Of a stretch of DNA of 64,000 bases, positions 1 through 64,000 are shown piece after piece. Both the position numbers and the translations under genes were made by a program. The notes below the pieces were generated by a model, which saw only the letters and a list, made by a program, of their open reading frames with translations, made no database searches and was not told where the DNA came from. Position 1 is the first letter of the stretch, and every line of letters begins with the position of its first letter. The stretch comes from Lachnospiraceae bacterium (GTDB lineage Bacteria > Bacillota > Clostridia > Lachnospirales > Lachnospiraceae), in contig JAILKC010000055.1 of assembly GCA_024694055.1 (NCBI GenBank), positions 1-64,000 of the forward strand. Direction: 5' to 3'.

Positions 1-193
1 GCACTTCCAAATTCAGTGATTGTATAATTACAAAATTCAATGCTACAAGCAAAACACATATTATCCAAAAACACGCACCGGTCACAAAATTGGTGGCTGT
101 ACGCCATCCTAAAATGTTATGCCACGAGAATGATATTATCACGCTAAGTAAAAGAACGAATATTGATGCCAAAAGTTTTCTTATAAGATTCAT
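1..193 (-). CDS. Partial small membrane protein (N-terminus only, runs off window edge)
   Basis: Reverse strand reads MNLIRKLLASIFVLLLSVIISFSWHNILGWRTATNFVTGACFWIICVLLVALNFVIIQSLNLEV..., open to the edge, two hydrophobic segments, starts 9 bp after the stop of the SPFH gene. Absent from the ORF track because it is truncated. Confidence 0.65.
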   Translation of the reverse strand, partial: MNLIRKLLASIFVLLLSVIISFSWHNILGWRTATNFVTGACFWIICVLLVALNFVIIQSLNLEV

Positions 194-201
194 GAACGCT
201 C

Positions 202-1374
202 CTATTCTACCGGCTCTCCACATTCAGAGCAAAACTTCTTACCATATTCAATATCAGCGCCGCATTTGCATTTATGTTTAGCAAAAGAAAAACCACATTC
301 GTCACAGAATTTTGCGCCTTTTTTTACCATATTCCCACAATGTGGACAACTTATACCTTCCTCAATCATTTGCTCACCACATTCATTACAGAATTTGGAA
401 TTCATTGAATTCTTAGCACCACATTTGGGACATATCCTTGATTTTGAATCATAAGCAGGATTCATGTTGGGGTTATTAAGATTAGAAACCATTCCCATGC
501 CTACTCCCATGCCTACTCCTCCGGCTGCTAATGCTCCCGCAACTCCGCTTTCATTCTTGGCCGCAGATTCGTATACATCAAACGACCTCTTCGTAACGTA
601 CCTGCCATCGCCCATTATTTCGAATTCCGCCTTATTCTCCAAAATTGAATTTATTTTCTCAAAATCCTCATCTGGGAAGTTGACTGATTCAACATAAAAA
701 TTGACTACTCTAAGTCCATATTTTTCAAATTCTGATAACAACTTTTCTTTCGATTTATCAGATATATCTTCTAATCGAGCTGATATCTCAAGAGCAGATA
801 TTTTCTCATTTATTATTGTTTCAGCTATAACTGATTTTGTTTTTAACACCACTAAACCGCGATAAAAATCGCGAACCTTATCATATTTAACATAATCAGC
901 ACGACTCATCCCACCAATTAGTTCTTTAAAAAAAAGCTTGCTATCAACCAATTTTAGTCCCATTTGTCCAAAAGCTCTTATTCGCAAGCGAACAAAGTAT
1001 TTTGGATCGACTATCGAAATTGGATCCGACGTTCCCCAATAAACATCCAATTTGGTTGCAATATTTATAAAGTATATTTCCGCTGAGAACGGAGTCTTCT
1101 TTCCAAACGGAGCGTTTACAACTTTACAAAGGATCGGTAGATTCTTTGTCTCAAGCGTATATGTTCCGGCTTCCATAACATCATAGATTTCTCCGCCCTT
1201 AACAAAAAGAGCTACTTGTCCTTCCTGAACAACCACCTGCGAACCCCATACGATTCCCTCTGCAGGATACTTATATACAATCCAGTCTCGTCCTCGTAAA
1301 CCATCAAACTTGACAACATCAAATATCCCTGATTTAATATCCCCTACTGCATTTGCTCCATCGAATGCGTTCAT
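202..1374 (-). CDS. SPFH/Band-7 domain protein (virion core protein-like) with C-terminal double zinc ribbons
   Basis: N-terminal DIKSGIFDVVKFDG...WIVYKYPAEGIVWGSQVVVQEGQVALFVKGG typical of SPFH family; C-terminal CPKCGAKNSMNSKFCNECG, CPHCGNMVKKGAKFCDECG, CKCGADIEYGKKFCSECG. Confidence 0.85.
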   Translation of the reverse strand: MNAFDGANAVGDIKSGIFDVVKFDGLRGRDWIVYKYPAEGIVWGSQVVVQEGQVALFVKGGEIYDVMEAGTYTLETKNLPILCKVVNAPFGKKTPFSAEIYFINIATKLDVYWGTSDPISIVDPKYFVRLRIRAFGQMGLKLVDSKLFFKELIGGMSRADYVKYDKVRDFYRGLVVLKTKSVIAETIINEKISALEISARLEDISDKSKEKLLSEFEKYGLRVVNFYVESVNFPDEDFEKINSILENKAEFEIMGDGRYVTKRSFDVYESAAKNESGVAGALAAGGVGMGVGMGMVSNLNNPNMNPAYDSKSRICPKCGAKNSMNSKFCNECGEQMIEEGISCPHCGNMVKKGAKFCDECGFSFAKHKCKCGADIEYGKKFCSECGEPVE

Positions 1375-1400
1375 ATCTAGTCTCCTCTATATATGCGTAA

Positions 1401-1417
1401 TAAGCATATGTTGCTTA
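1401..1417. promoter_or_regulatory. Candidate operator: inverted repeat TAAGCA-N5-TGCTTA in divergent intergenic region
   Basis: TAAGCATATGTTGCTTA between the SPFH gene (-) and the XRE regulator (+). Confidence 0.4.
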
Positions 1418-1495
1418 ATACTCAAATAGCATATCACATCCTGTCGTAAAATGGAAGAAAAACTTGAATAATGGGGAAATGAAGGAGGTGGCTCC

Positions 1496-1834
1496 ATGGA
1501 ATTTGATGCAGAAGGATTTGGCATGCGACTAAAGCAACATCGGATCAGGAATCATCTTACTCAAAAAGCCCTCGCAGAGCTGATTAATACAAACACAAGT
1601 TCAATTTCTCATTTAGAAAACGGAACTCATAGCCCATCGCTTAATACTCTGATCAAATTGTGCAGTGTTCTGGAGATTGGCGTAGATGATCTTCTTGCAG
1701 ACAGTCTTCCGAATCGTGATGTTTTTCTAGACATGGACATTTCAAAATTGCTATCAAACTGCACTGAATTTGAGAAGCAGGTAATCAGGGATGTGATTAT
1801 TGCATTAAAGAAAAGTCTTAAAAAGGGCAACTGA
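1496..1834 (+). CDS. XRE-family helix-turn-helix transcriptional regulator
   Basis: LKQHRIRNHLTQKALAELINTNTSSISHLENGTHSPSLNTLIKLCSVLEIGVDDLL is a classic Cro/cI HTH; RBS gaaggagg upstream. Confidence 0.9.
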   Translation: MEFDAEGFGMRLKQHRIRNHLTQKALAELINTNTSSISHLENGTHSPSLNTLIKLCSVLEIGVDDLLADSLPNRDVFLDMDISKLLSNCTEFEKQVIRDVIIALKKSLKKGN

Positions 1835-1870
1835 TTTTCCATTGTTCACGTAAAGAGAGAGGAGTTAATT

Positions 1871-2614
1871 ATGGAATTCACAAGAGCAGAACTTAAGGCA
1901 CAGGCCAAGGAACAGTTGGCCGGAAAGGTATGGAAGCTGTTTTTATGCACACTCGTAGCATGCTTACCCGCTATTATCGTGAGCAGCATACAGAGTGCTT
2001 CAACGATTGCGAACGGAGGCGTTCCGGGACCTTTCGCATCAATGCTTACATCAGTTATCAACATTCTTATAACACCGGCATTATCACTCGGTCTTATAAT
2101 GGTATATTTGAACGTAACTTACGGTGATGAGCCTCAGGTATCAACAGTATTTGAGCCTTTCAAGCGTAACTATGGCAAGACCATCGCACTTACACTTCTT
2201 GTAGGCTTATTCGTGATCCTGTGGACATGTCTTTTCATCATTCCCGGTATCATCATGGCTTATGCATATTCACAGGCTTGCTACATCTTAGCTGAGAATC
2301 CCGATATGTCAGCCATGGATTGTATCCGTGAGAGTAAGCGCATCATGAAGGGTCGTAAGATGGATCTGTTCATACTTGAGCTTTCATTCCTGCCCTGGGC
2401 ACTTTTGGTTATTGTCACAGCAGGTATCGCATCAATCTATGTAACACCTTACATGTCACTTACAATGACCAACTTCTATCACAGGATCAAGAAGGGCGGA
2501 GATCAGGCTGGTGACTATAGCACATCTGCTACAGATACGATCACAGATATCATCGAGAATGCTTCTGACAAAGTAGAAGCAACTGTTGAAAACGTAACTG
2601 ATCATATCAACTGA
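1871..2614 (+). CDS. DUF975 family integral membrane protein
   Basis: MEFTRAELKAQAKEQLAGKVWKLFLCTL..., multiple TM segments, FEPFKRNYGKTIALTLLVGLFVILWTCLFIIPGIIMAYAYSQA. Confidence 0.8.
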   Translation: MEFTRAELKAQAKEQLAGKVWKLFLCTLVACLPAIIVSSIQSASTIANGGVPGPFASMLTSVINILITPALSLGLIMVYLNVTYGDEPQVSTVFEPFKRNYGKTIALTLLVGLFVILWTCLFIIPGIIMAYAYSQACYILAENPDMSAMDCIRESKRIMKGRKMDLFILELSFLPWALLVIVTAGIASIYVTPYMSLTMTNFYHRIKKGGDQAGDYSTSATDTITDIIENASDKVEATVENVTDHIN

Positions 2615-2657
2615 TAGCTTAGAATAATCACAGAATGGTGGCATGCTCGCCATATTA

Positions 2658-2709
2658 AAAAAGGGGACTGCAGCGCAGTCCCCTAAAATATTGTTCTTTT
2701 CAGGCATCT
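2658..2709 (-). repeat. 52-bp repeat copy 1 (contains terminator hairpin GGGGACTGC-N3-GCAGTCCCC)
   Basis: Reverse complement AGATGCCTGAAAAGAACAATATTTTAGGGGACTGCGCTGCAGTCCCCTTTTT matches 8174-8225 except the two loop bases. Confidence 0.9.
2663..2683. terminator. Rho-independent terminator hairpin between convergent genes
   Basis: ggggactgcagcgcagtcccc, 9-bp GC-rich stem, 3-nt loop, A-run on one side and taaaata on the other. Confidence 0.8.
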
Positions 2710-2772
2710 TCAAGCATAGACTGCAGAATATCCTGCAATCTTATCAGCTCTTCTGCCATATCCTATCTGCAC

Positions 2773-2925
2773 TTACGCTTCGATATCTCTCTCAGCGTCT
2801 TCCTTCAATTCTCTTACAAGTTCTTTTGCAAGTTCAACATTATTTTCTTCCAAAGCATTCTCTATTTTGGATAATGCCCTAAGGAGTTTTCTGCAATATG
2901 CTACAAATTCTTTCATATCTTCCAT
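2773..2925 (-). CDS. Small protein, 50 aa, charged helical
   Basis: Reverse strand: MEDMKEFVAYCRKLLRALSKIENALEENNVELAKELVRELKEDAERDIEA*; preceded by GGAGGTTTTTT ribosome-binding site. Below the ORF-track length cutoff. Confidence 0.65.
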   Translation of the reverse strand: MEDMKEFVAYCRKLLRALSKIENALEENNVELAKELVRELKEDAERDIEA

Positions 2926-2985
2926 AAAAAACCTCCCTAACGGTATAAATATTATAGCATTACATTTAACCGTGTGCCATAATAA

Positions 2986-5900
2986 TTATGCCATAACATC
3001 CATTTTATGGGCAATCTTGCCGCCTTTTACCTGATCCTCAGGGAAATATACATACAGCATCTCACCTCTGTGGAATGCCACAAACAGAAGATTGCATACT
3101 ATCTTAAAATGAGTCGTCTCGGCATGATCCCATGCAGATTCACTTATCTTAAGTTCGAGATTGCCTGATCTTATATGAATGCATCCAAAGCCCAAGAACT
3201 TATATCTGTCATCTCCCAATTCACAATAGATCGCTACACTTCTGTACCATAGCCATATAAGGAATATCATACCGGCCAAGAACATTGCAGCACATAAGAT
3301 GATCAATGCCTTTTGCAGTGTACTAAGTGAATTCCACCAGTCCTTTATCTTTTGAGACAGGCTCTTATGAGAATTGTCAGTATCAAGATCATTCATGGTA
3401 GTATCTTTGCCTTTTTCAGATATCTTGGGCATGATCTTTTCAACAGTCTCTTTCTTTTCATTATCGGGCTTTTCGGATTTATTAAATACACTTTTAACAC
3501 TGTTTTTAAGCCTGTCTATTCCGGGATGAATAAGACTTGGAATTACTCCGGACACGGTCACTGACGCTTCTGCCGTATTGCCCGCATTATCAGAGACTGT
3601 CACGGTATATACACCGTCTAACCCGGCTATGAATACCGATCCGCTTCCACTTTCAGGACCGCTCCATGTAAAACTGCTTTGATTGATCCCTGAAGAATCA
3701 TCGTTTGCGTATGCGCTTAGCATTGCTGCTTTGCCTTTTGCGATAAGCTCACAGGATGCAGTAATAACAGGTGCCACTTTGTCGATATTGGTCACCGTCA
3801 GGCTGTAGTACTCAGTATTGCCGTGCCGGTCTCTTACCGCGACCTTCACCTCTCCATTATCTTCTACCGATATACTGTCATCATCTGTCCATGAATCACC
3901 ACTGTCATAAGAGAAGCAATTATCCGGCAAACCGACTCCATCCGTTCCGTCCGGATTTATGTCAACCGCATCAAAAGATACTTCTACATCGCCATTGGTC
4001 CAGTATCCAGGATACAGATCGTGTCTTACGCTTGGACTGTATTCATCAATAAAATCAATGACCATACTTCTTTGAGCGATATTGCCAAGTTTATCTCTTA
4101 CGGCAAAATCCACCCTTCCGTTTCCGTTATAAGTGCGTGTAGTTGCGTCAGTCCATGTCGCACCACCATCATAGCTATATGGCTGAATATCAAGTCCTGA
4201 ACCAACACGTCCGTCTGAAAGCATGTCATCACACTCTACCGTAAGCGTAGTCTGCCTTAAATTCTTGGTGTCATCATACTCAAACTTAAGTATCCTGGGT
4301 TCTTCATGATCTATATTGGAAATGGTGAAAGAAGTCTCCGTGATATTTCCAAGCTTATCACGTGATAAAACCGTATAATCACCGTTATCTTCATAAAGAT
4401 GAACGTATTCATCGCACCAGTTAAGACCACCATCATAGCTGAAAGGCTTATCATCAAGGCCGCATCCATCACGCCCGTCAGGCTGATTATCATTGATCTC
4501 TACGATAGTGAAAGTCACGCCTTCTTTTATCCAATCCACAGGCGGGTCAAGTGTATATTCAATGACGGTAGGCGATGTAAAGTCTATATTGCTTATCTCA
4601 ATGCTGTAGCCGGTGGTATTGTCATTTTTATCCTTAACAAGGATTTCAAGCACACAATTATCATCCACTATGATCTTGGGATCATCAGTCCACGTCTGAC
4701 CGCCGTCAAAGGAATAACACTCATCGGGCAGACCTATTCCGGGTTGACCGTTCGGTTTATCATCAGATGAATCAAGTATCACCTCTATGCTTTCCGTGGT
4801 CCATTCCTCAGTGGATACACTATGTGTGACTACAGGGGGATAATCATCAATATTCTCAATGTTAAATTCCTTGGATGAAGTGTTACCAAGCTTATCCTTG
4901 ACCATAAACGTAAATGATATGTTATGGTCGACGTATAATCTGTTCTCATCAGTCCATGTCTGTCCTCCGTCATAGCTGTATGGCATATCCGCAAGCCCAC
5001 AGCCATTTCTTCCATCAGCCATGATATCATCACAATCCGCAACTACCTCCAAAGTACGAAGATTGTCCGTATGATCATAGTCGCATGACAGAATTCTTGG
5101 AGCTTCATGATCTATATTGCCTATGGTGAATTCAAACTCCAAAGTATTAAGCAGTCTGTCTCTTATAAGAACCTTGTAATCACCGTTTTCCTCATAAAAC
5201 TGCGTGGATTTATAGGTCCAGGTCTGCCCTCCGTCATAACTGTAGGGGCGAGAATGCAAGCCGCATCCCGGGGTACCGGTCGGCTGTATATCATCCACAT
5301 CGTCAAGGCTAAGCGTCACCCCTTCCTTCACCCAGTCCGTAGGATCAAGAGTATATGCCACTACGGTAGGCGCCGTAATATCTATGTTGGTCACATTCAT
5401 GCTGTAATAGGCTTTATTGCCGTTTTTGTCACGAACAACAACACTTACTCTTTGATTGTCATTTACCGTTATATTGCCATCCGAAGACCATGTACGTCCG
5501 CCATCATATGAGTAGCAGTCTTCAGGCAGGCCAATTCCGTCGCTTCCGTCCGGATTCTTATCGATTGCCGAAAAAATAACCGTCACAGGATCTTTGGTCC
5601 ATGTAGTCTTGGACAGTTCGTGACTGATCTGCGGAGCATGATCGTCTATATTGTCAATTGTTACATCATGCTCTGCAACATTGCCAAGCCTGTCTCTTAC
5701 ATATATGTGAATTGTCTTATTCTGTTCGGTAGAATAACATGGCGAAGTTGACCATGTCTGACCTCCGTCGTAACTGTATGGCTTAGGATCAAGTCCTGCA
5801 CCGGTGCGTCCGTCAGCCATGACATCATCACACGTAAGCTCTATAGTGACACTTCGTCTGTTCGGACTGTGATCATAATCACAGTTAAGTATCCTCGGGG

Positions 5901-6807
5901 CCTCGTTATCGATATTGGAGATGGTAAAGGTAGTCGTAGTGGTATTTCCCACTTTATCTCTTGCCATTACGCTGTAAGTTCCGTTCTGTGTATAAAGATG
6001 TGAGGTATCCGAAGTCCAACTTGTTCCGTTATCATAGCTGTAAGGAGATGAATCCAGACCACTTCCGTCACTCCCGTCAGGCTGAGGATCTCTGACATCC
6101 AGCATGGTCAGTCTTACACCCTCTTTTACCCAACATGACGGATCCAAAAGATAGGATACTATCATCGGAGCAGTCACATCTATATTGCTTACATTGACGG
6201 AATACACTGCTCCTCCAGAACTTGAATTACCGTCGGTAGCAAGCGAAAAAGTATAGTTGCCGTTCTCGGTTATATGGAAATGACCGTTGTCATAGGCCGT
6301 TCCGTTTTGGATATACGGGTTGGATGCAACACCCATTCCATGACTTTCATAGCTTACATCTATGTAGAAATCCTTACACCAGTCACTGGTGCTTCTTGTA
6401 TATGTCACATATCCTACAACGGCTCCGCTTCCATATCCGCATCCCATCTCATAGTAAGTATAGGATTCACTTCTTGTCTCACTGTGCGGGCAACTCTCAC
6501 CTCCTCTGTCGCCGTGATACGATGCTCCGCATCTGTTACATTCCGATGTACCCCATGAATCACCCCAGTAATGGAGTGTTCCTCCGCAGGGAATTTCTAT
6601 ATCCCTGCTTCCACTGCACTGGATGTTATAGCATCCTCCACCGCTGTCGCTGTTGCCGGTATGAACATGATATATGGGATAGGTAACCGATTCTTCTGCA
6701 GCATGTGCAGTGATCGGAAGAATATACAGCATAATAAGCTGTATGAGCGAAAAGAATATTATGCCCGGGAATATCGGTCCGGGCTTTTTATGTACAAAAA
6801 AAGACAT
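2986..6807 (-). CDS. Large secreted/membrane-anchored surface protein with nine Ig-like-type repeats, C-terminal TM and short C-terminal domain
   Basis: Signal-like N-terminus (IIFFSLIQLIMLYILPITAHAAEES), Cys/His-rich N-terminal region, nine ~88-aa modules with [PC][YF]SYDGGxTW...V[RK]D[KR]xGN...NID, then TM LQKALIILCAAMFLAGMIFLIWLWY. Confidence 0.85.
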   Translation of the reverse strand: MSFFVHKKPGPIFPGIIFFSLIQLIMLYILPITAHAAEESVTYPIYHVHTGNSDSGGGCYNIQCSGSRDIEIPCGGTLHYWGDSWGTSECNRCGASYHGDRGGESCPHSETRSESYTYYEMGCGYGSGAVVGYVTYTRSTSDWCKDFYIDVSYESHGMGVASNPYIQNGTAYDNGHFHITENGNYTFSLATDGNSSSGGAVYSVNVSNIDVTAPMIVSYLLDPSCWVKEGVRLTMLDVRDPQPDGSDGSGLDSSPYSYDNGTSWTSDTSHLYTQNGTYSVMARDKVGNTTTTTFTISNIDNEAPRILNCDYDHSPNRRSVTIELTCDDVMADGRTGAGLDPKPYSYDGGQTWSTSPCYSTEQNKTIHIYVRDRLGNVAEHDVTIDNIDDHAPQISHELSKTTWTKDPVTVIFSAIDKNPDGSDGIGLPEDCYSYDGGRTWSSDGNITVNDNQRVSVVVRDKNGNKAYYSMNVTNIDITAPTVVAYTLDPTDWVKEGVTLSLDDVDDIQPTGTPGCGLHSRPYSYDGGQTWTYKSTQFYEENGDYKVLIRDRLLNTLEFEFTIGNIDHEAPRILSCDYDHTDNLRTLEVVADCDDIMADGRNGCGLADMPYSYDGGQTWTDENRLYVDHNISFTFMVKDKLGNTSSKEFNIENIDDYPPVVTHSVSTEEWTTESIEVILDSSDDKPNGQPGIGLPDECYSFDGGQTWTDDPKIIVDDNCVLEILVKDKNDNTTGYSIEISNIDFTSPTVIEYTLDPPVDWIKEGVTFTIVEINDNQPDGRDGCGLDDKPFSYDGGLNWCDEYVHLYEDNGDYTVLSRDKLGNITETSFTISNIDHEEPRILKFEYDDTKNLRQTTLTVECDDMLSDGRVGSGLDIQPYSYDGGATWTDATTRTYNGNGRVDFAVRDKLGNIAQRSMVIDFIDEYSPSVRHDLYPGYWTNGDVEVSFDAVDINPDGTDGVGLPDNCFSYDSGDSWTDDDSISVEDNGEVKVAVRDRHGNTEYYSLTVTNIDKVAPVITASCELIAKGKAAMLSAYANDDSSGINQSSFTWSGPESGSGSVFIAGLDGVYTVTVSDNAGNTAEASVTVSGVIPSLIHPGIDRLKNSVKSVFNKSEKPDNEKKETVEKIMPKISEKGKDTTMNDLDTDNSHKSLSQKIKDWWNSLSTLQKALIILCAAMFLAGMIFLIWLWYRSVAIYCELGDDRYKFLGFGCIHIRSGNLELKISESAWDHAETTHFKIVCNLLFVAFHRGEMLYVYFPEDQVKGGKIAHKMDVMA
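3778..6177 (-). repeat. Protein-coding super-repeat: three copies of a three-module (A-B-C) unit
   Basis: A: xxYxLDPxxWxKEGVxxx...PYSYDxG; B: EAPRILxxxYDxxxNxRxxxxxxxCDDxMADGRxGxGL..PYSYDGG; C: ...HxxxxxxWTxxxVxVxxxxxDxNPDGxDGxGLPxxCYSYDGG; order A-B-C repeated three times. Confidence 0.9.
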
Positions 6808-6951
6808 ACTACCTCCTTAGGTCATATTTGATCGATAAACTGATGACCTATGCGCGGTTATATGTCTGTATAACGAATTTGAGTGATTGAATTATATATT
6901 AGCGCACGCAAAATGGCAAGAACTTTTTTGGCTTTTTCGTATTGCACTATG

Positions 6952-6965
6952 CAAACATCTGTTCT
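6952..6965. promoter_or_regulatory. Candidate LexA/SOS box upstream of Y-family polymerase
   Basis: CAAACATCTGTTCT, one mismatch to GAAC-N4-GTTC core, 12 bp before ATG at 6977. Confidence 0.45.
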
Positions 6966-6976
6966 ATAATGTGCTT

Positions 6977-8164
6977 ATGAGATATGTATTGCACATCGAC
7001 GTGAACAGCGCATTTTTGGCATGGTCAGCAGTATACAGGCTTAAAGAACTTGGGCAAAAGGATGATTTAAGAGAGATACCTTCCGTTGTCGGCGGAGATG
7101 AAGCATCAAGGCACGGTATCGTACTTGCCAAGTCCACTCCCGCGAAGAAATATGGGATTGAGACCGCGGAACCCATAGCTGCAGCCAGACGCAAGTGCCC
7201 GGGGCTTGTGATCGTACCGTCCGATTTTCAGACTTATAAGAAGTATTCCAATGCATTTATCGATATTTTAAGAGCTCATACCGATGAAGTATATCAGTAC
7301 AGTATAGATGAAGCATGGGCGGTTTTTGACGGCTTTTTTGATTCGAATGAACAGGTTACGGCTTTTGCCTATTCTCTTAAGAGCGAGATATATGATAAGC
7401 TTGGTTTTACCGTCAACATAGGCGTTTCCACCAAGTTTACACTGGCCAAGATCGCGGGCGATTTTGAAAAGCCTGACAAAGTGCATACTCTTTTTGAAGA
7501 AGAAGTCCCTTATAAGCTTTGGCCACTTCCCGTGAATGTCATTTTATATGTCGGCAAAAGTATGACCTCATCTTTGCGTAAGCTTGGCATACTCACAGTT
7601 AAGGATCTTTATGATGCCGATCCGCAGATCATCTCTGACAATCTGGGTAAATTCGGTCTGTCCATATGGGAAAGCGCAAGAGGGGCTGATATTGATCCTT
7701 CAGGATGGGAAGAATCAGAACAGAAGGGATACGGCAACAGCACCACCACTGCTTCCAATACGGAAGATTGGAGTACGGCGCGCAAGATACTTATGATGCT
7801 TGCGGATCGTGTAGGTAAGCGTCTAAGAGAAGATGAGGTCTATGCCACCTGTATCAGTGTATCCGCCAGATATTCAGATTTTGATCACAGAAGCCGTCAG
7901 ACTACCATAGAGACGCCTACATCATCAACTTCGGATATATATGATCATGCCTGTCTTTTGCTTGGAGAATTCTGGAATGAGGACAGACCCATAAGACAAT
8001 TGGGGATCAGAGTAACGAAAGTTACGTCCGAACGGTATGAACAGCTGTCACTTTTTGATACCGCCTTAACAGACTGTGATAAGCGCATCAAAGCAGACCG
8101 GGCCATGGATGAGCTCCGCGCCCGTATGGGCAAGAATGCCGTAAGACGTGGCAATGAGATATGA
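6977..8164 (+). CDS. dinB: Y-family DNA polymerase (DinB/Pol IV or UmuC-like)
   Basis: MRYVLHIDVNSAFLAWSAV... YQYSIDEAWAVFDGF (catalytic SIDE), VNIGVSTKFTLAKIAGDFEKPD. ORF extends to 6887 but the ATG at 6977 fits the family start. Confidence 0.85.
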   Translation: MRYVLHIDVNSAFLAWSAVYRLKELGQKDDLREIPSVVGGDEASRHGIVLAKSTPAKKYGIETAEPIAAARRKCPGLVIVPSDFQTYKKYSNAFIDILRAHTDEVYQYSIDEAWAVFDGFFDSNEQVTAFAYSLKSEIYDKLGFTVNIGVSTKFTLAKIAGDFEKPDKVHTLFEEEVPYKLWPLPVNVILYVGKSMTSSLRKLGILTVKDLYDADPQIISDNLGKFGLSIWESARGADIDPSGWEESEQKGYGNSTTTASNTEDWSTARKILMMLADRVGKRLREDEVYATCISVSARYSDFDHRSRQTTIETPTSSTSDIYDHACLLLGEFWNEDRPIRQLGIRVTKVTSERYEQLSLFDTALTDCDKRIKADRAMDELRARMGKNAVRRGNEI

Positions 8165-8173
8165 TTATTCTAT

Positions 8174-8225
8174 AGATGCCTGAAAAGAACAATATTTTAG
8201 GGGACTGCATTGCAGTCCCCTTTTT
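8174..8225 (+). repeat. 52-bp repeat copy 2 (inverted relative to 2658-2709)
   Basis: AGATGCCTGAAAAGAACAATATTTTAGGGGACTGCATTGCAGTCCCCTTTTT. Confidence 0.9.
8200..8225. terminator. Rho-independent terminator between convergent genes
   Basis: GGGGACTGC-ATT-GCAGTCCCC followed by TTTTT. Confidence 0.85.
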
Positions 8226-8236
8226 GATGTATGTGA

Positions 8237-9790
8237 TTATTTACTTTCGTGATATCCGGACTCGGTGTTGACTGACCAGACATTGCTCTTGTCTGTCCTG
8301 CCGGATATGATATTGGATACCGCTTCGAAAGACGTGCACATCGAATGATCCAGATTATTGTATCTGTGCTGACCGTTACGGCCCACGCAGTAGAGATTGT
8401 CTATGGAACTTAAATACGCTACAAGCTCATCCATGCGTGCATAAGTATCGAAGTATGCCGGATAAGCCTTCTTGACCTTCTCTTCATGATAATCAAGTAC
8501 TTCACTCCTGTTGGCGATAAGTCCGAGATTGATCATATCCTGTATCGCAAAGTCTGCGAATTCATCCTCTGTCATATTCCACCACGAATCACCTTCATAG
8601 CAGAAATACTCAAGACCTACCCATACGGTATGCTCAAGATCCTTGATCATATAGGGTGACCAGTTGTTATATATCTGGAATCGACCCATCTCTATGCCCT
8701 TGTCATGAACATATACCCAGTTATCAGGGATGATGTTGGATATAGTCTTAAGTTTGGTCTTATTCTCAAGTAAAAGCTTCGGAACAAGCACTCCAAGAGT
8801 GATATAATCCCTATACGGAAGCCCCTGTGCGATCTGTCTCATATCATCCGGCACGTCATTCATACCGGCCACCAGATCCTTGACAGGCATCGAAGATATG
8901 ATCACGTCACCTTCATATACCTTCTCACCGTCAGGCGTATCCACCTTAAGTCCGGTAAGATGATCATTCTCATCCTTGATGATACCGACAACTTTATGAT
9001 TACGATATATGGTACCGCCCTTTTTAACTATCTCTTCGGCGGTAACATCCCACAACTGTCCCGGGCCAAGCTTCGGATACTTGAATTCCTCTATTAAAGA
9101 AGTCTCTACCTCTCTGCCTTCCCTGCCTGGCATGATCTTGCCGAATATATCCTTGACAATAGCTGCGATCGACAGTCCCTTTACTCTTTGGCTACCCCAG
9201 TCCGGAGCAATAACACTCGGATGTCTGCCCCAAAGGTTCTCGGTATATCTCTCAAAGAACATACTGTAGAGTTTCTTGCCGAACCTGTTGATATAGAAAT
9301 CCTCAAGCGATTTCTCGGGACGCTTGTGAATCACACTTGCAAGATATGAGAATCCTACCTGTATGGTAGTAAGCAGCCCCATATTGGCTATGGTCTCAAA
9401 CTTAAGTGATATCGGATAGTCAAAAAATCGGCGTTTAAAGAATATGCGGGACACACGCCTTCTTGCAAGCATCGTACGATCCGTCTTGTCAGGATCGGGG
9501 CCGTCTTTTGCAAGAGTCATGTCCACACCGAGCGTCTTATAGTCGCTGGCTTTTGAGCCCTGAAGCGGGAGCATCTTCTCCCACCATTCATTTACTTCAT
9601 CTACTTTGGAGAAGAATCTGTGGCCACCCATATCCATTCGGTTGCCCTTATAGTCTACCGTCTTGGATATTCCACCCATATGCTCGGATTCTTCGAATAC
9701 GATCACTTCGTATTCATCGCTTTTATCAAGTAGCTCATATGCAGCTGTAAGACCGGCGGGACCACCGCCGATGACCAGTGCTTTCTTCAT
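8237..9790 (-). CDS. NAD(P)/FAD-dependent oxidoreductase (UDP-galactopyranose mutase/amine oxidase-like)
   Basis: [21 protein letters not shown] (GxGxxG), [22 protein letters not shown]-terminal [20 protein letters not shown]. Confidence 0.8.
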
Positions 9791-9828
9791 CTATACCCCT
9801 CTTATCCGTTCCTTCATATATCACTTTA

Positions 9829-10809
9829 TCACTTCTTGTGGTCGTAAGGGTGAATGGTGATGATATCGCCCTTATCATCAAAGTGAAGCTCTGTATATTT
9901 TACACATCTTCTGTGGTTGATGCCTCCTGAATACTCAGCATCATGATAGAAGAGATACCACTTGCCATTGTACTCTACGATCGAATGATGAGTGGTCCAG
10001 CCTATAACAGGCTCCATGATACGTCCTCTGTATGTGAAAGGACCCATCGGATCATCTCCGACTGCATATACAAGATAGTGTGTGGTACCGGTGGAATATG
10101 AAAGATAATACTTGCCATTTATCTTATTCATCCAAGGACCCTCAAAATATCTTCTGTCCTCGTCACCCGCCTTAATAGGCTCGCCGGATTCATCAAGTAT
10201 TTTAAGGTTAACGGGAGCTGATACATACTCCTGCATATTATCATCCATAACCGCACACAAAGGTCCTACCGCAGGCTCATCTGCTGCAGGCTCGGTACCG
10301 TTCGGATCGAACTTGCCCGTCCTGTACTTCTCTAACTGACCGCCCCACAGACCACCGTTGTATACATAGACCTTGCCGTCATCATCAACAAATACTGCCG
10401 GGTCAATACTGTAACTGCCCTTGATAAACTCAGGATGAGGCTTAAAAGGTCCTTCCGGCTTATCAGACTCAGCGATTCCAAGTCTGAAGTTACCTTCCTT
10501 ATCCCTTGCCGGGAAAAAGAGATAGTACTTGCCGTTCTTGTATGCTGCATCCGGTGCCCACATCTGGTTGGACACCCAGGGCACATCATCCATATGGAGT
10601 GCTACGCCGTGATCCACACAGTCAGCACCTATATCATCCAAAGAGAGGATGTGATAATCCTCCATCTGGTACTCATCGCCGTTGTCATTATCCTCTCCGT
10701 CATGAGCTATATCATGGGAAGGATAGATATATATCTTGCCGTTATATACGTGTGCAGACGGATCTGCCGTAAAAATATGTGTTACCAGGGGTTCTCTTTC
10801 CTTACTCAT
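9829..10809 (-). CDS. Glycoside hydrolase family 43 protein, apparently cytoplasmic
   Basis: FTADPSAHVYNGKIYIYPSHD, MWAPDAAYKNGKYYLFFPA, IDPAVFVDDDGKVYVYNGG, EGPWMNKINGKYYLSYS, THHSIVEYNGKWYLFYHD. Start placed at MSKEREP because GGAGGAT RBS lies 4 nt upstream (track start 10821 is within the RBS). No signal peptide. Confidence 0.85.
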   Translation of the reverse strand: MSKEREPLVTHIFTADPSAHVYNGKIYIYPSHDIAHDGEDNDNGDEYQMEDYHILSLDDIGADCVDHGVALHMDDVPWVSNQMWAPDAAYKNGKYYLFFPARDKEGNFRLGIAESDKPEGPFKPHPEFIKGSYSIDPAVFVDDDGKVYVYNGGLWGGQLEKYRTGKFDPNGTEPAADEPAVGPLCAVMDDNMQEYVSAPVNLKILDESGEPIKAGDEDRRYFEGPWMNKINGKYYLSYSTGTTHYLVYAVGDDPMGPFTYRGRIMEPVIGWTTHHSIVEYNGKWYLFYHDAEYSGGINHRRCVKYTELHFDDKGDIITIHPYDHKK

Positions 10810-10844
10810 TTTATCCTCCAAATCTTTATTGCCACACTATATCT

Positions 10845-10873
10845 AATCTACCATTTTTGGCGCTTACAGTCAA
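10845..10873 (-). promoter_or_regulatory. Sigma-A-type promoter for GH43 gene
   Basis: Minus strand TTGACT-N17-TAGATT. Confidence 0.65.
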
Positions 10874-10906
10874 CGAAAACAGCTTGTCAGAGTACGCATT
10901 GTGTCA

Positions 10907-12040
10907 TCAAAGTGAATCCATTATCACCTGGAACACTCTCTTGCTTGTCGCATTATCAAAATGCAGTCCGTCAGTCAGCGTATATCCGTTATTTATCAGA
11001 TAACTGTGAGTGTCTATCCATTTGACATTTTCAAGTTTGGCCCTGATCGTGTCATTAAAGAACACTACCTGATCCTCAGTCACGCTCGCAATATTCTGTA
11101 CAGGATTGACTGATACAAAATATGTGATCGCACCTCTTTCGGCCCACTCAGCAGCCTTGGTGTTGACCAGTCTTGCGTATCTGTTGACATTACCTATATC
11201 ATTGACACCGAGTGCGATCACCACTCGTGTGCCGTTTCCTATCATCTCATCTGCCTCAGGCAGCGCCGTACTCTCAAACCACTTATATCCCTTGCCTATC
11301 TTACATATCCATGAACAGCCTCCACCTCCCGTGGCATTCTTCATCATCACGGATCTGGAATCACCGATTATAAGCACACTCGAAGGCTCAATCACCTCAG
11401 GCGTAGGTTCTGAAGCCTCTCCTGCTTCCTCCTGGGCAGACATCTCTGCTATCAGTTTTTCCAAAGCATTGAGTTCTGTCTGTTCAGCATCCGCCACATC
11501 AGTGGTTTTACGATCGGATTCCTTTTCAGCCTCCCCTTCTTTTTTTTCATTAGCCGCTTCCGCGGTAGGGATGGCAGGTTCTTCATCACTTAAATAATCA
11601 TCACAGGCAAAAACTGTATTGCCTTTATATGTGAATTCAAACCATCCACCTTCATCCTGCCCGATGACTTCTATGGATTCTCCCAACTTAAGCATACCTA
11701 TGGACTCAAAATCAGTAGCGGGACCGAGTCTTACATTGACATTACTCACCGCATACATGGTCACGGCGGGATCGATGGATGTAACCTTGGTAAAATCCAC
11801 TTTAAGCGTCTCTTCTTCCACCGTCTCATCCTGATCGGATTCATCCGCTTTTTCCGAAGGTTCATTACCCTCCTGCCCATTATTTTGACCCGACGGGCTT
11901 ACCGCTTCGGTGATCGGGATAACTTCAGGAATGACTTTATTCTCTTTTTTTGACTTTCCGCAACCCACTGCCATGATGCATATTAAGACAGCCATGATTG
12001 CCGGAAGCAGCATCTTACGCATATTAAACCTCGTATACAT
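10907..12040 (-). CDS. Lipoprotein with SH3b-like domain and SGNH/GDSL hydrolase-like domain
   Basis: Lipobox region MLLPAIMAVLICIMAVGCGKSKK; SNVNVRLGPATDFESIGMLKLGESIEVIG (SH3b); LIIGDSRSVM, ALGVNDIG, DGLHFDNATS (SGNH blocks). True start may be MRKMLL at 12022. Confidence 0.8.
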   Translation of the reverse strand: MYTRFNMRKMLLPAIMAVLICIMAVGCGKSKKENKVIPEVIPITEAVSPSGQNNGQEGNEPSEKADESDQDETVEEETLKVDFTKVTSIDPAVTMYAVSNVNVRLGPATDFESIGMLKLGESIEVIGQDEGGWFEFTYKGNTVFACDDYLSDEEPAIPTAEAANEKKEGEAEKESDRKTTDVADAEQTELNALEKLIAEMSAQEEAGEASEPTPEVIEPSSVLIIGDSRSVMMKNATGGGGCSWICKIGKGYKWFESTALPEADEMIGNGTRVVIALGVNDIGNVNRYARLVNTKAAEWAERGAITYFVSVNPVQNIASVTEDQVVFFNDTIRAKLENVKWIDTHSYLINNGYTLTDGLHFDNATSKRVFQVIMDSL

Positions 12041-13775
12041 ATATTGTATAAGGTGATCCGTTACCCGTATAAGTACCCTTAAGCTTTAAGTTAAGTTCCT
12101 CGGCATTGTCGATCTCTATCCTTGAGAATATATATCTGCAGCCAAGCTCTGCAAGCGCTTTAGGATCGACAGAAAGCGAATTGTCCTTAAGTGTCATGTG
12201 TCTTAGCGGTGCAAATGTATTCTCATCACTCCCCGAATACAGATATGCCCTCGGACCCCATTCATCATAATACTGCTTAAATCCCGGAGCCGTATCAAGA
12301 GCAGGAGCTATCACTTTTCTCCACTTATCCTTATACTCCTGTGTGTACATTCCGATGTATCCGTCCAAAGTACTTATCCCATTGTACTGCAGTATGGCCG
12401 GATGAATACCGTACGCCGCCGACCATTCATCTTCATAATCAATGTCAGCCTTTATCTCATCAAAAAGGTCTTCCGAATAGAATTCCCTGTAATCGACCGT
12501 AGATGTCTCCTTGCCCAGAATAAGCTTATACGCCTGATTATAACACGTATAATAGAAATCATTATATACCTGAGGCTTGAGTGTGACTATTGCTATGATA
12601 AAAGTCACCCACACATTGGCTATGGTGACCCATGCCTTAAGTCCCGTATCATACATCCTCTTTGCCACAAGAAAAGCCAGTGCATACCATAAAAAAGTAT
12701 TAAAATACAGTGTACGGTCAAGCTGAAAGCCTTTTAGTTTGGGGACAACAGTCTCCACAACGGTCCTGAATGGTTCCCAGTCATACATTCCATATATCAG
12801 GGAATTAAATATGATCCATAAAAACACAAGATTAATCGGATCCTTACACAAATCTCCCCATTCTCCGGCATGAATATGTCTGTAATTTAAATATATAATC
12901 GCAATTAAACAAACCGGCAAAGCCGCATACATATGGGAATCCTGACAATGGAACTGTGCATTCAGGAAACCTTCCAAGGCAAGTTTTAACACATCCGTAA
13001 AAGGAAGCGATGATATCACCATTGACTCCCTTATGGTCACGGTATCAGAAAAGAGCATCGCCGAAAAAAGTCTGTATTCAAATGTCACATATCCGAGGCT
13101 TAGGATCGCTACACTGGCGATCATCCTTCCCGGAAATCTTCTGTCTCTTATCCACAGTATGATAACCGCCACGCACATATAGCACAGGATGAAAAATCCA
13201 TGGTACGAAAAATACGAGATCAAAGGATAGGCAAACAATGCCACATACCACCGAATACACTTTTTGACATCTGAAGCGAAGTATATCTTTCTAAGCATAT
13301 ATATAAGGAGAGGTACGGACGTAAAAGCTATGCCATATGTAGGGAATACCGGAATCAGTCCGAACGCCGTTCCCAGTATCCATATTAACGGCTTATATTT
13401 TCTGTACTTATCGGCATATACATCCTTGGCCAACAAGACGAATGAAAAAAGTCCAATAATTATCTTAAGAAAATATCCAATAAAATACGCAACGATCGAA
13501 GGAAATAAATAATACAGGATATTATACAATGAAAACTCTGAACCAAACACATCCCTGCTAAGTCCTCCGACAATGGGAAGATCCACTCCATGAGCAAAGA
13601 ATGCATCATTAAGCTTCATCATCTTAAAATGTGCAACAAACAGATCAAGATTGTCATGAACTGCTATATAACTGTTATCTCTGTAGTACAAAAATACTGC
13701 TGCCTGCACAAACAATATCAGTTCCACGAGATATAGATACCAGAGTTTTCTTACGCTTTTGAGCACTTTTGCCAT
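12024..13775 (-). CDS. Polytopic membrane protein (DUF6044-like)
   Basis: 583 aa, many TM segments, NSYIAVHDNLDLFVAHFKMMKLNDAFFAHG, large C-terminal soluble part. Confidence 0.65.
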   Translation of the reverse strand: MAKVLKSVRKLWYLYLVELILFVQAAVFLYYRDNSYIAVHDNLDLFVAHFKMMKLNDAFFAHGVDLPIVGGLSRDVFGSEFSLYNILYYLFPSIVAYFIGYFLKIIIGLFSFVLLAKDVYADKYRKYKPLIWILGTAFGLIPVFPTYGIAFTSVPLLIYMLRKIYFASDVKKCIRWYVALFAYPLISYFSYHGFFILCYMCVAVIILWIRDRRFPGRMIASVAILSLGYVTFEYRLFSAMLFSDTVTIRESMVISSLPFTDVLKLALEGFLNAQFHCQDSHMYAALPVCLIAIIYLNYRHIHAGEWGDLCKDPINLVFLWIIFNSLIYGMYDWEPFRTVVETVVPKLKGFQLDRTLYFNTFLWYALAFLVAKRMYDTGLKAWVTIANVWVTFIIAIVTLKPQVYNDFYYTCYNQAYKLILGKETSTVDYREFYSEDLFDEIKADIDYEDEWSAAYGIHPAILQYNGISTLDGYIGMYTQEYKDKWRKVIAPALDTAPGFKQYYDEWGPRAYLYSGSDENTFAPLRHMTLKDNSLSVDPKALAELGCRYIFSRIEIDNAEELNLKLKGTYTGNGSPYTIYVYEV

Positions 13776-13796
13776 AGATTAAATCGTCCTTTACAT

Positions 13797-13828
13797 TTAT
13801 CCACAGCGTTGGAATAACTTGTGGATAA
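13797..13828. promoter_or_regulatory. Inverted pair of consensus DnaA boxes
   Basis: TTATCCACA at 13797-13805 and TGTGGATAA at 13820-13828. Confidence 0.6.
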
Positions 13829-14063
13829 GTGAAAATTGTAATTATATATTCAAATCACAACGATGTAACAGATCGTCTTTTTCAGGCAGAGTTTTCTTCA
13901 TTCTTGCAACATTTGCAAGTCTCCCTGCATTTTCACCCCAATATTTGGCCGTTTTCAGGCCTAAATTTCATTATTTCCACAATATCTTGTGTTTTCTTGC
14001 AAAACGACCACTATCGCACTGCGTCATCGTATGTATCATATATGCTATATATATGTTAAATCG

Positions 14064-14108
14064 AAAAAATACAAGATGTTGTAGCAATCCCTGTCGATAA
14101 CTACAACA
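14064..14108 (-). terminator. Putative terminator downstream of lspA-like gene
   Basis: Minus strand TGTTGTAG-N16-CTACAACA followed by TCTTGTATTTTTT. Confidence 0.55.
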
Positions 14109-14109
14109 C

Positions 14110-14541
14110 CTATTGTAATGCGCTTATTAATGCCCCGATTATAATGGCAAAGTCCGCTATATTAAAAACAATATTTCTGATCACGCTTGGAGCTTTTGCA
14201 AATACTATATAGTCCACAACATAACCTTTTTTAATTCTGTCATATGTATTGCTGAAGGCACCGCCAAGCAAAAGACCAAGTCCGAATCTTAATGCACCAA
14301 GCCCCTTTTTTGTGAAGGTGCATACAAATACCAAACCTATTATGATAGAAAATATTACGGATATAAATGCAACAGCCACCGGATGTTTATCGCCTTTATT
14401 TAAGAATGCGCCGCGATTATGATATGTGATCACCTTAATATTCCCGTCCAGATAATCATATACCGTATCATTATTCTCGCGGTGTTCTTTTATGCCACGG
14501 TCTATCCCTGCGATCGCCGTCGGTATGATCAGATTAAGCAT
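14110..14541 (-). CDS. lspA: Signal peptidase II (LspA)-like protein
   Basis: GGAFSNTYDRIKKGYVVDYIVF...VFNIADFAIIIG, the two Asp motifs of LspA. Confidence 0.75.
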   Translation of the reverse strand: MLNLIIPTAIAGIDRGIKEHRENNDTVYDYLDGNIKVITYHNRGAFLNKGDKHPVAVAFISVIFSIIIGLVFVCTFTKKGLGALRFGLGLLLGGAFSNTYDRIKKGYVVDYIVFAKAPSVIRNIVFNIADFAIIIGALISALQ

Positions 14542-16189
14542 CCGCTCTGATCTCCTTTAATTCATCACGTTCGGGCAGAGAGGCGGTATTGCTTCTGATA
14601 TCTATTACAGGTCCTCCTGTACCCTCTATATACTCTTTTGTGATAGTGACTCTTCCTATATTGTCATCCTTGGGGATCTCATACATGATATCAAGCATAA
14701 GTTCCTCTATTATAGCCCGAAGTGCCCTTGCGCCCGTATCTTTTTCGATGGCTTTCTTGGCTATGGCTTCCAATGCACCGTCATCAAAACACAATTTAAC
14801 TTCGTCAAGTTCAAGCAATTTCTCGTATTGTTTGAGTATTGCGTTGCGGGGTTCCTTAAGAATACGCACCAGCATATCCTCTGACAGCCCCTTAAGCGTA
14901 CATATGATGGGAAGTCTTCCTATAAACTCGGGGATCATACCGAATTTCTTAAGGTCATCTATCGTTACCTGCTGCAATATGTCTTTATCGTGATCAAACT
15001 TATCCTTTAGTTCGGCCCCATATCCTATGGATGTCTTCTTGCGCAGACGCTGTTTGATGATATCATCAAGATCCGGGAACGCTCCACCGCATATGAAGAG
15101 AATATTTCTGGTATTGACCGTAGTCATGGGCACCATGGCATTCTTGCTCGATGCTCCAACAGGGACCTCTACTTCAGCCCCCTCTAAAAGTTTAAGCATA
15201 CCCTGCTGCACAGATTCACCGTTGACATCTCTCGAACCGTGATTATGCTTCTTGGCTATCTTATCTATCTCATCAATAAATATAATACCCTGCTCCGCTC
15301 TGTCCACGTCATTGCCTGCCGCAGCCAAAAGCTTGGATACCACGCTCTCTATATCATCACCTATATATCCGGCTTCGGTAAGTGAAGTAGCATCGGTAAT
15401 AGCAAGCGGAACATCAAGTATCCTCGCAAGCGTTCTTACCAGATATGTCTTGCCTGAACCGGTAGGGCCTATCATGAGTACATTGGACTTCTCTATCTCT
15501 ATGGAATCCATTGTATCAGTGGCCACTCTTTTGTAATGATTGTATACTGCGACGGATATGACCTTCTTGGCCTTCTCCTGACCTATCACATATTCATCGA
15601 GCATCTCTTTGATCTTGTGTGGAGCCGGAATATCCTCAAGTTTTATGATCGGCTTGTGTTCCTTGGGTTTTTTCACCCTCTGCCTTCCGGGCTCTGCGCC
15701 GCCGAAGAGATCGGCCATATTAAGGAAACTTATATTGGGCATTCCCTGGAATATACTGCCCAAAGGTGTTCCCTGGCTCTTTCGCTCTTCTTTTTCATCA
15801 GGCTTATCTTCAGGCTCTGTATCCTGCCCTGGTTCCCGACCGTCAGGATCGTCCGTATTCTTCATGGCAGCACTTGCTTCGGCCTGTTTGATAAGCTCAT
15901 CCACACGACTCATCCGAGCGTCATCAGACTTATGCTCACTTTCTTCCTCTTTACGCACTTTAGGCTCATCCGAACCGGATGAGCCAAAAGAATTCATTAT
16001 ATCATTGGCCGCCTTGGCCATCATGGCCGGATCCGAACTAAGCTTACTTAAATCGAACCTGCTCACTATGTCCATCGTACGTCCCATGCAATCCTGGCAC
16101 ACACACATATTGTTCATAAGGTGTACCATCTTGCCTGCTTTGCTCTCGCTTCTGCGACAGAGCACGCATATTTCTTCGTAATCGCCCAT
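14534..16189 (-). CDS. clpX: ClpX-like AAA+ unfoldase with zinc-binding domain and long acidic linker
   Basis: Zn domain CVLCRRSES...CVCQDC; IPAPHKIKEMLDEYVIGQEKAKKVISVAVYNHYKR; Walker A GPTGSGKT; FIDEIDKIAK; ILFICGGAFPDLD; GMIPEFIGRLPIICTL. Confidence 0.85.
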   Translation of the reverse strand: MGDYEEICVLCRRSESKAGKMVHLMNNMCVCQDCMGRTMDIVSRFDLSKLSSDPAMMAKAANDIMNSFGSSGSDEPKVRKEEESEHKSDDARMSRVDELIKQAEASAAMKNTDDPDGREPGQDTEPEDKPDEKEERKSQGTPLGSIFQGMPNISFLNMADLFGGAEPGRQRVKKPKEHKPIIKLEDIPAPHKIKEMLDEYVIGQEKAKKVISVAVYNHYKRVATDTMDSIEIEKSNVLMIGPTGSGKTYLVRTLARILDVPLAITDATSLTEAGYIGDDIESVVSKLLAAAGNDVDRAEQGIIFIDEIDKIAKKHNHGSRDVNGESVQQGMLKLLEGAEVEVPVGASSKNAMVPMTTVNTRNILFICGGAFPDLDDIIKQRLRKKTSIGYGAELKDKFDHDKDILQQVTIDDLKKFGMIPEFIGRLPIICTLKGLSEDMLVRILKEPRNAILKQYEKLLELDEVKLCFDDGALEAIAKKAIEKDTGARALRAIIEELMLDIMYEIPKDDNIGRVTITKEYIEGTGGPVIDIRSNTASLPERDELKEIRADA

Positions 16190-16206
16190 ATATTCCTCTT
16201 AATTCA

Positions 16207-17799
16207 TTATTTCAGGGCATCCTTTTCTACCAGTTTAACACTGACAGTCATATCGGTATATTCACCGTCTGAGAGTCTTGCCAGTTCCACTTCCACAGTC
16301 TCACCGACTTCATGATATTCAAGCTCTGCTCTGAGCTCTTCCATCGATTCAATCTTCTTGCCTGCCACCTTCGTGATCACATCACCCTGCTGCAGACCAC
16401 TCTCATATGCACCTGTATCTTCATATACATCTCTGACAAGGACTCCGACAGGTAATCCGTATACCTGTGATACTTCTTCAGTAACGGTCTGTCCGCCTAT
16501 TCCGAGATATCCCTGTCTGTTTACACTTACTTTTGTTCTCTCAGTACTTGTAACTATATCGCTTAAAATAGGCTGTGCCGATGTGATCGGGATGGCAAAT
16601 CCCACACCGTCTACTGCAGCACCACCGATCTTGCTTGAGCTTATTCCGATCACTTCTCCGCTCATATTGAGGAGCGCACCGCCTGAATTACCCTGATTGA
16701 TAGCCGCATCGGTCTGTATAAGCCCCTTTGACTCTGTTCCGTCAGACATCGTCAGGCTACGGTCTACCGCACTTATCACGCCTGATGTAACTGTCTGTCC
16801 AAATCCCAAAGAGTTGCCTATCACTATTGCAGGCTCGCCAATCTTTATGGCATCGGAATCACCGAGTGTCGCTACTTTGATCTCATTCTTCGTACTGTCT
16901 TTAAGATCATCCGTATCTACTATAATCACCGCAAGATCAACATCTGCATCAGTACCCTTTATCACTGCCTCGGCAGTCTCTCCGTCTATGAACTGAACTT
17001 CGAGCTTCTCACTGTCTTCGACAACGTGATTGTTGGTAGCTATGTATAACTTGTCTGCGTCCTGACCTATTATGATGCCGGAACCGCCGCCACTCGCTTC
17101 TCTGGATATCGTCTGTCCCCAGAAACTCTGCTCCGTGACTACATACTTACCTGTGATGGACACTATCGAAGGCATTGCCTCATCCACGATCTGTGACACA
17201 TCCGTAAGCATTGCATAATAGCCTGTATGCCCGTCACTGTTTTTAAGGATCTCCGGCTTGGCATCGGCCGTTTTCTGCTCAGGTTCTGATTCTTCTTTCG
17301 GCACCTGCTCTATAACAGCGCTTTCATTTGAAGGAGTGATGCCCTTGGTCTCAGCTTCCTTTGTTACCTTGTTAAAAAGGAAGAAGCTTGCGCCTGCCAT
17401 AAGTCCGAATAATATTCCAAGTCCCACGACCGCCATAACGGTACCGAACATCGAACCATGCTTCTTTTCTTTATGCGGCTTGTCCTCGCCAAAACCGGTA
17501 CCATATTTACTGTGTTCTTCAAAACTGCTGTGATATGTATTGCCGGTCGGCCTTGAATAATATGTTCCGTTATCCGTCCGGGATGATTGTTCTGACATGC
17601 TTCCTGTCGTGTAGGAAGCCCTGTTCTCACCGGATGTATAATCATAATGCCTGCTCGAATACAGGCCGCCGGAACTGTTCTGTGTACTTACTGCATTGTT
17701 CTGAGTCGTGCCGTTACTGCCACTGACATCGGATGTATTGCTGTTATCACTGTTATCACTATTGTTCAGATCATTATTCATTCCATACTCATTCATCAT
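16207..17799 (-). CDS. htrA: HtrA/DegP-type S1C serine protease with PDZ domain, membrane anchored
   Basis: TM GTVMAVVGLGILFGLMAGASFFLF; catalytic NNHVV, DADVDLAVI, QTDAAINQGNSGGALLN; C-terminal PDZ PVGVLVRDVYEDTGAYESGLQQGDVITKVAGKKI. Confidence 0.92.
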   Translation of the reverse strand: MMNEYGMNNDLNNSDNSDNSNTSDVSGSNGTTQNNAVSTQNSSGGLYSSRHYDYTSGENRASYTTGSMSEQSSRTDNGTYYSRPTGNTYHSSFEEHSKYGTGFGEDKPHKEKKHGSMFGTVMAVVGLGILFGLMAGASFFLFNKVTKEAETKGITPSNESAVIEQVPKEESEPEQKTADAKPEILKNSDGHTGYYAMLTDVSQIVDEAMPSIVSITGKYVVTEQSFWGQTISREASGGGSGIIIGQDADKLYIATNNHVVEDSEKLEVQFIDGETAEAVIKGTDADVDLAVIIVDTDDLKDSTKNEIKVATLGDSDAIKIGEPAIVIGNSLGFGQTVTSGVISAVDRSLTMSDGTESKGLIQTDAAINQGNSGGALLNMSGEVIGISSSKIGGAAVDGVGFAIPITSAQPILSDIVTSTERTKVSVNRQGYLGIGGQTVTEEVSQVYGLPVGVLVRDVYEDTGAYESGLQQGDVITKVAGKKIESMEELRAELEYHEVGETVEVELARLSDGEYTDMTVSVKLVEKDALK

Positions 17800-17864
17800 T
17801 AGCCTCCGTTCCGGAGCGGGATCATAACCTCTCTCCTTTTGATAAGGCTAATATAGTATTAAAA

Positions 17865-17916
17865 TGTGTTCAAATTGTGTACAGAATGTGTGAATTTTGT
17901 CAAAAATTTATGTAAA
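17865..17916. promoter_or_regulatory. Array of TGT-boxes with 11-bp period upstream of htrA
   Basis: TGTGTTcaaatTGTGTAcagaaTGTGTGaatttTGTCAAaaatttaTGTAAA; TGT at 17865, 17876, 17887, 17898 (11-bp steps) and 17911. Confidence 0.65.
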
Positions 17917-17977
17917 CCTGCAAATCAAGCAGCAACTCACTTTATCATATACCTGATCTGAACATGCACCTGTCGGA

Positions 17978-19846
17978 TCATTCAACAGTAACAGATTTAG
18001 CCAAATTCCTGGGCTTGTCAACATCAAGTCCCTTGGCTACACTTAAGTAATAGCCAAGCAACTGAAGAGGGATGACCGCAAGCGATGCTGCAAAATGTTC
18101 ATCAATCTTGGGCACATATACCGCAAAATCCACTGTATCTTCTATCTCATAGTGACCGTATGTGGTAAGTCCCATAAGGAATGCACCTCTGGCCTTACAC
18201 TCTACCATGTTGCTGACAGTCTTCTCATACAGATCATTCTGCGTAAGCACGCCGATCACTAAGATATCATCTTCTATCAGACTGATAGTTCCATGCTTAA
18301 GCTCACCTGCTGCATATGCCTCCGAATGGATGTAAGAGATCTCTTTCATCTTAAGGCTTCCCTCAAGAGATACCGCGTAGTCAAGACCTCTTCCCACAAA
18401 GAACACATCCTTTGCATTGGAGTACTTGGCCGCAAACCACTGAAGTCTCTCTTTATCCGTAAGGATCTTTTCTATCTTCTCCGGTATGGTCTTAATCTCT
18501 TCTATGTATGAAGAATATGTCTCGTCATCTATAAGCTTTCTCACACGACCAAACTGTATGGCAAGCATGTAGCATGCCACAAGCTGTGTACTGTAAGCCT
18601 TTGTAGTAGCCACGGCTATCTCCGGACCTGCCATTGTATACAGTACATGATCCGCTTCGCGCGCAATGGATGAACCCACTACATTGACTATTCCGAGTGT
18701 CATGGCACCAAGCTTACCTGCCTCTCGAAGACCCGCTAACGAGTCTGCAGTCTCTCCGGACTGAGATATCACTATTACAAGATCGTTTTCATTTAAAAGA
18801 GGCTTCCTGTATCTGAATTCTGACGCAAGTTCAACCCTGACCGGAATATGAGCAAGATCCTCAAATACATACTGAGCCGCCATTCCGACATGCCATGCCG
18901 AACCGCATGCAACTATATAGATCTGTCTGATCTTTGCTATCGTCTCCTCGTTAAGGCCTGTCTCAGTAAGATCTATCTTATCTCCATTCATAAGGGATGC
19001 GACCGTATCTTCAACTGCCTTGGGCTGCTCATGTATCTCCTTCATCATGAAGTGCTCATATCCGCCCTTCTCAGCCGCTTCGGCATCCCACTCTATCTCG
19101 ACCTTCTCCTTTTTGATCTCGTCACCATCGAGATTATAGAAATGCACCTCTCCGGCACGAAGACAAGCCATCTCCTGATTGCCGATATAATATACGTTTC
19201 TGGTGTACTTAAGGATAGCCGGTACATCGGATGCAACATAAGTCTCACCATTCTCCACGCCTATGACCATCGGAGAATCTTTTCTCGCAACCCATACCTC
19301 ATCCGGGCGTTCCCTAAACATAAGTGCAAGCGCATAAGAGCCACGTACACGTACCATGGTCTTGGCGATCGCATCTATGGGGCCGATATTATATTTGTTG
19401 TAATAATAATCTACAAGCTTAACAGCCACTTCAGTATCCGTCTGAGAATAGAACTCATACTCATGACGAAGCAGCTTGGCCCTCAACTCCTGATAATTCT
19501 CTATGATACCGTTATGCACGCCGACCACATTGGCTTCTTCAACAGCTATGCCATGATCCGGTCCGCCGCATGATACGTGAGGATGTGCATTGATCTCGGA
19601 AGGTTCTCCGTGAGTCGCCCATCTGGTATGGCCTATGCCGATCTTGCCGGCAAGTGACTTACCGTCATTGGTCTTCTCAGCCAATTCCTTAAGTCTTCCC
19701 TTGGCTTTAACGACTCTTACACGTCCGTCCTCGTCCCTGACAGCCAGTCCCGCAGAGTCATAACCTCTGTATTCGAGCTTGGCAAGTCCATCCAAAAGGA
19801 TAGGTGCCGCCTGCTTATCTCCTATATATCCTACTATTCCACACAT
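17978..19846 (-). CDS. glmS: Glutamine--fructose-6-phosphate aminotransferase (isomerizing)
   Basis: MCGIVGYIGDKQAAPILLDGLAKLEYRGYDSAG..., GIGHTRWATHG, SIS domains, C-terminal DKPRNLAKSVTVE. Confidence 0.98.
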   Translation of the reverse strand: MCGIVGYIGDKQAAPILLDGLAKLEYRGYDSAGLAVRDEDGRVRVVKAKGRLKELAEKTNDGKSLAGKIGIGHTRWATHGEPSEINAHPHVSCGGPDHGIAVEEANVVGVHNGIIENYQELRAKLLRHEYEFYSQTDTEVAVKLVDYYYNKYNIGPIDAIAKTMVRVRGSYALALMFRERPDEVWVARKDSPMVIGVENGETYVASDVPAILKYTRNVYYIGNQEMACLRAGEVHFYNLDGDEIKKEKVEIEWDAEAAEKGGYEHFMMKEIHEQPKAVEDTVASLMNGDKIDLTETGLNEETIAKIRQIYIVACGSAWHVGMAAQYVFEDLAHIPVRVELASEFRYRKPLLNENDLVIVISQSGETADSLAGLREAGKLGAMTLGIVNVVGSSIAREADHVLYTMAGPEIAVATTKAYSTQLVACYMLAIQFGRVRKLIDDETYSSYIEEIKTIPEKIEKILTDKERLQWFAAKYSNAKDVFFVGRGLDYAVSLEGSLKMKEISYIHSEAYAAGELKHGTISLIEDDILVIGVLTQNDLYEKTVSNMVECKARGAFLMGLTTYGHYEIEDTVDFAVYVPKIDEHFAASLAVIPLQLLGYYLSVAKGLDVDKPRNLAKSVTVE

Positions 19847-19878
19847 ATTCTTTCCTCCATCGCCTTTCGGCCCAAGGT

Positions 19879-20793
19879 CTACTCAAAATATCCCGGATTG
19901 GATGAGTGTTTCTTAATATACCCCATCGGGATCCTTTTATGATTCTTACCTATCAGATATCCCGCATATCTGCAGCCCGTAGTCCATATATATCCGGGGA
20001 TATGCAAAATTTCCCCGCCACGGGCCATGGCTTTTATTGTCTTTATCACAAGTTTCTTACCCTCTGCCTCGGACGAGAGCCCTTCAAAGACTTCGGGGTG
20101 TTCTGCCTGAGATAATCCAAGATCGATATTGCGTCTGAACTGTTCCCCGGCTGAGTAATCATGTGAATGGTACACCCTTGCATCTGCGGCATATGCTATA
20201 CTGTATCCCGCCTTTACCGCACCGCAGGCATATATCATATCTTCATTGAATATCGTTTTCTTTATAAAACCGCCCAGCCTATCGTATATATCCCTGCGAT
20301 AAGCGCAGCTTACATTGGAGCAGAAAAAAGCTTTAATGCCAAGCCTTTCTACATCATCCGGTCCCTTTACGCAGGACTTATCGGGGTAGTTAAATTCCCT
20401 TGCCGTACGTTCGGCTATACCGCTGCCCGCCTTGGGAAGCTGCCTGGCATAACTGACCGCTATATCATCTTTAAGCGGTGCCGTCAGATTCTTAACAAAA
20501 TCTTCATCTGCAGGAACCGCATCCTGCGTCATACATATAAAAATATCCGCATCTGAGTGCATGACTCCCGCAGCTCTCGTAGCCCCGTGATCGAACTCTT
20601 CCTTTGCGATATTATAGATCTTAACATTGCCGGCTGGTGAGTAGCTCTCATTTTTTAAAAGATCCGCAAGATAGCGCTCCTCGGTATTCATGATGATGAT
20701 ATGCTCCGGCTTGACAGTCTGTTTGCCAAGCATATCGAGAATATCAAGCAGTTCTCTGTCCGGCTTATATGTAGGTATGATCACATCTGTCAT
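19879..20793 (-). CDS. Glycosyltransferase family 2 (rhamnosyltransferase-like)
   Basis: MTDVIIPTYKPDRELLDILDMLGKQTV..., EEFDHGATRAAGVMHSDADIFICMTQDAVPAD. Confidence 0.85.
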   Translation of the reverse strand: MTDVIIPTYKPDRELLDILDMLGKQTVKPEHIIIMNTEERYLADLLKNESYSPAGNVKIYNIAKEEFDHGATRAAGVMHSDADIFICMTQDAVPADEDFVKNLTAPLKDDIAVSYARQLPKAGSGIAERTAREFNYPDKSCVKGPDDVERLGIKAFFCSNVSCAYRRDIYDRLGGFIKKTIFNEDMIYACGAVKAGYSIAYAADARVYHSHDYSAGEQFRRNIDLGLSQAEHPEVFEGLSSEAEGKKLVIKTIKAMARGGEILHIPGYIWTTGCRYAGYLIGKNHKRIPMGYIKKHSSNPGYFE

Positions 20794-20826
20794 ATTAATC
20801 TTAATTCCCGGCTGCTGCCGATATCA

Positions 20827-22185
20827 TCAGTATCCGGTATCCGAAGAAACCTTATTACTGTAGGTAGTAACCTCCGAAGAAGGTGTGTATGAATAATCGT
20901 CAAAGAGGAACTGCTGGAGCAATACCACGTTCTCCTCGAGATTAGCCGGGATCACGCACGATCCCTTCTGACCTACAGTACCCGTAGCACGGTTGGATTC
21001 GAACGGGAATCCGTCACTGCCTACAATATTGTACTTTCCTACCGAACCCAAAAGTGAGATTATCTCATCCGAATCAAGCGAGGTAGATATGTACTCGCTG
21101 ACACCCTCGTATGCAGCGGCAAGCTCTTTGGGGCTGGCCTGCTTGGCTACATTAAGACACTCACCTATGACATTACGCTGTCTCTCGGCTCTGACAAAGT
21201 CATTGCCGACATATCTGATCCTGCAGTATGCAGTAGCCTGAAGACCGTTTAATCTCTGCACGCCTGAACTCTTGACAGCCGTGTAGTCCTTGCCCTCGGT
21301 AGCATAGAAGTTCTTATCGTCGTCAGATTTACCCACCATACTTATCTGGTAGTTGTTAAGGTGGACTATCTCTTCATCCTTTACATCTATAGTCACTCCG
21401 CCAAGCGCATCCACAATCTTGGCAAGTCCCGTGAATCCTACCGTCACATAATCCGTGATATTGAGGTCAAGGTTCATATTGAGCATGTTGATCGCCTGCT
21501 CCGGACCGCCTTTGGCATAAGCCGCGTTACATTTGTTATATGTATCGTTACCAAGATTAAGATATGTATCTCTGAATACCGAACACAGTTTGACATCGCC
21601 GGTATCCTCGTTGATGGAGGCGATTATGATCGTATCCGATCTGTTGCCTTTGCCAAGCGACTTATCTCTCGCATCGACACCGAACAGAGCGATATTACGA
21701 TAACCCTTAAGAGTCTCATCCTCCATTCTGGCAGCCACCGTATCATTGATGACTATATCATCTTCATTGATCTTGATCTTCTGAATGGATGTACCCTTTT
21801 GTACGAACCATACCACTCCCACAAGTCCCAAAAGTGCGATCAGTTCGACTATGAGGAATACTATACGGCGGCGCTTTTTCTTACGCTTCTTGGCCGCCTC
21901 CGCCGCAGCTCTTCTGGCTTCTTCAGCCGATCTTTTTCTCCTTTGCGGAGCTGCGGATTTTCTTCTGTCACTATAATCATCATAGTCGTCATATCCGTCA
22001 TCATAATCCCTGCGCCGAGACGCAGGTTCTCTACGTCTGTTGGCAGACTCCCTGTACCTCACATCGGATTCCCTACGTCTACTGCCGGCCTCACTTCTTC
22101 CGTCGTCAGACGGTCTCCTTCTGGCAGGTTCTCTGTAGTCATCCTCGTAGTATCTGTCTCTTCTGCCGTCTCTGTTGCTAGCCAT
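20827..22185 (-). CDS. LytR-CpsA-Psr (LCP) family cell wall glycan transferase with long charged cytoplasmic tail
   Basis: NIALFGVDARDKSLGKGNRSDTIIIASINEDTGDVKLCSVFRDTYLNL, YVTVGFTGLAKIVDALGGVTIDV; N-terminal ~108 residues RRRE/DYDD-rich then TM. Confidence 0.92.
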   Translation of the reverse strand: MASNRDGRRDRYYEDDYREPARRRPSDDGRSEAGSRRRESDVRYRESANRRREPASRRRDYDDGYDDYDDYSDRRKSAAPQRRKRSAEEARRAAAEAAKKRKKKRRRIVFLIVELIALLGLVGVVWFVQKGTSIQKIKINEDDIVINDTVAARMEDETLKGYRNIALFGVDARDKSLGKGNRSDTIIIASINEDTGDVKLCSVFRDTYLNLGNDTYNKCNAAYAKGGPEQAINMLNMNLDLNITDYVTVGFTGLAKIVDALGGVTIDVKDEEIVHLNNYQISMVGKSDDDKNFYATEGKDYTAVKSSGVQRLNGLQATAYCRIRYVGNDFVRAERQRNVIGECLNVAKQASPKELAAAYEGVSEYISTSLDSDEIISLLGSVGKYNIVGSDGFPFESNRATGTVGQKGSCVIPANLEENVVLLQQFLFDDYSYTPSSEVTTYSNKVSSDTGY

Positions 22186-22232
22186 TAAATATACTTCTCC
22201 CCTTCCGTAAATATGTTATGATCTTTCAATCC

Positions 22233-23636
22233 TTAATACGCATTCTCATTGATAAAGCCTCTGAATATAGTAAGGAACATTATCTTAAGATCAAATAGCA
22301 TTGACCAGTTCTCTATATAATATATGTCATAGTCTATTCTCTTATATATGGACGTATCCCCTCGAAATCCATTGATCTGCGCCCATCCCGTAAGACCGGG
22401 TCTTACCTGGTGCTTGATCATATATCTCGGGATCTCTTCCTTAAACTTCTCAACAAACAGAGGCCTCTCAGGTCTGGGACCCACAAGGCTCATGTCTCCC
22501 TTAAGGATATTGAAAAGCTGCGGAAGCTCATCAATACTTGTCTTTCTGAAAAATCTGCCCACTTTGGTTACTCGCGGATCGTTCTTTGTCGTCCAGGCCT
22601 GAACTTCTTTTGTAGTATCCTGTACATACATGGTCCTGAACTTGTACATATTAAACGTCTTATTATGTAAACCGACACGCTCCTGCTTATATATCACAGG
22701 CCCTTCGCTCGTAAGCTTGATGATCACAGCCACAATAAGAAGCAACGGTGAAAGCACGATAAGCCCCACAAGCGAACAGATGATGTCCGTAAGTCTCTTG
22801 ACCACCGCATTAAACGTATTGGAAAGCGGTATATATCTTATATTGATAACGGGCAGACCGTTAAGATCCTCCGTATATGGTCTGTTGGGAATTAAGCTGT
22901 TGTAATCGGGGATAAACTTGGTGTGAACTCCCGATTTCTCACACATGCCCACAAGTTCCTCAAGTCTGTCATAGTCTGAGAGTGAAAGCGTAACGGCTAT
23001 CTCGTCAAGCTGACTTACCGGAAGGATCATGCTCAAGTTGTCTATGCATCCGATGACTTTCACACCTTTATACATAGTGCCGCGAGGGACCTTATCATCC
23101 AATATGCCGCGTACCACATAACCCCACTGAGGATTAGCCTTGATACGGCTGATATATTCCTCTGCCGCGCGTGAATAACCAATTAACAGAACATGCTTGA
23201 TATTATATCCGCTTCTTCTGATCTTGCTTAGGATCCATCTGATGATCAGACGTTCCAAGATCATGAGCATCGCACAGACTATGGAATATATAGCGATGAG
23301 TCCACGGGAAAAATCACTGATCTTAAATACTGCGATACATACAAGAAACACAACTGCGCCTGCAAGGTTGGACCCGAAGACCTGAGTGATCTCAGTCTCG
23401 ATACGCCTGGTCCTCTTGGCAGTATACATCTTGTTCAGATAATACATTGCCAGATATCCCGGCACCAGGAAATAGAGCGCAGAAAAATAAAACTGCATGG
23501 TATATGCGCCCGCACCCGAATCTGCAAATGGGCCTTCAAACTTAAGCCACCATGACAGCAGATAGGAACCGGCGATAATGATCGCATCCAGTAAGACCTG
23601 CAACCTGTTAAAATACTTTTGATTATCCCTTATCAT
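22233..23636 (-). CDS. Undecaprenyl-phosphate sugar phosphotransferase (priming transferase, WcaJ/WbaP type)
   Basis: N-terminal TMs, C-terminal KRLTDIICSLVGLIVLSPLLLIVAVIIKLTSEGPVIYKQERVG...FRTMYV...DELPQLFNILKGDMSLVGPRPERP. Confidence 0.93.
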   Translation of the reverse strand: MIRDNQKYFNRLQVLLDAIIIAGSYLLSWWLKFEGPFADSGAGAYTMQFYFSALYFLVPGYLAMYYLNKMYTAKRTRRIETEITQVFGSNLAGAVVFLVCIAVFKISDFSRGLIAIYSIVCAMLMILERLIIRWILSKIRRSGYNIKHVLLIGYSRAAEEYISRIKANPQWGYVVRGILDDKVPRGTMYKGVKVIGCIDNLSMILPVSQLDEIAVTLSLSDYDRLEELVGMCEKSGVHTKFIPDYNSLIPNRPYTEDLNGLPVINIRYIPLSNTFNAVVKRLTDIICSLVGLIVLSPLLLIVAVIIKLTSEGPVIYKQERVGLHNKTFNMYKFRTMYVQDTTKEVQAWTTKNDPRVTKVGRFFRKTSIDELPQLFNILKGDMSLVGPRPERPLFVEKFKEEIPRYMIKHQVRPGLTGWAQINGFRGDTSIYKRIDYDIYYIENWSMLFDLKIMFLTIFRGFINENAY

Positions 23637-23700
23637 TTCAACATTCTCGTGTCACTTCCAAACCCATTATCTGGGTCTGAGAAAACATGAAGACACTATC

Positions 23701-23717
23701 TATAGTATTTTACTATA
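23701..23717. promoter_or_regulatory. Palindrome TATAGTA-ttt-TACTATA upstream of priming transferase
   Basis: 7-bp perfect arms in the 100-bp intergenic gap; overlaps a minus-strand TTGCGG-N18-TATAGA promoter-like pair. Confidence 0.4.
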
Positions 23718-23736
23718 ATATGCCGCAAAGAGCAAC

Positions 23737-24714
23737 CTACGCAAAAAACCTTATGATATTGGCCCATAATTCCAGCTGTATCTTAATATAAGAAGGCAGA
23801 TTTTTAAAGGAAAAGCGTACTTTCTTGACCCTTCCGATCCTGCTGTATCCAAGCTTAAGCCCCCTAAAGAGTCCTTTTAGATATTTAAAGCCAAATCCCT
23901 TCTTGGTAAAAAACAGGAATTTAAGGAAAAAACCCGCCATAAGAAACGGAAGATTTATAAGCTGTTGCAAAAGCGGCATGTTCTTGCATATTATGTATAT
24001 ATTGTTTCTGCTGCTAAAATTTAACTTAAACTCATTGTATCTCGACCCGGAAAATCCGCTTCCGGCGTGCAGGCAGACCGCCGACGGCTCATACATATTG
24101 ATATAGCCTTTTATCCTTGCTCTGTATCCCACATCCACATCTTCAAGATATGCGAAGTGTTCTTCGTCAAAAAGTCCGATATCTATAAGGACATCCCGTC
24201 TGTATATTGATGCACCCCCGCAGGCAGAGAATATTTCTCTTGGCTTATTGTAGTCAGAAGCTTTTTTATCCGTGCCGCAGGCAAATGCCCACCCCAACGC
24301 ACAGTAATAATCCCCGGCTCCATCTATCTTATCCGGATCATCCATTCTGACCATTTTGGCACTTACGCTGAATATCTTTTCATCTGCTTCTATCGCGCGC
24401 TGCAGCGCCGCAACGAAATCGGGTTCCACACGTGTGTCATTATTAAGAAGTAAGCAATAATCCGTCTCAGAGGCTTTGATACCCCGGTTGACAGCTGCCG
24501 CAAAGCCCGTGTTTTTCTCTGAAGTAAGCAGCCTCACCCACTGATACTCATTTCTTAAAAGTTCAATACTTCCGTCAGTCGATCCGTCATCCGACACAAC
24601 AACCTTAAAATCCTGAGGTTGACATAACTTAAGGCTGTCTAAACAGTCCTTTAAATACTTCATTCCGTTGTAATTGGGTATCACCACCGTAGTCTTTGCC
24701 ATGTTCATCCTCAT
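23737..24714 (-). CDS. Glycosyltransferase family 2
   Basis: TTVVIPNYNGMKYLKDCLDSL, VVSDDGSTDGS, LLLNNDTRVEPDFV, GGASIYRRDVLIDIGLFDEEHFAYLEDVDVGYRARIKGY. Track start MRMNMAK; true start may be the internal Met. Confidence 0.9.
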   Translation of the reverse strand: MRMNMAKTTVVIPNYNGMKYLKDCLDSLKLCQPQDFKVVVSDDGSTDGSIELLRNEYQWVRLLTSEKNTGFAAAVNRGIKASETDYCLLLNNDTRVEPDFVAALQRAIEADEKIFSVSAKMVRMDDPDKIDGAGDYYCALGWAFACGTDKKASDYNKPREIFSACGGASIYRRDVLIDIGLFDEEHFAYLEDVDVGYRARIKGYINMYEPSAVCLHAGSGFSGSRYNEFKLNFSSRNNIYIICKNMPLLQQLINLPFLMAGFFLKFLFFTKKGFGFKYLKGLFRGLKLGYSRIGRVKKVRFSFKNLPSYIKIQLELWANIIRFFA

Positions 24715-24718
24715 TACA

Positions 24719-26206
24719 CTATATTTCTGTATTCATCCCGGGATCATACAGACAGAGATATCCGTCCATTCCTATCTCCCTGCAGATTCCGAGACTTACA
24801 TCCAGATACTCATAATCCTCATAATCAAGGCTAATCAGATATGAGGTCATATCCACGAAAGGCATGTCATATTCGCCGTTACTTACCTCATCTTCAAGTT
24901 TAAGTATCCTTCCTCTGTCAAAAAGGCTTAAGTATCTGTCATCCTTGGCATATTTAATGAGCAGATATGCAAGTTCCGTGCGAATGACCATATTCCTGAT
25001 ATCCAGCGTAGGGAAAGTCTGCTTAAGCACCGCTCTGTGTATATAGCCCGACAGATGTATGTTCATTCCGTCAAAGGGACAGGTCTTGGTCTGATCCATG
25101 GGACCGCCGACATGACGTCCTTTTTTTATCACCGTTCCGCCTATGGCACCTATGTCAAAGCGGTTTAAAAATGTATTATAAGCTATACGCCCCCTTACCG
25201 TGGAGGTTAAGATATTTTTCTTTTTTAGTTTCTCGCCGTTATCAGACGTATAAGTCATACCGTCACGATATATCACATTAAAGAATCCTTTGTGATCGGT
25301 ATACTCCACCACGGCCGACAATCCTTTTTTTAAAAGATAGTCCTCGATCGCCCGCTTGCCGGCTTCATAGGCATAATCTTTACTGGCAGGATTGGACGCG
25401 GTCGAAGCTTCGTGACATCTCCAGTGATAGAGGACTTTAGCTATATGTCCGTATTCAACGCGCTTATGGGCCGCCATCTCGCATGTGGCGGCATAGGCTC
25501 TTAATACAAGGTCATGATCCTGTGCTCCGTCATATTCCTTGCGCAGTTTAAGTTCCTTCATAAGCCTCGCATTCATTACGAGGAAATGACAGATATAATT
25601 ATTGGACAGCAAAAGATCGAGATTAAAGTCCGGTTTAAAGTTGGGTTCAAAGAAACGCCTGCACTCCGCATCGCATTTATCCTCATCAGAATAGATAAAG
25701 GCATAGTTGACACCGTTTTTACGGCCGTTTTCAATGAGTGTTACATATTCATAAAAAGCGTTGGGAGTGATCACGTCATCATGATCGAGCAATCCGATGT
25801 ATTCCCCGATAGCTACACGGATACCGGCGTTGGTATTGACTGAGATGCCCTCATTTTTCTCAAGATGCATGTATTTTATCCGGTAATCGTCATATGAAGA
25901 TGTCACCGTCTTAACCGCATCAGATGTCGATGCATCCGCAATTATCAGCTCATAATATGAATAGGTCTGCGAAAGGACTGATTCTATGCAGGCTCTAAGA
26001 TAAGTCTCATTTGTCTCATATGTCGGCACCACGATACTTATAGTGACCGGATTGGAAAATACGCGCCTGCGCTGCTTGCCAAGTTCCTCTTCCGTAGGCG
26101 GAACGAAGCTGTAATCGCGTTTTTCCACTACTTTATCAACGATCGCGTAGAAAGTCTTCTTTATTCCGTTTCTGTTAATATAATCTCTGACTCTTGCTAT
26201 ATTCAC
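24719..26206 (-). CDS. Glycosyltransferase family 2 with degenerate second GT domain
   Basis: ISIVVPTYETNETYLRACIESVLSQTYSYYELIIADAS, LLDHDDVITPNAFYEYV; C-terminal IGAIGGTVIKKGRHVGGP resembles only the back half of a second GT-A domain. Confidence 0.85.
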   Translation of the reverse strand: MNIARVRDYINRNGIKKTFYAIVDKVVEKRDYSFVPPTEEELGKQRRRVFSNPVTISIVVPTYETNETYLRACIESVLSQTYSYYELIIADASTSDAVKTVTSSYDDYRIKYMHLEKNEGISVNTNAGIRVAIGEYIGLLDHDDVITPNAFYEYVTLIENGRKNGVNYAFIYSDEDKCDAECRRFFEPNFKPDFNLDLLLSNNYICHFLVMNARLMKELKLRKEYDGAQDHDLVLRAYAATCEMAAHKRVEYGHIAKVLYHWRCHEASTASNPASKDYAYEAGKRAIEDYLLKKGLSAVVEYTDHKGFFNVIYRDGMTYTSDNGEKLKKKNILTSTVRGRIAYNTFLNRFDIGAIGGTVIKKGRHVGGPMDQTKTCPFDGMNIHLSGYIHRAVLKQTFPTLDIRNMVIRTELAYLLIKYAKDDRYLSLFDRGRILKLEDEVSNGEYDMPFVDMTSYLISLDYEDYEYLDVSLGICREIGMDGYLCLYDPGMNTEI

Positions 26207-26231
26207 ATTGATCCCTTTGCTCTTATGCTAC

Positions 26232-26263
26232 AAAAGCCCTGCTGCCACACGGGCAGAGGGCTT
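26232..26263 (-). terminator. Terminator-like hairpin downstream of phosphosugar mutase
   Basis: Minus strand AAGCCCTCTGCC-CGTGT-GGCAGCAGGGCTTTTG. Confidence 0.55.
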
Positions 26264-26283
26264 GCAGTTACAAAAAATAAGGT

Positions 26284-28005
26284 CTAGATATATGACTTAA
26301 GTGCCTCGGTGAGCTTCTGATTCTTAAGAGCTGCATCCTCAATATTATCGCCCTTAACACCCATATAGAACTTGATCTTGGGCTCGGTTCCCGAAGGACG
26401 TGCGCAACACCACGAATCATTATCAAGATCAAAATACAGTACATTTGACTTTGGAAGCCCGGTGGAGCTTACAGCCCCTGTCTGCAGATCGGTGATGACA
26501 TCTTTTTCATAATCTCTGAACTTAAGTACCTTAAGGTCTCCAAAATTCTTGGGTGGATTCTTACGCAGATTCTCCATTATCTCGCTAATCTTCTGCGAAC
26601 CCTCTATACCCTTAAGGGTGATCGTATACAGATCCTCCTTGTAGTAGCCGTATTCTGCATACATCTCAAGCATCTGGTCCCATACGGTCTTGCCGTTTGC
26701 CTTGCACCATGCAGCCACTTCGCACAGACACATAACTGCAACTATCGCATCCTTATCTCTTGCATGCGTACCGGCAAGACATCCGTACGACTCTTCAAGT
26801 CCGAAGACGTAATTGTTGCTTCCACTGCGCTCAAACTTCTTGATCTCATTGCCGATGTACTTAAATCCCGTGAGTACTTCAAAAAGCTTCACATCATACT
26901 TGGCAGCGATCGGATCGGCCATATTGGTGGTAACTATAGTCTTGACAAGAGCGGGGTTGACAGGCATTGTACCCGTAGCTCTGCGCTCTCTTAATATATA
27001 TTCTGCTATGAGCATGCCGGACATATTGCCTGTGAAAGGTATATATTCTCCGCTCTTTGTATCAAGTGCATATATTCCGAGTCTGTCGGCATCGGGATCT
27101 GTAGCGAGCACGATGTCCGCATTTTTTTCTTTTGCAAGCTTAAGTGCAAGGGTAAATGCCTTGGGATCCTCAGGATTGGGATATTCAAGCGTGGTAAAAT
27201 CCGGATCGGGAAGTTCCTGCTCAGGCACTACATACACATTCTTAAATCCGAGTTCTGATAATATACGACGAACCGGCTTATTGCCCGTACCATGGAAAGG
27301 CGTATATACGATCTTTATATCCTCTGCAACCTTGGCTATGACATCGGGATGAACGATCTGTTTCTTGAGCTCGACCATGTATTTATCATCGATCTCCTTG
27401 CCGATCACCTGGTACAGTCCCTTGCTCATGGCCTCATCCTTGGGCATGGTCTTCACTGTATGGTAGTCGGTGACCTTATTGACCTCAGCTATGATCTCTC
27501 CATCCATGGGAGTGGATACCTGTGCACCGTCCTCCCAATATACCTTATATCCGTTGTATTCCGGAGGATTGTGGCTGGCCGTTACCACTATTCCCGATAT
27601 GCATCCCAAAGTACGAAGCGCAAAACTAAGCTCAGGTGTAGGGCGAAGCTCATCAAAAACATAGGCCTTTATTCCGTTGGCTGCCAGACAAAGCGCCGCC
27701 TCGTCAGCGAACTCAGGGCTCATGCGTCTTGAATCATATGCGATCGCAACTCCCTTGTTCTGACCGTTTTTTGAGATGATATAATTGGCCAGTCCCTGCG
27801 TAGCCTTACGAACCGTGTATATATTCATCCTGTTGGTACCTGCACCGATCACACCTCTTAGTCCGCCGGTACCGAATTCGAGTTCCTTATAGAATCTCTC
27901 TTCTATCTCCTTCTCATCACCTGAAATAGACTTAAGCTCTTCTTTGGTAGCCTCGTCAAAATAGTCATCAGTAAGCCAGAAATTGTACTCTTCCTTGTAG
28001 TTCAT
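26284..28005 (-). CDS. Phospho-sugar mutase (phosphoglucomutase/phosphomannomutase)
   Basis: GTGGLRGVIGAGTNRMNIYTVRKATQGLANYI, GIVVTASHNPPEYNGYKVYW, LATDPDADRLGIY, RPSGTEPKIKFY. Confidence 0.95.
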   Translation of the reverse strand: MNYKEEYNFWLTDDYFDEATKEELKSISGDEKEIEERFYKELEFGTGGLRGVIGAGTNRMNIYTVRKATQGLANYIISKNGQNKGVAIAYDSRRMSPEFADEAALCLAANGIKAYVFDELRPTPELSFALRTLGCISGIVVTASHNPPEYNGYKVYWEDGAQVSTPMDGEIIAEVNKVTDYHTVKTMPKDEAMSKGLYQVIGKEIDDKYMVELKKQIVHPDVIAKVAEDIKIVYTPFHGTGNKPVRRILSELGFKNVYVVPEQELPDPDFTTLEYPNPEDPKAFTLALKLAKEKNADIVLATDPDADRLGIYALDTKSGEYIPFTGNMSGMLIAEYILRERRATGTMPVNPALVKTIVTTNMADPIAAKYDVKLFEVLTGFKYIGNEIKKFERSGSNNYVFGLEESYGCLAGTHARDKDAIVAVMCLCEVAAWCKANGKTVWDQMLEMYAEYGYYKEDLYTITLKGIEGSQKISEIMENLRKNPPKNFGDLKVLKFRDYEKDVITDLQTGAVSSTGLPKSNVLYFDLDNDSWCCARPSGTEPKIKFYMGVKGDNIEDAALKNQKLTEALKSYI

Positions 28006-28040
28006 AATGATCCTCCTGAAAATGTGCGTTCTGCTCTATT

Positions 28041-29990
28041 CTATATCTTCACCGCATAATCACTTCTGTCCAAAGAAAAATTGGGATTGTAGTACGGATC
28101 GCCGGCCGCGAGTTCCTTGGCCCATTTCTCTCTAAATCTCTCCGATTCCCTGTTATACCTCTCAGCCTTTTCACCGTCTGTATCAAGACCGCGGCTTACG
28201 GACTCATAATGATACAGCTCCGCAAAAGGAGTAAATACATTAAGGTATCCCTTTTGTCTTAACTTAAGGCAAAAATCCACATCATTAAGCGATATCGCAA
28301 AATGATCGTCAAGTCCGCCAAGTTTATTGTACAAATACTTTTTGACCATCAAACATGCCCCGGTAACCGCCGTAACATCCTGCGCATAACAGAGTCTGCC
28401 CATGTACCCGAGATTGTCGTAAGCTTTGCCGTAATGAGTATGACCTGCGGTTCTGTGCGCCCCGAGGCCAATCACGACACCTGCATGCTGAATGGACTTA
28501 TCAGGATATAAAAGCTTGGCTCCTACAGCACCTACATCCTTGCGCTGTGCATACATAAGTAACTCTTCCATCCAAGTCGGAGTGATGACCTGGGTGTCAT
28601 TGTTAAGTAAAAGCAGATACTGTCCATCCGCATACTCCGCTCCGTAATTGACTATCCTTGAATAATTGAAAGAGCCGATATATCTGATGATCTTGATATT
28701 ATCCCGCTTAAGGCTCTTATAATACTCCTCTATCTCCATTGTCTCGGAGTTGTTCTCGACTATGATGATCTCATAATTATCATATGTCGAACGGTTTATG
28801 ATGGAGTCTATACATCTCTTAAGGTCATCGGTATGATCTTTATTGGGTATCACTATTGATATCCTGGGATGACCGACAAGTTCATATTTTATGCGGAATA
28901 TGGTCTCAAAGGCTCTGGTACTCGATATCTCAAAGTTCTTGTATCCATGAGTCCTTAAATGATCTGACACCGCGCCTACCGCTGCTTCTATGGCATAACT
29001 TTTGGCACTGATATCACTTGCAACGCTGCCCGCATGTGATCTCCAGTAATACATGAGCTTGGGAACATGGACGATATGCTTCGCCCTGTCAGTAAGCCTT
29101 AAGATCATGTCATGATCCTGGCTTCCGTCATATTTTGTCCTGAAAAGCTCCATATCTTCCAAAAGCGTACGTTTAAAGCAGCTGAAATGACAGATATAAT
29201 TGTTCGCACGGAGATTGTCTACCGCATAATCAGGCTTAAAATGCAGGGTGATCATCTTATCGATATTATTGTTCTTAAAGGTTGCCTCATCACAGTATAT
29301 GTAATCGGCATCCTGCTCATTGATGACTTTCACGTACTCATACAGCACGCTGGGATGCAATATGTCATCATGATCAAACAGCGCTATATAATCACCCGTA
29401 GCCAAGCGCAGGCATTCATTGGTATTACCGGAAATACCCTTATTGACCTCCAACTTACGATACTTGACCCTGCCGTCTTTTTCGGCCAGTGACCTGGCAT
29501 ATTCGCCCACATATCCATGTTCTTCATCGGATCCGTCTGCAAGACAAAGTTCCCATTTACCGTAGGTCTGTGCAAGAACCGACTCCGCCATCTGCTTAAG
29601 ATAAGAGCTCGGTGTATTGTATAACGGCACAAGGATACTGATCACAGGCATATAATTCCATACGGTCTGCGCCTGTGCCTTAACCGTCTGATCATCGGGG
29701 AAGCTTCTCTTTCCGTAGTTGCGCTTGGCCTTACGTTCCTTAAGCTTATATATCACCTTATCCACGAAGCCTTTAGGACCGCCCAGACCCTTGATACGCT
29801 GCTTAAGCCTGCCCGTTTTGATCATCATATCCCTGATGCCTTTGGTGCACTTCCACAGAGGATTGCTGTGTATGCGCTCAAGTCTGAAGTTTAACATCTC
29901 ACTTTCCTGTTCAAGCGCAGCAATTCTCTCAACAAGTTCCCTGTTCTTCTTAAGTTGTTCTTCGTACAGTTCCTTGTAAGTATCACTCAT
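28041..29990 (-). CDS. Two-domain glycosyltransferase family 2
   Basis: Domain 1 ISILVPLYNTPSSYLKQMAESVLAQTY...FDHDDILHPSVLYEY; domain 2 ISIVIPNKDHTDDLKRCIDSIINRSTYDNYEIIIVENNS...LLLNNDTQVITPTWMEELL. Confidence 0.92.
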   Translation of the reverse strand: MSDTYKELYEEQLKKNRELVERIAALEQESEMLNFRLERIHSNPLWKCTKGIRDMMIKTGRLKQRIKGLGGPKGFVDKVIYKLKERKAKRNYGKRSFPDDQTVKAQAQTVWNYMPVISILVPLYNTPSSYLKQMAESVLAQTYGKWELCLADGSDEEHGYVGEYARSLAEKDGRVKYRKLEVNKGISGNTNECLRLATGDYIALFDHDDILHPSVLYEYVKVINEQDADYIYCDEATFKNNNIDKMITLHFKPDYAVDNLRANNYICHFSCFKRTLLEDMELFRTKYDGSQDHDMILRLTDRAKHIVHVPKLMYYWRSHAGSVASDISAKSYAIEAAVGAVSDHLRTHGYKNFEISSTRAFETIFRIKYELVGHPRISIVIPNKDHTDDLKRCIDSIINRSTYDNYEIIIVENNSETMEIEEYYKSLKRDNIKIIRYIGSFNYSRIVNYGAEYADGQYLLLLNNDTQVITPTWMEELLMYAQRKDVGAVGAKLLYPDKSIQHAGVVIGLGAHRTAGHTHYGKAYDNLGYMGRLCYAQDVTAVTGACLMVKKYLYNKLGGLDDHFAISLNDVDFCLKLRQKGYLNVFTPFAELYHYESVSRGLDTDGEKAERYNRESERFREKWAKELAAGDPYYNPNFSLDRSDYAVKI

Positions 29991-31899
29991 TACTAATATA
30001 CCTGTTGGTAAATCTGCAAAGTTTTAACCTTGACGCAAGACCTCTTGCCATCACGCCTACCCGATATTCACCCTTTGGAAGACCTTCCATATCGGGAACC
30101 ATAGAAAAACCACACATGGCAGGCCGCTCTTCCCTGTCGAGATTGATCTCAAGATCCGGTCTGTAAACCTTATTACACGGCAATTCATATACTCCATCAC
30201 TTCCTTCAAAAAGAAGACTGAACTTAAAGCATGAATTGTCGCTTCCGGCCACAAATGCATAACCGCCGATATATATCGTCTTATCATCGCCACCATGGCT
30301 GTCATTCGGGCCAAGCCAGTACGCCAAACTGCCACATTGTTCCAAACTGATGATCAGACACTCATCATATCTTCCCGGTCGTATACTTCCACGTATCTTG
30401 CGTGGCTTAAACGCCTTCATCCGCATTGATCCGTCATATTCATACTCATAGGCACAGGTGTAATTGCTGTCCAAGATATCTCCCGTCAGATAATCATGAT
30501 AAAAAGGATCCTTGGCATAGAGTGCCGGATGCTTTTTGTACAGCTTCTGTCTCTCATTCTGCAACCTGACGATCTTCTCTTTGGATTCATCATCACCTCT
30601 GCTAAGTGACTCATGGTGCCACAGATGAGTAGTGTTGACTACTACATTATACAACCCCTTCTCATAAAGAGTATAGCATAAATCGACATCATTAAAGGCT
30701 ACGACAAAATCTTCATCAAAGCCTCCGATATCTGAAAAAACATCCGCCCTTAACATAAGGCATGCCCCTGTCACGGCTATCACGTTACGATCCATGTCAT
30801 TGACATGATCGTAATATACTCTGTTGTCCTCTTTGTACTGAAGCTTATGTACCGGTCCTAACCTAAGATTCGTTATTCCGCAATGCTGTATGACCTTACT
30901 CTCAGGATAATAGAGTTTTGCCCCAACAGCTCCCACATGTTCCCTTACTGCATATCCAAGCATCTTAGAAAGCCACTTGCTGTCCCTTATCTCTATGTCA
31001 TCATTAAGGAACAGAAGGTATTTTCCGGATGCATTCTTTGCAAGTTCATTGCATATTCTCGAAAAGTTGAATTCCTGCGGAGAATACAGATATTTAGCGG
31101 CTTTAAGCCACTCTTTCCGATCATTCGAAACAGATTTTATATTCTGCTCAATCGTGATTTTATTTTCGTCACTGCTGCCATTGTCAAGCACGATGATCTC
31201 GTATGGAACACCCGTTGTTCTATCTGTGAGTGAGGCAAGCAATTGCTTAAGAACCTCCGGATTGTCTTTTGACGGAATAAGTATTGATACAAGATCGTCA
31301 GAAGACAATTCCGCTTTATCTTCCACCAAACCTTCCGTATATAACGACCTCGAATAATCCGCATGATACAATACATAATCAACATGTCTTACTCGATCTG
31401 CGCCAAGGCCTTTAGTTACCGTGAGGATAAGTTCATATATATCCGTGATCCCTTCGGGTATGGCAGATCTTTTTACCGCGATCGCATTACCCATATAGAG
31501 ATAACTTGTAAGCGTATCGGGAGACCATTCCGGACGGAATATCGGATTCATTCTCACTGTTCTGTCAGAGTTATACTCATCCTCATCTCCGTATACCACC
31601 ACGGTATCAGGATATTTATTAAATACGGAGATCACCGCATGAAGAGCCCTTGCCGATAGTCTGTGTATATCAGCTGCAAACAGTATCACATTGGCCGCAT
31701 ATGTGCATCTTCCCACTTCATCATAACCAACTACCTGTACATCATCGGTATTGGGAAGAGTACCTGCAAGATACTCCACTTCCTTCTGTCTGATCCATGA
31801 ATCATAAGAAACATAGCTTTCGTCAAGAAGGCTTTCATATTCTTTATGGAGTTGTGCTATTCTCGGTGCTTTTACAAGCGCCTTTATGGTGTCCAACAT
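29983..31899 (-). CDS. Glycosyltransferase family 2 with degenerate first GT domain and C-terminal beta domain
   Basis: Central VSILIPSKDNPEVLKQLLASLTDRTTGVPYEIIVLDNGSSD...LFLNDDIEI; N-terminal ANVILFAADIHRLSARALHAVISVFNKYPDTVVVYGDEDEYN lacks the DHDD motif. Confidence 0.88.
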   Translation of the reverse strand: MLDTIKALVKAPRIAQLHKEYESLLDESYVSYDSWIRQKEVEYLAGTLPNTDDVQVVGYDEVGRCTYAANVILFAADIHRLSARALHAVISVFNKYPDTVVVYGDEDEYNSDRTVRMNPIFRPEWSPDTLTSYLYMGNAIAVKRSAIPEGITDIYELILTVTKGLGADRVRHVDYVLYHADYSRSLYTEGLVEDKAELSSDDLVSILIPSKDNPEVLKQLLASLTDRTTGVPYEIIVLDNGSSDENKITIEQNIKSVSNDRKEWLKAAKYLYSPQEFNFSRICNELAKNASGKYLLFLNDDIEIRDSKWLSKMLGYAVREHVGAVGAKLYYPESKVIQHCGITNLRLGPVHKLQYKEDNRVYYDHVNDMDRNVIAVTGACLMLRADVFSDIGGFDEDFVVAFNDVDLCYTLYEKGLYNVVVNTTHLWHHESLSRGDDESKEKIVRLQNERQKLYKKHPALYAKDPFYHDYLTGDILDSNYTCAYEYEYDGSMRMKAFKPRKIRGSIRPGRYDECLIISLEQCGSLAYWLGPNDSHGGDDKTIYIGGYAFVAGSDNSCFKFSLLFEGSDGVYELPCNKVYRPDLEINLDREERPAMCGFSMVPDMEGLPKGEYRVGVMARGLASRLKLCRFTNRYISNE

Positions 31900-33965
31900 C
31901 AGAATCTGATCCTCTTTGATACTTCACTCTTAAGCAACTGCGTCATCGATTCTGTAAGTTTTGTGGTCGTCATACTCACATGCAGTTCATTGCCCGTACT
32001 TCTCACCTTATCTTTAAGCTCTATCACGATACACGGATCGTCATAATAGAATATTGCCAACACACCGCTATCCGTACCGGTCTTTTTGCCGTTTATATAT
32101 ACCCTCTTATTATCCGTAAGTTTCAAAGGCTCCCCGTTAAGTACAAGACTGTGTATCTCAGTCATGCAGTAATCCATCATGGGATCAATACGAAGTTTGA
32201 CGGTATTGCTGTCCAGAGTCAGATTAAAGTCTATATCTCCCCTGCTGTCATAGGATTCATCGGTAAAATACGACTCCTCTTCATTAAAGCCCGCTCCAGT
32301 GTCCACATAGATCTGCACCGAGTTCTTAAGACCTGCAGATGCATCCACTCCGGATATGGAGTCCATACCTATCACCGCGCCGCCTATGAGTTCCCTCAAT
32401 TCACCCATACTTAAGAGCTTACCCGTTACCTGTTTCTGGAACGCTGCTTCTCTGTCTCTTAACATCTCAGACTCTTCGGGTGTAAGGGATAATAGTTTAA
32501 ATGTTAATTCATAATTAAATTTATTTCTTGATTCATCCTCTAAAAGATAGCAATATAGAGCCCTGAAAGCCAGGTCTTTTGTGGCTACCTGCCTGTATTC
32601 GGTCCACTCGTAATCGATCACGCTCCATGGATCCTTCATGACATCCCCGTCTACCAGGATATTGGAGAAGACAAGATCATAGTCTGCAACCGGCTTGTCC
32701 GATCCATGATCGATACGTCTTATATATTCTTCAAATAGCTCGGAAAAACCTTTTTCATCTCCGTTTCTTACAAGTTCATCAAAATACTCCGTAAGCTGTC
32801 TTCCTTTTATAAAAGGGAATGTGACCGTAACAGCCTCCGAATCATATTCACATGGACATATCTTTAACTTGCTGCCATTGTAACGGCCATTTAAGAGTTC
32901 ATAACTCTTCTTCATATTGGCGATATGTATGCTTCCCGCATTCTTATATATGGCACGCTTACGTACGACATCGCCTTCCATCTCCGTGCACAGCTGGTAT
33001 TCCGGTGCCCTGTCATTGGAATATCTGGCAAAAGTTACCGGCGCCTCATCTCCTATGATCATAAGATATGAATTTGAAAAGAAAGGGAACTGCTCTTCGG
33101 CTATAATACCGTCAAAAGCCGCCTTTTCATCAAACAAAAGCAATCTGTCACCATCGAAATTGCGTATGTTATTATATAATTCTCCTTTAATGGGAAGCCT
33201 CTTTTTTGAAAAGAGACTGGTCATGAACTTATAGTCAGGATAAGGATAATAGAAGTGGTAATCATCTATTCCGACTCTTTTACATATGTCCGTAAGACCC
33301 TTTTCTGAGAAAGTACGGACTCCGCCTCCGTCCTTATAGCACTCCACAGACGAAAAATACGTACCCAGATGATCTTCCCTGCATCCTGCCCAGTATTTAA
33401 GACCATATCTGTTCTCAATTGCTATCACCACGCGTCCGTTTTTGGCCCTGTGCTTACAAACGATCTTCAAAAAATCCTCAAAAGGAGTCTTTGAATCTAT
33501 ATAGCTCTGTCCGTACTCAAACACACCGATCAGCAATACATAATCATAGTCCTTACCAAGTGTCGGCTCAATATCAGCAAAATTGCCTACATTGATACAG
33601 ATATTGTCATAACCCTCATGCCTGTATGCATTGATAAGGCTTCTTTTGCGTGAAAGATCAACACAGTCCACCGTACCGGCCTTTCTCGCAAGTGCACCTG
33701 TGATGGCGCCACAGCCGGAACCGATCTCCAAAACCTTCATACTCTTGTCTATCGGAAGCCAGTCTACTATATTCTCACGTTGACTTGAAAGATGATACAA
33801 TACCGGCCAGCTCTTCTTTTCCTCTATCACCTTGGGATACTCGACCTCAGAATATGTCTGTACTATCGATAAGAGCTCATCTTCTACAGCTCCGTCACAG
33901 TACAGGTCCGCTCCGCTGTAATGATCATAATTTAATTGTATCTTGCCTATTGTCTCGTTTTCCAT
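31899..33965 (-). CDS. SAM-dependent methyltransferase fused to kinase/APH-like domain and C-terminal beta domain
   Basis: VLEIGSGCGAITGALARKAGTVDCVDLS (SAM motif I); VADYDLVFSNILVDGDVMKDPWSVIDYEWTEY (D-x4-N ... DYE kinase-like catalytic/metal motifs). Confidence 0.75.
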   Translation of the reverse strand: MENETIGKIQLNYDHYSGADLYCDGAVEDELLSIVQTYSEVEYPKVIEEKKSWPVLYHLSSQRENIVDWLPIDKSMKVLEIGSGCGAITGALARKAGTVDCVDLSRKRSLINAYRHEGYDNICINVGNFADIEPTLGKDYDYVLLIGVFEYGQSYIDSKTPFEDFLKIVCKHRAKNGRVVIAIENRYGLKYWAGCREDHLGTYFSSVECYKDGGGVRTFSEKGLTDICKRVGIDDYHFYYPYPDYKFMTSLFSKKRLPIKGELYNNIRNFDGDRLLLFDEKAAFDGIIAEEQFPFFSNSYLMIIGDEAPVTFARYSNDRAPEYQLCTEMEGDVVRKRAIYKNAGSIHIANMKKSYELLNGRYNGSKLKICPCEYDSEAVTVTFPFIKGRQLTEYFDELVRNGDEKGFSELFEEYIRRIDHGSDKPVADYDLVFSNILVDGDVMKDPWSVIDYEWTEYRQVATKDLAFRALYCYLLEDESRNKFNYELTFKLLSLTPEESEMLRDREAAFQKQVTGKLLSMGELRELIGGAVIGMDSISGVDASAGLKNSVQIYVDTGAGFNEEESYFTDESYDSRGDIDFNLTLDSNTVKLRIDPMMDYCMTEIHSLVLNGEPLKLTDNKRVYINGKKTGTDSGVLAIFYYDDPCIVIELKDKVRSTGNELHVSMTTTKLTESMTQLLKSEVSKRIRF

Positions 33966-33979
33966 AATGATTCACACAA

Positions 33980-35272
33980 TTATTCTACCGTTATCACCGA
34001 ATTCATATCATAGTATCCCACAGTATCCTTATCTGAGATCACTGTGAGATTGATCACATCGTACAGTCTGTGATATACCACGAAATCATCTTTTTCATAT
34101 CCCGTAGTTCCAAATGAGAGCAAATACTCTCCGCCCTGAAGGTTCATATCCTGGGTGAATGTAACTTTCTTTTTATCTCCCGCTTTTACAGGACTAAGAA
34201 ATGCCCTCTCATACATGGTATTTGTACCGGTTATTTCGGTTCCCTTGATATTCTTGACGGTAAATGCAAAAATGGGAGCCTCTATATCCTTTAAAAAATC
34301 AACCGAGAAATGTATGGTAAAGGGCTCACCCTTTATGATAGCCGACGTACGTGTTCCGTTTTTATCCGTGATATAGTAGTCATTTATGGTAGCTGCTCCG
34401 TTACCGTACTCCAAAAGTTCCGGATTAACCGAAGTAGCAGCGTTCTGTGCGGACACATCATCATTATCCGCAGACGCCGGTGCTTCAAGGCCGCCTTCCG
34501 TCGTGTCGCCGTCTTCTCTGTATTGTCCTACCAATACCTGCTTGTATGCGTCTATTATTTCTTTGGGGCCGCCTTCCCTAAGTTTTACGCCTTTATTAAG
34601 AAGTACCACCCTGTCACAGTACTTGGCTATGGAGGTCAGATCATGACTTACAAAGAGTATAGTCTTGCCCTGCTGCTTAAATTCTTCAAACTTATGATAG
34701 CACTTGGCCTGGAAGAACACATCTCCGACAGAAAGTGCTTCATCAACAATAAGGATCTCCGGATCGATATTGATGGCCACGGCAAAAGCAAGACGCACGA
34801 ACATTCCGCTTGAATATGTCTTACAAGGCTGATAGACGTATTCACCGATATCCGCAAAATCAAGAATACTCTGCAGTCTGTCATCTATTTCCTTTTTGGA
34901 AAAGCCCATCATGGTACCGTTTAAGTATATATTCTCTATACCGTTATATTCCATGTTAAAGCCTGCACCAAGCTCAAGCAGAGCTGATATCCTGCCATCC
35001 ACTGTGATCTCGCCGGATGTGGGTGTGAGCACGCCGGTAATGATCTTAAGAAGCGTACTCTTACCGGAACCGTTCGTCCCGATGATACCAACAGTTTCAC
35101 CCTTATATATGCTTAAATCGACCTCTTTTAAGGCATGATGATCCGTACTGCGCCTGTGTTTCGGATTAAGGGCTTCCCTAAATCTGTCACTCGGTCTGTC
35201 ATACAATCTGTATATCTTCGATATTTTCTTAGCTTCAATAGCTATATCTGCCATACTATCCTCATAATACAT
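33980..35272 (-). CDS. wzt: ABC transporter ATP-binding protein, Wzt/TagH type with C-terminal Wzt-like substrate-binding domain
   Basis: GTNGSGKSTLLKIITGVLTPTSGEI, YSSGMFVRLAFAVAINIDPEILIVDEALSVGD; C-terminal ~170 residues beta-rich (GEPFTIHFSVDFLKDIEAPIFAFTVKNIKGTEITGTNT...GGEYLLSFG). Confidence 0.92.
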   Translation of the reverse strand: MYYEDSMADIAIEAKKISKIYRLYDRPSDRFREALNPKHRRSTDHHALKEVDLSIYKGETVGIIGTNGSGKSTLLKIITGVLTPTSGEITVDGRISALLELGAGFNMEYNGIENIYLNGTMMGFSKKEIDDRLQSILDFADIGEYVYQPCKTYSSGMFVRLAFAVAINIDPEILIVDEALSVGDVFFQAKCYHKFEEFKQQGKTILFVSHDLTSIAKYCDRVVLLNKGVKLREGGPKEIIDAYKQVLVGQYREDGDTTEGGLEAPASADNDDVSAQNAATSVNPELLEYGNGAATINDYYITDKNGTRTSAIIKGEPFTIHFSVDFLKDIEAPIFAFTVKNIKGTEITGTNTMYERAFLSPVKAGDKKKVTFTQDMNLQGGEYLLSFGTTGYEKDDFVVYHRLYDVINLTVISDKDTVGYYDMNSVITVE

Positions 35273-36083
35273 CCGCGAAATGCGGTTTTAATCTGTTAAA
35301 TAACGTGGTCCCGAGCCAAAGCATGATAAGAGTAAAGCACCAGAAATATACCGTACCCCACACATCCTCAAAAAACCACACTCCGCCTACCACGCTGTTG
35401 CGGTAACCTGTCACTACATATACTAACGGATTGATGCTTATGATCGTCTTCCATATGGGAGAGAGGCTCTCTATATTCCATAGGATGGGAGTAGCCCACA
35501 TTCCGATCTGAAGTATGATACCTATGATCTGCGCTATATCCCTGAAGAATACCATAATCGAACTTGTGATATATGCAAGTCCCAACGTAAGCAACAGTAC
35601 ACATAAGCTGTAATACAGTATCTGTATGGTATATATGCTTGGGTAATAACCGTATACGCATGCCATGACTATCATCACGCATACAAAAAAGATGTGTATG
35701 AATATGGCGGCCAGAACCTTGATGACTGGCAATATGCTGACATCAAAGACCACCTTCTTTACAAGATAATTATATTCGACCATGGCGGCCGTACCGTGTG
35801 TAAGAGCCTCTTGAAAGAAAAACCAAGGAACCAGACCCGCTGTCAGAAAAAGTACATATGGTATACTCGTAGCTCTGGGGCCATCCTGCGCTCCCGATTT
35901 CATGATCACATCAAATACGATGTAGTACATGACTATCGTCACCACGGGTTGGATCATGGCCCAGATGGCACCAAGATAGGAGCCCGCATACCTTTTCTTA
36001 AAATCATTGCATGCCAGCTTCCATATCAGTTCCCTATTCTGATACAGTCCCTTTATGGAACCGTTCTTTTTATCTTTATTCAT
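35262..36083 (-). CDS. wzm: ABC polysaccharide exporter permease (Wzm/TagG type)
   Basis: LIWKLACNDFKKRYAGSYLGAIWAMIQPVVTIVMYYIVFDVIM, six TM segments, overlaps Wzt by 11 bp. Confidence 0.92.
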   Translation of the reverse strand: MNKDKKNGSIKGLYQNRELIWKLACNDFKKRYAGSYLGAIWAMIQPVVTIVMYYIVFDVIMKSGAQDGPRATSIPYVLFLTAGLVPWFFFQEALTHGTAAMVEYNYLVKKVVFDVSILPVIKVLAAIFIHIFFVCVMIVMACVYGYYPSIYTIQILYYSLCVLLLTLGLAYITSSIMVFFRDIAQIIGIILQIGMWATPILWNIESLSPIWKTIISINPLVYVVTGYRNSVVGGVWFFEDVWGTVYFWCFTLIMLWLGTTLFNRLKPHFADVL

Positions 36084-36102
36084 CAGACAGACACTCCCGA
36101 TC

Positions 36103-36669
36103 TTACTTTATGCCCCGTGCCTGCTTATACTCTTTTAATGTGGGCCATTTGGTATCCTTCTCAGACAAAGTAAGTTCAACTCCGGCTTCAAACGGCCATT
36201 TTACACCTATCTCAGGATCATCATACTTAAGTCCGCCTTCATCATTGGGATGATAAAAATCCGTGCACTTATATGCAAATTCCGCATAGTCACTTACAAC
36301 AAGAAAACCATGAGCAAATCCTTCGGGAATGTAGAACTGCTTTTTATTCTCCTCAGAAAGCAGCACTCCGAATGACTTACCGAAGGTAGCAGAACCTGCT
36401 CTTAAATCCACAGCCACATCATAGACTTCACCCCGAAGAACTCTTACAAGCTTGGCCTGAGGGTGATTTATCTGAAAATGAAGACCTCTTAAGACTCCCT
36501 TTTTTGAAGCAGACTGATTGTCCTGTACGAACACCCTGTCAATTCCCGCTTCATCAAAATCACGCTTATTATATGTCTCGATAAAGTATCCTCTGCTGTC
36601 TCCGTGCACCTCAGGTGTAATAACCTTAAGACCCTCTATCTCACATTTTTCAACAACAATCTTACCCAT
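36103..36669 (-). CDS. rfbC: dTDP-4-dehydrorhamnose 3,5-epimerase
   Basis: GDSRGYFIETYNKRDF, NQSASKKGVLRGLHFQ, FYIPEGFAHGFLVVSD. Confidence 0.96.
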   Translation of the reverse strand: MGKIVVEKCEIEGLKVITPEVHGDSRGYFIETYNKRDFDEAGIDRVFVQDNQSASKKGVLRGLHFQINHPQAKLVRVLRGEVYDVAVDLRAGSATFGKSFGVLLSEENKKQFYIPEGFAHGFLVVSDYAEFAYKCTDFYHPNDEGGLKYDDPEIGVKWPFEAGVELTLSEKDTKWPTLKEYKQARGIK

Positions 36670-36705
36670 CTGCTGTTTGCTCCCTTCATAATCATATTCA
36701 TGTAT

Positions 36706-37980
36706 TTACTGCGACAGGAAACTTAAGTTCATGTCCACTCTTCCCTCAATTCCGTCTATGCGTCCTGCGGACGAATACTGCCACAAGTGATAGGTGCCTC
36801 CGTATGTTGGCGCATCCCCATATTCTGCAAGCCATATCACATTGCCTGCCGAGAACTTGGTGATATCAAGTTTTTTATTGTACCAGTTGCGGCTTGCATA
36901 GACTCCTGCCTTATGCCCACCGCTTCTTATCGTCGTACAGAATGCCTCAATGACCGCAGATCTGTCTTCCACCGTAAGGTTATCGGCTCTGCCTCTTCCG
37001 CCTGCTCCCTCGGAATCTATAAATATGGGATAATCAAGCTTATACTGTGATACAAGACTGAGTGCCGCACTGGCTTCCTCCACGGCTTCCATGGGATTGA
37101 GCGCCTGAGTGAAGAAATACACTCCCACCGGTATCCCTGCTGCCGTCGCGCCTTCAATATTGGCCGTGAACATCGGATCCACCACTATGGAACCCGAAGA
37201 TGATCCTCTGTATCCGCATCTGATGATCGCATATTCTACGCCGGCGTCTTTTACCCTGGCCCAGTCGATATTGCCGTTATACTTGGATACGTCTATGCCA
37301 AAATGCGCATCTGCATCCGTCCTTATGGCAGATGATCCGGATGTCTCCTCTGCCGCATCATTAACTGCGGTATCTTCTCTTGAAGCATCTATATCGGCTT
37401 CAGTCTTTATCAGATATGATATATCGGCTATCGCCTTATACTCGATCTTGGCCCTGACACTGCAGGTTATGGGTTCCGTAGGTATATCAAAACCCTGCAT
37501 CGCCGCAAGCTTTACCGTATAATCACCGGGTTTAAGATCCTTTATATATATGAATCCGTCTCTGTCATCATCAAGATACTGGCTGCTGTCACCGACCATC
37601 ACCGCAAATAGCTGACCCTTAACAGGTTCACCCGTCGCATCGGTTATCTTGATCCTTAAGTCCTTTTCAACGGAACTCGCACTTAGTACCAACGAAGTCG
37701 AATCCGCTTCTTCTACCGACTTCTGATACTTACCGCCGCCTATGAGCTTGGCATCAAAGAAAGTCTCGTCATACATCCAGGCACTTAAGTCACTTCCTTT
37801 TATCTTTCCATCGGATTCCGTGACTTCAAATTCTTCTTCCTCTTTGGCTGTCTGTGTCTGCGCATGAGTACGCTTAGAGCCGATATAGCCGTTGGAATAG
37901 AGTATAACGACAAATACCGTCGCAAAAAGCAGCGTCACTATGAGCATGGCTTTTACAAGCAGCTTAGAGTCCATTCGCAA
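36706..37980 (-). CDS. Membrane-anchored GH25 muramidase with Cna/prealbumin-like stalk domain
   Basis: [57 protein letters not shown]...[17 protein letters not shown]...[31 protein letters not shown]. Confidence 0.92.
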
Positions 37981-38833
37981 CCTCTGTCAGATACTTACCG
38001 TAATCGGTCTTAAGCAGCGGATCTGCAAGCTTAAGCAGCTGATCCTTATCTATAAATCCTCTCTTATATGCGATCTCTTCGATGCAGGAAATATACAGTC
38101 CCTGCCTCTTTTGGAAAGCACATACAAAATCGCTTGCATCAAGAAGCGAATCATGGCTTCCGGTATCGAGCCACGCAAAGCCTCTTCCCATCTTCTCTAC
38201 GCTCAGCTCGCCCATCTCAAGATAGGTATTGTTCACAGTAGTGATCTCGAGCTCACCTCTCGCGGAAGGCTTAATGTTCTTTGCTATGTCCACGACTCTG
38301 TTATCATAAAAATACAGTCCGGGAACGGCGTAATTACTCTTGGGATTGGCAGGCTTTTCCTCAATGGATACAGCCTTACCGTCAGCACCGATCTCCACTA
38401 CACCGTACTCTCTCGGATCTCTTACATAATATCCGAATATCGTAGCGCCCTTCTTTCTCTCTGCCACTCTTCTTAAAAGATCAGAAAAGCTCTGACCGTA
38501 GAAGATGTTGTCACCAAGCACAAGTGCCACATTATCATCACCGATAAAATCGGCACCTATTATGAACGCTTCAGCCAGACCGTTGGGCTTTTCCTGTATC
38601 TTATATTCAAATCTCATACCCAGCTGGCTTCCGTCACCGAGTAAGTCCTCAAATACCGGCAGATCTCTGGGCGTTGATATGATGAGCACATCACGGATAT
38701 TGGCAAGCATCAAAGTAGATAAAGGATAATATATCATCGGCTTGTCATATATCGGCATGATCTGCTTGGATATGGCTTTGGTAAGCGGATACAGTCTCGT
38801 TCCGGATCCTCCGGCAAGTATGATTCCCTTCAT
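37964..38833 (-). CDS. rfbA: Glucose-1-phosphate thymidylyltransferase
   Basis: [53 protein letters not shown]. Confidence 0.98.
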
Positions 38834-38857
38834 AATCTCATGTCCCCCTATACATCA

Positions 38858-39943
38858 TCAGACATTGTACATTGTCTCGTAATACTTCTGGTAATCTCCG
38901 GATGTCACGTTCTTCATCCAGTCTTCATGATCAAAATACCATCTTATGGTCTTGCGTATTCCTTCCTTGAACATCGTCTCGGGCTCCCAGCCTATCTCAC
39001 TCTTGATCTTATCGGGAGCGATGGCATATCTTCTGTCATGACCCTTTCTGTCTTCCACATATGTGATAAGATCCTTGGTGACATATGCTTTTCTGGGATC
39101 ACTGTCATCAAGTTCCTCGCGAAGGGTGTCTATGATGATATTGACGATCTCGATATTACGTTTCTCATTGTGTCCCCCGATATTGTATGTCTCAAAAAGT
39201 CTGCCCTGCTCCTGTACCATATCGATGGCCTTGGCGTGATCTTCCACATACAGCCAGTCTCTGACATTAAGTCCGTCACCGTATACCGGAAGCTTCTTGC
39301 CGTTAAGCGCATTGTTGATCATAAGCGGAATGAGCTTTTCAGGGAACTGGTAAGGGCCGTAATTGTTACTGCAGTTGGTGATATTGGCCGGGAACTTATA
39401 TGTATCCATATAAGACTTCACAAGCATATCGGAACCTGCCTTACTTGCAGAATACGGACTGTGCGGATCATAGGGTGTAGTCTCATAGAAGTATGCATTG
39501 TCATCATCGGGGAGGGTTCCGTATACCTCATCCGTTGATACATGAAGGAACTTATGATCCGGCTTAAATGTTCCATCCGGAAGTTCCCACGCTGCCTTGG
39601 CTGCGTTTAACATTACGGCTGTACCCATCACATTGGTCTGAACAAATACTTCAGGATTACGTATGCTTCTGTCCACATGGCTCTCAGCCGCAAAATGAAC
39701 CACTCTGTCTATATCCGGATTGTCTGCAAAGATCTTCTCGATCGCAGCCTTATCCGTGATATCCGCTTTAACAAATGAATATCCGGGCTTATTCTCTATG
39801 TCTCTTAAGTTCTCCAAATTGCCCGCATAGGTAAGCACATCCACATTGATGATACGGATATCATCTCCGTATTTCTTAAACATATAATGAATGTAATTAC
39901 TTCCTATGAATCCGGCTCCTCCGGTCACCAAATATGTATGCAT
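38858..39943 (-). CDS. rfbB: dTDP-glucose 4,6-dehydratase
   Basis: YLVTGGAGFIGSNYIHYMF, HFAAESHVDRSI, STDEVYGTL, YSASKAGSDMLV. Confidence 0.97.
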   Translation of the reverse strand: MHTYLVTGGAGFIGSNYIHYMFKKYGDDIRIINVDVLTYAGNLENLRDIENKPGYSFVKADITDKAAIEKIFADNPDIDRVVHFAAESHVDRSIRNPEVFVQTNVMGTAVMLNAAKAAWELPDGTFKPDHKFLHVSTDEVYGTLPDDDNAYFYETTPYDPHSPYSASKAGSDMLVKSYMDTYKFPANITNCSNNYGPYQFPEKLIPLMINNALNGKKLPVYGDGLNVRDWLYVEDHAKAIDMVQEQGRLFETYNIGGHNEKRNIEIVNIIIDTLREELDDSDPRKAYVTKDLITYVEDRKGHDRRYAIAPDKIKSEIGWEPETMFKEGIRKTIRWYFDHEDWMKNVTSGDYQKYYETMYNV

Positions 39944-39964
39944 GTCCTCCTCCTTAAAGAGATA

Positions 39965-42955
39965 TTAATATAACAGGTTCATATCGACATTGCCGCTTAT
40001 TCCGCTTACCTTACCCTTGCTCGAATACTGCCACATATTGTAGCGTCCTGCGTAGGTAGGTGTCGTATTGTACTGGGCAAGCCATATCCTTGCTCCGCCA
40101 AGGGCACCCGGATTAAACTTCTGCTCAAGCCATGTCTTATTGGCATATACGCCTGAAGCATATCCGCTGTTGCTTATTGTCTTGCAGAATGCATTGATAC
40201 ATGCGGTTCTTGTACCGGAATCGATCTTATCGCCTCTTCCGCCGCTGCCTTCCACATCAAGGTATACAGGCATGCTCACGTTATATCCGCTTATAAGTCC
40301 AAGAGTCATCGATGCTTCCTCTATGGCCTCGACTTCATTGGTAGCCTGAGTAAAGAAATATACTCCGACTTTAAGTCCGGCACTCGTAGCACCTTTGATA
40401 TTACTTCTAAATGTAGGATCCTCAATAAGTGCACCCGATGTGGATCCTCTGTATCCACATCTGATGATGACATACGATACTCCGGAATTCCTAACCTTCT
40501 TCCAGTCTATCGAACCGTTCCATTTTGATACGTCTATTCCGAGCGTTCCGCTGCCGGCCTGAAGCTTGCCGTCTGAATCAAAGCTGTACTTCGCACCCTG
40601 TATTACCTGATCTCCGGTCACCTTATTGCCGTTCTTATCAAAGAAATACGTAGCTCCGTCAAGCGTCTGCCAGCCGGTGTACTTATATCCGCCGTCAGAC
40701 TTGGTCACTCTCCTGTAAAGAGTCGGCTTGTGCTCAAGATAGTAACCCACTGTAAGTTTCTGATATGTATTGTCACCTGTCTTACAATACAGTGCCTCAC
40801 CGCTCTTGGTCGTAAGAACCGTCTTATTATTTGCAGCTGATGTAGGCTTGGGTGTCGGTGTGGGCGTAGGCGTAGGTGTCGGCTTGGCCGTTACCGTAGG
40901 CGTAGGCGTCGGGCTAACCGCAGGCGCCGTTGTAGGCGTGGGTGTCGGTGTGGGTGATGGCGTAGGCGACGGTGGTTGAACTGTCTCCTGAGTGGGAGTC
41001 GGCGTAACTGTATTGCCTGACTCTCCCTGGTTATTACCCGGATCTGCGGTAGGACTTGGTGTCGTCCCGCTCTCTTCTGATCCTGATCCGGATCCGGATT
41101 CCGATCCTGAAGGTTCTGTAGGTGTCGGACTGGGGTCACCACCCGTGCCTTCCTGGCCCTGATTATTGTTTTCTTCGCCTCCTTCAGGTGTCGGCGTAAC
41201 CTCATCAGCATATACCTTCGCAGATATATAAGTATCTCTGAATACCCAACCGAACTTATGAAGCAGCTTGTCTACCGTATCAATGCTTGAAAGCTTGAGG
41301 TCATCGGTATTGGTATATTCCACATACTCTACGCCGGTCTCGGTCTTGGTGGATTCTACCCATTCAACCGTATCGGAAAGCTGAGCCTCCACCTGAGTGG
41401 CCTGGGCCGTATCTTCTACAGCCGCGTTAACCTGCGACTCTTTCTTCATCTCGTCTGAGACATCTATCTTCTTATAGTCCGGCGACTCCTTGACCTCGAC
41501 AGACTGAGCCTTGGTATCCACCTTGTAACGGCTTGAGCTGTCAAGAGCCTTCATGGCTACCTTGGCCGTACCTGACTTAATTGACTTGATATAGATGATA
41601 CCGTCCTTGTCATCGTCGGTATACGTCGTAGTCTTGCCGGCCGAATCAGTAACATCCACGGCAAATGCCACACCCGCGATAAGCTTCTTGGTCTTGCCGT
41701 TGGTGAACTTGATCTTAAGATCCTTAACGACTGATGTCATATTAAGGACCACGTTCACATCACCGGTCTCATCTTCTTCCTCTGTCTCATTGTATTCGGG
41801 AAGTTCGGCTTCTTCCTCATCGGGAGTGAAGTCTTCCCAAACCATGTTCTTATTGTCAGCTGCAGCTATAAGCACATTCTGTCCGGCCACTCCAATGCCC
41901 GACAGCTGATTGCCGATAGATGCAAATTCATTCATTCTTGTCTTGCTTGCTCTGGCATTGCTGAACACACTCGCAACGATGATTCCGGCTACTACCACGA
42001 GTATACTTGTAGCGGCAACAACATAATCAAGTGCCGTAAGTCCTGAGAACCACTCGATAAATTTTTCCGCAAAAGTAGGCTCCTTGGGTGCGTTCTTACG
42101 CTCATCCGCAAGTCTTTTTCTGTCTTCTCTGTAATTAAGCGATCTCTCCGCTCTGTATTTAAAGTCCTCATGCGTGGACTCATTCTTCGTCATGTGAGCA
42201 GGGCGCTTTTTCTTCATGACAGGTGCATCAAGATCGACTTTCTTGCCATGTTTGGCCGAATAATCCGTCTTGCCTGCTTTCTTATCCGCAGGAACCGTGA
42301 ACTCTATATCGTCATACATCGCATCGGCATACTTATTATGTCCCTTGCCTTTATCCGATGCTTTATGTGAAGTTCCTGACGAGCTTTTGGCAGTTTTGGT
42401 TGGAACGCCGGCCTGTGTGGTAGCCGCAGACTTGGGAGCAAGTCCCGATTGGTATACGGGCTTCTTTTCAGGCTGAGGCTTGTTGGTTCCCTGCGTGGAA
42501 GATGATCCGCCGCGCTTGGTCCCGGCCTTGGGAGACGCAGCAGTCCCTTTCCTTGCATTTTTTCCCGCAGACGATTTCTTCTTATCATCGCTGCCTATGG
42601 AATCGTACTCGGCCAACATATCAGCTATGTTGCGTTCACTGCCCGCATAACTCTTGGCATAGCTCTTGTCGGAGTTCTTGCCTGATGACTTATCAAGCTC
42701 ATCCTCTATAAGTTCAAGATCAAGCACCTGTGTCCATGTACCTTCTTCAAGCACGGATTCAAGCGCTTCATGAGCCGATGAAGCTTCCTTCTTCTCATTG
42801 ACTTTACTTGGATCTATGCCCTTGGCGCGAAGCTCCTTGGCACGTTGCTCCTCCTGCTTATGCATATAAGCATCAAACGCACTGTATTCCACCTTGGTGC
42901 GTCTGGTGCTGGCATCATCATTAAGATCTACAATATCGATATCATCGTGATTCAT
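39965..42955 (-). CDS. Large membrane-anchored GH25 muramidase: disordered cytoplasmic region, TM, Cna-like domain, TP-rich linker, cell-wall-binding repeats, GH25
   Basis: [116 protein letters not shown]...YLDVEGSGGRGD. Confidence 0.92.
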   Translation of the reverse strand: MNHDDIDIVDLNDDASTRRTKVEYSAFDAYMHKQEEQRAKELRAKGIDPSKVNEKKEASSAHEALESVLEEGTWTQVLDLELIEDELDKSSGKNSDKSYAKSYAGSERNIADMLAEYDSIGSDDKKKSSAGKNARKGTAASPKAGTKRGGSSSTQGTNKPQPEKKPVYQSGLAPKSAATTQAGVPTKTAKSSSGTSHKASDKGKGHNKYADAMYDDIEFTVPADKKAGKTDYSAKHGKKVDLDAPVMKKKRPAHMTKNESTHEDFKYRAERSLNYREDRKRLADERKNAPKEPTFAEKFIEWFSGLTALDYVVAATSILVVVAGIIVASVFSNARASKTRMNEFASIGNQLSGIGVAGQNVLIAAADNKNMVWEDFTPDEEEAELPEYNETEEEDETGDVNVVLNMTSVVKDLKIKFTNGKTKKLIAGVAFAVDVTDSAGKTTTYTDDDKDGIIYIKSIKSGTAKVAMKALDSSSRYKVDTKAQSVEVKESPDYKKIDVSDEMKKESQVNAAVEDTAQATQVEAQLSDTVEWVESTKTETGVEYVEYTNTDDLKLSSIDTVDKLLHKFGWVFRDTYISAKVYADEVTPTPEGGEENNNQGQEGTGGDPSPTPTEPSGSESGSGSGSEESGTTPSPTADPGNNQGESGNTVTPTPTQETVQPPSPTPSPTPTPTPTTAPAVSPTPTPTVTAKPTPTPTPTPTPKPTSAANNKTVLTTKSGEALYCKTGDNTYQKLTVGYYLEHKPTLYRRVTKSDGGYKYTGWQTLDGATYFFDKNGNKVTGDQVIQGAKYSFDSDGKLQAGSGTLGIDVSKWNGSIDWKKVRNSGVSYVIIRCGYRGSTSGALIEDPTFRSNIKGATSAGLKVGVYFFTQATNEVEAIEEASMTLGLISGYNVSMPVYLDVEGSGGRGDKIDSGTRTACINAFCKTISNSGYASGVYANKTWLEQKFNPGALGGARIWLAQYNTTPTYAGRYNMWQYSSKGKVSGISGNVDMNLLY
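40840..41205 (-). repeat. Low-complexity TP/SG-rich linker-coding DNA
   Basis: Encodes SPTPTPTPTTAPAVSPTPTPTVTAKPTPTPTPTPTPKP; DNA runs of ggtgtcggtgtgggcgtaggcgtaggtgtcgg. Confidence 0.85.
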
Positions 42956-43005
42956 AATTACGTTCCCTTAAACTCTCCCTTTATATTCGCGGTCCCCCAA
43001 TCCGC

Positions 43006-44316
43006 TTATCTTCCTATGCTGTAGTATTCTACCCCCGCATCCTTCATGTCTGCTGTCTGATACAGATTCCTGCCGTCATATACAAGCGGTGTACGCATAA
43101 GCTCCTTGTACTTGGCAGGAGCGACATCTCTTATCTCCTTCCACTCTGTAAATACAAAGCAGATATTGGCTCCCTTAAGTGCTTCTTCAGGTGACTCGAC
43201 ATACTTGATCGAGCCTCTCTCGATCTTGCCCTCAGGGAACTGAAGCTTTGCTCTCGGTACACCTGCAGGATCGAATGCATATATATCAGCACCCTGCTCC
43301 AAGAGCATCTTGATATTGTCTACCGCAGGAGCCTCTCTTAAATCATCCGTACCCGCCTTAAATGCAAGTCCGAGTACAGCAACCTTAAGTCCGCTAAATG
43401 TGATCATGCGCTCCTTGGCTTTCTCGTAGAGTCTTAACTTCTGAGTCTTATTGACATCAACTGCCGCCTCCACTGTCTTAAGTTCATATCCGTTCTGATT
43501 GGCCAAGAACTTAAGCGCCTTGGTATCTTTCGGGAAACAGCTTCCGCCGTATCCGATTCCTGCATTTAAGAATCTCTCACCGATTCTTGCATCATAGCTC
43601 ATGCCTTTTGCCACGTCCACTATGTTGGCACCCACAAGTTCGCAAAGGTTCGCTATATCATTCATGTAACTGATCTTAAGAGCCAAGAAATCGTTACATG
43701 CATATTTGATCATCTCAGCGCTTCTTCTGCCTACTGAAACTATGGGCAGACCGAAGGGCTTATATATCTCCATAAGCTTTGCTTCAGCTTCTTTTGACTC
43801 AGTACCGATAATGATCCTGGCCGCATGAAGCGTATCGTGTACGGCTGTACCCTGTGCCAGGAATTCGGGATTGGAAGCCACTTCCACCTTGACATCTCTT
43901 ACAAGGAAATCTTTGATGAACTGCTCCACCTTGTCATTGGTACCGACAGGAACTGTGGACTTAACCACGACAAGAGTGTCATGCTCCACGTTCTCAGCGA
44001 TCTGTCTGCAGACTGTAGCGATATAGCTTAAGTTCGCACTTCCGTCAGGCATCTCGGGAGTACCGACTCCAATAAATATCGCATCCGCATCTCTGTATGC
44101 CGCAGCATAATCCGTAGTATAATGCAGACGGCCCGTCTCATTATTCTTCTTCATGAGTTCTTCAAGTCCCTCCTCGTATATGGGTGAGACTCCGGACTCC
44201 ATGAGTTTTACCTTTTTCTCATCTATATCCACACATGTGACTTCATGACCTTTCTCTGCGAAGCACACGCCTGCGACAAGTCCTACATAACCTGTTCCTG
44301 CTACTGCGATCTTCAT
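43006..44316 (-). CDS. ugd: UDP-glucose/GDP-mannose 6-dehydrogenase
   Basis: MKIAVAGTGYVGLVAGVCFAEKGHEVTCVDID, VVVKSTVPVGTND, NAGIGYGGSCFPKDTKAL, LGLAFKAGTDDLREAPA. Start moved to MKIAVAG from the track's 44388. Confidence 0.96.
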   Translation of the reverse strand: MKIAVAGTGYVGLVAGVCFAEKGHEVTCVDIDEKKVKLMESGVSPIYEEGLEELMKKNNETGRLHYTTDYAAAYRDADAIFIGVGTPEMPDGSANLSYIATVCRQIAENVEHDTLVVVKSTVPVGTNDKVEQFIKDFLVRDVKVEVASNPEFLAQGTAVHDTLHAARIIIGTESKEAEAKLMEIYKPFGLPIVSVGRRSAEMIKYACNDFLALKISYMNDIANLCELVGANIVDVAKGMSYDARIGERFLNAGIGYGGSCFPKDTKALKFLANQNGYELKTVEAAVDVNKTQKLRLYEKAKERMITFSGLKVAVLGLAFKAGTDDLREAPAVDNIKMLLEQGADIYAFDPAGVPRAKLQFPEGKIERGSIKYVESPEEALKGANICFVFTEWKEIRDVAPAKYKELMRTPLVYDGRNLYQTADMKDAGVEYYSIGR

Positions 44317-44335
44317 CTTATCCTCCTTATGATCC

Positions 44336-45259
44336 CTATTTTCTATGATTGAGTCTAATAAGTTCCATTTCAAAATCTTTGCGGTCACGTCTGGCTATAT
44401 TCTGCAGTATAAGCCCCGCAAAGAAACTCTGTACCCCGGCCAAAGCAACGAACCCGCATGCAAAAAGCGTAGGGAATCTGAGCACCTTGCCCGTAGCCAG
44501 AAAATCGATAAATACCGGAATAAAGAATCCTATAGCCATAACCATAAGCACCAACGCTATGGTGCCAAAGAAATGGAAGGGTCTGTATTCCCTGAAAAGT
44601 CTGATGATGGTACCTATCACCTTCATACCGTCCGAATAGGTATTAAGCTTGCTCTCCGATCCTTCCGGTCTGTCTCTGTATTCCACGATCACATTCTCTA
44701 CCTGCATGTTGTTATTCACGGCATGAATGGTCATCTCCGTCTCGATCTCAAAGCCTTTGCTGATCACCGGGAAAGTCTTGACGAACTGATACGAAAAAGC
44801 CCTGTATCCTGTCATGATATCCTTGATGTCGCACTTGAAAAGCTTATTGATGCTCGATCTTACGATACTGTTGCCGAAATTATGGAACGGTCTCTTATTC
44901 TCCGTAAAATATGTGCTGCTGAGTCTGTCTCCGACCACCATATCGGCATTATGCGACAGAACCCTTTCGGCCATCTCAGAAGCAAATTCCATGGGGTAGG
45001 TATCATCACCGTCCACCATGATATAGCAAAGTGCATCTATCTCACGAAACATCCTGCGAATGACATTGCCCTTGCCCTGCATATATTCATGTCTTACTAC
45101 TGCTCCGGCGGCTTCTGCTATCTGCGCCGTCTTATCCGTGGAATTATTATCATATACGTATACCACGGCTTCCGGCAGTGCAGCCAGACTGTCTTTAACC
45201 ACCTTCTCAATTGTCTGTTCCTCGTTGTAACAAGGAATAAGTACAGCTATCTTGTCCAT
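44336..45259 (-). CDS. Glycosyltransferase family 2 (dolichyl-phosphate-type, two C-terminal TMs)
   Basis: KIAVLIPCYNEEQTIEKVVKDSLAALPEAVVYVYDNNSTD, VDGDDTYPMEFASEM, C-terminal TMs. Start placed at MDKIAVL rather than 45298. Confidence 0.9.
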   Translation of the reverse strand: MDKIAVLIPCYNEEQTIEKVVKDSLAALPEAVVYVYDNNSTDKTAQIAEAAGAVVRHEYMQGKGNVIRRMFREIDALCYIMVDGDDTYPMEFASEMAERVLSHNADMVVGDRLSSTYFTENKRPFHNFGNSIVRSSINKLFKCDIKDIMTGYRAFSYQFVKTFPVISKGFEIETEMTIHAVNNNMQVENVIVEYRDRPEGSESKLNTYSDGMKVIGTIIRLFREYRPFHFFGTIALVLMVMAIGFFIPVFIDFLATGKVLRFPTLFACGFVALAGVQSFFAGLILQNIARRDRKDFEMELIRLNHRK

Positions 45260-45359
45260 ATAACCTCCACACCACATCCCCCTGCGGTCATCGATCATCC
45301 ATATATCTTGAACACCGATCTTCTTATTCTACCATATTTGGTGTATAATGGCCAGTTTT

Positions 45360-47240
45360 TTATACTTTCGGACCGCTTTTACGACACAGGGTAAAATAAA
45401 GCGTCACGGGCCACAATATAAAGAACGGGAACATGTATCTGAACAGGCAGAAAGCCGGTGTTGCTATCATGATACTCACCCACAGCAAAACAAGCGGAAT
45501 ATAGGCCGTAATACATCCGGCGTGCCCTGATCTCTCATCATTTGTTTTCCTCTCTTCGCCGTCTGCGTCTTTTCGCGCAAGGAACATATCAAGGCAAAGA
45601 TAAGATATCAGCAACAATACCGCATAGAATTCCATGGCCATACTGCTTAAAATGCAAAGGATCGGAGCCTTTCTCATTCCAAGCATAAGTTTCTCTATAA
45701 CGCCATATAATGACACTCCTGTCACATTCTGTATCACATCGATATTGGATACACCGATCGTATTGTCATCCCATACTCCCTGAGTAGCTACGGTATTGGT
45801 CTCTCCGTAGTGCCAGTATCCGGCAGTCTGCGCAAGATACGCGGCAACATAATCGCCGAAATTCCCCGGCAGAATATGCGCCCAGGCTTTCAAAAACTCT
45901 ATGCTGTGCTCATTAAAGTATTCATCATCAAAAGCCTCATCAAACTTATACGGGTCCACATATCCAAGTTCATATACACGTCTCACCCTGTCATATGGCA
46001 TGATGCCATACAAAAGTTCATCATCTTCATCGCTTAAGATATCATCAAGTTCCCTGTCAGTATGAGTGTCTATCACATATCCCACCTGCTGTAAAGGAAT
46101 CGCCGCAGATTCGGCAAACGACTCCGGTTCTATTCCAAGCGCATTATATGCGACAGTCCTGTATACAAGGAATATAAGTACGGGCGCAGCCACCGTTAAA
46201 AGCACATTCTTAATGCCCATCCTTTTAAAGATGAGCAGTATAACTCCTAATACGACTGCGATCATAAGTCCGTTATTCCTAAGAAGCATCACACCGGATA
46301 GCATCAGTGTGAATACCGCTCTGTCGCTCACAGAAGGCTCCCTTCCCATGTCAATAAGTTTAAGGGTAAGGACTGTAAGTGCACAGGCAAAGAGCACATC
46401 CTTGGTAATGTACATTGAGTACATCGCCATAAACGGATGTATGGCAAAGAATACTGCTGCCACCATACCCGCGATCTTACCGGACCGGCCTTTTTTAATA
46501 AGCCATCCTGCAACATAGCTTAAGGTACAGGCCACAACACACATATGCAAAAATGTAAAGATTCCCATGGAGATCGTAAGATCATTAAGAGGCGAGGTAA
46601 GCTTTATTACGGCATCTATAAGTGCAGTAAAAAATATGGGATGATGATTGGTCCACGGAATATTGCCAAGGCACATATCTATCGATTCGAAAGTATCCTT
46701 GCCGAGATTCCCCGGAAAAAGCGTAAAATAGTATGGCATCCAGCACAAAATGATAAGTGCTGTACGGATAACAAATGTTCTTACGGGCTCATCCTCCGTT
46801 GTCTCATCGTCACCGATATGCCACGTTATTGACTTTGCATATATCACATAAAAAGCAAAAAGTGACACCACTGTCAGTGCCAGCCAATATACTATATCGG
46901 CATCTTCAAGTCGTGTGATCTTCTGTCCCCACACGTCAAAATGTCTGCCTATTATAACGCTTGCAGCGAATATCATGGACACCGGAAGCAGCACCTTAAG
47001 ACACCGCTCACTGTCTCGTCTGCTTAATATGCCAAGTCCGAACATGGTCTTAATACCATAGCTTTTATCCTTAAGTATCAGTCTGTGATCGACCATATTG
47101 ATAATGCAGAATAAAACTGCCATGCTCGCAGGAAGGATGATATCTATATGTGTGATCCCATATCCCGAAACATAAGCCACTCCCGTGACCGTCACATAAG
47201 ACAGTATGAACTTGATGATATTTCTAAGCGCTCTATTCAT
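45360..47240 (-). CDS. Polytopic membrane protein (DUF6020-like, possible GT-C)
   Basis: 626 aa, >10 TM segments, LFPGNLGKDTFESIDMCLGNIPWTNHHPIFFTALI. Confidence 0.7.
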   Translation of the reverse strand: MNRALRNIIKFILSYVTVTGVAYVSGYGITHIDIILPASMAVLFCIINMVDHRLILKDKSYGIKTMFGLGILSRRDSERCLKVLLPVSMIFAASVIIGRHFDVWGQKITRLEDADIVYWLALTVVSLFAFYVIYAKSITWHIGDDETTEDEPVRTFVIRTALIILCWMPYYFTLFPGNLGKDTFESIDMCLGNIPWTNHHPIFFTALIDAVIKLTSPLNDLTISMGIFTFLHMCVVACTLSYVAGWLIKKGRSGKIAGMVAAVFFAIHPFMAMYSMYITKDVLFACALTVLTLKLIDMGREPSVSDRAVFTLMLSGVMLLRNNGLMIAVVLGVILLIFKRMGIKNVLLTVAAPVLIFLVYRTVAYNALGIEPESFAESAAIPLQQVGYVIDTHTDRELDDILSDEDDELLYGIMPYDRVRRVYELGYVDPYKFDEAFDDEYFNEHSIEFLKAWAHILPGNFGDYVAAYLAQTAGYWHYGETNTVATQGVWDDNTIGVSNIDVIQNVTGVSLYGVIEKLMLGMRKAPILCILSSMAMEFYAVLLLISYLCLDMFLARKDADGEERKTNDERSGHAGCITAYIPLVLLWVSIMIATPAFCLFRYMFPFFILWPVTLYFTLCRKSGPKV

Positions 47241-48016
47241 CTGTCTCCATCACCTTTGTTATCTAAAAACTGAAGTGCCACTCTTATGGTCCTAAGCCCC
47301 GTTATCAATAGCGCAGGATGAACCTTATTGGCCAATAGTGCTCTTATCGCCTCCAATACGGAAGTCATGTATGAGCCCATACTTGAATTGCTTGTTCCGC
47401 CATAGTACATGGATATAAGGACTTCATCCACATAACCCAGTCGCCCGCCTTTTTTAAGGATACGAACCATATATTCGTAATCAGCCGAGCAGGTGTAAGA
47501 AGTGTCATAGAGTCCGTATCTGTCATACACGTTTCTTTTCAGCATAAGTGTAGGATGCGCGGGCATCCACCCGCTTAATATGCTGCCTCTTCCCATATGC
47601 CAGTATCTGACCACCTTGTCACCTTCGGCGTACACAAGATCACTGTGCGCCCCAAGTATAACATCAGGATCAGTCACCTTGCGTTCCTCATCTTCTATGG
47701 CTTTAACAAGTTTGGATATGGCATCAGGCTTTGTAAGCCTGTCATTCATGACCTGGAGATACTCACCGGATGCAAGAGCGATGGCATTATTGAGCCCCTC
47801 GTATATACCGCTGTCTTTTTTGACCTCATATACGACCTTATATTTTGAGGAAGCCGCATAATCCTTTATGATATCCATGGTGGCGTCCGAAGAACAGCTG
47901 TCGGCTATACATACCTCTATATCCGGATAATCCTGAGCCTCGATGGAATCAAGAGTTGTGCGAAGTACTGAGGCGCTGTTATATGTAGTTAGCAATAAAG
48001 ATACTTTGGGTGTCAT
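47237..48016 (-). CDS. Glycosyltransferase family 2
   Basis: VSLLLTTYNSASVLRTTLDSIEAQDYPDIEVCIADSCSSDATMDII; overlaps the upstream and downstream genes by 4 bp. Confidence 0.92.
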   Translation of the reverse strand: MTPKVSLLLTTYNSASVLRTTLDSIEAQDYPDIEVCIADSCSSDATMDIIKDYAASSKYKVVYEVKKDSGIYEGLNNAIALASGEYLQVMNDRLTKPDAISKLVKAIEDEERKVTDPDVILGAHSDLVYAEGDKVVRYWHMGRGSILSGWMPAHPTLMLKRNVYDRYGLYDTSYTCSADYEYMVRILKKGGRLGYVDEVLISMYYGGTSNSSMGSYMTSVLEAIRALLANKVHPALLITGLRTIRVALQFLDNKGDGDR

Positions 48017-49134
48017 CTTTTGTCTTTACTCACCTTATTAAATATATCGATGTATGTCCCGGCTGCATTCTCCACATGGAACTTACTGCAGGTCTGTCTG
48101 ATGGCTTCCCTGTTCCAGCCCTTTATAAGGGTCTCCGTAAGCCTGTCTGCCATCATATCCACATCACCCATTGGTACCAGATAGCCGTTCACTCCGTCTG
48201 TTACTATCTCGGCAGGACCCATAGGGCAGTCATATGATACCACCGGCACACCGCAGCCTATGGCTTCTATCAGGCAATTGGGCATACCTTCATAGTTCGA
48301 TGTAAGCGCAACAACAGCTGCATGAGCATATACATTCTCCATATCCGTGCGGATATCATCAAATATTATCCCATCAAGGACACCAAGTCTGTCGGCTTCT
48401 TCTCGTACAGCATCACCAAGCACACCTTTGCCAACCAGTCTTAACTTAACATTAGGGACAGTCTCCCTTACTTTGGCATAAGCTCTCACAAGATCAACCG
48501 GATTCTTCTGCGGATCTATACGCCCTATAAATACGATCTCCTTGGAACTGTCCGTACCGTCAGTTTCGATCTTATCTGTCTTATCTTTGACAAGTAAAAG
48601 AAGCCTTTCATCCACCGGGTTAAATATGACGCTTAACCTATCACCACCTACAAGTCCCATATCAACAAGCTGGTGCCCCATCGCTTCACACTGTGCCACC
48701 ACATGATCCATCTTTTGCAGATTGCTCTGAGCCTTTTTAAGATACTTATCAACGATCGGTGACACACCATCCTCTTTGGTCAGAGTAATATTGGCATTAT
48801 TTAACATCCTGACTATAAGCGGCGTATCTATCAGGTGCAAGTCTCTTAATTTTTGTACTATAACGGCCGCATCATTGCCAAAGACAAGCATAAATGGCGG
48901 CTTATACTTACGCACATACTTATAAAATGGCACAAAGGCATATCTTAATCTGCTCACGCCAAAAGAATGAACCTGCACCGAATCATCCAGATTCTGTGTA
49001 TTGATATCCCCATCAAGATTAAGGACCGCTATATGAACTTCATGGCCTTTGGCCGCCCATGCATTGGCCAGATTGACACATACTCTCTCGGCTCCGCCAA
49101 GATGCATATGTGCAATAAAAACATGAATCACCAT
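48013..49134 (-). CDS. Glycosyltransferase family 4
   Basis: HLGGAERVCVNLANAWAAKGHEVHI, VFIGRIDPQKNPVDLVRAYAKV, SNYEGMPNCLIEAIGCGVPVVSYDCPMGPAEIV. Confidence 0.94.
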   Translation of the reverse strand: MVIHVFIAHMHLGGAERVCVNLANAWAAKGHEVHIAVLNLDGDINTQNLDDSVQVHSFGVSRLRYAFVPFYKYVRKYKPPFMLVFGNDAAVIVQKLRDLHLIDTPLIVRMLNNANITLTKEDGVSPIVDKYLKKAQSNLQKMDHVVAQCEAMGHQLVDMGLVGGDRLSVIFNPVDERLLLLVKDKTDKIETDGTDSSKEIVFIGRIDPQKNPVDLVRAYAKVRETVPNVKLRLVGKGVLGDAVREEADRLGVLDGIIFDDIRTDMENVYAHAAVVALTSNYEGMPNCLIEAIGCGVPVVSYDCPMGPAEIVTDGVNGYLVPMGDVDMMADRLTETLIKGWNREAIRQTCSKFHVENAAGTYIDIFNKVSKDKR

Positions 49135-49143
49135 ACTGTCACA

Positions 49144-50301
49144 CTATTCCTTATCATCCGAAAGCCCGTAGAGCTTCTCATAGAATTCCACCTGCTGCCT
49201 GACATCATACATGCTCTTTGACATGGCCTCGCCGGATAAAGTCTTTACATTGCCCCTGGTAATAGCCCTGTCGGCTGCCGTACTGCCACAGAGATCACAC
49301 ATGCGCATAAGCATCCGTGCCCACCTGTCAGCAGGTCTTGACAAAGGCATCGCCTTGACCATACCCGTAAAGGCAACCTGACTTGTGATCGCATCGGATA
49401 TGAGGCACGGAAGCCCCGTCGCCTGCGCTTCCACAACCGTCCCCGGCATGCCCTCATAACGTGAAGGAAATAAGAACAAGTCAAACGCCTGATAATACGG
49501 TGATATCGGTTTCTTATCTCCCGTAAATATCACATCGTCTGCAATACCGAGTTCTCTTGCCTTTTCCTCCATCTTGGAGCGAAGTTCTCCGTCTCCCACA
49601 AGCATGAGTTTAGTCTTTGGTTCTAACTTATGTAAACTTGCAAAAACCTCCAATACAAACTCATGATTCTTGGCATATCTGAAGCTTCCCACATGACCTA
49701 TCAGGAGGTTGTCTCCTATGCCGTATCTGTCTCTCACTTCGAATCTGAGTGTCTCGTCATAAGCAAAATCCGACATATCCACGGCATTTGGAATAAACTT
49801 AAAATCGCTTCCTTTTCCGAAAACCGCCTCCCCGGCTTCATCGGAACAGGCAAGCATAATGTCACACCTATTCCTAAGATCGCGTCTTAACCACTTGGTA
49901 CATATGCCTTTGAGTCCGGGATCCACACCGGCACTCCTCGCATGCGCTATGGTAAGAGGAACTCCAAAGCTTTTGGCTATGGGCAGATATATCCCCGCAG
50001 TACTCGTCATATGTCCGTGTACGGCCGCATATTCGCTGACACCATTCTCACAGTGCTCCGCAAAGAAAGCTTTGCATGCCTCCACATATTTATTGTAATT
50101 ATACATACGAAAAGCAGGCAGATGATATACTCTGCCTCCCAATTGCTCTATCTCACTTCCGTATTCATCCGCAGTACCTTCGGTTACAAGAAAATCAAAT
50201 ACTATCCTGTCCCTGTCAAGGTGTCTGAAGATATCCATCACTCTGCTCTCGGCTCCGCCAAGTCCCACGGTACCGAGCACCTGTAATACTCTTATGGCCA
50301 T
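49144..50301 (-). CDS. Glycosyltransferase family 4/1
   Basis: VLGTVGLGGAESRVMDIFRHLDRDRIVFDFLVTEG, PSRYEGMPGTVVEAQATGLPCLIS. Confidence 0.93.
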   Translation of the reverse strand: MAIRVLQVLGTVGLGGAESRVMDIFRHLDRDRIVFDFLVTEGTADEYGSEIEQLGGRVYHLPAFRMYNYNKYVEACKAFFAEHCENGVSEYAAVHGHMTSTAGIYLPIAKSFGVPLTIAHARSAGVDPGLKGICTKWLRRDLRNRCDIMLACSDEAGEAVFGKGSDFKFIPNAVDMSDFAYDETLRFEVRDRYGIGDNLLIGHVGSFRYAKNHEFVLEVFASLHKLEPKTKLMLVGDGELRSKMEEKARELGIADDVIFTGDKKPISPYYQAFDLFLFPSRYEGMPGTVVEAQATGLPCLISDAITSQVAFTGMVKAMPLSRPADRWARMLMRMCDLCGSTAADRAITRGNVKTLSGEAMSKSMYDVRQQVEFYEKLYGLSDDKE

Positions 50302-50339
50302 TGTGTCAAACTACTCTCTTTCATGCCTCATTCCATAAT

Positions 50340-51146
50340 TTATGATCGCAGTGATACCAATATCCTTTTTGCCGTTGCCGTCAGATATTCCGTAATGCCG
50401 CCAAAAGGCCCCTTAGGCACTGCCCTGATCTTAAGATAGTCCGCATAATCAATAAAATGATCTCTGTGATCCGCTATCATATCACGAAGCTTAACCATAT
50501 CCTCATCCGTCATGGTATTGGCGTGCAGCACAAGCGTGGTATATCCGTATCTGTCAGATATGCAATCGCTTCTCTTTTTCGCTATCGGATAAAAGGATAA
50601 TTCGCGTTTGCCACCGGCATGAGCGATATTCCTTACATAAGGCAATGTCCCGAATCCGTCCGTTATGATCCTGATCCCAACATCATAGAGTGCCTTTAAT
50701 GTATTCATGTCATAGCTGTGCGCCGGAGCCATGAAGATATCGGTATCCACGCCCATCTCTTCCATGATCTTCATGCCTTTTCTTAATCTGTCCCGCTGGT
50801 CTTCATAGTCACAGCCGGCAAATTCCGACAGCCGGTTAAGCGGAAAAAGGCCTCCTTTATCAGTCCTGTATACATGGTCATATCCATGCATGGCTATGAC
50901 CCAGCCTTCCTTCCTTAAGTTCCTCAAAAAATCCGCGAAGGCCTCTCTGTCAGTCGGCATGGAAGCAACTGTATCCTCAGGCCATCTACACGAGTCCTTC
51001 GACTTATCAAGATTGGTATCCTTGCAATCCGGCACTACTCCGATAAGCGGACGTATCCCTGCATCCTTCAAAATCTTCTCTACACGGCCGAAGCGCTCAT
51101 AATCCATATTGATACTTATATCATCAAGTCTGATCGCTGTTTTCAA
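50340..51146 (-). CDS. DUF2334-like polysaccharide deacetylase-fold protein
   Basis: IRLDDISINMDYERFGRVEKILKDAGIRPLIGVVPD, GWVIAMHGYDHVY, FMAPAHSYD. Confidence 0.8.
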   Translation of the reverse strand: MKTAIRLDDISINMDYERFGRVEKILKDAGIRPLIGVVPDCKDTNLDKSKDSCRWPEDTVASMPTDREAFADFLRNLRKEGWVIAMHGYDHVYRTDKGGLFPLNRLSEFAGCDYEDQRDRLRKGMKIMEEMGVDTDIFMAPAHSYDMNTLKALYDVGIRIITDGFGTLPYVRNIAHAGGKRELSFYPIAKKRSDCISDRYGYTTLVLHANTMTDEDMVKLRDMIADHRDHFIDYADYLKIRAVPKGPFGGITEYLTATAKRILVSLRS

Positions 51147-51167
51147 ATCTGTTTCCCTCGACCCATT

Positions 51168-54100
51168 CTACACCAATTTAACATTATCTTCTCCGATCAG
51201 TTCCTTAAGCCGTGTCAGTATGCCTTCACCCGACACGGTCATATTAGCACCGAGTGCCTTTTTCTGTCTCGTAGAATCAATATATATGATCACGCGGTCC
51301 CTTCCGTCGGATTCCTTAAGGATATCCATGATCGCTCCGCTCTTTGCCTCATAATCTTCCATCGCCTTAAATCTAAGCCACAGATCTCTTCCTATCTGGT
51401 CAAAAGGCGTGATCGTCTCAGCTATCAGCTTGCCGTTATCTTCATCCGAAGCGCTGACTCTTCCACGGATAAATACCTTGTCATCTATATTCGTCATCTC
51501 ACCGTATTTCTCATAGGTCTTCGGGAATACTATACACTCCACATTGCCTGCCAGATCTTCCAGATTCACAAAAGCCATGGCCTGGTTGTTCTTGGTGTAC
51601 TTGACATTCCTGTCAGTCACGATACCACCGAGAGTAATAAACTCCCCGTCCTTAACTCTCATACCGTCAGAGCCGTTCTCTTCGGCATAATACAGATCCG
51701 TGGTGATATTGGTTGCATGCTTTTTAAGCAACCCCTCGTATTCTTCAAGCGGATGTCCGCTTATATATATACCCAGCACTTCTTTTTCAAATGCAAGCTT
51801 AAGTTCCTTGGTATACTCGCCTACGTCCGGAAGCTTAATATCATAATCAGACTTATCGTCTTCATTCGCAATATCAAAAAGAGAAATCTGTCCCGCCACA
51901 TTATTCTTGCGATCGCCCACTATACGATCCATTGCTTTGGGATATATGCTCATATATTGCTTACGCGTTCCTCCAAAGCTGTCAAATGCGCCCGCTTTTA
52001 TGAAATTCTCCATCACGCGCTTATTAATCTCACCCGAGGCATTACGCGATATAAAGTCTTCAAGATTCTTATAAAGACCGCCCGCTTTACGTTCTTCCAC
52101 AATGGCGTTGATCACGTTATACCCGGCGCCTTTGATCGCATTGAGCGCATACCTTATACTTGATCCGCTTACCGCAAAACCGGCCGCGCCTTCATTGACA
52201 TCAGGCGGAAGTATATCGATCCCCATCGCACGACACGTGAGTATGTATTCGGACACCTTACCGGTATTATCTATCACGGATGTCATAAGTGCAGCCATGA
52301 ATTCCACCGGATAATACTTTTTAAGATAAGCCGTCTGATAAGCCACCACCGCATAGCACGCGGCGTGAGATTTATTAAACGCATACTTGGCGAAATCCGT
52401 CATAGAATCATAGATCGAATCCGCTATGGGTACGGAAATTCCGTTAGCAACACATCCGGCGATATTCTTATCCGGATTGCCTCCCACGAAGTCTTTACGT
52501 CCTTCATCGATGACATACTGCTTTTTCTTACTCATGGCTCGGCGGATATTGTCCGCTTCACCCATTGAATAGCCTGCCAGATCTCTTACGATCTGCATAA
52601 CCTGCTCCTGATACACTATGCATCCATAGGTCGGTGCGAGGATGTGTTCAAGCTCCGGAGTTGCATAAGTAACTGTATCGCCACTGTTTTTCCCCTGAAT
52701 ATACTTGGGTATAAAGTCCATGGGACCGGGACGGTATAGTGATATACCCGCGATGATATCCTCAAGACTGTGCGGCTTAAGTTCCTTCATGAAACTCTTC
52801 ATGCCCGCGGATTCAAGCTGGAATATACCCTCGGTATGCCCGGTGCCGATAAGATCATAGACAGCCTTGTCATTGTAATCCAGATTGTCAAGATCTATCT
52901 CTGTCCCGGTATTGTCACGTATATTGTCTATCGCCTTTTTGATAACGGTAAGCGTGCGAAGGCCTAAAAAATCCATCTTAAGCAGGCCGAGCTCTTCAAG
53001 CGTAGTCATCGTAAACTGCGTCGTGATCGAACCGTCGGATCCTCTTGAAAGCGGAACAAACTCATCTGCCGCCTCTGGACAGATGACCACGCCGGCCGCA
53101 TGCATGGATGTATGTCTGGGAAGTCCCTCAAGTTTTTTGCATATATCTATAAGCTTATGAAGATCTTCCTCGGTCTCGTATTTACTTCGAAGTTCCTTAT
53201 TAAGTTCAAGTGCCCTGTCGATCGTAATATTCAGTTCATTCGGGATCATCTTGGATATGCTGTCGGTGTATGCATAGGGAAGATCCATAGCTCTTCCGAC
53301 ATCCTTGATGACACCCTTGGCTGCAAGGGTACCAAAAGTAACTATCTGTACCACTTTCTCCTGACCGTATTTGCGGCCCACATAATCTATTACTTCCTGC
53401 CTTCTCTCAAAGCAGAAATCAATATCGATATCGGGCATGGATACTCGTTCCGGATTGAGGAAACGCTCGAACAGAAGCTGATATCTGATGGGATCTATAT
53501 TGGTGATATGAAGACAGTATGACACTATACTGCCTGCTGCCGATCCACGACCCGGACCGACGGGAATGTCATGTTCTCTTGCGTAGTTGATGAAATCCCA
53601 TACTATGAGGAAATAATCAACATATCCCATTCGGCTGATAACGGAAAGTTCATAAGACAGGCGTTCTTCCAATGACTTTTTGCGTTCTTCATCGCATGAA
53701 GGATCGTTAAGGTACCTCTCATTAAGGCCCTTATTACACAGATATTCAAGATACGAATATGACGTATAGCCATCAGGTACCTCGTAGTGAGGCAGCTTGG
53801 TATGACCGAATTCGATCTCGACATTACACCTTTCTGCGATCTTATGGGTATTCTCTATGGCTTCGGGAGCATATTTAAAGAGTTCGGCCATCTCCTCCTC
53901 ACTCTTTACAAAAAACTGTCCTCCCTCATAGCGCATCCTGTCTTCATCGGATACCCTCTTACCGGTCTGAATGCACAAAAGCACATCGTGGCTCTCTACA
54001 TCCTCTGCATATGTATAATGGATGTCATTAGTGGCAATGAGCGGTATATCAAGTTCCTTTGAATAGTTAAGCAGGGCGCTGTTAACAGTCTGCTGCTCTG

Positions 54101-54641
54101 CCAACCCATGATCCTGCAATTCAAGGAAATAATTGCCATGACCGAAGATCTCATTATATTCAAGGATCTTCTCCTTGGCTTCCTCCATAAGCCCCTTAAG
54201 GATAAGCCTCGGCACTTCACCCGCGAGACAGGCAGAAGCGCATATAATACCCTCGTGATACTTACGCAGCACTTCCGCATCCACTCTCGGTCTGTAATAA
54301 AAGCCTTCCGTAAAACCTTTGCTTACGATCTTGCACAGATTGGCATATCCTGTATTATTCTCGGCAAGAAGAATAAGGTGGTGATACCTGTCCTCGCCAC
54401 CTTTAAGTTCTCTGTCAAATCTGGAACCCGGAGCCACATACACCTCACATCCGATGATCGGACGTATACCCTGAGCACGGCATTCTCTGTAAAAATCTAT
54501 AACGCCGTACATCACACCATGGTCAGTGATCGCAGCACTGTCCATGCCAAGTTCCTTGACGCGCTTTACATATTCTGTTATCTTATTAGACCCATCAAGG
54601 AGACTGTACTCCGTATGGGTATGAAGATGTGTAAAAGCCAT
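51168..54641 (-). CDS. dnaE: DNA polymerase III subunit alpha
   Basis: FTHLHTHTEYSLLDGSNKI, VGPGRGSAAGSIVSYCL, MPDIDIDFC, 1157 aa with C-terminal OB fold. Confidence 0.98.
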   Translation of the reverse strand: MAFTHLHTHTEYSLLDGSNKITEYVKRVKELGMDSAAITDHGVMYGVIDFYRECRAQGIRPIIGCEVYVAPGSRFDRELKGGEDRYHHLILLAENNTGYANLCKIVSKGFTEGFYYRPRVDAEVLRKYHEGIICASACLAGEVPRLILKGLMEEAKEKILEYNEIFGHGNYFLELQDHGLAEQQTVNSALLNYSKELDIPLIATNDIHYTYAEDVESHDVLLCIQTGKRVSDEDRMRYEGGQFFVKSEEEMAELFKYAPEAIENTHKIAERCNVEIEFGHTKLPHYEVPDGYTSYSYLEYLCNKGLNERYLNDPSCDEERKKSLEERLSYELSVISRMGYVDYFLIVWDFINYAREHDIPVGPGRGSAAGSIVSYCLHITNIDPIRYQLLFERFLNPERVSMPDIDIDFCFERRQEVIDYVGRKYGQEKVVQIVTFGTLAAKGVIKDVGRAMDLPYAYTDSISKMIPNELNITIDRALELNKELRSKYETEEDLHKLIDICKKLEGLPRHTSMHAAGVVICPEAADEFVPLSRGSDGSITTQFTMTTLEELGLLKMDFLGLRTLTVIKKAIDNIRDNTGTEIDLDNLDYNDKAVYDLIGTGHTEGIFQLESAGMKSFMKELKPHSLEDIIAGISLYRPGPMDFIPKYIQGKNSGDTVTYATPELEHILAPTYGCIVYQEQVMQIVRDLAGYSMGEADNIRRAMSKKKQYVIDEGRKDFVGGNPDKNIAGCVANGISVPIADSIYDSMTDFAKYAFNKSHAACYAVVAYQTAYLKKYYPVEFMAALMTSVIDNTGKVSEYILTCRAMGIDILPPDVNEGAAGFAVSGSSIRYALNAIKGAGYNVINAIVEERKAGGLYKNLEDFISRNASGEINKRVMENFIKAGAFDSFGGTRKQYMSIYPKAMDRIVGDRKNNVAGQISLFDIANEDDKSDYDIKLPDVGEYTKELKLAFEKEVLGIYISGHPLEEYEGLLKKHATNITTDLYYAEENGSDGMRVKDGEFITLGGIVTDRNVKYTKNNQAMAFVNLEDLAGNVECIVFPKTYEKYGEMTNIDDKVFIRGRVSASDEDNGKLIAETITPFDQIGRDLWLRFKAMEDYEAKSGAIMDILKESDGRDRVIIYIDSTRQKKALGANMTVSGEGILTRLKELIGEDNVKLV

Positions 54642-54690
54642 ATCGATATTATACCATATCAGAGCCTGTTCATACGCTTAAATCTGTGAT

Positions 54691-56097
54691 TTAGCCATTT
54701 GTTCCCATATCGGTCAGATTGACTACCCATTTTCCGCTTCTCACCATAAAGAAGCCGGTAGCGACCTTTATAACCTCAAGATAGGTTCCGATAAAGAATA
54801 TCATCCGTATATCAAGGCCTGTGAACCTTGAGATGCAGAATATCACAGGGATCATCACTCCCCATGTATAACCCGAATCAAAAAGGAAAGTGATACCGGT
54901 CTTTCCACCGCTTCTTATGATAAAGTATGATGAATTCGTATACGACCACAGAGGCATCACAAGCGATTGTATCGTAATAAAGTATGTCGCCAACGCTTTT
55001 ATACTGTCCTGAGTATTGTAGATCGACGGAAATAAGTGTGCCACTGGCAGGCCGACAAGCATCACAACAGAGGCCACCATTATGGAAAATGCCTGCATCT
55101 TTTTGGCATCAGCCCTTGCTTCATCGAGTTTGCCTGCACCAAGTTTCTGTCCCACTATGATCGCTATACTCATACCTATCTGCAGATAGACCACATTCAA
55201 AAGATTGGTTATCGTTCTTGCTATATTCTGAGCAGCCACAACATCAAGGCCCTTATATGCATAGCACTGGAATACAGTTGCCATACCCGCAGACCACAGG
55301 AATTCATTGAACAAAAGAGGTAATCCCTTGCGTATCATACGCCCTGTCAGGTCACCGGGTATACTGATGCCCTTATATGTCTCTTCAATAAACTTATACG
55401 TGTTCTTATGTGTATGCACCCATATGATCACAAAAGCCGCTTCTATAAATTTGGCTATGCATGTGGCTATAGCTGCGCCCCTTACTCCCATCTGCGGCAG
55501 TCCTAAGTGGCCGAATATCAAGCCGTAATCCAGCACCAGATTAACTATGACGGCCGAAAAAGAGGCTATCATAGGGATCTTTGTCTCTCCGCATTCTCTC
55601 ACGGCCGATGAATATGTCTGTCCTGCAGAGAATGGAAGAAGGCAGAATATCATGATGCGAAGATACTGTCTGCCATATGTAAGTGCCAGATCTATATCTC
55701 CTGCTTCGCCACCTTTATGTAAAAACAGGGAGACTAACTGCTTATCAAAAAAGAAGAAAAGAAGCCCGTATACGATCGTAATGATGGTACTTACGATAAG
55801 TCTGAATCTGAAGGTGTACATCTGTCCTTTATGATCACCTTTTCCGAAAAACTGTGCACCGAATATGCCCGGTCCGGATACAGCTCCGAATATGGTCAGA
55901 TTAAATACAAATAAAAATTCATTGGAGATCGCCACCCCGCTCATCTGCTCCGTGCCAATCTGACCCACCATGATATTGTCAAGCATGGATACGAAGTTCG
56001 TCACCACATTCTGCAATATCATGGGTACTGCTATGGCAAGGGCATACATATAGAAATCCCTGCTGCCTATATACTTTTCCTTGAATTTCCCTAACAT
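54691..56097 (-). CDS. MATE family efflux transporter
   Basis: YALAIAVPMILQNVVTNFVSMLDNIMVGQIGTEQMSGVAIS..., 12 TM. Confidence 0.93.
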   Translation of the reverse strand: MLGKFKEKYIGSRDFYMYALAIAVPMILQNVVTNFVSMLDNIMVGQIGTEQMSGVAISNEFLFVFNLTIFGAVSGPGIFGAQFFGKGDHKGQMYTFRFRLIVSTIITIVYGLLFFFFDKQLVSLFLHKGGEAGDIDLALTYGRQYLRIMIFCLLPFSAGQTYSSAVRECGETKIPMIASFSAVIVNLVLDYGLIFGHLGLPQMGVRGAAIATCIAKFIEAAFVIIWVHTHKNTYKFIEETYKGISIPGDLTGRMIRKGLPLLFNEFLWSAGMATVFQCYAYKGLDVVAAQNIARTITNLLNVVYLQIGMSIAIIVGQKLGAGKLDEARADAKKMQAFSIMVASVVMLVGLPVAHLFPSIYNTQDSIKALATYFITIQSLVMPLWSYTNSSYFIIRSGGKTGITFLFDSGYTWGVMIPVIFCISRFTGLDIRMIFFIGTYLEVIKVATGFFMVRSGKWVVNLTDMGTNG

Positions 56098-56120
56098 TTA
56101 TTATGCCTTTCTTATTATGC

Positions 56121-56153
56121 AAAAATACCCCGGTCTGTAAACGGACCGGGGTA
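56121..56153 (-). terminator. Rho-independent terminator downstream of metK
   Basis: Minus strand TACCCCGGTCCGTTTACAGACCGGGGTATTTTT. Confidence 0.9.
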
Positions 56154-56176
56154 GAACTGACTCTTAAAGTATGACC

Positions 56177-57379
56177 TTACATATACTTCTTAAGCACATC
56201 AGCCTTATTGGTCTTCTCCCAAGGAAGATCAAGATCGTTACGTCCAAAATGTCCGTAAGCTGCTGTCTGTTTGTATATCGGTCTGCGAAGGTCAAGCATC
56301 TTGATGATTCCTGCAGGTCTTAAGTCAAAGTTCTCTCTTATGGCATTGAGCAATACATCATCAGATACCTTACCGGTTCCAAATGTATCAACCATTATGG
56401 ATGTGGGCTCTGCCACACCGATGGCATATGAAAGCTGAATCTCACATCTGTCTGCAAGTCCTGCGGCTACGATATTCTTGGCCACATATCTTGCTGCATA
56501 TGCTGCCGAACGATCCACTTTGGTGCAATCCTTACCCGAGAATGCTCCACCGCCGTGTCTTGCATATCCACCGTAAGTGTCTACGATGATCTTACGTCCT
56601 GTAAGACCTGCATCACCGTGAGGTCCACCTATTACGAAACGTCCGGTAGGATTGATGAAGAACTTGGTTTTGTCATCTATAAGCTCCTTGGGAAGTACGG
56701 GATCAAACACATACTTCTTGATATCCTCGTGGATCTGCTCCTGTGTAACGTCATCATCGTGCTGTGTAGAAAGAACTACAGCCTCAAGTCTGATGGGCTT
56801 GCCGTTCTCATCGTATTCTACAGATACCTGGCTCTTTCCGTCAGGACGAAGGTACTTAAGAGTACCGTTCTTACGTACGTCTGTAAGCTGCTTGGCAAGC
56901 TTATGAGCAAGTGAGATGGGATAAGGCATATACTCATCCGTCTCATTGGTAGCGTATCCGAACATCATACCCTGGTCGCCGGCACCTGTATCAAGATCAT
57001 CTGTAAGTGCTCCCTCTTTTGCCTCAAGAGCCTTATCAACGCCCATGGCGATATCTGCAGACTGCTCATCGATGGCCACGAGCACTGCACATGTATTGCC
57101 GTCAAATCCGTATTCCGACTTGGTATATCCGATCTCTTTAACTGTGTCTCTGACCACCTTCTGCATATCAACATACGCCTTTGTAGTGATCTCACCTGTA
57201 ATAAGAACGAATCCTGTGCAGCATGCTGTCTCACATGCAACACGGCTCATTGGATCCTGTGCCATGCATGCATCCAGGATCGCATCCGAAATGGCATCGC
57301 AGACTTTGTCAGGATGACCTTCGGTAACTGATTCTGATGTAAATAATCTCTTCTCCATTATTAATCCTTTCATGCCCAT
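56177..57379 (-). CDS. metK: S-adenosylmethionine synthase
   Basis: [70 protein letters not shown]. Probable start is MEKRLF, downstream of the track start. Confidence 0.98.
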
Positions 57380-57407
57380 ATGTCTTATCTTAGGGCGAAT
57401 ACTATTC

Positions 57408-58481
57408 CTACAGGAGCATCTCTATCCTGAGATCCTTCTGCTTTGCCAGATCAATGTACTGATCTCCGCACTTGACCGTAGGACGTGACAACCGCTGCTT
57501 GTTGATGAAGATTATATCTCCCTCCATGCCATTGCTCAGTCTCACACGGCTCATCATATATGTATCAACGATCTTCTCAAGGAAGGTCATGATCATCGCA
57601 GTATCATACTTCTGTAGGCCTTCATCTTCAAAGGCTTCTATAACGGTAAACGGACACAGGCCCACTCTGTACTGTCTGCTGGCAGTCATGGCTTCATATA
57701 CATCCGCGATTGCCACTAACTTTGCATAGTAGTCCGTGGAATCTCCGGTAAGTCCCAAAGGATATCCTGTACCGTCACACTTCTCATGATGCATGAGCGC
57801 AGCTTTCTTGACGTGGTCATCCACTTCATAACGCTGCAATATCTTATAGCCTTCCAAAGGATGGGTCTTGACCATCTCAAATTCTTCTTTGGTCAGCTTA
57901 TCAGGCTTCTTGATGATATCTTCGGGTATGGCAAGTTTGCCTATGTCATGTAAAAGTCCGCATTCTGTAGCAAGTCTCACTTCCTGTTCGCTGAGTCCCA
58001 ACCACATGGCAAAGACATTGCATATCAGCCCGACGTTCAGACTGTGTGCGAATGTTATATCATCATACTGGCGCATATTATGCACCATATCAAAGACATT
58101 GATCTTGACTCCCGGCGGATGAAGCATATCAAATGCGCGATCCACAAGGATTTTCGCATCCAAAGGCGCGTTCTTTTTTACAACATCCGATAACTGTTGA
58201 GTCATCAGATTGACCGTGGATTCAAAATCTTCCTTATATTTCTTAAATTCAGGAGTGGCTCTTAACCTCGTGGCGTAAGAGTTCTCCGTCTCCTCCGTCT
58301 TGGGTACGTTACCGGCATCATCCTTTATGCGGACACTCGTAACTCCGTAACCCGCAAGTTTGGATATAGCCTTCTCATTAAGTACAAGACCTTCCGGAAG
58401 TATCAGTTGGTCGTTGTAATTGTATACATCGACTTCCAATACCATTCCCGGCTTAAGATTATCAGTATCTACTCTGCCCAT
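57408..58481 (-). CDS. HD-GYP domain phosphohydrolase
   Basis: [70 protein letters not shown]...[11 protein letters not shown]. Start placed at [12 protein letters not shown]. Confidence 0.93.
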
Positions 58482-58550
58482 AATAACCCCGCTTATCAGG
58501 TGCCGTATCTCATCCACCCCCGAATGTCAATACGGCCCATACCCCAAATA

Positions 58551-59849
58551 TCAGCCAGTCTTAAGCTTAAATTTCTGAAGTTCTCTCTCTCCGTCTACCT
58601 TCTCTAACATGGCTCCGAGGCTTTGAAGCTTAAGATCAAAATCCTCATAGCCTCTCTCTATATATCTTATATCATCTATTGTCGTATAACCGTCAGCAGC
58701 AAGTGCGGCAATAACAAGTGCTGCGCCTGCTCGCAGATCCGGAGCCGATATGCTGGCTCCCGTATAATTGGTCACGCCCTCTATGATGGCAGTGCTGCTC
58801 TCCACCTTGATATTGGCACCCATACGTGTAAGCTCATCCACGTATTTAAACCTGTTCTCAAATATACTCTCGGTCACGATACTGGTACCTTCCGCAAGTC
58901 CGAGTGCCACAGTGATCTGAGGCTGCATATCGGTAGGAAATCCGGGATAAGGAAGAGTCTTGACATGAGTATGAAGCGGTCTCTTGGTAGCAACCACTCT
59001 GACAGCATCGTCAGATTCCTCTATCTCGCATCCTATCTCAATAAGCTTGGCACTGATCGACTCAAGATGCTTGGGGATCACGTTCTTGACCGTGACATCA
59101 CCCTTGGTAACCGCTGCCGCGAACATAAATGTACCGGCCTCTATCTGATCGGGAATAATGGTATATTCAGTTCCATGAAGAACAGGAACACCCTTGATAC
59201 GTATCACGTCAGTACCGGCACCCTTGATATTGGCGCCCATACAGTTAAGGAAATTGGCCACATCAACGACATGCGGCTCTTTAGCGGCATTCTCTATGAT
59301 GGTCTGGCCTTCAGCCATAACGGAAGCAAGCATGAGATTAATGGTGGCGCCAACGGTCACCATATCAAGATATATATGTGCACCCTTAAGCTCATCCGCA
59401 TGAGCCACTATCATACCGCCTCCGATGACTCCCGCATCCTTGGCTCCCAAAGCTCTGAAACCCTTAAGATGCTGGTCTATCGGTCTGGTACCTATATTAC
59501 ATCCGCCCGGAAGTGTAACTTCCGCACTCTTATACTTGCCTAAAAGAGCACCTATCAGATAGTAAGATCCTCTGATCCTCTTGATATAATCACCGTGAAC
59601 CACACGGCTGTGGATATTGCTTGCTATCACTCTGATAGTATGCTTATCAATACGTTCTACTACGGTACCGATGCTCTCCATGGCCTGTATCATGGCCTGA
59701 GTATCTCTGACATCCGGTACATTCTCAATTAATACGGGCTCATCTGTCATGATGGATGCTGCAAGAATACCCAATGCCGCATTCTTGGCTCCACCGATCT
59801 CTACCTCTCCAACGAGAGGTACGCCGCCCTTTATAGCATATTGCTCCAT
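58551..59849 (-). CDS. murA: UDP-N-acetylglucosamine 1-carboxyvinyltransferase
   Basis: GGVPLVGEVEIGGAKNAALGILAASI, LPGGCNIGTRPIDQHLKGFRALGA, DLRAGAALVIAALAADGYTTI. Confidence 0.97.
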   Translation of the reverse strand: MEQYAIKGGVPLVGEVEIGGAKNAALGILAASIMTDEPVLIENVPDVRDTQAMIQAMESIGTVVERIDKHTIRVIASNIHSRVVHGDYIKRIRGSYYLIGALLGKYKSAEVTLPGGCNIGTRPIDQHLKGFRALGAKDAGVIGGGMIVAHADELKGAHIYLDMVTVGATINLMLASVMAEGQTIIENAAKEPHVVDVANFLNCMGANIKGAGTDVIRIKGVPVLHGTEYTIIPDQIEAGTFMFAAAVTKGDVTVKNVIPKHLESISAKLIEIGCEIEESDDAVRVVATKRPLHTHVKTLPYPGFPTDMQPQITVALGLAEGTSIVTESIFENRFKYVDELTRMGANIKVESSTAIIEGVTNYTGASISAPDLRAGAALVIAALAADGYTTIDDIRYIERGYEDFDLKLQSLGAMLEKVDGERELQKFKLKTG

Positions 59850-59897
59850 GTCTATCTAAACCTCTGTGCGAGTATTGCCCAATACACAATCTACGTT

Positions 59898-59926
59898 ATT
59901 TTATCACGAATCAACTACATGTGCAA
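59898..59926 (-). promoter_or_regulatory. Sigma-A-type promoter for murA
   Basis: Minus strand TTGCAC-N17-TAAAAT, ~49 bp upstream of the ATG. Confidence 0.7.
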
Positions 59927-60000
59927 GAGCAGTATACGCTGTATACACAATATGTTGTAACAGGTATACATAACTCTATCTACATATAGTCTGATATGGC

Positions 60001-61632
60001 CTAGTTCAGATACTTAAGCGGATTCACCGCAGCTCCGCCTATCCTTATCTCAAAGTGCAGATGAGGACCGGTGCTGACGCCCGTATTACCGCTTAGCGCT
60101 ATCTTCTGACCCTGGGATACACTCTGGCCAACCGATACAAGTATCTTGCTTAGGTGTCCGTAGCGGGTCTCTCTTCCATCAGGGTGCTTGATATATACAC
60201 AGTAGCCGTATCCTTTACCCCAGCTGGCTCTTGTGACGGTACCACCGCAGGATGCCCATATCGCTGTTCCGACAGGAGTAGCCCAATCCACGCCCTGATG
60301 ATAGCTGCTGGCTCCCTTGGTAGGTCTGTTTCTTCTTCCAAATCCACTTGAAAGTCTTCCGCCCGCCAAAGGCTTAATATAAGTAGGCGGGATCCTGGTA
60401 CCGACTTCCACTATCTTAGGAACGGCTTCAAGCACAAGTTCTTCTTTAAGGATGGTACGCTCCACCGCCTTGTCATTGACATATACGGTCTCTGCCACAA
60501 TATTACGGCGTCCCGTTGAGGGTTGCTGTCTTGTCACCTTGTCCGTCGTATACCATTCATCATTATAGATATACTCTATCTCGGCATCATAGAACTCTTC
60601 GATATATTCACGCTCCATCCTCCTGATGGCAAGAGGCGGCTCCGTCGTAGTGATAACAAGCTCATCGCCGGGGCGGATAAGAGAATTCTCATTTTCCAAA
60701 GTATCATTGAGATCTATGATCTTATCCATGGGGATATTAGTCTTAAGAGCAATTCCCGAAAGCGTATCTCCCTCGACGACTTCATAGACATCGATCACTT
60801 CCTGCATGGTCACCACGGAATTGATGGCTTCATCCAAGGAAATAACCTGATCCTTTTGCAGATAGCAGTCCGTCACTTCGATATTGTCATCGAACGCCAT
60901 ACTCATCAGACCATAATTATAATCAAAGAACGACTTATCTTCCTTATCAAGAGTCGTGTCTTCCACCGCATTTTCGATAAAGCTTTCAAATCCGGCGCTG
61001 CGCACCGGTTCCGGTAGCCCCGAATCATCAGGATTGTCCTGCTGCTCCCAATACTCTTCCACATCGATCTTCTCAGCCGAAGCCGTTAAAACATTGAGCT
61101 CACGCTTGGGATCTCTGGTAAGAACAGCCAGATATGATCCGTCATTCATGAACCTGTCAAGGGCCGCTTGGAGGACCGAACAAATATCCTCAACGCTTTC
61201 CAGATTGGCGATATAATCACCCATCTTAAGAGTATATCCGTGGATATAATTGTCATCCGCGCTGTCTATTCCTATGGAATGCCTGCTCTTTCTAAGAACA
61301 GCTTCCATGCGATCCACTATGTCATCCTCATCGTCCACAGGCGCAAAAACGACGGATGAAGCATCATAAGTCAGATCGGCATCCATATACAACATGCCGT
61401 CATGCTCTGAAGCAACCGTACGCCTGGCCTTAACGAGCATATCATCAAGACCGTCCATACTGCCCACGCATCCGACTTCTTCACCGTTAAGATACACACG
61501 GTAAAAGTCCGCCTCGTCTCCGTCATAACTCACCCATGAAGGGATTGCTATAATGTTTAGAAAAATCACTAAAAGCGCCACGCGTAATCTGATGTAGTGA
61601 AGGCGCTTATAGTGTCTTGTCAATTTCTTCAT
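60001..61632 (-). CDS. M23 metallopeptidase with TM anchor, LysM and G5-like domains
   Basis: YEVVEGDTLSGIALKTNIPMDKIIDLN (LysM), ETVYVNDKAVERTILKEELVLEAVPKIVEVGTR (G5), SSYHQGVDWATPVGTAIWASCGGTVTRASWGKGYG...HLSKILV...GNTGVSTGPHLHFEI. Confidence 0.93.
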   Translation of the reverse strand: MKKLTRHYKRLHYIRLRVALLVIFLNIIAIPSWVSYDGDEADFYRVYLNGEEVGCVGSMDGLDDMLVKARRTVASEHDGMLYMDADLTYDASSVVFAPVDDEDDIVDRMEAVLRKSRHSIGIDSADDNYIHGYTLKMGDYIANLESVEDICSVLQAALDRFMNDGSYLAVLTRDPKRELNVLTASAEKIDVEEYWEQQDNPDDSGLPEPVRSAGFESFIENAVEDTTLDKEDKSFFDYNYGLMSMAFDDNIEVTDCYLQKDQVISLDEAINSVVTMQEVIDVYEVVEGDTLSGIALKTNIPMDKIIDLNDTLENENSLIRPGDELVITTTEPPLAIRRMEREYIEEFYDAEIEYIYNDEWYTTDKVTRQQPSTGRRNIVAETVYVNDKAVERTILKEELVLEAVPKIVEVGTRIPPTYIKPLAGGRLSSGFGRRNRPTKGASSYHQGVDWATPVGTAIWASCGGTVTRASWGKGYGYCVYIKHPDGRETRYGHLSKILVSVGQSVSQGQKIALSGNTGVSTGPHLHFEIRIGGAAVNPLKYLN

Positions 61633-62132
61633 ATAAGTCCGTACATCGTAAGCACCTTAAGTGCGATATCCGCAAGTACAGCAAGCAGTATAAGCACACT
61701 CATAACCTTAAGGAAGCCGAGACCTCCTTTCTTGGATGCCTGCTGTTGCGCTTCGAGGATGGATTTGGTCTGTTCTCCCAGACTGTCCGTCATCGTAGCC
61801 TGAACATTACGATATACCTTGATATTCTCCTTGTGTATAGTATCACTCTGCTTGTCAAAAAGTTCTTTTATCAATTCCTTGTCAGCAAGATCCGCCTGAG
61901 AGTCCTCATTATCCTTCTCGGAATTACGTATAACGTCCTCTACCAGGCCGTTAAGCTTCTCTGCAGATTCCATATTCTTAAGATTGACAAGCTTCATATC
62001 CTGCAAAAGCTTTTCATATGTCTCGATCTGTGCTTTCAATTCCTCTATCTCCTTTGCCTCTGCCTCATGATTCCCTTTGATCACATCGCTTTGTGTAAAT
62101 TTTTGTGCAAGTTTATCAATAAATAAATCCAT
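61629..62132 (-). CDS. Coiled-coil protein with C-terminal TM (tail anchored), unknown function
   Basis: 167 aa, heptad-rich EAEAKEIEELKAQIETYEKLLQDMKLV..., C-terminal LGFLKVMSVLILLAVLADIALKVLTMYGLI; 4-bp overlap with the M23 gene. Confidence 0.7.
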   Translation of the reverse strand: MDLFIDKLAQKFTQSDVIKGNHEAEAKEIEELKAQIETYEKLLQDMKLVNLKNMESAEKLNGLVEDVIRNSEKDNEDSQADLADKELIKELFDKQSDTIHKENIKVYRNVQATMTDSLGEQTKSILEAQQQASKKGGLGFLKVMSVLILLAVLADIALKVLTMYGLI

Positions 62133-62251
62133 TGAGGTTCTCCTTTTGTCTACATTAACTATATGTTTACCTGTTGTTCACATTTTATTCATATATTACT
62201 GCTATTATTATATCCATAACAGACGAGTGATTAGACAATTTTTTCATAATA

Positions 62252-62277
62252 GCCCGGGCGCTGAGAGGTGTCCGGGC
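62252..62277 (-). terminator. Terminator-like hairpin downstream of alarmone synthetase
   Basis: GCCCGGGCGC-tgagag-GTGTCCGGGC, followed on the minus strand by TATTATGAAAAAATT. Confidence 0.55.
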
Positions 62278-62296
62278 ACTCCTCATTTTATCCCTT

Positions 62297-62932
62297 TTAT
62301 TCTTCCTCAAGAAGACTCTGCACTTCTTCATTCAGGCTCTGCATCTTGCAGTCAAGATCGGATACCATCTGTGCACATTCCACAAGCTCACCCTGGATAT
62401 GTGAAGGCGCATTGCCCTCAAACTTATAGTGGATCTTGTGCTCAAGACTGGCCCAGAAATCCATGGCAACAGTACGTATCTGTATCTCTACCTTGGCGTC
62501 AATCTTCTTATCCGACAAAAAGATCGGCACGGTAACAAGCATATGATAGCTCTTGTATCCGCTCTCCTTGGGATTCTTGATATAATCCTTGATCTCCAGG
62601 ACTCTGATATCGTTCTGGTTCGCTAACATCTCGGCTATGTGATATATATCCGAAGTAAAGGAGCATATGATCCTTATGCCCGCAATATCATCCACATAGT
62701 CCACCATATTCTCTATGGTAGATTCATATCCCTTCTTCTTAAGCTTCTTAACGATGCTTTCGCTTGTCTTGATACGTGACTTGATATGTTCTATCGGGTT
62801 GTATCTGTGTACATGCTGAAACTCATCATTAAGTATCTCAAGCTTGGTATTGATCTCTTTAAGTGCAGACCGGTATATAAGGAGGACTTCATTCCAGCTC
62901 TCTACCGGATCGTTATTACCGTTCCTAGTCAT
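62297..62932 (-). CDS. Small alarmone synthetase (RelQ-like GTP pyrophosphokinase)
   Basis: IKSRIKTSESIVKKLKKKGYE, DDIAGIRIICSF, VEIQIRTVAMDFWASLEHKIHYK; no HD hydrolase domain. Confidence 0.92.
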   Translation of the reverse strand: MTRNGNNDPVESWNEVLLIYRSALKEINTKLEILNDEFQHVHRYNPIEHIKSRIKTSESIVKKLKKKGYESTIENMVDYVDDIAGIRIICSFTSDIYHIAEMLANQNDIRVLEIKDYIKNPKESGYKSYHMLVTVPIFLSDKKIDAKVEIQIRTVAMDFWASLEHKIHYKFEGNAPSHIQGELVECAQMVSDLDCKMQSLNEEVQSLLEEE

Positions 62933-62947
62933 CTTACTTACATTCCT

Positions 62948-63865
62948 CTATGGCCACAATTTCTCCGGATATGCACCGGCGTCCTTAAGTGCCTTGATAT
63001 TGGCTACTACATAAGGCTTGTCTTCTTGATATGTCACACCAAACCACTTATCCGGCGATGTAAATACTTTGACCGTAGCCTTGCCCGACTTGATAAGTCT
63101 GTCTATATCGGATGGCAAAAGAGCCTCTGCCTTAAGAGGATTGCCTGCAACATCTTCATCTAAAAATCTCACAAACGCATGCTGCAGTTCATCTAAAAGC
63201 CCCTTCTTAAATCCCCACATATTCATGGATACCGGAGTCTTAACATCTATATCCTTAAATGTAGCTCCGTCGTCTTCCGAATATGCCGCACCATTATCAG
63301 TCATGACGATCGTCTTCTGCTCCACGATATCCTCAAGATTCCCCGAAGCATCGGTCTTGCATACTCCTCTGGTAACTGAACCCTTCTCTGTCAAGGTCTT
63401 GCCAAGTTCATAGGCCACCATGGCATAAGATGAATCATCCTCTGCAGTATCAGTAAGGAACTTGTATAGTATCTTAAAGCCTTCCTTACCATAATAATCG
63501 TCTGCATTGATGACCATGAAAGGACCATTAATCGCATCCTTGCAGCAACTTATTGCATGAGTGGTACCCCAAGGCTTATTCCTGCCCTCGGGAATACTGT
63601 ATCCGTCAGGAATCTTATCAAGCTCCTGGAATACATATTCCACTTCCATATGTCTGGAGATCGGTTCTCCCACCAACTTCTTAAAATCTTCTTCTATAGC
63701 ATGCTTGATGATGAATACCACTTTTTCAAAGCCTGCTTCTTTAGCTGCGTATATGGAAAAATCGATGATCCTGTGTCCCTGATCGTCCATAGAATCCATC
63801 TGTTTTAAGCCGCCGTATCTGCTGCCCATTCCTGCTGCCATGATCACTAATACCGGTTTATCCAT
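62948..63865 (-). CDS. Sugar-phosphate nucleotidyltransferase family protein
   Basis: MDKPVLVIMAAGMGSRYGGLKQMDSMDDQGHRIIDFSIYAAKEAGFEKVVFII; start at MDKPV preferred over 63886. Confidence 0.88.
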   Translation of the reverse strand: MDKPVLVIMAAGMGSRYGGLKQMDSMDDQGHRIIDFSIYAAKEAGFEKVVFIIKHAIEEDFKKLVGEPISRHMEVEYVFQELDKIPDGYSIPEGRNKPWGTTHAISCCKDAINGPFMVINADDYYGKEGFKILYKFLTDTAEDDSSYAMVAYELGKTLTEKGSVTRGVCKTDASGNLEDIVEQKTIVMTDNGAAYSEDDGATFKDIDVKTPVSMNMWGFKKGLLDELQHAFVRFLDEDVAGNPLKAEALLPSDIDRLIKSGKATVKVFTSPDKWFGVTYQEDKPYVVANIKALKDAGAYPEKLWP

Positions 63866-63937
63866 ATATATTCCCTCCAAATACATACCGTGTTATGCCC
63901 GCAAAAGCGCGAGCCTATCTGTATAATTATACTCCAA

Positions 63938-64000
63938 TCATCCGATCTTGTCTATGGAATAGAGTCTTGACGAATAGTCACCCATCACCCTTGTTCCTTC
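63938..64000 (-). CDS. C-terminal end of a CDS running off the right edge
   Basis: Reverse strand ...EGTRVMGDYSSRLYSIDKIG* open to window edge, compatible with downstream gene spacing. Confidence 0.5.
   Translation of the reverse strand, partial: EGTRVMGDYSSRLYSIDKIG

Follow-up and report, generated by a model that had tools for sequence, protein, structure and literature searches.

Direct repeats upstream of htrA predict an OmpR-family regulon of htrA and small RNAs across Lachnospiraceae

Comparison of promoter sequences indicates that the four direct repeats upstream of htrA in the window (the whole stretch of DNA analysed here, 64,000 nucleotides from a Lachnospiraceae bacterium) are a real part of the htrA promoter and a predicted on-switch found across Lachnospiraceae. 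We consider it highly probable that this array is the site at which a response regulator of the OmpR/PhoB family, most likely one encoded on contig C28 of the same genome, switches on htrA, and that this protein would also drive a small RNA. What computation shows is the site with its spacing and conservation, the way it accompanies htrA, the regulator gene and the RNA, and the RNA's structure. The first-pass annotation, made from the window alone, missed the larger regulon, in that the element also marks the regulator gene and small RNAs.

Four TGT boxes at exact 11-bp spacing had been described on the plus strand, and reading the sequence directly we find them as described, with TGT starting at 17865, 17876, 17887 and 17898 and a TGTAAA at 17911. 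Since htrA is encoded on the minus strand, we work with the reverse complement, TTGACA-N5-CACACA-N5-TACACA-N5-AACACA-N9-TATATT, in which the half-sites take the form NNCACA. The features of the region are as follows.

16207 to 17799, minus strand: htrA, the putatively controlled gene, encoding a membrane-anchored trypsin-like serine protease with a C-terminal PDZ domain
17800 to 17977, minus strand: intergenic region of 178 bp from glmS (stop at 17978) to htrA, containing the promoter and the htrA leader
17850 to 17855, minus strand: TATATT, the -10 hexamer of the htrA promoter, separated from the last half-site by exactly 9 bp, a spacing invariant in 75 aligned promoters
17865 to 17870, minus strand: half-site 1 (proximal), AACACA, its CACA conserved as detailed below
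17876 to 17881, minus strand: half-site 2, TACACA, from sequence and footprinting
17887 to 17892, minus strand: half-site 3, CACACA, a weakly conserved position (in the count matrix, A kept at -10 and C in a minority at -11)
17898 to 17903, minus strand: half-site 4, TTGACA, where the consensus is TTTCA[C/T]A (C in 53 of 75 and A in 64 of 75 at -22/-21)

No match to a -35 hexamer was present 17 bp from TATATT; the TTGACA at 17898-17903 was considered for this role and rejected, as at 42 bp it is too far from the -10. The TGTAAA at 17911, a candidate fifth box, was not conserved in footprinting and was left out of the count. Within the leader, an 8-codon upstream reading frame (ATGATCCCGCTCCGGAACGGAGGCTAA; 17799-17825, minus strand) has its own Shine-Dalgarno-like AAAGGAGAGAGG and shares bases with the start codon of htrA (TAATG), which suggests that the two are translationally coupled.

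The window contains no second four-fold TGT array (0.00 expected), and the core element that we derive from the array, CACA-N7-CACA-N9-TAnnnT, has a single match there (0.04 expected). Across the whole 2.3 Mb genome, however, the bare array occurs three times, against three for a reversed control. TGT periodicity alone therefore proves nothing, and we rejected it as evidence by itself; the significance of the array comes from its conservation.

We assembled htrA orthologues from 20 genomes of the same genus and from 149 of 150 genera of Lachnospiraceae to footprint their upstream regions. The core element was found upstream of htrA in 58 of 69 genera (it is missing from the other 11) and in 17 of the 19 same-genus genomes examined. 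With exact spacing it is present in 75 of 88 htrA upstream regions, where the flanking bases are near random. In these upstream regions, CACA spacings of 4, 5, 6, 8, 9 or 10 with the -10 gave zero matches, as did a distance of 8 or 10 bp to the -10 and the antisense strand; the reversed sequence gave one. The first-pass annotation had named loss of the repeats beside equally conserved flanks as the outcome that would speak against it, and the opposite was found, so that its proposal, an array for an OmpR-family activator directly before the htrA -10, gains strong support from phylogenetic footprinting. Direct repeats one helical turn apart, at a constant distance from the -10, are the arrangement of an OmpR/PhoB-family-type promoter, and all 75 promoters show it. 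Because their count matrix reveals an additional half-site, TTTCA[C/T]A, lying two turns farther upstream, with a weak one between, we regard the four-fold array of the window as a regular example of what these alignments indicate to be a general promoter design. The element is present in all six loci named Lachnospiraceae (L063-L066, L068 and L075), and was not found in the fifteen outgroup loci checked (Ruminococcus, Bacillales and others).

Scanning the 20 same-genus genomes with CACA-N7-CACA-N9-TATnnT returned 39 sites, against 2 for the reversed pattern. Reading the downstream sequence assigned 31 of the 39 sites to htrA (15), an OmpR-type regulator gene (3), one type of small RNA (9) or other terminator-ended, small-RNA-like transcripts (4), leaving 8 as other or chance matches. 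A stricter scan with TATACT over 60 genera gave 37 sites (2 reversed), of which nine are htrA by BLAST and most others precede short, structured, terminator-ended transcripts. Several further types of such transcript lie behind the element (L186, L187, L200; L199, L211; L184, L189; L196, L203, L205, L313, L314) and repeat CUUUUUCAUA, CUCAUA, CUACUCCCACCC or CCGGCCCCCC stretches; they are probably more RNAs of the same regulon. In one genus, CACA-N7-CACA-N9-TATACT lies about 85 bp upstream of an ARAGORN-confirmed tmRNA gene (L213, G024:C38).

The regulator gene found behind the site in two genomes (G157 and G153) has an orthologue in the genome of the window, 83% and 70% identical respectively:

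G000:C28:1885-2556: candidate response regulator (L144), with receiver and Trans_reg_C domains (OmpR/PhoB type)

All 20 same-genus genomes and 57 of 60 genera have an orthologue, and the recognition-helix region of these proteins is near-invariant (DARTxDTHVKKLR). CACA-N7-CA[C/T]A-N9-TAnnnT occurs in the regulator's own promoter in 16 of 29 other genera, where the proximal half-site is CATA instead of CACA, and in 6 of 20 same-genus loci, counts for which shuffled sequences would yield at most about 0.01. Directly upstream of the regulator gene in the window's own genome, no element is present. A histidine kinase gene falls within the examined flank of the regulator in 42 of 51 loci. The kinase of the window's genome (HAMP, HisKA and HATPase_c domains) is encoded three genes beyond the regulator, and two methionine-synthase-related genes separate the two (L365 1885-7198, G000:C28). 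On this evidence from sequence, the C28 response regulator, together with its nearby sensor kinase, is most likely the regulator of the array.

The second element site in the window's genome stands in front of a small RNA:

G000:C101:6849-6923: small RNA of about 75 nt, between recJ and murE/priA

The computed fold of this RNA (-33.9 kcal/mol, z = -6.8) consists of a hairpin at the 5' end, then an unpaired UCUCCCCCCUCAUAA, then a terminator. A covariance model (R1), built from eight copies with the promoter sequence excluded, found copies in 16 of the 20 same-genus genomes and in 46 of the 150 genera. The element lies no more than 60 bp upstream in 44 of the 46 RNA copies examined when C/T is allowed in the half-site cores, and in 25 exactly, where shuffling expects none for the exact element. 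Because the RNA was searched for without its promoter, this association is an independent test for most copies, the eight seed copies having themselves been found via the element. Compensatory changes support 20 of 23 base pairs of the helices, with a covariation score of 0.571 against 0.156 for shuffled alignments; the alignment of 56 rows includes three antisense matches and was fitted to the model, so the pair count leans somewhat toward structure. The C-rich core is near constant across copies and the terminator sequence variable. Two genomes carry tandem copies (L340, at 1501 and 2031, plus strand; L347, at 1501 and 1733, minus strand), as is likewise known for csRNAs and LhrC, and in G031 a TwoAYGGAY RNA (Rfam RF01731; L337 1218-1384) lies about 115 bp from the small RNA. 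In Rfam searches the small RNA matched nothing, either at E<=1 over 20 motif loci (several of these contain it) or at the gathering score over 20 loci; a single weak match, to a snoRNA model elsewhere in L196, was set aside, not being the small RNA. No paper with the exact RNA-core strings was found in the literature searched. Mean pairing energies of the C-rich stretch with the ribosome-binding sites of 44 window ORFs were no better than those of reversed or shuffled RNA, and hence we claim no targets for it.

Could the array be bound by a different protein? The same activator-type site might serve another OmpR-family regulator, whether WalR-like, CssR-like or some other paralogue. Trans_reg_C has ten matches in the window's genome, the CssR box of B. 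subtilis, TTTTCACA, is similar to the half-site here, and in G003 and G033 the element is present at htrA and/or small RNAs while no orthologue of the proposed regulator is found at the expected identity (best matches 43-44%, in assemblies that are possibly incomplete). Against this, the element recurs in the promoter of one regulator gene only, that of the C28 type (22 of 49 loci), and a search around the other nine regulator genes of the window's genome found none. The C28 protein falls below the cut-off of every NCBIfam equivalog shown, WalR/YycF included (192.7 bits, cut-off 340), as do four other regulators of this genome, so that none of the five tested reaches WalR/YycF. The link to WalR suggested in the first-pass annotation, which we rejected on this cut-off, also fails at the half-sites, as TGTGTT, TGTGTA and TGTGTG do not fit the W at position 4 of TGTWAH. 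We therefore regard binding by another family member as unlikely, though it is the alternative to which we give most weight.

The sign of regulation might instead be reversed, with a regulator seated over the -35 region as a repressor and keeping htrA off until stress. OmpR-family proteins are able to repress, and the array occupies the position expected for a -35. However, there is no -35 hexamer at the right distance, so that the unaided promoter would be weak, and the fixed 9-bp gap to the -10 resembles activated CiaR promoters, in which TTTAAG-N5-TTTAAG stands ten bases from the -10; a repressor operator is accordingly a distinctly improbable reading. That the TGT periodicity is a functionless accident of an A+T-rich intergenic region could be argued from the genome-wide count of three, the same as the reversed control, but 75 of 88 htrA upstream regions keep the exact spacing without keeping the flanking bases, and the core element is the sole match in the window where 0.04 are expected. 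Chance is refuted by htrA footprinting and by the associations with the regulator gene and the small RNA, and we give it practically no credence. Activation of htrA by the C28 regulator remains the preferred reading.

Several known systems invite comparison. In streptococci, CiaRH controls htrA and the csRNAs via TTTAAG-N5-TTTAAG boxes (PMC3091779, PMC8186281, PMC12826053). The likenesses are an OmpR-type regulator, two half-sites with N5 between them and about ten bases to the -10, and the same box before htrA and before short RNAs that end in a terminator and leave unpaired a stretch complementary to ribosome-binding sites. The box of CiaRH, however, is NTTAAG-N5-TTTAAG, whereas the half-site here is NNCACA and TTTAAG-N5-TTTAAG was not found; the conserved recognition helix of CiaR is VVEVYVSKVRKKL, whereas the C28 regulator has TVDTHVKKLRSKL; and, unlike the csRNAs, the RNA core here is UCUCCCCCCUCAUAA, in a different bacterial class. 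LisRK controls LhrC (PMC4132741) and is reported to regulate htrA in Listeria (PMC12826053). It shares the combination, predicted here from sequence, of an envelope-stress two-component system, multicopy small RNAs and htrA. The LisR-responsive element lies upstream of -53 and is without consensus, whereas the array here abuts the -10; UCCC motifs of LhrC bind the Shine-Dalgarno region from three sites in loops and linker (PMC4132741), whereas our RNA has one unpaired C-run. CssRS controls htrA in B. subtilis, through boxes TTTTCACA (PMC6749698, PMC12826053), and resembles the present case in two-component activation of htrA (htrA/htrB in that species) by an OmpR-type regulator, activation being predicted here. 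Its box is close to the upstream half-site TTTCA[C/T]A, while the proximal two sites here are NNCACA; linked small RNAs were not found for CssRS in the literature searched, and the few Bacillales htrA upstream regions examined (L069, L122 and L139) are without the element. Finally, the WalR (YycF) box TGTWAH-N5-TGTWAH likewise consists of 11-bp direct repeats for an OmpR-family regulator, but the core here is CACA and the C28 regulator is about 150 bits under the YycF cut-off. The box and recognition helix of CiaR being absent, and the WalR model not being reached, we do not assign the system to CiaRH or WalR; its sequence features mark it as the predicted Lachnospiraceae counterpart of CiaRH/csRNA/htrA and LisRK/LhrC/htrA, with a different box and unrelated RNAs.

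The model that we infer supplies the bound protein, activation by its binding, an envelope-stress signal and a mode of action for the RNA. Envelope or secretion stress would cause the kinase to phosphorylate the regulator, whose monomers would bind head-to-tail in 11-bp steps on one face of the DNA. As the -35 is absent, a docked activator is the likely mode: the bound regulator would stand in for that contact and keep RNA polymerase at the -10, exactly 9 bp downstream. The targets of this activation would be htrA and the small RNAs, joined in many species by the regulator's own gene. The unpaired C-rich stretch of the RNA presumably blocks ribosome-binding sites by pairing with them, as has been demonstrated for the UCCC motifs of LhrC and proposed for the csRNAs. 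Translation, probably that of envelope or secreted proteins, would thereby be repressed, with HtrA removing the misfolded ones.

With somewhat less assurance than for the array itself, we think it probable that htrA, the regulator's own gene and a family of C-rich small RNAs absent from Rfam and from the literature searched form an envelope-stress regulon extending across Lachnospiraceae, under the control of a near-universal two-component system. After the streptococcal and Listeria systems, this would be the third example, wired independently, in which a single response regulator turns on both HtrA and RNAs aimed at ribosome-binding sites. Lachnospiraceae are dominant members of the gut community, and few of their regulatory circuits have been worked out; for most of the family, the analysis predicts at one stroke a regulon, its binding code, its regulator and a family of small RNAs. 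If this is true, streptococci, Listeria and Lachnospiraceae all place HtrA and ribosome-binding-site-directed small RNAs under a single envelope-stress regulator, each with boxes and RNAs of its own, and such recurrence would suggest a general design for the Gram-positive envelope-stress response.
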